From the IMG/VR virus record IMGVR_UViG_3300033388_003318, positions 1 to 29,910 of that record: a stretch of DNA of 29,910 bases; one strand, given 5' to 3'. Shown here piece by piece: positions 1 to 29,910 of this stretch. Each line of letters starts with the position of its first letter. Position 1 is the first letter of the stretch. This DNA is from a virus. A program made the translations under genes and the position numbers. Below the pieces are notes generated by a model. It was given only the letters and a program-made list of their open reading frames with translations. It was not told the origin of the DNA and ran no database searches.

Positions 1-218
1 ACTTGTTTAGCTTCACGGTCAGAAAAAGCGTAAGACATTTCTTTTTCTTGTACGAGTGTTAATGTTTTTGTTCCGGTCATAAGTTCACAACCGAGTTCTT
101 CTTTACCAATATTTATATTATGGTAAATACAATCATCACCTTTAACATTAGGAAAACGTGGATGTGCTTTACAACAAGACCCATCACATTTTCTGGTTTG
201 TGTAAGTATTAAAGGCAC
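1..218 (-). CDS. Cysteine-rich protein, 3' end outside window
   Basis: The frame opens at a GTG (216-218) that overlaps the upstream TAG (TAGTG) and is preceded by AAAGGAACG, an AGGA-type ribosome site. It stays open to position 1, so 72 codons are visible and the C-terminus is missing. Cysteines at 11, 15, 16, 30 and 44, with H19 and H33, are arranged as TRKCDGSCCKAHPRFP, then DDCIYH. The visible part ends in a polar helical stretch (VQEKEMSYAFSDREAKQ). Two adjacent Cys/His-rich genes suggest related roles, but I cannot assign one. Confidence 0.65.
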   Translation of the reverse strand, partial: MPLILTQTRKCDGSCCKAHPRFPNVKGDDCIYHNINIGKEELGCELMTGTKTLTLVQEKEMSYAFSDREAKQ

Positions 219-517
219 TATACGTTCCTTTTAGTTTCCATTTCAGCAAGTGTCATAGTGCCGGCTTTGATTTCAATGCAATTTTTGCACTGAAAATCAC
301 GGCAATTTTTATATGAGAATCGACTAAAGAACCGACCAGGCGATTTTTCGCCGTCAGTATATCTAGGGTCCGCTATTGCAGCGTCCCATGAACCAGTTTC
401 ACGTCTTAACTGGCATGACCATCGTTGCCCCCTCTCGGTATTTTCTTCCAAGAAGGGGCATTGTTTTCCTTCGATGTAACAACAATGGTCATTTAAATTA
501 CGACCAAAGCATTCCAT
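218..517 (-). CDS. Cysteine-rich small protein (possible zinc-binding)
   Basis: A 99-residue protein. Its ATG lies in the stop of the upstream gene (TAATG at 515-519). Eight cysteines fall at 3, 12, 13, 20, 35, 72, 77 and 80, with H11 nearby. The NCRDFQCKNC segment (C72-x4-C77-x2-C80) resembles half of a zinc ribbon. The centre, RRETGSWDAAIADPRY, is polar. I do not recognise the family. It is adjacent to a second cysteine-rich gene, so the two may form a unit. A structural zinc or a DNA- or protein-binding role is inferred from cysteine spacing alone. Confidence 0.6.
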   Translation of the reverse strand: MECFGRNLNDHCCYIEGKQCPFLEENTERGQRWSCQLRRETGSWDAAIADPRYTDGEKSPGRFFSRFSYKNCRDFQCKNCIEIKAGTMTLAEMETKRNV

Positions 518-945
518 TAGGTTACGGTAAAGATTGAAGCACCGAAATCGATAGTGAAAGATTCACCATTTGCTAATGTAACGCCTGAACCATAATCCCA
601 GTAACCGATTAATCGATCCGCAGTTGGAGTCGTAACAGTATCATTGTACAAAACGACCCATTGAAATGTTGCTACAGCTCCTGTTGCAGCCATTACAATA
701 TCAGTACCTGCAACATCCCAAGTACCTGCTGGAGTTTCAGAACCGATATTAGCAGTATCCTGCACAGACACAAAATCAGAATTGGTATATGCAATCTCAG
801 TAATATCAGGAAGATCTAAATGTGTTACCACATTAGGAGTTGTGTTAGTTAAAGCACATTTTAACTGCGAACCAGCAGTTGTAAGAATGTGGACACCAGC
901 TGCGAGGTCCACCGCGAAAATGTTATATTTTACAAAAGTTGCCAT
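517..945 (-). CDS. Beta-rich structural-type protein of unknown function
   Basis: A 142-residue protein with a strong GGAGG ribosome site ahead of its ATG at 945. The N-terminus (FVKYNIFAVDLAAGVHILTT) and the LKCALTNTTPNVVTHLDLPD, ITEIAYTN segment match a type of small phage protein I recall from tail or head regions, in which a DITEIA core precedes a substitution-prone loop. The C-terminal ~50 residues are strands ending in FTIDFGASIFTVT. It is separated from the lysis genes by the longest spacer on this side (64 bases), so it may have its own promoter. It is a probable virion or virion-associated protein; its position outside the main structural block is unusual. Confidence 0.6.
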   Translation of the reverse strand: MATFVKYNIFAVDLAAGVHILTTAGSQLKCALTNTTPNVVTHLDLPDITEIAYTNSDFVSVQDTANIGSETPAGTWDVAGTDIVMAATGAVATFQWVVLYNDTVTTPTADRLIGYWDYGSGVTLANGESFTIDFGASIFTVT

Positions 946-987
946 TAGTGGCCTCCAAAGTTAGCGCACAAAATTATGCGTATATAA

Positions 988-1005
988 GGGATAATAAAAC
1001 ATCCC
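988..1005 (-). terminator. Weak hairpin in the spacer after the lysis genes
   Basis: GGGAT (988-992) pairs with ATCCC (1001-1005) across an 8-base loop, starting 5 bases past the stop at 1010. The minus-strand sequence beyond it is TTATATACGC, without a T tract, so this is a poor intrinsic terminator. A second 4-bp pairing (965-968 with 977-980) follows. The 64-base spacer may instead hold a promoter for the next gene; TATATA at 981-985 on either strand is suggestive only. Confidence 0.35.
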
Positions 1006-1009
1006 GAAT

Positions 1010-1240
1010 TCAATGTCTCCTGCTAGTTATGTGTTTAAGCATACTAGCATCAGAAATTTCTTTACATAGAACTTTAATGTCTTGATCTGATCGTGTTGAT
1101 CCTAATTCAAAAGTTTGATTAGTTGTATTTTCAACCGGTGTTGGATTGTTTTGTTCATACTTAATACCTAAAAGTGAACCAATTATAGGCAGAGCGATCA
1201 TAACTACCCCTGCCCATGCTTGTCCTTTTGTAGGTTTCAC
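1010..1240 (-). CDS. Short protein with one N-terminal membrane segment
   Basis: A 76-residue protein starting with GTG at 1240, which overlaps the upstream TGA (GTGA) and follows GGAG eight bases before. Residues ~8-26 form a membrane helix (AWAGVVMIALPIIGSLLGI). The rest is polar, Asn/Thr-rich and ends in KHITSRRH. N-in, C-out topology would place the tail in the periplasm, as for an inner-membrane spanin or an antiholin, but the tail is shorter and less helical than a normal spanin. A role in lysis is inferred only from location. Confidence 0.5.
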   Translation of the reverse strand: MKPTKGQAWAGVVMIALPIIGSLLGIKYEQNNPTPVENTTNQTFELGSTRSDQDIKVLCKEISDASMLKHITSRRH

Positions 1241-1611
1241 TTAAATGCTCCTGATCCACCTACAATCACAGCATAGTCATTTTCTTTATTTGGTGAGTCA
1301 ATAATAGCTGCAAATCGTACATTGAGTAAAACGGGACCAAAGTTAGTTGCTAATCCAGCAGTAAAAGATTGATTGCCTCCTTCAGTGAAGGCACCTGCTG
1401 CCGCCCATTGTAATGTATCAGGTCTACAGCAACCGAATACTAAACCACTCGCGGAAAGCGCCATCAACCCGTAGTTCCCATCGGCGCTGGTGACTTTAGG
1501 TGTTTCGGTCATATCAGTCGTTCCGGTCGCATCAGGATAATGATGCGGGTCTTGCGCTTCAGCCTGAGTCCAGATTGTAACTAGTATTAAAACAAACATT
1601 AAAAATTTCAT
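1237..1611 (-). CDS. Exported protein with YadA-anchor-like C-terminus
   Basis: A 124-residue protein. The ATG at 1611 is preferred: it begins a textbook signal peptide (MKFLMFVLILVTIWTQAEAQ, cut after AEA, residue 19) and follows AAAGAGAATCCT, while the in-frame TTG at 1635 would put eight charged residues first. The mature N-terminus is polar and Thr-rich. The C-terminal ~65 residues show alternating strands, QWAAAGAFTEGGNQSFTAGL, then GPVLLNVRFAAI and YAVIVGGSGAF, the strand-GxG-strand pattern of the YadA trimeric autotransporter anchor. It also has adjacent cysteines in FGCCRP. A small outer-membrane protein made during infection is the best reading. The resemblance is by pattern only and needs profile confirmation. 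Confidence 0.55.
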   Translation of the reverse strand: MKFLMFVLILVTIWTQAEAQDPHHYPDATGTTDMTETPKVTSADGNYGLMALSASGLVFGCCRPDTLQWAAAGAFTEGGNQSFTAGLATNFGPVLLNVRFAAIIDSPNKENDYAVIVGGSGAFK

Positions 1612-1622
1612 AGGATTCTCTT

Positions 1623-1916
1623 TTATTGTGGGCAATTAGATAATTCTTCAACAGTATATGTTGTTAGCCTTAACACGTTTTGATCTGTCAGACTTGAAAA
1701 TACATCAGAATATAGAGTTGATGAATCAATTGCCATGCAACCTGTTACGACCGTTGCCTGAATTGTCCGAATGTAATTGATACCATTGATTTGTGCAAAT
1801 TCGACAGTTGTTTGTGGAACATCAACCAACACACTGCCATTCACAATGTGATCTGTATCGCACTGGTTCGCCATCGCGAATAAAACGATAAAGGGTATTA
1901 AAAGTAATTTTTTCAT
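1623..1916 (-). CDS. Small exported cysteine-containing protein
   Basis: A 97-residue protein with a clear N-terminal signal sequence, MKKLLLIPFIVLFAMANQC. Signal peptidase I cleavage after AMA (residue 16) is plausible. C19 is not preceded by a good lipobox, so a lipoprotein is possible but not supported. The mature part is beta-prone with three cysteines (19, 60, 95), enough for one disulfide in the periplasm. Its ATG overlaps the holin-like gene's TGA (ATGA). Candidates are an outer-membrane or periplasmic lysis partner (o-spanin-like) or a superinfection-exclusion factor. None is proved, and the proline content expected of o-spanins is lacking. Confidence 0.55.
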   Translation of the reverse strand: MKKLLLIPFIVLFAMANQCDTDHIVNGSVLVDVPQTTVEFAQINGINYIRTIQATVVTGCMAIDSSTLYSDVFSSLTDQNVLRLTTYTVEELSNCPQ

Positions 1917-2434
1917 TTAAGTGCTCCTAGTTGTTCGGTCTTGCGTTTGCTACCAGCACTAGACCCGAAATAGAAATTATAAACTTGTTCAGCTTTTGAA
2001 GATACCTGACCAAGAATGAAACCGAGTAACGTGCTTTCGAGAGTTACCTTACCAGTTAACACCCAAAATACTACAGCAAAAAAAGCAGCTACTGTTAGAC
2101 CAGCCAAGATTGGAACTATCATTGCTTTATTTGCTTTTTGCATATCCCTGGCGCTTGCTCGATCTTCTGCATCAATTTTCATAATGTCTACATCGAGGGC
2201 TTTCATTTCCTTATCGAATTCTTGGTCAGCCGCTTTTAACTTCATCAATGCATCAGAATCATGCTGTAGAGCATCTGATATTTTGGTGATTAACTCTGGT
2301 CCGGTTGCTTTTTCGCCTTCTCCTAAAATTGCGCTAGCTATGGCCTTGGTGGCCATTCCTCCAAAGGGGCCTCCCAGTGCAGTACCTAGCACAGGAGCGA
2401 TAGTTTGAACTAAACTTTTCCAATTAAAACTCAT
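1913..2434 (-). CDS. Holin-like membrane protein
   Basis: A 173-residue protein. The ATG at 2434 overlaps the previous stop (TAATG) and is preferred over an in-frame TTG two codons upstream. The N-terminus (residues 1-37, FNWKSLVQTIAPVLGTALGG) is a Gly/Ala-rich amphipathic helix. Residues ~45-100 are charged helix ending in DAEDRASARDMQKA. Membrane segments lie at about 105-126 and 130-147. The C-terminus YNFYFGSSAGSKRKTEQLG is a signature of a widespread phage holin-type family. It would form inner-membrane lesions that release the endolysin. The family resemblance is strong by eye, but holin function in this family is mostly predicted rather than shown. It is the best holin candidate in the window. 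Confidence 0.8.
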   Translation of the reverse strand: MSFNWKSLVQTIAPVLGTALGGPFGGMATKAIASAILGEGEKATGPELITKISDALQHDSDALMKLKAADQEFDKEMKALDVDIMKIDAEDRASARDMQKANKAMIVPILAGLTVAAFFAVVFWVLTGKVTLESTLLGFILGQVSSKAEQVYNFYFGSSAGSKRKTEQLGALK

Positions 2435-2787
2435 TAGCAATGTCCTTTATCAGCCCAGTTTAAAATATTACAAAGTGTGGTCGAAAACTTTACTCGCCAC
2501 CAATGTTTAACAGGATCGAGTGTCTTCCAGCGTTTCAATCTTTTTGTAGTTGCATATTCCTGTAAATCCCATCTTGGCCATTCCCATCCGATAAGACTTA
2601 TCACAGTAGCATTACCAACATAATTTTGAGGTTGATAAAAAAGTCCAAATATCACTTTTAGATATTTATTTTCATCAAAGTGGTGATAGAGTTTCATCAG
2701 TACTAAAAATTCAACTACTAATATAATAAGTGATTGTATTGGATGTGCTGGTATCCATGCCAGCCATTCTAAATAAACTTCAATCAT
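2434..2787 (-). CDS. Small aromatic-rich membrane protein in the lysis cassette
   Basis: A 117-residue protein. The start at 2787 (MIEVYLEWLAW) is chosen because GGGAGAT precedes it and its ATG overlaps the upstream TGA (ATGA); a Met at 2817 would lie deeper inside the previous gene. Residues ~15-35 form a membrane helix (IQSLIILVVEFLVLMKLYHH). The remainder is soluble, basic and very rich in Trp, Tyr and Phe (GWEWPRWDLQEY, KHWWRVKF), suggesting an interfacial or periplasm-facing domain. I recall similar unnamed proteins with an NYVGNATVISLIGWEWP-like core in other lytic phages but no function. Placement between lysis genes suggests a holin-related or membrane-associated role. Confidence 0.6.
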   Translation of the reverse strand: MIEVYLEWLAWIPAHPIQSLIILVVEFLVLMKLYHHFDENKYLKVIFGLFYQPQNYVGNATVISLIGWEWPRWDLQEYATTKRLKRWKTLDPVKHWWRVKFSTTLCNILNWADKGHC

Positions 2788-3116
2788 TGTAAATATCTCC
2801 CAAAAATAAGGATACAAATACCAGTTACAATCGCTGATACTAAACTCGCTGTCCAGATTAAAAATCGACCGCGAGTACCAGAAACTGTTTCTACAACTGT
2901 TAATCGTTTTCTTAAACCTGCAATTTCTAAATTTGCTCTATCGATACTAGATCCTAAACGTTCAGTTGCACTTTGTTGGTTAATCATTTTTTCATCCAGT
3001 CGTACAAGCAACTGCATAGATTTTTTGATCTCAGATATCTCAAGATTTGTATATTCCTGTGTCTTGAGCACCATCTTAATTAACTCGGTGTTCTCTGCCG
3101 GTATGTTTGAGGACAT
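2784..3116 (-). CDS. Coiled-coil protein with C-terminal membrane anchor (XhlA-like, lysis accessory)
   Basis: A 110-residue protein. Residues ~15-75 are a charged amphipathic helix with heptads (ISEIKKSMQLLVRLDEKM, then IDRANLEIAGLRKRLTVVE). Residues ~84-105 form one membrane segment (LIWTASLVSAIVTGICILIF), ending in GRYLQ. The design of soluble coil plus C-terminal anchor is that of XhlA-type holin accessory proteins and of many proteins adjacent to phage endolysins. It lies 2 bases after the endolysin stop, and its own stop overlaps the next start (ATGA). It could assist holin timing or tether another lysis protein. It is not a typical inner-membrane spanin, since those anchor at the N-terminus. 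Confidence 0.7.
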   Translation of the reverse strand: MSSNIPAENTELIKMVLKTQEYTNLEISEIKKSMQLLVRLDEKMINQQSATERLGSSIDRANLEIAGLRKRLTVVETVSGTRGRFLIWTASLVSAIVTGICILIFGRYLQ

Positions 3117-3118
3117 AA

Positions 3119-3532
3119 TTAATCTACCAATTCAAAATGTACGAGATCATCAAATGTTTGATCCTTGTAGTCACCATCGCTATCCCAATCACCTCCCCAC
3201 CGGATTTTGATACCTAATCTATCAGCTTCATACCGCACTATAGCTGCAAATTCATAGAATTTCACCATATCTTTCCAGTGATCCGCACCCCAATTAGGAG
3301 GAATTGGGTATGGTGCGGCGTCAACGGCTTCAGACGGGCGTTTATTGTGCTTACCATCAGGCCATTTGACCTTCGATACACCGCGTTCGAAGAAGCTATC
3401 CTGAGCTATTTGCCCGCGATGACCTTCTAATATAGAGCAATCTGTGTGCTTTATAACCTCGTTAAATAACTTCTGAATTCTTCGCTCGCAGGTAAACAAA
3501 CGATCGGCTGATGTGCTTGAAAATTTAGGCAT
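3119..3532 (-). CDS. Endolysin, M15 (VanY-type) L-alanyl-D-glutamate peptidase
   Basis: A 137-residue peptidoglycan peptidase of the T5 endolysin class, expected to cut the L-Ala-D-Glu bond of the stem peptide once released by the holin. The family frame is nearly complete: MPKFSS at the start, CSILEGHRG (with H38), KVKWPDGKHN with H62, SEAVDAAPYPI with D71, RWGGDWDSDGD, and the closing FDDLVHFELVD. Likely zinc ligands are H62, D71 and H132, with D129 as the catalytic acid in the DxxH pair. Compared with T5, the loop between the first two ligands is two residues longer, as in many M15 phage enzymes. There is no signal peptide, so export depends on the holin. The length is normal for a single-domain member. 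Confidence 0.95.
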   Translation of the reverse strand: MPKFSSTSADRLFTCERRIQKLFNEVIKHTDCSILEGHRGQIAQDSFFERGVSKVKWPDGKHNKRPSEAVDAAPYPIPPNWGADHWKDMVKFYEFAAIVRYEADRLGIKIRWGGDWDSDGDYKDQTFDDLVHFELVD

Positions 3533-3533
3533 T

Positions 3534-6143
3534 TTAATTTCCCGCTATGGGTTGTTTGATTATGTAATAGGAATCCATAAAAGTTGGACTATTTAAAAAT
3601 GTACTTAGCATTTGATACGACATAAATCCATTATGAAGTACATTAAAAAGTTGGGCGTCCACAGCTTGTTTATTTCCATAATAGAATGCTAGTGCTTCTA
3701 TATCGGAATCCGATATTTTATACAAGTAGTCCCCATTTTCATCTGTTTCAGGAACAAAAGTATTTATACTTTTGCCTGAACGTAAATGTCTGTATAATTT
3801 GGGGTCGTGATGCGTAGCAATTATTTCCATCATTTCACGAAACCAAAATGTATATTGATTTAATATACCTTTAAATGTATTAGATATAACAACAGTACAG
3901 TATTCAATAGTATTTAATTCTTCGTTTAATAAATATACAGTTATAGAATGCCCAATCATAAAACCACTAAGCATATGATGTCCTCCAGTATCCCATAAGT
4001 GAGCTGCTAAATTTCCATCGCCGTCAAAAGTGTTTTCAACCCCTCCAAGAAGCCCAGGAATACCAATAATTTCAAAATGAGATTGAGCCTCAAGTACGTT
4101 TCCTCCACCAAAAGACGATGTAATAGAATAACCATAATTGACAGAAATATTACCGTTGTTCGTATTATCCGCTCTATATCTTTGTACTGCTCCTATACCT
4201 GGATATAATCCTAATGTGTTATGTAAACCATTAGTAATTGCATTGAAAGTAGCAGGATTTACCGGTGAAGTAGGAAACGTAGTTGTTAATGCAAAAGTAT
4301 CTGTGATAATAGAATTCCTTTTACGCAGACTTACTTCTCGATCACCAAAAAAATTATTGTATTGGTATTGGTATGTTTCTCCCTGTAACGAATAAAAAAT
4401 AGTAAATTGTTCAACCAGCTTTTGGTTAGCTTTAAGATATTCGTTTACATTCATAATGTAAGACTTAGTTATATAGGTTCCACTAACCGAATTCCAGAAA
4501 TATAATGATTGTGTTGTCCAAGGAAGTTTTGTGTCATTAAAAAGCCACGTACCCCTTCCTGAACCAAAACCGTATTGCTGGTCTTCTCCCTTAGTTTCTG
4601 TCAAATCAATTTCTGATATTTTGTAAAAAGGAAGAGGTACAGTTACTAATCCCTGAGTAGTCAGAGCATAAGAATATTGAGTAGAAAATGTATCTATGTA
4701 ATTCGTATGTAACCAGTTATCTCCAAATGGCACAGTTGAATTTCCTCCATCTACACGATCAAACATACCTACATGCAAAGTATTAAAAAAGGGATCAAAT
4801 CCGTAAAAACGGTCTTCAAACGGATCTCCTGAAGTTGGTGGAACTGCATCATTTATAAATTCAGTAACATAGTAATCAAAAGTTGAAAGTAATAAAACTC
4901 CAGAATTGTAAGTTGCCCATCCTTCTGGACTTTCTACGTGGACAACATCACCTACTTGTGGGATAAAATTATTATAACTTGCTTGTATACTGGTAACTGC
5001 TGCTGCAGTTCGGGTAGATGATGAATCTAATGTAAAAGTAAGATCCATAAGTGTATCAGTTACTTGGAGTAAAAAATCTTCTGTTGAAGTAGTAATAAGC
5101 CAAGCAGCAAAATTAGCATTAAAAGCAGTTAATCCGAATCCTGGAATATTTATATTAACTTCTGCAATAATTGTATTATCTTCGGTAATAACAATTAATT
5201 GATCCACGGAAACTTTAATGAGATTAGAAATATTCTTACGTAAAGTAATACTTCTACAAACATCTATGTAATCTAATAAACTGGCAGTAATAGCTACGTT
5301 ATCAGATATTCTTTTATGAAAAATATCTTGGTGTAAAAAATAATCTAGATTAAACCAAGCTTGCTCTTGTGCAGATTGCACATTAAAAAAATCATCTATA
5401 TTCACTATAGTAAAAGTATCTGATTCAGAATAATCATAAAAAGTAAAAGAGTCTTGCATATGTGCTATTAAATTATAAAAAATAGAATATATATGTTCAC
5501 GCCTAATAGTAAGAAGACCAGAAGTTTGTGATACTTCACCACCAGTGTTGTTAAAATATTGGTGTGCGCTATATAAAAAATTAAATAAATTTTCTATAGT
5601 ATCACTATCCGAAATCCATCTACCTGATCCAGTATTAAGTGTTGTTTTAGTTATTGTAGAAGTAGTAATAAATCCATCAGGATTTACATATCCATCTGTA
5701 CCTACCACTACTCCAGATATATCTTTTTGCATATCAAAATAGTTATTCCCTGATTGTATATCTTCATAATTATTATATTTAAATTCTTCTTGATCAGTAC
5801 GCAGCAAAGATGTTTCTATTGGATAATTACGGGAAGGAATAAAACTATGGGTATTAATTTCTCCAAATATAGTTTTTTGATACCTTAGTTTTATAGTACT
5901 TCCAAATGACGACATATGTTGTCCAATAGCATAATACGGACTATATTCAGGTAGTTTATTAATTATAATAGTTAAATATTTTTCTCCGTAAAAAACAAAT
6001 ACCACATCTTTGTCTGGTATATATGCAGTCTTTTTTTTCTTTTTCTTAGAATCAAGTTGCATAGCATTTTCGATGGTATCTAATTCATCTAATACAAAAG
6101 AAGTAACAGGAGGGCCTATAAATACTCTAGCTATTGCAGCCAT
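3534..6143 (-). CDS. Large AT-rich virion protein of unknown function (possible host-interaction protein)
   Basis: An 869-residue protein I do not recognise. It is rich in Asn, Tyr, Phe, Thr and Ile, beta-prone throughout and poor in Ala, quite unlike its neighbours. Base composition also differs: the 60 bases from 5341 contain 18 G/C, against 26 in the 60 bases from 13801. A run of six lysines occupies residues 33-38. Asp/Gly-rich turns such as NTFDGDGNLAAHLWDTGGHH may bind metal, but this is unproved. The start overlaps the giant protein's stop (TAATG), and the endolysin gene's TAA follows closely in the operon, so it belongs to the late virion module. Position after the ejection proteins and before lysis is where receptor-binding or tail-tip proteins often sit; that is only inference. 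Confidence 0.6.
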   Translation of the reverse strand: MAAIARVFIGPPVTSFVLDELDTIENAMQLDSKKKKKKTAYIPDKDVVFVFYGEKYLTIIINKLPEYSPYYAIGQHMSSFGSTIKLRYQKTIFGEINTHSFIPSRNYPIETSLLRTDQEEFKYNNYEDIQSGNNYFDMQKDISGVVVGTDGYVNPDGFITTSTITKTTLNTGSGRWISDSDTIENLFNFLYSAHQYFNNTGGEVSQTSGLLTIRREHIYSIFYNLIAHMQDSFTFYDYSESDTFTIVNIDDFFNVQSAQEQAWFNLDYFLHQDIFHKRISDNVAITASLLDYIDVCRSITLRKNISNLIKVSVDQLIVITEDNTIIAEVNINIPGFGLTAFNANFAAWLITTSTEDFLLQVTDTLMDLTFTLDSSSTRTAAAVTSIQASYNNFIPQVGDVVHVESPEGWATYNSGVLLLSTFDYYVTEFINDAVPPTSGDPFEDRFYGFDPFFNTLHVGMFDRVDGGNSTVPFGDNWLHTNYIDTFSTQYSYALTTQGLVTVPLPFYKISEIDLTETKGEDQQYGFGSGRGTWLFNDTKLPWTTQSLYFWNSVSGTYITKSYIMNVNEYLKANQKLVEQFTIFYSLQGETYQYQYNNFFGDREVSLRKRNSIITDTFALTTTFPTSPVNPATFNAITNGLHNTLGLYPGIGAVQRYRADNTNNGNISVNYGYSITSSFGGGNVLEAQSHFEIIGIPGLLGGVENTFDGDGNLAAHLWDTGGHHMLSGFMIGHSITVYLLNEELNTIEYCTVVISNTFKGILNQYTFWFREMMEIIATHHDPKLYRHLRSGKSINTFVPETDENGDYLYKISDSDIEALAFYYGNKQAVDAQLFNVLHNGFMSYQMLSTFLNSPTFMDSYYIIKQPIAGN

Positions 6144-9100
6144 TACTTCGTTCTCAAATTCTGAAAAGGCAGTATCTCCGCAGGATCAGTAAATAGTTGG
6201 AATGGGAACATAACACCGCCGAGCAATGCTTCTGCACCTGTACCACCATACTGTTGTGCTTGGTGAATATCGAATCCTTGTTGGTAGATACCAAACAAAC
6301 CAGATCGTTCCATTGAATTGAAAACATAATCAGTTGTATCCCAATTTTGTTTGTAAGCAGGGGTGCCACCGTATTTAATCAAGTCACGAAGTGAGTCGAT
6401 AAACAACAGTGCAGGGATGAACATCATCAGTCCTACCATCGGAGCAACCTGATTATGCTCACCCATTTCTGTGACTGCGCGACGCAGGATGCGATCATGG
6501 AATGAATACATGAATGCTTTCAAGTGGAACACCAGCATGTAATGCGGATCACTAGCCCAAATCGGCCGTTGAGCTGCGTTCGGTCGAAGGATTGCTTCAT
6601 CCACAAACTGGTTCATAGCTGCCCGAACCTTATCGTCTCGATCGCGTTCGTGTTGTGGGGCTTGTGAACGTTCCTGAAACGTAAGAATTCGTACTGATTT
6701 ACCATCAGGCGTCAGTAACACTTCTTCAGGAATGAGATTTAATTCTTCCAGATACCGGCGACTTGTATCGTTAGGATTTGAAGCATGTCGCGCAATAAAT
6801 GAATGAGATGCTCCGAGCGCCATACTACGAGTTAAGCGAGTCAATCCAGTTAATCCTGTCCATTTAAAGAAAGTATCGTTGACGTTACGCGCCCATGGAG
6901 CCATGTAAGTACCACCATATTCCCACTGTAGAGCCACATTTGTCATATGCGATTCAAGGATACCGAGAGCATTGGCAAGTTCGTGTACCTGCGACTGCTG
7001 GCCTGTGACGCTATTCCAGATCTCATTCATACCTGTCTTCAACGCTACACCCGTGTCTCGTAGTGATCCAGAGCGCACAGAGATGCCCAATGGGTCTGCC
7101 AGTGAAGTAAACATGGCCAGGCTGAGCAGGGCTAAGTTCCTAATAACAAGCACTGTAGATAAGACTTGTTGAACTGCTGGATTAATCTTTTGTTCAGGCG
7201 GTGGCGCTTTAAGCCCAAGCATATTGGCGAGCGCCTGATTTGTTTCATGACCAGTGATACCCATCATCGCTTGAATGTAACTATGCATCAATTCGATATC
7301 GCCCTTGGTAGCTCCTAGTCTTTCAGCATCTTGAGTAATCTCAATAATCTTTTCATTGTTCTCACCGAAACGTTTGGTGTATTCCACGCGCTTGACTAAG
7401 GATTCAATGTAGTTGACCGTGATGTATTCCAAATCATTCGATATAAAACCCGCTTCACTAAGCACAGTATCAGGGACTTCTCCTAGCCCTCTTTCCTTAG
7501 CTACTCCTAAAGAAGGTTCATAAAGAAGTAGCCACTCTTCGATCTCGCGATCTTCCAGACCCAAAAGCCTATCAACTGCTTTCTCAGTGTCTTTGATACC
7601 ATATAACCCCAGGAGTGCTTCTAACTCATCACGTCTGTTAGCTACTTCCTCTTTGTTCCAGATACGAGGTACATAATTCTTTCGTAGTTTGACATCAACA
7701 CCATTATTATTGGCATAAGCATACATGGCATTAAAAATCTTTCTCATGCCGGCCGCTTCGTTGCTGGTATGTTTGCCAGTACGAAGATCTTCGAGAACCT
7801 GTGTCTTTTGTTCATCAGACAATGGTTTCAGTATGTTGGTTGCAGACGACAAGTACCGCCCTACGTTACGTTGCTTCTCTTGAAAATAACCCTGTTTAGT
7901 TAATCGTGTACCGGTACGCGAATGGAACATTTGTGCCAGTCTAATTAAGGCAGGATTCTTAGTTCCATACAATCGATCATTAGCTGAAATAAACACCTTT
8001 TCAAAAACGTTACCAATACTGGACATGAAATCTGCGATGCTTTCAGCGTCTTTAAATCGTTTTGCATCAGTCCGTTCAGTAGTAAGTTCAAGATCAGTAC
8101 GATGCCCCCATATAGCTTTACCTTGTTTAATTGCATCTAAAGCAGCGTTCTGCTTTTGCATATCTGTCTTACCATTGAGAGCAGTAGCAAGTTTGCCCAT
8201 CGCTTTCTCATATACAGAATGAACCTTTGGTCCTACTTGCAATTTACCGTGCGCCCACTGTATTAATCCCGCAGCCACAGTACGAGACACACTATTATCA
8301 AATGCTTCCAACGCTTTCGTAGGATAGAGATAAAACAACTGAGAACGAACGTTACCTTGAGTAAAGGCGCGACCCAGTAGATTTAAATCAGCTTTGGTAA
8401 AAATAGACGGTAGCATATTGCTGAGTGTTTCAATATCAGCCATGCTCTTAGGCGCTGATTTAATTAAATGGCTCATCAGCGTATCGTCAGTAACCTGCTT
8501 ATTCGCTCGCGCATATTCAAAGAATCGTTTGCCTCTATTGATGGCAGACGGAATCCAGTTACGTTGCTCGATGCTGTCAAGAAAGTCACGAACGCTGTCA
8601 GTGGTTTGACGCCCCATGAGCTTCTTAATTAGATTACTAATTTTCCTGAAGAATTTTCCAAGAGCAGTAGTCGGCTTAACCGATTCCCACACAGCTACCT
8701 GATCGGCAAACCACTCTTCAAAGTCGAGTAGGTATGCCTGATCTTCAACAGACAGAGTAGATACTGCTCTGTCTGTAGATTCGGTGATATATTTATACGC
8801 AGTGTTAAATGCAGCTTTAGACTGAACCACACTATGAACTGACTTGCCATGTACAGCTTCGCGCCACGCATCAAACTGTTTACGAATGCTGGTACGAATC
8901 TGAACACTGGCAGCACGCAACTCATTCTCGAAAATTCCATGCCCTAGTTCATGAGCAATGACCTCGCGCATGACTGCAGGAGATAGAGTTTCTTTAACCC
9001 AAATCTGGCCTTTGAAATACATACCGTTGGTTTCAAGTAACTGTTGGCGCGTCATGTTGAAGGCTTTCATAGCCTGTTCAGTTGACAACACCTCTGCACT

Positions 9101-12100
9101 ACTTTTGATTCGGTGTGCGACTTGCTTAACTGCAGCTACGATTGGCTTCAAAACATTACGCTGTGCTTTCTGATTACGCTTGGTTTTATCGCTTTCGCCC
9201 TTCACTGTCTGCTCGTCGAGCGTCAACGTGCGCGGCTCAGACTGGCGATTGACATAGAATTGTTTCAACTCCAATTGTTTTGTCTTGAGAGCGTTCTCTA
9301 ATGACTGATGTGTTTGAAACAGGTTCTGATATTTAATACGAAGTTGATCATCAGTTAAGAAGTCAGCTTCATTTAAAGCAGTTTGTGCTTCTACAACTTC
9401 ATTTTGTAAACGGGTATACGCAGATATCTCCGCAGCATTGGCGAAGTGGGTAATATTCTCTTTATCCTTTTCGAAGCCGAATAATTCTTCAAATTCCGTT
9501 TTCTGTTTAGATTGGAATTCGTCTTTAGAAGATTCAATTTCCTTAACCAAATGAGGCGAGTATTTCCGCAACTCTTCTGTAATGAATAGATCAGGGCCTT
9601 TGCTCGCTTTATCGAGCTTACGCATCTCACCAAGTAAGAACTCACGACTAATATTTTTGTTCGTGATTTTTTCATCTTGTTTGCGTACTTGTGCGAAACT
9701 TTTAGCGTATGCCTTAACAGACGGACTAATTTCTTTAAACACTTTAGCGTTCTTTTTAAAGAAAGCGCTATGTTGTTCAAGTTGCTTTTCAATAACCGCT
9801 ACTCGTTGTTTAGATGCCGTATTCAAACGCTTGGCTTCTTTTTTATACCGAGTTACCATAGAAACCAGTGTCTGTTTGTCGGCAGCAAGTTCATCTAGGA
9901 TGTATTGTTGTTCCTGCACTAAACTATCATGCATCTCTTCAGCAGCAGCCAACCCAATTGTAGGATCGTTTTTAGTTGTCTGCATTTGGAACTCAAAGCG
10001 TTCGCCTGGTTCGTTCAACCGCGCCTTCTCTGCAGTAGTTTCTGTAATCTCTATATTTATAGCTGCCTGAACTTCGCTTACCAACTTGGTAAACTTTTCG
10101 ATCTTAATAGGACCCTTGTCGTCGTTTATAAACGGAACACGACTAAACGTACTTTGAAGTTTACCAACTTCTGCTTCTTGAGCTGATTTAAATTGATATT
10201 GTAGTAAACTAGCTTCTGCAAATTTATGACCAGACATTAGTGTAAAATTTATACGCCGTTGCAAATACTGATTTCCTAAAGATGAAGCTAGTTTACCTTC
10301 GAGATTTCCAGTAGCATTCTGTGCAAGCGTTTGCAGATCGCCGGAAAATAGTTTATTCCCTTCAATTATTTTCTGAAGAGCATCTTTCTCAATACCTGCC
10401 AGTTTATCCAATTCTATTTTATCTGAAACAAGCCCCTGCAATTCAGCATCGTTTTTAATAAAATCATGTATAGTTTGTTTCGCATATAATTCTGCTCGCT
10501 TCGCAGCAGCCTGGCTTCGTGTAATCTCCTTAATACGTGACGAGATTGCAGCAATATAGGCAGGCTTCTGCTTCCGACCTTCATCAGCTTTTAAACGATT
10601 TAACAGAACCTCGGCTCCGCTTTTAGCCATCTTCAATTCGCGTTCAGTAGAGATAGCGCCAATCTCGCCAATGGTAAATGGATGCTTGCTGGCATCCGTA
10701 AACACAATGGTATCATTTGTAAAAGATGCATTGATTAACGAGATATTCTCATTAATCATCAGATCAGCTAATCCTGAACTAAATGCAGCAGCAACAGTTT
10801 CTTTGTCATACTTACGCCCCTGTCCACCAAATAGTTTTTGGAAATTCTTTTGAATCATTGAATGAGGACGGATGCCTACAGGATCTCCTGCTTCGTCTTT
10901 TCCGAACAAAAGGAAACGGGAAGATGGATCATTGGAACGCAATAAACGAAAGTCTTTTGAAGTAGGAGTTGAAGTCTTTTTAAACAACGCCTTTCCTTCT
11001 TTTGATAGTCCTGACTCCTTCCTGATAACAGCGCTTTGCTTACGCTTATCCAATTCCTTCTTCAGATCACTCTGGCGTTTCATTAAACCAGCCAGTTCCG
11101 TGTCATTAAAAATCTGTTGAAGTTGGAAACGCTCATCTGCAACCGCATCACGAGCATTAATAAAATCTTTCTTGTTATCTCCTGTTATTTCCATACCACG
11201 AGCTTGCATTAATTCTTGCACTCGCGGATCGCTAAGCGGGTTACCTGCTTTGATTTTAGTTTCAAGTTTGTTTATATCATCCAGTTGCTGACGGAAACTT
11301 TCTTGACTAGGATCTATCGCTTTCAGATTATCTATTTCTGTACTGATACTAGCGAATGCTCGCGCACGTGATTCTTTTTCGGAAGGCGTTTGCTCATTTC
11401 TAATCTGATCGGCAGTTAATGTTTCAGGTTCGCTAGATCGTAACGCAGCTGGTTTATTTGTACGCTCTATAAATACACGACCTTTTAAATGCGCTTCTAC
11501 CTTCTCAATAGTATCGATGGTAGTTGGATCAACTTGTTTATTTTTAGACAAAGTACGCATTCGTAAATTATCATCTTGCGCAAGACGAATAATTTCTGCT
11601 TCTTTTGTACCTTCTAATTCTCCATTACTTTCAAGTTGAGCAGCGCGTTCTTGAAAAGCATCAAAAGCAGAACGCTTTCTAAAAGCAACGTTGGGATTTT
11701 CTTTTTCTAATTTTACTTTGTTTCGATCTGCAAAAAAAGCGGCTGTCATCGGCTCCTTTGTTTTGGGATCGATAGCAACTTCCCCTGTTTTGGAATCTAT
11801 TTTATCTGTAAATGCTACGTTGGAATCAGAATCGCCAAGGATACTATTCTTATCAGTAGTGAATAATTCATTGCTTGATACAGTGAGTTCATTCTCAGCT
11901 TCATCCAGTTCGATAGTCTCGGGCGCTTCTTTAACTGTATCTTCTTGTACGCGTTGACGTATAGGAAGCGAAAGCGTTTCCCTCGGGGCAGCGCGATCGA
12001 TTACATCAAGACCAGCAGATATCTCAGCAGTTTTGTCTACTATAGGAGGTTTTTTCTTACGATCTATTTTTACAGTAGCGGGATCAATTGCAGTTGGAAA

Positions 12101-13216
12101 CCCTTCCTTTGTAACAAAACGAGAAAACTTTGGTCGACGTAGATTTAGTTCTTTAAGAATAGAATCCAGATCATCCTGAACTTCAGCATCAGCCAGATCG
12201 AAATCCTGTAGATAATCTAAATGTTCCTGTACTTCTTCATTGTCTACTTTTCGAAGCTTATCGAAAGTAGCTTCAGCTTGTGAAACTTTGTCAGAACTCT
12301 CTTGATCCAATTCAGCCATGCGCGAACTAATAATTCCAGGCGCGGCTGATGCACCACCGACTATGCCGCCAAAAGCAGCACCAATCGTACCAGCACCAAG
12401 AATTTCGTTTATACCCTCAGGGCCAAGAATCTCGAAGTGTTTATTAACGAAATTATGAGTAGCACGTTCGATGACTGTTTGTGCAGCTTCGGTACTACCC
12501 TCAACCAGAGCTTGAGTTCCCATACCCTTACCCAATTCCTTTAGTTTGCTGGTTAGCTCTTTACGCGCAGATAGTCCTAATCCGAATCTACGAGCAGCAA
12601 TCATTAAAGGAAGTGTATCAAGAGCGGCGGCGGGTACACCACCTGCAAAGGAAATACCGGCTAATTCACTAAGTGATTTGGTTCGTCGAGCTTCAGGATC
12701 GTTGACTAATCCACTGAAAATACCACCGGCTTCCATTCCTTCGGTTACAGCAAACGCGCCGGCACCGCCAGCTGCTGTTTTCGAGACACCACTTTTCAGA
12801 AGACTTTTTACACCGAGTCCTCCCACACCACCGGCTGCAGCTGCTGCAAAGGTCGGAACTGCTTGTCCGATACCGCCTTTTAAGAAGTCAGTAAAATTCT
12901 CGAAGGATTTGGTAGCCGTATCGAAATCAGTAACACGCGGACCAATCTCTCCTGCGCGTTGAAAACGTCGATTAGCTTGTTGAGTTTGTTCTTCAGAAAA
13001 ATCATCAGCACCAACGATCGCAGCACCAGCCGCTACTGCTGAACTACCGAGTCCTTTGACTTGCTCAATACCTGAACGTAATCCTTTTGCGAATTCTCCA
13101 GCCTCTGTTGTAACCGGAGTTGTAGCAATATTTTGCCTAAGAGCAGACGATCCACCACCTGAATTATCAGCAACGAACCTTCGTGCGCCCGTTTTTGGAT
13201 CTATAATTATGGGCAT
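6143..13216 (-). CDS. Giant internal virion protein with HELGH metallopeptidase motif
   Basis: A 2357-residue protein, nearly a quarter of the window. The N-terminal ~300 residues include Ala/Gly-rich apolar stretches (about 115-170 and 276-295) that could cross a membrane. Residues ~300-1400 are mostly charged helix and coiled coil. A zincin motif VIAHELGHGIF places H1422, E1423 and H1426, and FEEWFADQV (E1500, E1501, D1505) supplies a plausible third ligand. A long helical region follows, with apolar segments near 2012-2045 and 2255-2285. The C-terminus (MERSGLFGIYQQGFDIHQAQ) resembles the LPD38-type ends of large polyvalent phage proteins of the PLxRFG group, though that signature itself is absent. 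Likely role: packed with DNA, ejected at infection, possibly degrading peptidoglycan or protein or forming a conduit. The metal site is visible; the substrate is not. Confidence 0.8.
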   Translation of the reverse strand: MPIIIDPKTGARRFVADNSGGGSSALRQNIATTPVTTEAGEFAKGLRSGIEQVKGLGSSAVAAGAAIVGADDFSEEQTQQANRRFQRAGEIGPRVTDFDTATKSFENFTDFLKGGIGQAVPTFAAAAAGGVGGLGVKSLLKSGVSKTAAGGAGAFAVTEGMEAGGIFSGLVNDPEARRTKSLSELAGISFAGGVPAAALDTLPLMIAARRFGLGLSARKELTSKLKELGKGMGTQALVEGSTEAAQTVIERATHNFVNKHFEILGPEGINEILGAGTIGAAFGGIVGGASAAPGIISSRMAELDQESSDKVSQAEATFDKLRKVDNEEVQEHLDYLQDFDLADAEVQDDLDSILKELNLRRPKFSRFVTKEGFPTAIDPATVKIDRKKKPPIVDKTAEISAGLDVIDRAAPRETLSLPIRQRVQEDTVKEAPETIELDEAENELTVSSNELFTTDKNSILGDSDSNVAFTDKIDSKTGEVAIDPKTKEPMTAAFFADRNKVKLEKENPNVAFRKRSAFDAFQERAAQLESNGELEGTKEAEIIRLAQDDNLRMRTLSKNKQVDPTTIDTIEKVEAHLKGRVFIERTNKPAALRSSEPETLTADQIRNEQTPSEKESRARAFASISTEIDNLKAIDPSQESFRQQLDDINKLETKIKAGNPLSDPRVQELMQARGMEITGDNKKDFINARDAVADERFQLQQIFNDTELAGLMKRQSDLKKELDKRKQSAVIRKESGLSKEGKALFKKTSTPTSKDFRLLRSNDPSSRFLLFGKDEAGDPVGIRPHSMIQKNFQKLFGGQGRKYDKETVAAAFSSGLADLMINENISLINASFTNDTIVFTDASKHPFTIGEIGAISTERELKMAKSGAEVLLNRLKADEGRKQKPAYIAAISSRIKEITRSQAAAKRAELYAKQTIHDFIKNDAELQGLVSDKIELDKLAGIEKDALQKIIEGNKLFSGDLQTLAQNATGNLEGKLASSLGNQYLQRRINFTLMSGHKFAEASLLQYQFKSAQEAEVGKLQSTFSRVPFINDDKGPIKIEKFTKLVSEVQAAINIEITETTAEKARLNEPGERFEFQMQTTKNDPTIGLAAAEEMHDSLVQEQQYILDELAADKQTLVSMVTRYKKEAKRLNTASKQRVAVIEKQLEQHSAFFKKNAKVFKEISPSVKAYAKSFAQVRKQDEKITNKNISREFLLGEMRKLDKASKGPDLFITEELRKYSPHLVKEIESSKDEFQSKQKTEFEELFGFEKDKENITHFANAAEISAYTRLQNEVVEAQTALNEADFLTDDQLRIKYQNLFQTHQSLENALKTKQLELKQFYVNRQSEPRTLTLDEQTVKGESDKTKRNQKAQRNVLKPIVAAVKQVAHRIKSSAEVLSTEQAMKAFNMTRQQLLETNGMYFKGQIWVKETLSPAVMREVIAHELGHGIFENELRAASVQIRTSIRKQFDAWREAVHGKSVHSVVQSKAAFNTAYKYITESTDRAVSTLSVEDQAYLLDFEEWFADQVAVWESVKPTTALGKFFRKISNLIKKLMGRQTTDSVRDFLDSIEQRNWIPSAINRGKRFFEYARANKQVTDDTLMSHLIKSAPKSMADIETLSNMLPSIFTKADLNLLGRAFTQGNVRSQLFYLYPTKALEAFDNSVSRTVAAGLIQWAHGKLQVGPKVHSVYEKAMGKLATALNGKTDMQKQNAALDAIKQGKAIWGHRTDLELTTERTDAKRFKDAESIADFMSSIGNVFEKVFISANDRLYGTKNPALIRLAQMFHSRTGTRLTKQGYFQEKQRNVGRYLSSATNILKPLSDEQKTQVLEDLRTGKHTSNEAAGMRKIFNAMYAYANNNGVDVKLRKNYVPRIWNKEEVANRRDELEALLGLYGIKDTEKAVDRLLGLEDREIEEWLLLYEPSLGVAKERGLGEVPDTVLSEAGFISNDLEYITVNYIESLVKRVEYTKRFGENNEKIIEITQDAERLGATKGDIELMHSYIQAMMGITGHETNQALANMLGLKAPPPEQKINPAVQQVLSTVLVIRNLALLSLAMFTSLADPLGISVRSGSLRDTGVALKTGMNEIWNSVTGQQSQVHELANALGILESHMTNVALQWEYGGTYMAPWARNVNDTFFKWTGLTGLTRLTRSMALGASHSFIARHASNPNDTSRRYLEELNLIPEEVLLTPDGKSVRILTFQERSQAPQHERDRDDKVRAAMNQFVDEAILRPNAAQRPIWASDPHYMLVFHLKAFMYSFHDRILRRAVTEMGEHNQVAPMVGLMMFIPALLFIDSLRDLIKYGGTPAYKQNWDTTDYVFNSMERSGLFGIYQQGFDIHQAQQYGGTGAEALLGGVMFPFQLFTDPAEILPFQNLRTK

Positions 13217-15438
13217 TACTGTCCTTTATCTTCATGAGCTTTTAGTACTTGGCGTAGGAAAACAGCAGTATCTTTGTCTTGGATAAATCCAAGATTGAGT
13301 TCACCGGTTGCAGGATCAGTGGAACGCGCCATGAGATTTCCATCTTTATCTAAACGAATGGATTCATATGGAACAGACCCGTCGATACTTAATTCACCAT
13401 TCAAGAAATCAAGGGCACCTCGTCCGCCACCGCCTAATAGTGCAGGAGCCAAGCTATTCCATAATGCCCCACCAAGACCAACATCAGCAGCATCTGTCAC
13501 TTCACGAGTGATGACATTCGCAGCCTGCATTGTATCAGCAGCATTCATATCGAAATTACCCTGTCTCAACTGGTTTCGGAATCTTCCAAATACACCTGTT
13601 TTGGTGTTACGGACAGTAGTGGCATTTTCAGAATTCAAACCCTCGTCGATATCTTTAAAGCGATCTTCATTAGCTTTTCTAGCAGCTGTTCTTGCAGTAT
13701 TGGCTGATGATCCTGCAGCCGAAGAAAGTCCTGCTGCTGTTCTGGCATCAAAAGAATCTAGTTTCGCTCGGTCGCTTGCCCCTCGTGCTTGCGCGAATTC
13801 ACCAGCAAAATTGGCTACAGCATTATCTTCACTGAATCGACCTCGGCCTGCAATTTCATTTCGGGCAGCACCTAACCCACGTTCTTGCTGTGAAAAGGCT
13901 TGTGGAAGATCGCGGAAGAATTGCTTCTCGCCTTCAGCCTCACCACCAGTACCACCGGCTAACCCTTCAAATCCTGAACCACCTGCACCTTGATTAATAA
14001 AAAACGACTCATTGGAAGCGGGTGCTACTGTAGCAGGTGCTTCCGCAGGCGCGTTTTGACGTAAACCTGCAGCAGGTGGAGGAGTAATATTCTGCGCAGA
14101 AGGATCAGACGCGGAAGGCGGGCCACTTTGTGAACCATCGCCAAACAAGTCGAAAGTAGGAAACTGTTCTCGAACAACATCGAAAACAGTTTGTTCAGGA
14201 GCACCAGTAATACCACTTGCAGGAATGACTCCGTTTCGACCACTAGTAATTTCATTGAATGCACCGAGTCCTGCAATCATACCAGCAGGTAGATTAACAA
14301 TAGCATTTACTGCATCCTGTCCTATTTCTTTAGCCATGCCAACCGGATCGCGAATCAACTCTTCAACAAAATTACCGAGGGCTTCGGGGGCCTCTTTCAC
14401 TATTTCAGTAACATCTTCTTGCACCGTACCATCTTGTACGGACTGCGCTATAGTAGATGCAATGGCAGGTAGAGCTAATCCTCCCACAATTCTACCACCA
14501 AGATTTACGCCTGAACGAACACGGCCAGGTCCTGCTGCTGGAGGTGGTGTTGGAGTACCTGATTTATTTAACAGACGATCAGGAATTCCTTTTATATTAT
14601 CCACAGCATTACCAAGAACAGTACGTTGTGGTTTAGGCGCTTCGGGTGTATCAACTGCAGCGGCTCCAGGAACTTCAGGCGGAGGTGTTCGAAGCCCCGC
14701 CGGTTCGGCCGGACCTTTCAATACAACATCTTCGGGCGCGGCGGCGGAACGTTGCAACGGAACTTCGGCTTCAACTGCTGCTACATCACTTAATCCTTGT
14801 TGGAATCCTTTACCCGCACTGCCAGTTTGACGACCAGCAAATTCACCAACTGCTTCAGTTGCTGCGCCACTAGAAAGAAATTCACCTGCAGCTTTTACTT
14901 GCGCTTGTGAATATGCCTTAGTGTTATTCATAACTGCACGTGCTTGATCTCTTGCGGTTGCCTGTGCACGCTGTAAATTCTGCTGCTTTAAATCAGCATC
15001 AGAAATCGTACTACCATCAGTGCCAACATGAACTTTATGTACTCTTCCTTTGTTGTCTGTAATCTCTACTTGATTACGCAAACTAGCTTTTTCTGCTTCA
15101 GGTTGAACAGTAGTAGTTTGACCTGACTGTCTTTGCTTAGCCACATTGCGTTGTTCTTGGCTCTGAAATGTTCCTTGTTGGCCACGCGTTACTTGCCCCT
15201 GTGTATCAACATCAAAAGCAGGGTTAGGGCCGGTCGTTCTAACATTTTGTGTAGACGGTGAAGCCCGACGAAGTGATACGTCTTTTGGAGTTGTTTGCTC
15301 GATAGGAACCGGCTTAGCATTAAGTTTTGCTTGCTGTGCAGCTTCACGTTTTGCTAATCCTTTAAGTTGCCGCTTATCTTCGAGATTAGTCGCAAATCTA
15401 TTTTGCTGCTTTTTAATTAATTCTGCAATTGAGGTCAT
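13216..15438 (-). CDS. Internal virion (ejection) protein candidate, Ala/Gly/Pro-rich
   Basis: A 740-residue protein. I chose the ATG at 15438 because GGATAA lies just upstream, overlapping the previous stop; an in-frame TTG at 15456 would add only six residues. The N-terminal 200 residues are Gln/Lys/Arg-rich and helical. Residues ~200-330 are Pro/Ala-rich and low-complexity. Two apolar stretches follow (GLALPAIASTIAQSV, and VNLPAGMIAGLGAFNEI) that could insert into a membrane. The rest is Ala/Gly/Ser-rich with an RSTDPATGELNLGF segment near the end. This composition, and its place directly before the giant virion protein, suit proteins packed in the head and ejected into the host. No catalytic motif is seen. 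It ends in a TAATG overlap with the next gene. Confidence 0.6.
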   Translation of the reverse strand: MTSIAELIKKQQNRFATNLEDKRQLKGLAKREAAQQAKLNAKPVPIEQTTPKDVSLRRASPSTQNVRTTGPNPAFDVDTQGQVTRGQQGTFQSQEQRNVAKQRQSGQTTTVQPEAEKASLRNQVEITDNKGRVHKVHVGTDGSTISDADLKQQNLQRAQATARDQARAVMNNTKAYSQAQVKAAGEFLSSGAATEAVGEFAGRQTGSAGKGFQQGLSDVAAVEAEVPLQRSAAAPEDVVLKGPAEPAGLRTPPPEVPGAAAVDTPEAPKPQRTVLGNAVDNIKGIPDRLLNKSGTPTPPPAAGPGRVRSGVNLGGRIVGGLALPAIASTIAQSVQDGTVQEDVTEIVKEAPEALGNFVEELIRDPVGMAKEIGQDAVNAIVNLPAGMIAGLGAFNEITSGRNGVIPASGITGAPEQTVFDVVREQFPTFDLFGDGSQSGPPSASDPSAQNITPPPAAGLRQNAPAEAPATVAPASNESFFINQGAGGSGFEGLAGGTGGEAEGEKQFFRDLPQAFSQQERGLGAARNEIAGRGRFSEDNAVANFAGEFAQARGASDRAKLDSFDARTAAGLSSAAGSSANTARTAARKANEDRFKDIDEGLNSENATTVRNTKTGVFGRFRNQLRQGNFDMNAADTMQAANVITREVTDAADVGLGGALWNSLAPALLGGGGRGALDFLNGELSIDGSVPYESIRLDKDGNLMARSTDPATGELNLGFIQDKDTAVFLRQVLKAHEDKGQ

Positions 15439-15442
15439 AATC

Positions 15443-17344
15443 TTATCCGATAACAATGTCAGAATGCGAGATGCTCTGACTTAGTGCATTCATAATAGTG
15501 CCTAAAGATGAAATACGTTGTCTTAACAGATCAATTTCAAGCTGTACTTTCTTATCTAAAGCCTGTTGTTTAATTTCTTCATTTTTAGAAAGCCATTTTA
15601 AATCGCGCTCAGATTCATCAGAAATAAAATCCTGTTCCATTTTAAGCGCATTAAGTGACATGGTGTTGTTTCCAACAAAAGCATTAAACGATGTGTTATC
15701 AGCATTATACTTATCGATTTGAAAACCGATAGCTTCGGCTTCTTGTTTTAATTCTGTTTCTAACAACGTGATTTTTGAATCGTATTCTTGAAATTCTAGT
15801 TCTTTCTTTTTAACATCGGCATCAAAACGCGCCAAGTAGATACTCTCTTGAGCTTTTTGAGCATCTACTTTAGCTGCGTATGCACCCGTTTCAGTAGCGA
15901 ACAAACGAACATCAGCTTCGTTTGCACCAACCTGTGCAACGTAATTAGAAATCTTTATGCTTTCAGCTGATAGTTCTGCAGCATATATTTGATATTCAAG
16001 TTTATAACGATCTAGCTTGGAAATCTGGATATCCGCTTTGGTCTTGGCAGCAGATACTGTAGTGTTATAGATAGTAGCTTCAATAGCCAGTACCTGCATT
16101 TGCGCATTATAAAGTGCGATTTCTGCATCGTTGATATCTTGCTGAATTTCAGCTTTATCGATCGCTACTTTATTTTGCTCCAACAATGCAATCTCTGCTT
16201 CCAATTGAAGCCGGAAATCAGTGGCGTGCGCATTGAATACAGCAATTTCCAGATTGAAAATTTCAATGGATGCTTCCAATGCCTGAATCGCATATGTGGC
16301 TGCAAACTGTTGTGCTTTAAGCAAACGTTCATAAAAGAATCCACGATAAGTAGATAATGCACCTGCTACTCCTACAGTAGTACTAAATGCAAGAGTGCGA
16401 CTTTCACGAACCAAACCAGCTCGCTGGATACCTACTTCGCGATTAATCGCTGATATTTTATTCAGAGTTTGTTGTTGGAGCTTCGCAAGTAAATCAATTT
16501 GCGCACCTGTTGGAACAGGGAAACCTCGTCCAGCAAAAGAATCAAACAACTCTTCTTCAGCAGATAAAGCCGCCGCAGTTTCGCGGTCGACTTCACGAGT
16601 AAAGATTGCTTCTTCATCAGTATGGAATACCCCGTATCCACCATTGTTCAAGTCATCGAGTAAAATTGTTTGGAGTTGTGCTAATTGTGCATCTGAGTAA
16701 TCCGCATCCCCGCCATCAAAAGTAAATGTATCGGCCGGCGGTGCTGCAAAAGACGGAGGCACTACTGGTACGGAAGCAGTGAAAGATGGAATTGTAGGAG
16801 AATACAGATCAGGAACAATAACACCTGTTAATACAGGAACGTCAGGAGCGGGTGTATTAGGCGCGACTACTTCATCAGGATCAATAATAACAGGGCCAAC
16901 GCCAGGCTTTGAAACGTCGTTTACAACAATTGGCGCAACAGTAGTGAGTATTGGTTTCTCGGGTGCATCAGTATCGATGATAGCTTCTTCAGGATTACTA
17001 ATCCCACTAACATCAGGGATATCAGATTGCACTACCTGATTAGCTGGCGTGAATTTGCCTTTATCTCCGGTGGTACTGAATTTGATATAGTTTTTACTAT
17101 CGACTGCTTCAGCACTACCTTTTAGATCTGAGTTAAATGAAGTAAATGCGTTGTTAGTAGCTCTGGCTCTGAATTCAATTCCCAATTCCTGTGGACTAAA
17201 ATCAAAATTAGTGTCGATAGTAAAGTCAGCCAAGGTAGAAATGCGTTGCCCCATATCATCAAGAGCCACTTGCGCCTCTGCCGAAGCATTGGCTAATTGC
17301 GTTTTGTTTGTATCATTATCAGCTTGGTCAGTTAAACTTGCCAT
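15443..17344 (-). CDS. Proline-rich/long-helical tail protein
   Basis: A 633-residue protein with a clear two-part design. Residues ~110-206 are a proline-rich, strand-forming linker with repeated V-P-x-L and D-x-P units. Residues ~240-620 are nearly continuous helix, dominated by Ala, Glu, Gln and Lys, with a conserved break at GRGFPVPTG (272-280). This combination of an acidic helix, an A/G-RGFP.P.G turn and long helices is something I recall from unassigned phage tail proteins encoded near fibre and baseplate genes. No enzymatic residues are apparent. The start codon sits in the upstream stop (TAATG at 17342-17346). It may be a tail scaffold or fibre-connecting protein; that is inference from architecture and neighbours. 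Confidence 0.65.
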   Translation of the reverse strand: MASLTDQADNDTNKTQLANASAEAQVALDDMGQRISTLADFTIDTNFDFSPQELGIEFRARATNNAFTSFNSDLKGSAEAVDSKNYIKFSTTGDKGKFTPANQVVQSDIPDVSGISNPEEAIIDTDAPEKPILTTVAPIVVNDVSKPGVGPVIIDPDEVVAPNTPAPDVPVLTGVIVPDLYSPTIPSFTASVPVVPPSFAAPPADTFTFDGGDADYSDAQLAQLQTILLDDLNNGGYGVFHTDEEAIFTREVDRETAAALSAEEELFDSFAGRGFPVPTGAQIDLLAKLQQQTLNKISAINREVGIQRAGLVRESRTLAFSTTVGVAGALSTYRGFFYERLLKAQQFAATYAIQALEASIEIFNLEIAVFNAHATDFRLQLEAEIALLEQNKVAIDKAEIQQDINDAEIALYNAQMQVLAIEATIYNTTVSAAKTKADIQISKLDRYKLEYQIYAAELSAESIKISNYVAQVGANEADVRLFATETGAYAAKVDAQKAQESIYLARFDADVKKKELEFQEYDSKITLLETELKQEAEAIGFQIDKYNADNTSFNAFVGNNTMSLNALKMEQDFISDESERDLKWLSKNEEIKQQALDKKVQLEIDLLRQRISSLGTIMNALSQSISHSDIVIG

Positions 17345-18927
17345 TATTGGACCTTCCGTTTAAATTGCTGTGTATACAACCCTAAATCTTCGAGTTCTAT
17401 ATCGGAACCAGCTACATTTTTAACCCCCACTTGCCAGTATCTGGACTTGAGTCCCTTAGCTACTTTAGCTCTTCCTCGTTTAATTCCTGATGTATTGGAT
17501 ACTTTGGCTACAGTATAAGCACGCACCGCAGGTTCACCATCAATAGATACCTGAAATTGTACAACTCCATCAGATTTATATCCAAGGTATGCATTAGGCA
17601 TACGCTTCAAATCTTCGGTTCCTAAATCAGAAAAACCGGATAAAACATCTACGTCGATATCTGTTCCATCATCATTCGCTCCTGTTAATTCAAATACCCC
17701 CGTACTACCAATGCCAACAGGAACTCCATTAAACATTGCCATTGCCATAAAGTCGTAATTACTATACTCCGTAACTGCCATATTTTCAGTATTAAATACA
17801 AATGTACTGGTAACAAGAGCTACACCATTATCCATAACAGCAGTAGTTGTCAATGCTGGCAGAGTCAATACAGAGACAAGAATTTGTCCATTCTCTAATA
17901 TTGCAGCGCCAGTTAATACTGGTAAGGTAGTATTACTAGTTAATTCGAGTCCTGCAAGAAGTACTGCATCACCAACAACGCTCGGCAGGATCTGAAGCGC
18001 ACTCGTACCACTAACAGAAACTACTGTAGAGGAACCTGTAAATGCCCGAAGCGTGACATCGCTTCGCATACTTGTATCAGGTTCGAGTACAGCATCACCC
18101 GTCAAAGCAGGCAGTGATGTAATTACTGAAGCAGCACTACCATTAATAAGCTGTGCAGAGCCAGTTATTACTGGAAGTGTTGTTTTACTTGAGTGTCCGG
18201 TATCCGCCGATCCAATAAACGCCGGCATAGAAACAGATGAATTATAAACATTATCGCTTACAAGAACTGCATCGCCTGTAAATGCTGGGAGCGTAACCGA
18301 GTTAATTGGCGCTCCTTCAAGTACCGCATCACCTGTAAACGAAGGTGTGGTAGTAATCGCTGACGCCGCAAAGAGCTGAGTAGTAGCAGAAGTTAGTGTT
18401 AATACGATCGGCGCATTAAGTTTCGCATTCTGAATAAATGCGTTTGCTGCAAGAGTTAATATTATTGGTTCATCAAATAATGCTTTGGTCGGTTGAATAT
18501 CAACCTGTCCAGTTAGTATTATTGGATGGTTCGTACTTAATGTATTAGAGGCTTGTCCTTTAATAGTAACTCTAACATCACTAGTTAATATCAACGATAT
18601 CGGTTTATTAGCTGTAGCTGTTATATCGTGACGAGCAGCTGCAGTTGAAGTTATTACTATTGGTTTATCGACAGTAGCAGTACGTATTACATCAACAGCA
18701 GTTGCACTAACGAGCAGTATTGGCTGATTTAAATCAGCTTTTAATGGTGCTTCAGCTGCAGAAGTAAGTGTTAATACTATTGGCGCATCAAGTGTAACGT
18801 GACCAAGGTTTTTACCTTCACCAGTAAGAACCGGTGTAATGGGTTGATCAAGCGTAGCAGTCTTATCGACAGGCAATAAACCTGACTTACTGGCTTGTGC
18901 TGGATATGCTCTGAATAAATTAGCCAT
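17344..18927 (-). CDS. Double-repeat tail protein (possible fibre or baseplate-type component)
   Basis: A 527-residue protein in three parts. Residues ~23-180 are eight repeats of the form A.LD.PIVLTLTSA; the key Pro-Ile occurs at 29, 49, 69, 89, 109, 135, 154 and 173, exactly 20 residues apart for the first five. Residues ~191-370 are nine repeats of a second type, TLPAFTGDAVL plus a variable linker, with the key position at 195, 214, 235, 252, 273, 294, 315, 336 and 357, a 21-residue period over the last five intervals. Residues ~371-527 are a domain I recognise from other phage tail-region proteins (MAVTEYSNYDF, then RMPNAYLGYKSDG, then KGLKSRYWQV). Such arrays suit an extended beta structure such as a fibre or stalk. 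The receptor role is not shown. It begins 8 bases inside the previous gene. Confidence 0.7.
   Translation of the reverse strand: MANLFRAYPAQASKSGLLPVDKTATLDQPITPVLTGEGKNLGHVTLDAPIVLTLTSAAEAPLKADLNQPILLVSATAVDVIRTATVDKPIVITSTAAARHDITATANKPISLILTSDVRVTIKGQASNTLSTNHPIILTGQVDIQPTKALFDEPIILTLAANAFIQNAKLNAPIVLTLTSATTQLFAASAITTTPSFTGDAVLEGAPINSVTLPAFTGDAVLVSDNVYNSSVSMPAFIGSADTGHSSKTTLPVITGSAQLINGSAASVITSLPALTGDAVLEPDTSMRSDVTLRAFTGSSTVVSVSGTSALQILPSVVGDAVLLAGLELTSNTTLPVLTGAAILENGQILVSVLTLPALTTTAVMDNGVALVTSTFVFNTENMAVTEYSNYDFMAMAMFNGVPVGIGSTGVFELTGANDDGTDIDVDVLSGFSDLGTEDLKRMPNAYLGYKSDGVVQFQVSIDGEPAVRAYTVAKVSNTSGIKRGRAKVAKGLKSRYWQVGVKNVAGSDIELEDLGLYTQQFKRKVQ
17818..18357 (-). repeat. Coding tandem repeat array B (21-residue period, 9 units)
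   Basis: This codes for residues ~191-370. The unit is TLPAFTGDAVL plus an 8-10 residue linker; five units keep the GDAVL end and the others carry variants such as GSAQL and GAAIL. One unit has Arg in place of the key Pro (residue 294), and one is shortened to 17 residues. It is unrelated in sequence to array A, although the period is nearly the same. Confidence 0.8.
18388..18861 (-). repeat. Coding tandem repeat array A (20-residue period, 8 units)
   Basis: This codes for residues ~23-180 of the double-repeat protein. The consensus unit is A.LD.PIVLTLTSA plus 5-6 variable residues. At DNA level the plus strand shows recurring GTTAATAxTATTGG-like words (for example near 18460, 18520 and 18775), so the units are related but not identical. 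They diverge as coding sequence rather than as a recent expansion. Confidence 0.8.
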
Positions 18928-19849
18928 ACGGCACCACGAATTTAACGCCTACTGATGTCCCTGCCGTAGAAATATTTTGAGTACCCGCCTTAAAAATAAT
19001 ATATGGAAGTCCATCCACATGAATAAGATCCAGTACTTCGTTTGTCCCTTCTGGTAAATACCAGATATCACATCGACTACTAACATCACCATAAAAAGTA
19101 GTAGCGTCATAAAGTGTTTGAGAAACACTACCAGTAATAACAATTGGTTCGAGTATAAATCGAGTTGGTGCTCCAATACCCGTGAGAGCAGTAACTGAAC
19201 CAATAGCAGCAGGATATTTATTTGATCCGTTGTATGTTACATCTCTTGCTTGTTGGCACATTTCTGCTGTAAAAGGTGTGAGCACAGTATCTGTTTCATC
19301 ACGTCCTTTCCAGAAAGTCGCTTTCATTGTTGTATCAGTATCTGCAAACATAGCAGTAGAAGATAGGAACCAGTTTGGCATATCTCCGAGTGCTAGACTT
19401 GGGTGATCACGAGAACATTCAAAAATACCAACAGACCCATAAGTAGGATCACCACGAAATTGTCCGATCATTCCGCCGCCTGTGCGTTGATGCATCATGA
19501 TTAAACAGAAAGTACTGGCATATAAATGCATGGTACCGCCAACACCTGGCTCAAACCCCATACCTTGTTTATCGTAATTTACAGGAACTTCATTAGTTGG
19601 GGTATCTGTACCAGCATCCCACGATTCCATAATAGTAAATGCAAGTTCATCTACACCATCATGATTTACTGAGACATCATCGAAGTCTGTCCAAGGTGAC
19701 GTAGAATACGTTGTAAGAATTTGAGAATTGGCGGTATCACAACCTGCTGAGAGATTGCCTACAACAGTCTCGCCAACAAATATTTCAAATACGTCATCAA
19801 GTACTTGATCATCTGTTGCACCAGCGGTATATACATACTTTGCGTACAT
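18920..19849 (-). CDS. Virion protein of unknown function, paralogue 2
   Basis: A 309-residue protein. Against paralogue 1 it keeps the GETVVGNLSAGCDTANSQIL block, MESWDAGTDTPTN, GIFECSRDHPSLALGDMP and SSRCDIWYLPEG in the same order, but the surrounding sequence has diverged strongly, so the duplication is old. It carries four cysteines, more than most proteins here. The start codon lies within the stop of paralogue 1 (TAATG), and its own stop overlaps the next gene by 8 bases. Beta-rich, no catalytic motif seen. Possible roles are a pair of subunits in one ring or fibre; this is inference. Confidence 0.65.
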   Translation of the reverse strand: MYAKYVYTAGATDDQVLDDVFEIFVGETVVGNLSAGCDTANSQILTTYSTSPWTDFDDVSVNHDGVDELAFTIMESWDAGTDTPTNEVPVNYDKQGMGFEPGVGGTMHLYASTFCLIMMHQRTGGGMIGQFRGDPTYGSVGIFECSRDHPSLALGDMPNWFLSSTAMFADTDTTMKATFWKGRDETDTVLTPFTAEMCQQARDVTYNGSNKYPAAIGSVTALTGIGAPTRFILEPIVITGSVSQTLYDATTFYGDVSSRCDIWYLPEGTNEVLDLIHVDGLPYIIFKAGTQNISTAGTSVGVKFVVPYG

Positions 19850-20829
19850 TATTCAGCTCGTATCATTAAACGCGGATCGCCGCCATTTAATACAGTATTT
19901 TTTTCCATCCACATACAACGGATATCATCAGTAGTATCTAATGTATGAAGGGATAAATCTTCAAATCCTGCTAGTACTCCTCCTTGCATAAACCAGATAT
20001 TAGATACTTCAGATGTACCAATATTTCCGCCAATCAATTCGCGGCGTTCTGCTAAAAATAAATGGAGTCCATAATATGGTGTGCCTACAGAATTGTAACC
20101 AACATCAGTAATAATAGAATCAAATTCCGTAGTTGTATCCGCTACTGAAGGTCGAGAATGTGTAGCTAAAAAACGAATGCTTTGGTTAGTTAAATCAGTA
20201 GTACCAGCATCATCTAAGATTCTAGGAATATCAGCACGATAAGTGGTTAAATTATCTGACTCGTAAAACGAAGCGTCTGCCTGCACTGCTGGAAGATATC
20301 CATTACCAACACCCAGGCATGGGTGAAGGCGAGTTAATTCCAAAGCAGGGAACATAGTATGATCACCCTGACTACTGGCTTGCGTTCGAAATATCATGTA
20401 TCGATTTGAAGACATGATATCAAGCACCTGTGCTCCATACGAAGTAGGGGGATGCCGCATTAGTCCTTGTGGTTGTTCAGTGCAAGCATTCGTAGCTGTA
20501 TTCGTTGAAGGGTTCCAATCTTCCATGAGTTGAGTACCAACGAATGACCAAGTAGAAGATACGTAAAATCGAAGTTTTACATATTTATATTGTGCAGCGT
20601 CACCATCACACGGAGCGCGTAAGACCCATTCATTAGCTGTTCCAGTATCATCATCCCAAACTGTCCAGCCAGCAGGATAAGTGCTAGCAATTTGGATAGC
20701 ACCTAAACTAGCTGTCGCACTAAGATTATTCTTGTCAGTCTCACCAGTAAGAATAGCGACAATATCACTACCCATATCAGGCACAGCTATACTAGCGGAA
20801 GACCCCGTATTAGAATATGTAGTGAGCAC
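19849..20829 (-). CDS. Virion protein of unknown function, paralogue 1
   Basis: A 326-residue protein, beta-rich, paralogous to the next gene. Landmarks common to both are a GET..NLSA block near residue 30, a TYP..W..WDD-like segment, MEDWNPSTNTATN, a LELTRLHPCLGVGNGYLP block (ExxRxHPxL in both), and a late VSNIWFMQGG strand. I recall the ELTR.HP...GNGYP pattern in many uncharacterised podovirus virion proteins but know no assigned function. There is no signal peptide, membrane segment or hydrolase motif. Its stop overlaps the paralogue's start as TAATG. Association with the tail is inferred from location between the nozzle-like gene and the large virion proteins. Confidence 0.65.
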   Translation of the reverse strand: MLTTYSNTGSSASIAVPDMGSDIVAILTGETDKNNLSATASLGAIQIASTYPAGWTVWDDDTGTANEWVLRAPCDGDAAQYKYVKLRFYVSSTWSFVGTQLMEDWNPSTNTATNACTEQPQGLMRHPPTSYGAQVLDIMSSNRYMIFRTQASSQGDHTMFPALELTRLHPCLGVGNGYLPAVQADASFYESDNLTTYRADIPRILDDAGTTDLTNQSIRFLATHSRPSVADTTTEFDSIITDVGYNSVGTPYYGLHLFLAERRELIGGNIGTSEVSNIWFMQGGVLAGFEDLSLHTLDTTDDIRCMWMEKNTVLNGGDPRLMIRAE

Positions 20830-20832
20830 GTT

Positions 20833-21249
20833 TTAAGCACTGAGGTCGAACTGCGTAACTGTTACTTGATCAGCAATAGCAATAGTAGTAGTTGACAGAT
20901 TCAAATCTGAACCTGAAGCAGCTACATCACCATCAATTCGAACATCAGTAGCACTTGAACCACCACCATCAGTTGATTGCTTTAATCGAAACCACGTTGC
21001 GGTACCAGCAGCAACAGCAGAAGCATCAGTCCACGGTGTATTCCCTACAATCGCACCACCTGAAGCAGCAGCGAATGAATCGGAAACCAAAGTAAAATCT
21101 GATAGTACTGTACCTACTGGGGCGTCATCTGCAGAAGCAGGACGTGTCCCATCTCGAATTTCAAGAATGTCGTTAGCACCATCGAATGCAGCGCCAATAC
21201 CGGAATCTAAAAGAAGATTCGCAGCACCTGTTGATAAACCAATAGCCAT
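20833..21249 (-). CDS. Small virion protein, paralogue B
   Basis: A 138-residue protein, paralogue of the gene before it. Both begin MA+LSTG and share the order of blocks: ILEIRDGTRPASADDAPVGT, then AAGTATWFRLKQ, VRIDGDVAASGSDLNLSTTT and VTVTQFDLSA. The start ATG at 21249 has its own AAGGAG ribosome site in a 12-base spacer, so it can be translated independently of paralogue A. The Gly/Ser-rich stretch GGGSS replaces the EAAGNPA region of paralogue A, probably a surface loop. Function is unknown. Beta-only composition and position in the tail module suggest a structural role. Confidence 0.65.
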   Translation of the reverse strand: MAIGLSTGAANLLLDSGIGAAFDGANDILEIRDGTRPASADDAPVGTVLSDFTLVSDSFAAASGGAIVGNTPWTDASAVAAGTATWFRLKQSTDGGGSSATDVRIDGDVAASGSDLNLSTTTIAIADQVTVTQFDLSA

Positions 21250-21261
21250 AGTAATTTCTCC

Positions 21262-21708
21262 TTACGATGCAGGTAGGGTGACATCAAAAGTCGAAACGGT
21301 TTGAACCGTGCCGATTGTGATGGTAGTGCTAGACATATTCATATTAGCACCTGAGGTTGAGATGTTGCCATCTATACGCGACTCTGTAGTAGACAGAATC
21401 GCAGGATTGCCGGCTGCTTCCCATAATCGATACCAACCAGCCGTACCGGTAGCTAACGCGGTACCCGCCCAGGTTTCAGCAACTGCTTTCGCAATTGTTC
21501 CTGCAATTGGGGAATCGAAACTTATCCCAATAGTATCAGTCGGGTTGTTTGAGTAAATGGTGGCGAGTAATGTACCAGAAGCCGCTTGATCCGCGTCGGC
21601 TGGTTGAGTACCCGTATAAATATTAATGAAAGAAAGTGCGAACTCGGTCTGGAAATCAGCTGTATCCAGAAGAGCCTGCCGTATTCCAGTTGATAAACGT
21701 AAAGCCAT
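21262..21708 (-). CDS. Small virion protein, paralogue A
   Basis: A 148-residue protein, paralogous to the next gene. Shared features in the same order are L+STG followed by LLD near the N-terminus, an I-x-I..GT.PA-ADQAASGTLL segment, a GTAxWYRLW strand, a RIDG turn, and a final SG..MN.SSTTITIG...V..FDV module. All predicted secondary structure is beta strand, like small trimeric or decoration-type proteins widely seen in podovirus and siphovirus tail regions without assigned function. It follows the nozzle gene with a 2-base gap. No enzymatic residues stand out. It is probably a tail or head accessory virion protein; duplication suggests the two copies occupy related but distinct positions. 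Confidence 0.65.
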   Translation of the reverse strand: MALRLSTGIRQALLDTADFQTEFALSFINIYTGTQPADADQAASGTLLATIYSNNPTDTIGISFDSPIAGTIAKAVAETWAGTALATGTAGWYRLWEAAGNPAILSTTESRIDGNISTSGANMNMSSTTITIGTVQTVSTFDVTLPAS

Positions 21709-21710
21709 GA

Positions 21711-22916
21711 TTAACTCCTGATAACAGATATAAAATGATTTTGCCCGTTCTCTTGTCGAAAGAACGAAGCGCCGGTAATTCCTTCAGGGAGTATGACAGA
21801 ACTTTCTGAAACATTCTGCACACTTCCATCTTGGAATCCTATACACATCCCTTTGGTACTTATCCAAGCGGGTAATGTTTTAGTAGTTGCTGATTCTGAT
21901 CCAACAACTGTTCCATCCAGATATGAGCGAGTATCAGCTACTACGCCATAATCTGCAACCTGATCTATTTCTAATTCTCCTACTCGCGTACCACTTAGAA
22001 AGTATGTTTTCTTCGTAGTCCCAATAAAAAACCCTTCTTCTATAGTTCCTATCATGGTAATACGATTTCCAAATGGGATAAATCCTTTCTTATAATCAAT
22101 ACGTTCATAAGCAAACGGATCCGAGAAATATAGAGTATCCCCGATAGCATAAAGCATTCGACCGGAAAAAGGTTCGATAATGTTAAATGGTAAAGGTGGA
22201 TGAGTATTAGTTGTTTTCATTGCACGACGTAATAGTGTTGGATCCTTTGAGATATTAAAAGCAACTCCAGTTGGACCTTGTCCTGCAAAGTAAAAGGAAT
22301 CTCCATCAGTATGCGTAATGTAATAATTAACTAATATAGCTGAATCCAGCGAAGTAACACTCCCTACTTGGATAGAACTATTACCGCCAGTCAGTTCTAT
22401 ACTCGTTGCTGGAAGAAGAACTCCTGATTCAAACCCATCATTACGAACTAAAGATATAGCCACTCGGTAAACGCCGAGTGGCATATCACCTCCGGTAGTA
22501 GCGGTTAAGGTAGCAAGTTCAGGGCTTTCCACCCCTAATGGACGGTGCACGCCAGCTTGTAAGCATCCCGTCTCAATTCCATTGGAGTAGTAAATAAGAT
22601 CGTGAATTTGGTGGGCGTGTAATTGGGCTGAAGCAGTCAGACCTGTACGAACGTCATCTGTATTATAATCTTTGTCGACAGCTGTCAGTGTAGTTCCGCT
22701 TTGGTATAGCATAGATCGGTTATTCACCCATGCTGCAGAGATAGAAGTATTCACCTTTGGGGTGAATCCTTTACGACGTTTGATCTTATTTAAGCGAGTG
22801 ATATCAATATTAGTAGCAATGGTCTGCGCATCTATGCCAATTTCATAGGCATTGTCAGCAGTCATCAGACCTTTAAACTCCTTTATAGACAGCAGCGGAC
22901 GTTCGTTCCTGGCCAT
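21711..22916 (-). CDS. Probable tail nozzle protein (beta-propeller-like)
   Basis: A 401-residue protein directly after the adaptor, where podoviruses encode the nozzle or stopper that closes the short tail. It is almost all beta. Blades appear as repeated strand-turn units, for example SMLYQSGTTLTAVDKDYN (68-85), LHAHQIHDLIYYSNGIETG (99-117), RMLYAIGDTLYFSDPFAYER (253-272) and EGFFIGTTKKTYFLSG. The combination of GDTLYFSDP-like units with a central Ig-like stretch (GVYRVAISLVRNDGFES) is what I recall from nozzle-type proteins of SU10-like phages. No hydrolase motif is visible. The N-terminus (LLSIKEFKGLMTADNAYEI) reads as a docking extension. The exact channel role is inferred from gene order and predicted fold, not from a catalytic or binding residue. 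Confidence 0.65.
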   Translation of the reverse strand: MARNERPLLSIKEFKGLMTADNAYEIGIDAQTIATNIDITRLNKIKRRKGFTPKVNTSISAAWVNNRSMLYQSGTTLTAVDKDYNTDDVRTGLTASAQLHAHQIHDLIYYSNGIETGCLQAGVHRPLGVESPELATLTATTGGDMPLGVYRVAISLVRNDGFESGVLLPATSIELTGGNSSIQVGSVTSLDSAILVNYYITHTDGDSFYFAGQGPTGVAFNISKDPTLLRRAMKTTNTHPPLPFNIIEPFSGRMLYAIGDTLYFSDPFAYERIDYKKGFIPFGNRITMIGTIEEGFFIGTTKKTYFLSGTRVGELEIDQVADYGVVADTRSYLDGTVVGSESATTKTLPAWISTKGMCIGFQDGSVQNVSESSVILPEGITGASFFRQENGQNHFISVIRS

Positions 22917-22917
22917 C

Positions 22918-23628
22918 TTAAAGACCCCCGTACCTTACCACTCCCTTTGTGGCAGAAAAACGTGCGCGGCGAAGTGCAGCTTTAGCATCTTCAATAAAAT
23001 TTTCATGGTTGTCTAAAGCTACGCTTTGAAGACGCTCATCATATGTATCAACATCGTTTTTTCCGTAAGCCATGTATTTCATATAAAACAGTAGCCCGCG
23101 TTGAAAATCTTCTTCAACTACTTCCAACTCTTCGTTATCAAAGTTAATATCCAGTAGTGGAAGGCGGTAGACCATTAGTTGTATGGTATCGGCAACTACA
23201 GGTATAGGAGCCAATCGAATCATGTTTCTTTCCATATCAGTAACGATATAACGAGGCGTACCTGAAGAGGACTCCCAATCCAAAGCAGAACCAAATTCAA
23301 ACGGCGAATTATAGTCGCTGGGATTAGTAATCCGGTTTTCCATATCTGCGTATTTAACTGGTTCGATTTTGGTCTTATCAGTAACCAATTTGGCACTACG
23401 GATTTTGGTAACTCGGGGATCAAGCGGTAAGAGTGTATCATCAGCAACAAAGGCGATTTGAGTAATCGACACAGTACTGGCATCAGAGAAATAATCAGTA
23501 CGACGCGCAAATTGTTTTTGCGCGCCGTCCATGTAAGAGGCTAACTCGACATCAGACCATAACGGGTCATCGTCGTCACAATCATCGACAGAAAGCCTAA
23601 AGAGTATTGCTAGATCATCAAACGTCAT
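22918..23628 (-). CDS. Head-tail adaptor protein (SU10/P22 gp4-type)
   Basis: A 236-residue protein expected to bind the underside of the portal and extend the DNA channel. Residues ~21-44 (DPLWSDVELASYMDGAQKQF and following) are the typical helix of phage adaptor proteins of the SU10 type, where a WSD..L..Y...AQ..FARRT pattern recurs. The middle is beta-rich (TPRYIVTDMERNMIRLAPIP, then a LMVYRLP strand). The C-terminal ~70 residues are helical and charged (DFQRGLLFYMKYMAYGKND and AKAALRRARF). It overlaps the preceding gene by 11 bases and ends 1 base before the next, in the usual adaptor position between head and tail genes. The family call is fairly firm; the phage comparison is from memory. 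Confidence 0.8.
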   Translation of the reverse strand: MTFDDLAILFRLSVDDCDDDDPLWSDVELASYMDGAQKQFARRTDYFSDASTVSITQIAFVADDTLLPLDPRVTKIRSAKLVTDKTKIEPVKYADMENRITNPSDYNSPFEFGSALDWESSSGTPRYIVTDMERNMIRLAPIPVVADTIQLMVYRLPLLDINFDNEELEVVEEDFQRGLLFYMKYMAYGKNDVDTYDERLQSVALDNHENFIEDAKAALRRARFSATKGVVRYGGL

Positions 23629-24022
23629 TAGTATCAGGTTGAGATGCCGCGATCTGAGCTTTCTTCATCTTCGTCCAAGCGGCGTCGCGTTCTGCGCCTG
23701 AAACGTCAAACCCCACGATTGATGCTACTGCTTTTACCTTTGGAAGTCCATTAGCACCGAAGTCAGCGGTAACGTTTGCTTCCTGTAAATAGATCATTGC
23801 TTTATGCAATGCTTTATCTCGATCTTCACCAGTGATCACCTTCGGGCGTTCTGGCGCTTTTTCTAGTTTCAAATCTACATCTTTATCGATAGGAACCGCA
23901 CCAAATTTCATAGCTTCGCCATGACATTCTGGTGGAACCCATTGCTTTTTATTCGCTTTAAAGGGAATCGAGTGACCATTTGATTTGATCACGAAATCCC
24001 TCGTCATTTTCATAAAAGCCAT
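23618..24022 (-). CDS. Small head-associated protein with C-terminal HeH/Rho-N-like helices
   Basis: A 134-residue protein. The N-terminal ~45 residues (FVIKSNGHSIPFKAN, then WVPPECHGEAMKFGAVP) match a recurring type of small phage protein encoded between capsid and head-completion genes. After a Lys/Pro linker, residues ~67-125 form a helical unit (KVKAVASIVGFDVSGAERDA followed by AW) resembling the HeH/SAP/Rho-N helix-extended-helix fold, which often contacts nucleic acid. I cannot name a family with certainty. It begins after the GC-rich hairpin and overlaps the adaptor gene by 11 bases, so it is co-translated with it. A role in head completion or packaged-DNA contact is inference from position and the helical unit. 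Confidence 0.65.
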   Translation of the reverse strand: MAFMKMTRDFVIKSNGHSIPFKANKKQWVPPECHGEAMKFGAVPIDKDVDLKLEKAPERPKVITGEDRDKALHKAMIYLQEANVTADFGANGLPKVKAVASIVGFDVSGAERDAAWTKMKKAQIAASQPDTNDV

Positions 24023-24049
24023 TTTTCTACCCTCTCGTTAAATTAAGTT

Positions 24050-24069
24050 GGGGGGCCGTTAAGCCCCCC
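24050..24069 (-). terminator. GC-only hairpin after the capsid/decoration genes
   Basis: GGGGGGC and GCCCCCC (24050-24056 and 24063-24069) form a perfect 7-bp stem with a 6-base loop, just past the stop of the decoration-like gene. On the minus strand the stem is followed by AACTTAATTTAA, so the T tract is interrupted. It is most likely an intrinsic terminator of partial strength that sets capsid and decoration transcript levels above those of the tail genes, or a 3' stability hairpin. Confidence 0.75.
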
Positions 24070-24076
24070 GATTGGT

Positions 24077-24475
24077 TTACGTCGGAACAACTTCGTTCGC
24101 TCGGTCTTGCATGATGTACTCAACAACCAGCTCGCCGGCACCAATAATGGTAGCGGATGTTACCAGAGACACGTTGATCCATGTCTCGACCGCGTAAGGA
24201 ACGCCATCTGGTATAAGCTTCGTAGCGCCAAGTGCATCAGCAGGTACGATGGTCGGTGTGTAACGATCAGGATCGGCATCACCAATATCGAGATCGCAAG
24301 TGGCCGTAAAGACACTTTTAACCGCAACATAACCGCCTGTGAGAATCGCCCCAGCAGGGAGCAAAATAGCAGGATACACATCGATTGCCAGAACTTCGGC
24401 ATCAGCGGTAACACCACTAAAGGCAACACGAGCGCTCAAAGGATACTGTCGTCCAGGATTTAAAGTAATAGCCAT
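24077..24475 (-). CDS. Probable head decoration or minor virion protein
   Basis: A 132-residue protein immediately after the capsid gene. Its AAGGAGGT ribosome site is very strong and overlaps the capsid stop codon, so high expression is likely. The sequence is short beta strands and turns with no charged helices: an Ile/Val-rich segment (IDVYPAILLPAGAILTGGY), then CDLDIGDADPDRY, then GELVVEYIM. The pattern of a strand, a PAG turn and a DIGDxDPDRY motif is one I associate with small beta-sandwich proteins near phage capsid genes, often suspected of decorating the head. No enzymatic motif is visible. A function on the capsid surface is inferred from position, predicted fold and ribosome site strength; it could equally be a head fibre or an unassigned virion protein. 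Confidence 0.65.
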   Translation of the reverse strand: MAITLNPGRQYPLSARVAFSGVTADAEVLAIDVYPAILLPAGAILTGGYVAVKSVFTATCDLDIGDADPDRYTPTIVPADALGATKLIPDGVPYAVETWINVSLVTSATIIGAGELVVEYIMQDRANEVVPT

Positions 24476-24483
24476 GTCCGTCT

Positions 24484-24491
24484 ACCTCCTT
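24484..24491 (-). promoter_or_regulatory. Consensus ribosome binding site of the decoration-like gene
   Basis: AAGGAGGT on the minus strand, 8 bases ahead of the ATG at 24475 and overlapping the capsid TAA (24490-24492). It is the closest match to the full anti-Shine-Dalgarno consensus seen in the window, consistent with a protein needed in high copy. Confidence 0.75.
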
Positions 24492-25570
24492 AAAGTGCGC
24501 AGTTAATGACAAGAACACCGAAATCTTCGGAGGTGCCAGTAACTTGTGAGTGGAATACGGGCTTCTTCAGACCACAGATTTTGCCAACCGAAATACCTTG
24601 CTGGTTGTCATAATCGTAACCTTTTTCTACCCAGTACGCGTCGCCGATGTCAGCATAACCCATAGCTTGAGCACCACATAACAGAACGGCAGTACCGTCG
24701 AGTACAGAAGTAGCTCCCCACTTCGAACCTGAGGCAGCGTTCTTAGTGTTGTACACATGACGATATTCATAAATGGACAAGCCATCAACGTGAATAACTT
24801 CCGTACTAGTGAACAAAGGGTTTTTACCAGATCGAGGCATTGCTGAACGCCAAGCTGCAAGAAAGTCGCTGTCCAACTTCAACTTCGCGATACTTTGCGG
24901 AGTCATAAAGACATTGTACATTTCAGTGCCTGCTTCGCCACGGATCGGCCGAATGAAGTTATCGACGGCATAAGCCTTCGCTTCAACAAGCATTTTCCAT
25001 GAGGGAGTATCGGCAGCGGCTACATCAGCGGTAGTGTTATTACCGGTGACAGCATCTTTCAAAACAAATGCGGTACCATCCCAACGAGTCTCGCGATTCG
25101 TAGAAGGAACAGTAGTATCAGCTGCATAATCCAAGTTAGCAAGGTCAGAACCAACGCGAGCCACACCTTTGTTCGTCTGAGTATACGGACGACCAGAGAG
25201 GGTGAGAAAAGCTAATTGATCCATTCGATCCGCCAGCCAGTAGGCCAGAACATCGCGTGAGTTTTCTCTGAAAGTAACAACCGACTTCTGATCCGCCATG
25301 CGGCCTTCATGTCGATTGGCATGACGAAGTTGATCGATGCGAATTACTTGATCGTAACTCTTCATCGCTTCTTCATTACCTTCCAGAGTACGGTCACCTG
25401 CAACACCATCGCCTTCGAGATCAGCAACAAGTGTTAGGACGGCCCGTGCGCCCTTTTCGTTCTTAGGTGAAACGTTCCAAGAACATCCAGTTACGAGCAG
25501 CTTTCCACATGTCTCGCGACCAAATGGTAAGTTCCTCATTCGTCAGAGCTGCAAAATTTGTCAAAGACAT
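24490..25570 (-). CDS. Major capsid protein, N4-gp56 family; reading frame broken near 25463
   Basis: This is the shell-forming capsid protein. The body in the downstream frame carries hallmarks of the N4-gp56 family: GARAVLTLVADLEGDGVAGD, LEGNEEAMKSYDQVIRIDQL, NRHEGRMADQKS, then YNVFMTP and YRHVYNT. The true start is the ATG at 25570, preceded by a GGAGTG ribosome site. It encodes the matching family N-terminus MSLTNFAALTNEELTIW up to FLERFT and meets a TAA at 25463-25465 after 35 codons. The remainder continues one base out of phase with SPKNEKG. The only ATG opening that second frame (25539) has no ribosome site, and its first ~20 residues do not fit the family. From memory, homologues have about 14 extra residues between FT and the KNEKG segment (a G.NA.IQRITEL-like stretch). 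The gap is therefore probably a deletion with frame change rather than a single miscalled base. It could be a real mutation, an assembly collapse or, less likely, recoding. Confidence 0.9.
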
Positions 25571-25575
25571 AATTT

Positions 25576-25581
25576 CACTCC
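25576..25581 (-). promoter_or_regulatory. Ribosome binding site that fixes the capsid start
   Basis: On the minus strand GGAGTG lies 5 bases before the ATG at 25570. No comparable site precedes the ATG at 25539, which opens the longer but out-of-phase frame. This supports 25570 as the authentic capsid start and shows that the frame break lies inside the gene. Confidence 0.8.
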
Positions 25582-25651
25582 AAACAGTTAAAAGAAAAAA
25601 ACTCTACCATCAGTTGTCGTACTGAATTGACGAAAAAACGACTCTAAAGCG

Positions 25652-25690
25652 TTACGATAGCTCGCCCTCGTATCGTGAGGGCAACCGTAA
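25652..25690 (-). promoter_or_regulatory. Two-tier stem-loop in the scaffold-capsid spacer
   Basis: The 133-base spacer between scaffold and capsid is the longest in the window. It holds a 6-bp GCCCTC/GAGGGC stem (25664-25669 with 25677-25682, 7-base loop) inside an outer 5-bp TTACG/CGTAA pairing (25652-25656 with 25686-25690). No uninterrupted T tract follows directly on the minus strand, though T runs occur further on (TCGTTTTTTCG, then a run of seven T). It may be an RNA-processing or stability element, or a weak terminator ahead of a capsid-specific promoter. I cannot identify a promoter with confidence. Confidence 0.5.
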
Positions 25691-25703
25691 TCTCTTTTAT
25701 AAA

Positions 25704-26597
25704 CTAAACTGCATCGCCGCGCAAGCGCTTAATAGTTTCGGCAGGTAGTGCATCGAACTCTGCTTCCGTCATTTGCGTCAGATCTAAAGCTTCTTCTTTC
25801 TTCCCTGCAGCTGGAGAATCCAGACCAGTATCAGCAGTTCCAGGCGCTTGCTGCTCAGCAGCTTTCAGGTTTTTAGCGACATTAGTTCTGCGTTTGCCAG
25901 CAACTTCATCAGTAATACGCTGTTCAGGCATGATGTACCCAACCGCTTTCAGCATTGCTGCAGACGGGGTTTCACCGTTCTTTACAAATGCTTTCTGCAT
26001 ATCGAGGATTTCATTGATCTTGTCCTCATCGAAGTTCTCTGAATCAGGATTCAAAATATCATACTGATCTTCCAGAATATCAATCAGGGAATCGAGCTTA
26101 ACGCTTTCCTGTGCCTTGGTACCTGCAGATGCAGCAGCGGTATCCGCCATTGTCTGGTAAATACTTTTCTCAAGTTGGCGAGCTTCTGCAGATAATCGAA
26201 CGACTTCGTCAGTGTTTCCATCCAATCGTGCTTGTTCGATACCACGATCAATTTCTTCCAACTGCGTATCAAGTGTATCGGTCGCACCAACAGCTGCAGC
26301 AGCATCCACAATAATCTGCGCCTGCTCTGCTTCGTAAGCTTTGACTTTAGCTTCTGCAGTTCGAGCGCGTTTTTGCGCAGAGTCATAGCGACTCTTTGGA
26401 ATCATGTGCGCAGCAGGGACTTCTTCCTCCTCCTCTTCCTCGGCGGCTTTGGCAGCAGCTATTTCTTCGGGAGTTTTACCCTCATTAGCAAGCGCTTCAG
26501 CAGCAGCTATTTCTTCGGGGGTCTGCGTCTCCTCGTCCTTGGGTACCTTATCTTCGTTAAGTGCCTCATCTAATTTACCTTTTTCTTCGTCAGTCAT
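25704..26597 (-). CDS. Head scaffolding protein
   Basis: A 297-residue, strongly acidic, helical protein directly upstream of the capsid gene, the usual place for the internal scaffold that guides procapsid assembly and then leaves. The N-terminal ~60 residues are Glu/Ala-rich with a 16-residue internal duplication (TPEEIAAA occurs twice) and a run of seven glutamates before VPAAHMIPKSRYD. Residues ~65-160 are predicted coiled coil. The end is LPAETIKRLRGDAV; a short basic helix at the C-terminus is what scaffolds generally use to touch the capsid protein. The start ATG at 26597 follows a GAGAGGG ribosome site. There is no protease motif, so proteolytic maturation is not implied. The assignment rests on composition and position more than on sequence identity. 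Confidence 0.85.
   Translation of the reverse strand: MTDEEKGKLDEALNEDKVPKDEETQTPEEIAAAEALANEGKTPEEIAAAKAAEEEEEEEVPAAHMIPKSRYDSAQKRARTAEAKVKAYEAEQAQIIVDAAAAVGATDTLDTQLEEIDRGIEQARLDGNTDEVVRLSAEARQLEKSIYQTMADTAAASAGTKAQESVKLDSLIDILEDQYDILNPDSENFDEDKINEILDMQKAFVKNGETPSAAMLKAVGYIMPEQRITDEVAGKRRTNVAKNLKAAEQQAPGTADTGLDSPAAGKKEEALDLTQMTEAEFDALPAETIKRLRGDAV
26452..26519 (-). repeat. 20-bp direct repeat inside the scaffold gene
   Basis: The 20-mer at 26452-26471 recurs exactly at 26500-26519, 48 bases (16 codons) apart. It encodes the two PEEIAAA motifs of the scaffold. Because the spacing is a multiple of three, gain or loss of one copy would keep the frame. Confidence 0.75.
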
Positions 26598-26601
26598 AAT
26601 A

Positions 26602-26805
26602 TTACCCTCTCAAGGTTGATGGTGTGCGAGAAGAAACTGGTTTTAGTTTCTTCTTTTTTCTTGGTGTAGGCGCTGGATTACCTAAAGTCGCGCCAGGTGT
26701 ATTAACACCTTTTTCGGCATTACTTATAAAGGTATCAATACGTTTCTGTCGTCCAGATGCCCCACCGATACCTAATGCTTTTTTTATATCGCTGATGATT
26801 CCCAT
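26602..26805 (-). CDS. Small basic protein between portal and scaffold
   Basis: A 67-residue protein starting inside the portal stop codon (TAATG at 26803-26807), so probably translated by re-initiation. The N-terminus MGIISDIKKALGIGG is a short amphipathic helix ending in glycines. The C-terminal half is Pro/Lys-rich with a run of four lysines (RKKKKLKP). Small unannotated proteins with a similar N-terminus commonly sit between portal and scaffold genes in podoviruses, but I know of no assigned role. The basic tail could bind DNA or the acidic scaffold; that is inference. No catalytic motif or membrane segment is visible. It is likely a real gene because it fills the gap exactly and is collinear with the operon. 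Confidence 0.75.
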   Translation of the reverse strand: MGIISDIKKALGIGGASGRQKRIDTFISNAEKGVNTPGATLGNPAPTPRKKKKLKPVSSRTPSTLRG

Positions 26806-28943
26806 TACTTTTTCGCTCCTGTTTTTGCTGCGGGTTTGGGTTTAGCTGCTGCTTCAGCCTTTTTGAGTTTGATAGTTTCTTCAGACTCAGCCTGTTTTAA
26901 GTTTCGATCAAATTGGGATTCTTGACGTTTCAATGCAAGCATAGCAGTTTGCTCTTCTCTTTTCAGTGTCAATATTGCTGCAAGCTCTTCGCGTTTGATT
27001 TGTAACTCTTCACGCATCTTCTCAAGTTCGAGCGCTCCTGACTGGTCGTTACCTACCTGCTGAGCTTCAGCTGTGGTCTTATCTGCACGCGCTTGGGTGT
27101 ATGCAGCATCTGCTTGTTTTTGGAGGATACCAACTTCTTTCTCGGCGGCTTCGAGTTCTCGTATCTGGAGTTCGAGCTGTTGGGCTTGTTGTTCCGCTTC
27201 CGTCGCCTCGCCACCTCCTTGCGCCTCTTTGATAGCTGCGGCGATTTCTTCTTTGCGAGCAAGGTGAGAATTTTCCACCAAGACCGCATCAGGCACGGCA
27301 ATTCCAAGTTCACGAAGCTGGACAGCTTCTTGAAACTGTGACTCCTCATAACTATCACGAGCAGGCATATCAGTAATAACAACGGAATACTCTCCGATGG
27401 TAAGGTCATTGGCAATCTCTCCTTCGGGCGTTACTTGATTAACAGTCAGTTCTTCTGATTCCTCATTCAGTCCACCGCCAGTAATTCTAACTAATCTTTC
27501 TTCGGTGTAGAACTCTTGGACGATATCAAGCACGCGTTTTGCAAGGAGCTGACGCGTACGAGCCAAGTTGAACATGACTTTGGCCTGATTGACACCACCG
27601 GCGGCTTGTTTGGCCTGAATGGCTTTCGCTGCAACGTCAGCACGATCCATTCCTCGTTGTGAATCTGAAACGCCTGAGAGGTCTTTGATAAACTCATCTG
27701 CTTTGTATCCTATACGATCAAGCCCTGTCGGAACTTGGTTGGGCTGGATTTTTTCCAGCGGAGCTGATCCTGACTTACGGACAAGAACGAGTCCTGTTTC
27801 CGCACCACGAGCTTCTAACTCGTCGGGATCCATATTGACTAATTGATCCTGTTCCATTTGCCAACCAGAGTTCGCCGTGGTGTTTACCACGTGTAACTCC
27901 TGTGAGGTAGTCTTGTTAAGATATTCCTGTGGGCTAATGAGGTTTTCAACCAAACCAATAGTTTTGCCTTTGTGAAACACGGGGAAGAATGGAACCGGTG
28001 TAAAATGTTGGAAAGGACTCCATTCGTCATGTAGAAGGTAGTTATCAGACATAACCTCCCATTTGATGTCTTTGACCTTTTTCTTAATAACACCTAAACC
28101 ATACTTCTGAGTAATCTCGGCAATACGCTCGTGTTTCCAATCTTCAGGAACCCTGCGGGTATCACCTGTCTCCAAGTCCACAAAGTGGTCAACGCGCCGA
28201 ACTACACGATACTGGCGTTCCACAACACGCAAATACCTGCGCACATCTCGATCTGCAACACCATCAGTTGCAGCCGGTGTGTACTGCTGCATTCCGCCAA
28301 AAGTATTATGCAGACTCGATATCGAATCAATCCCATAATTGAAATCCGTTTTTGATTTGAGTTTCAAGTCTTCCGCATCTGCATCGTTATACATCATACG
28401 AATGTCATTAGGACTCATCCACTTGGTGATAAATACTTCATTCCAGTCATCAGGATCGTAAGTATGGGCATCAGGATCAATAATGACGTTCTTGGAGTTG
28501 AGTAAACTAATATTTACTTCACCCCTCATTGAATCATTAAAGTCGAGTCGTACATCATAAAACGCTCGTGAGGAAATAACACCTTCATCAAAAAGATCAC
28601 TTTCGATGTTTTTAATATCGTTATCATTCATGATATGAATGTAAATCTTGTTCAGTGCTTCGGCAGTCTCAGGTACGCCCGAAGCCTTTGGAAGAAACCC
28701 GACAGTAGCTTGGTTTTGAAGCTGCTCCCCCATTACGGTTATCAGCGTGCTGAAAACTTTGTTGATCGTCAGAACCGGTTTGCCCTGCGATTCAAGTCTG
28801 CGTTTATGTATCGGATTCCAGTGATCTCCGTAGAAATACGCTTCACACTGGTTCGCTTTTTTAACAAAGTTAAGATGCCCGTTATCACGAGCGTAAACAT
28901 ATTTTTCCCATATATCACGGGTCTTTTGAATATTAAGAGGCAT
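26805..28943 (-). CDS. Portal protein (P22-like)
   Basis: This is the dodecameric ring at the DNA-entry vertex, 712 residues from the chosen start. I chose the Met at 28943 (MPLNIQKTRDIW) because it begins 2 bases after the terminase stop and starts the conserved helical region. A Met at 29003 would add 20 residues that lie within terminase coding sequence. The N-terminal region is typical of P22-type portals (YFYGDHW, then a GKPVLTINKV segment, then a region with NVIIDPDA). The last ~140 residues are almost entirely charged and Ala/Gln/Glu-rich heptads, as expected for a C-terminal helical barrel, ending in an Ala/Pro/Lys tail. Its stop overlaps the next start as TAATG. Family and position agree. 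Length matches P22-type portals rather than the shorter ~500-residue siphovirus type. Confidence 0.93.
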   Translation of the reverse strand: MPLNIQKTRDIWEKYVYARDNGHLNFVKKANQCEAYFYGDHWNPIHKRRLESQGKPVLTINKVFSTLITVMGEQLQNQATVGFLPKASGVPETAEALNKIYIHIMNDNDIKNIESDLFDEGVISSRAFYDVRLDFNDSMRGEVNISLLNSKNVIIDPDAHTYDPDDWNEVFITKWMSPNDIRMMYNDADAEDLKLKSKTDFNYGIDSISSLHNTFGGMQQYTPAATDGVADRDVRRYLRVVERQYRVVRRVDHFVDLETGDTRRVPEDWKHERIAEITQKYGLGVIKKKVKDIKWEVMSDNYLLHDEWSPFQHFTPVPFFPVFHKGKTIGLVENLISPQEYLNKTTSQELHVVNTTANSGWQMEQDQLVNMDPDELEARGAETGLVLVRKSGSAPLEKIQPNQVPTGLDRIGYKADEFIKDLSGVSDSQRGMDRADVAAKAIQAKQAAGGVNQAKVMFNLARTRQLLAKRVLDIVQEFYTEERLVRITGGGLNEESEELTVNQVTPEGEIANDLTIGEYSVVITDMPARDSYEESQFQEAVQLRELGIAVPDAVLVENSHLARKEEIAAAIKEAQGGGEATEAEQQAQQLELQIRELEAAEKEVGILQKQADAAYTQARADKTTAEAQQVGNDQSGALELEKMREELQIKREELAAILTLKREEQTAMLALKRQESQFDRNLKQAESEETIKLKKAEAAAKPKPAAKTGAKK

Positions 28944-28945
28944 AG

Positions 28946-29910
28946 TTAGCTCGTCATTGGATGTCGGGAAGCACCAGAAAGAACTGCCAAACGATCTTTC
29001 CATGAAGCAAGTTTCTTCGGTTTAGGTGGTTTAGGCGGTGATATGTTTGCAAATACACGAGTAAGCCACGCCATAGCGTCCACGATGTCGTCGTGTACCC
29101 CTCCTGGAAATCTGAGCATCTCATGTTGCATGTCTTCAACCCAAGGATTAGTAATTGGCATAGGGAAAATAACTTTACCGTGCATCATTCTTCCTTGCAG
29201 GGGCCTTGCCCTTGCGAGTTTATCATTAATAGGTCGCACTTGGTCTTCTGGAACCATACTTGGAAAAATCCTTTCGTCACTCATAAGTTTATTCAAATGC
29301 GGCATAATCGCCATCTGAATGGAACCAGATTCGATACCCATCTGAATATTCCCTATACTCATGAGTTTATATTTACCATAAAGGGCCAACATAGCTTCGG
29401 CAATTCCATGAGTATCCCACTTACCGCGCACCATTTCCAGTATATGAATTCGATCATACTGGTCAAGACAACCGACGACACCAACAGAATAGTCATTCTG
29501 TTGTTTTAAACCAATAGCTAAATCCCACATAATAACAATCGGTAGTTCAATAAATGTGGGTGATTGTTCAAATCGAAACATCCCTTTGGTGAAAAACATC
29601 CCTTCTTCAGGAATCGGATTCTGCTGGTACAAAGCACTCCAATGCCTCGGCTGCAAGCTCCTCTTAGTCTTCATCAATCGTGTATAGTCGAATCTATCAG
29701 GATGCAATGCTCCGCCTTTCAATCGAAGGAACTTTGACTTGTCATCATTCGGTGTGGTAGTAACCGTACCATCCAGATTCAAATACTCATCCTCAAGCGC
29801 TATCGCTGGATATTCGATTATTTCCCACTCATCAATCTCGCGTATCGCCTGCTGATACTTCGTATCAACTTCGGCCTGAGACATCCCGTTGGCTAACCAC
29901 ATTTCTTTTA
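28946..29910 (-). CDS. Terminase large subunit, C-terminal part (5' end outside window)
   Basis: This is the packaging motor subunit that cuts concatemeric DNA and drives it through the portal. The frame stays open to the window edge (no stop upstream of the first visible Met at 29902), so the N-terminal ATPase with its Walker motifs lies outside. What remains is the linker and the RNase H-fold nuclease. Counting from the Met at 29902, the candidate metal-binding acidic residues are D127 in IMWDLAIG, E191 in MGIESG and D275 in HDDIVDAMAW, in the order and spacing of T4 gp17-type nucleases. The segment before it (RHWSALYQQNP, then EEGMFF) is also typical of the family. The tail is Pro/Lys-rich. 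The stop lies 2 bases before the portal start, the classical terminase-portal order. The call is secure; the full length is unknown. Confidence 0.95.
   Translation of the reverse strand, partial: KEMWLANGMSQAEVDTKYQQAIREIDEWEIIEYPAIALEDEYLNLDGTVTTTPNDDKSKFLRLKGGALHPDRFDYTRLMKTKRSLQPRHWSALYQQNPIPEEGMFFTKGMFRFEQSPTFIELPIVIMWDLAIGLKQQNDYSVGVVGCLDQYDRIHILEMVRGKWDTHGIAEAMLALYGKYKLMSIGNIQMGIESGSIQMAIMPHLNKLMSDERIFPSMVPEDQVRPINDKLARARPLQGRMMHGKVIFPMPITNPWVEDMQHEMLRFPGGVHDDIVDAMAWLTRVFANISPPKPPKPKKLASWKDRLAVLSGASRHPMTS

Follow-up and report, generated by a model that had tools for sequence, protein, structure and literature searches.

Split major capsid frame in a contig of a KPP25-type phage: most probably a private, frame-shifting deletion

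The capsid gene and its surroundings

Among the closest known relatives of the capsid described here is that of Pseudomonas phage KPP25 (Kochitakasuvirus), whose major head protein is a member of the Phage_capsid_3 family (PF13252). It is 57% identical to the capsid body encoded in the window (the whole stretch of 29,910 nucleotides that was analysed), and both phages share the gene order terminase, portal, one gene, capsid. However, KPP25 has a single intact capsid gene, whereas that of the window is split. At the DNA level, this region of the window gave no match to any named phage by blastn, and searches of the literature for capsids of this type and for deletions arising in assemblies yielded nothing relevant to the question.

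In the window, a GGAG motif is located upstream of the ATG at 25570 on the minus strand, and the frame starting at this ATG encodes MSLTNFAALTNEELTIWSRDMWKAARNWMFLERFT, followed by a TAA codon at 25463-25465 (Table 1). This agreed with a preliminary description of the sequence, which had reported a well-initiated frame of 35 codons ending in FLERFT. The capsid body lies in another frame, which a mechanical list of open reading frames gives as 24490-25539, starting from an out-of-frame ATG. It matched the Pfam profile Phage_capsid_3 with an E-value of 6e-36 and 124.6 bits, from profile position 48 onward only, and this match together with the listed frame confirmed the earlier proposal that the body continues in the other frame. 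A functional major capsid gene would be read in one start-to-stop frame including the N-terminal segment; in the window, a stop occurs after 35 codons and 41 bases are gone.

Table 1. Features of the interrupted capsid gene (window positions).
Feature	Position	Strand	Description
Major capsid gene, 5' part	25463..25570	(-)	MSLTNFAAL...FLERFT (35 codons), then a premature TAA; 100% identity with sister capsid residues 1-35
Deletion junction	25466..25467	(-)	41 bases of the sister contig absent; placement uncertain by one base
Remaining major capsid gene, shifted frame	24490..25461	(-)	KNEKG... to stop; Phage_capsid_3; 100% identity with sister capsid residues 50-373

Family assignment was based on a score above the gathering threshold over nearly the whole profile length. 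The intact protein of the sister contig presented below reached 133.5 bits in Phage_capsid_3 (Pfam PF13252), against a cut-off of 23, and covered profile positions 3-373 of 376. With the N4-gp56 equivalog (NCBIfam TIGR04387), the sister protein and the window capsid body scored 48.2 and 38.4 bits, respectively, below the curated cut-off of 60 bits. Judged by sequence, both capsids are related to the N4-gp56 family yet fall under the equivalog cut-off. Since the TIGR04387 score lies under this cut-off, it is safer to speak of a "KPP25-type, N4-gp56-related capsid" than of the "N4-gp56 family".

The window contains 27 contiguous, co-directional genes, with 98% of its length coding. The neighbours of the capsid gene code for a P22-type portal and for a large terminase, the latter represented by its C-terminal part, and no second capsid gene was found in the same record, which is a fragment. 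Elsewhere in the window, the adjacent genes at 20833-21249 and 21262-21708 code for related proteins (about 38% identity to each other) and represent a tandem duplication. The region 6143-13216 codes for a protein of 2,357 amino acids that has no Pfam match and resembles, in its C-terminal part, PHROG "virion structural protein" families (phrog_30152); it is probably a very large internal virion protein.

An intact sister gene and conservation of the missing segment

A scan of IMG/VR retrieved contig 3300033144_001525 (L001; larger piece L082), in which the capsid residues flanking the break are identical to those of the window. This sister contig represents the same phage type with the same gene order, and the two are 99.9% identical over an overlap of 9,063 bases, with 10 substitutions (eight of them silent) and only one indel, located exactly at the capsid junction, where the window lacks 41 bases between 25467 and 25466. 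In the sister these bases are present and the capsid gene is one uninterrupted open frame of 373 codons, whereas the window lacks both. The absent stretch encodes GGNGAMIQKITELT, and the sister protein runs FLERFT-GGNGAMIQKITELT-KNEKG. As 41 cannot be divided by three, the capsid frame of the window shifts and the TAA comes at once. A loss of about 14 residues plus a frame change had been anticipated, and 13 codons and two bases are indeed missing relative to the 99.9%-identical contig; the stretch resembling G.NA.IQRITEL that had been expected between the two capsid parts was right in kind, the sister having GGNGAMIQKITELT there. Ten other proteins shared with the sister are full length, 99-100% identical and open throughout the overlap.

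The missing segment was found in one uninterrupted frame in all 77 IMG/VR loci reaching upstream of the site; the other three of the 80 viral loci (L025, L033, and L037) are cut by contig ends. It was also present, without a stop, in 17 loci from bacterial genome assemblies and in KPP25, and a close relative whose capsid structure has been solved (PDB 26de, 44ny) has it as well. Since all these IMG/VR and bacterial-assembly loci and KPP25 are unsplit, a split common to the relatives was ruled out, and the search for homologues sharing the split frame, suggested in the preliminary description as a refuting check, came out negative. An alignment of 62 distinct proteins showed no variation at G36 and L48 and almost none at Q43, T46, and E47, with one further residue after G36 in most relatives. 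Structure modelling of the sister protein (mean pLDDT 71) placed the missing residues, including a short strand at 42-45, between an N-terminal helix (11-28) and a poorly modelled stretch (49-109), which in this model would probably correspond to the E-loop region. Four capsid-gene relatives (L088, L089, L092, and L098) are located on long contigs of Allochromatium, Uliginosibacterium, Herminiimonas, and Vreelandella genomes, which suggests the presence of integrated or co-assembled members of this phage group.

A 27-base string of the junction was present in no other IMG/VR contig, in searches from which the records nearest the window were possibly left out, and a 23-base string just downstream of the junction was found in IMG/VR only in the sister; the private status of the junction is thus defined by one near-identical sister plus more distant relatives. 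Because the frame is intact in the sister and in all relatives, and the junction occurs in no other IMG/VR contig, the split frame is almost certainly a private, frame-shifting, loss-of-function lesion of one contig, without a function of its own. A functional split, through ribosomal frameshifting, bypassing or other recoding, or a deliberately shorter capsid, would fit with both halves being otherwise perfectly conserved. However, the 14 missing residues (36-49) are not encoded at all, yet are conserved in every relative, the arrangement was found in no relative, and the 99.9%-identical contig has one plain frame, so that we give this explanation hardly any credence. Programmed translational recoding, in particular, would require two frames that together encode every conserved residue, in an arrangement that relatives also have. 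It was excluded, as the conserved residues lost here are encoded nowhere in the window and are in frame in every relative. Among the options listed in the preliminary description, those of an error, of a defective genome and of a mixed population therefore stand, as expected for an in-gene deletion in an essential gene, and an unusual recoding falls, since the missing conserved residues are uncoded.

The junction and its origin

The in-register ends of the deletion share one base, and the surrounding 50 bases match no better than chance. This 1-bp identity ruled out a deletion between short repeats, which had been proposed on the basis of a TTTCACC shared by both ends. That proposal had assumed an ancestral join reading ELSP (ELSPKNEKG), and the sister reads ELTKNEKG. 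No significant hairpin or fold was detected at the junction, the single-strand fold being ordinary and no better than shuffles (z 0.19), which ruled out hairpin-driven skipping. The missing bases were not found elsewhere in the window (longest common stretch, 10 nt), and their maintenance there as a cassette or template was consequently discarded. The left end of the missing stretch lies inside an 8-bp palindrome, CACCGGTG (L082:6775-6782; window junction 25466-25467), which we take to be a site of SgrAI type. The palindrome occurs just once in 11.4 kb of the sister contig, and its position at the deletion end is probably due to chance.

Since the blunt ends are too dissimilar to be joined by a k-mer or overlap assembler alone, actual DNA molecules or reads probably contained the junction. 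Whichever origin holds, the deletion is probably recent, since the rest of the window looks intact, the other shared proteins are 99-100% identical and eight of the 10 substitutions are silent. A technical artefact, in which the junction came from library preparation or assembly and the capsid gene of the sampled phage was intact, has close to an even chance. In its favour, the capsid is essential and no other lesion was found in the 29.9 kb, the gene is intact in a near-identical contig, and the junction was seen once; nevertheless, a blunt, repeat-free 1-bp junction is hard to generate by assembly alone and needs a chimeric molecule or a mis-merged read.

A clean deletion in an otherwise perfect sequence also resembles a spontaneous illegitimate deletion, as expected for a real capsid-minus genome, recently arisen and able to persist only if intact sisters complement it or if it is carried as an inactivated prophage. 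An intact sister genome does exist, and the capsid relatives on long bacterial-assembly contigs make prophage states plausible. On the other hand, there is no wider decay, as the ten other shared proteins attest, and in a lytic population one would not expect the consensus to be a capsid-null allele. General prophage decay was ruled out, no other lesion having been found in the window, and the 27 co-directional genes, the high coding density and the open shared proteins argue against a long-decayed prophage. We consider a mutant genome and a technical error about equally probable.

Consequences for the capsid

According to the preferred reading, a private lesion, a 41-base, essentially blunt deletion would have removed residues 36-49 and shifted the frame; translation from the normal start would terminate once 35 codons had been read, and a normal capsid protein could not be made. 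The carriers of the junction would be either capsid-minus phage genomes (complemented, or a damaged prophage) or a library chimera, which would then have become the consensus of a thinly covered contig. It seems very improbable that capsid-minus genomes are kept at high frequency in nature with the capsid provided in trans by intact sisters of the 3300033144_001525 type. Were the deletion to prove genuine and common, it would exemplify a defective phage sustained by complementation in nature. Caution is required in that the contig should not be cited as a case of capsid recoding, and annotations should mark its capsid gene as broken. Under either origin the finding is an ordinary one, and represents neither a new capsid architecture nor a new way of making a capsid.
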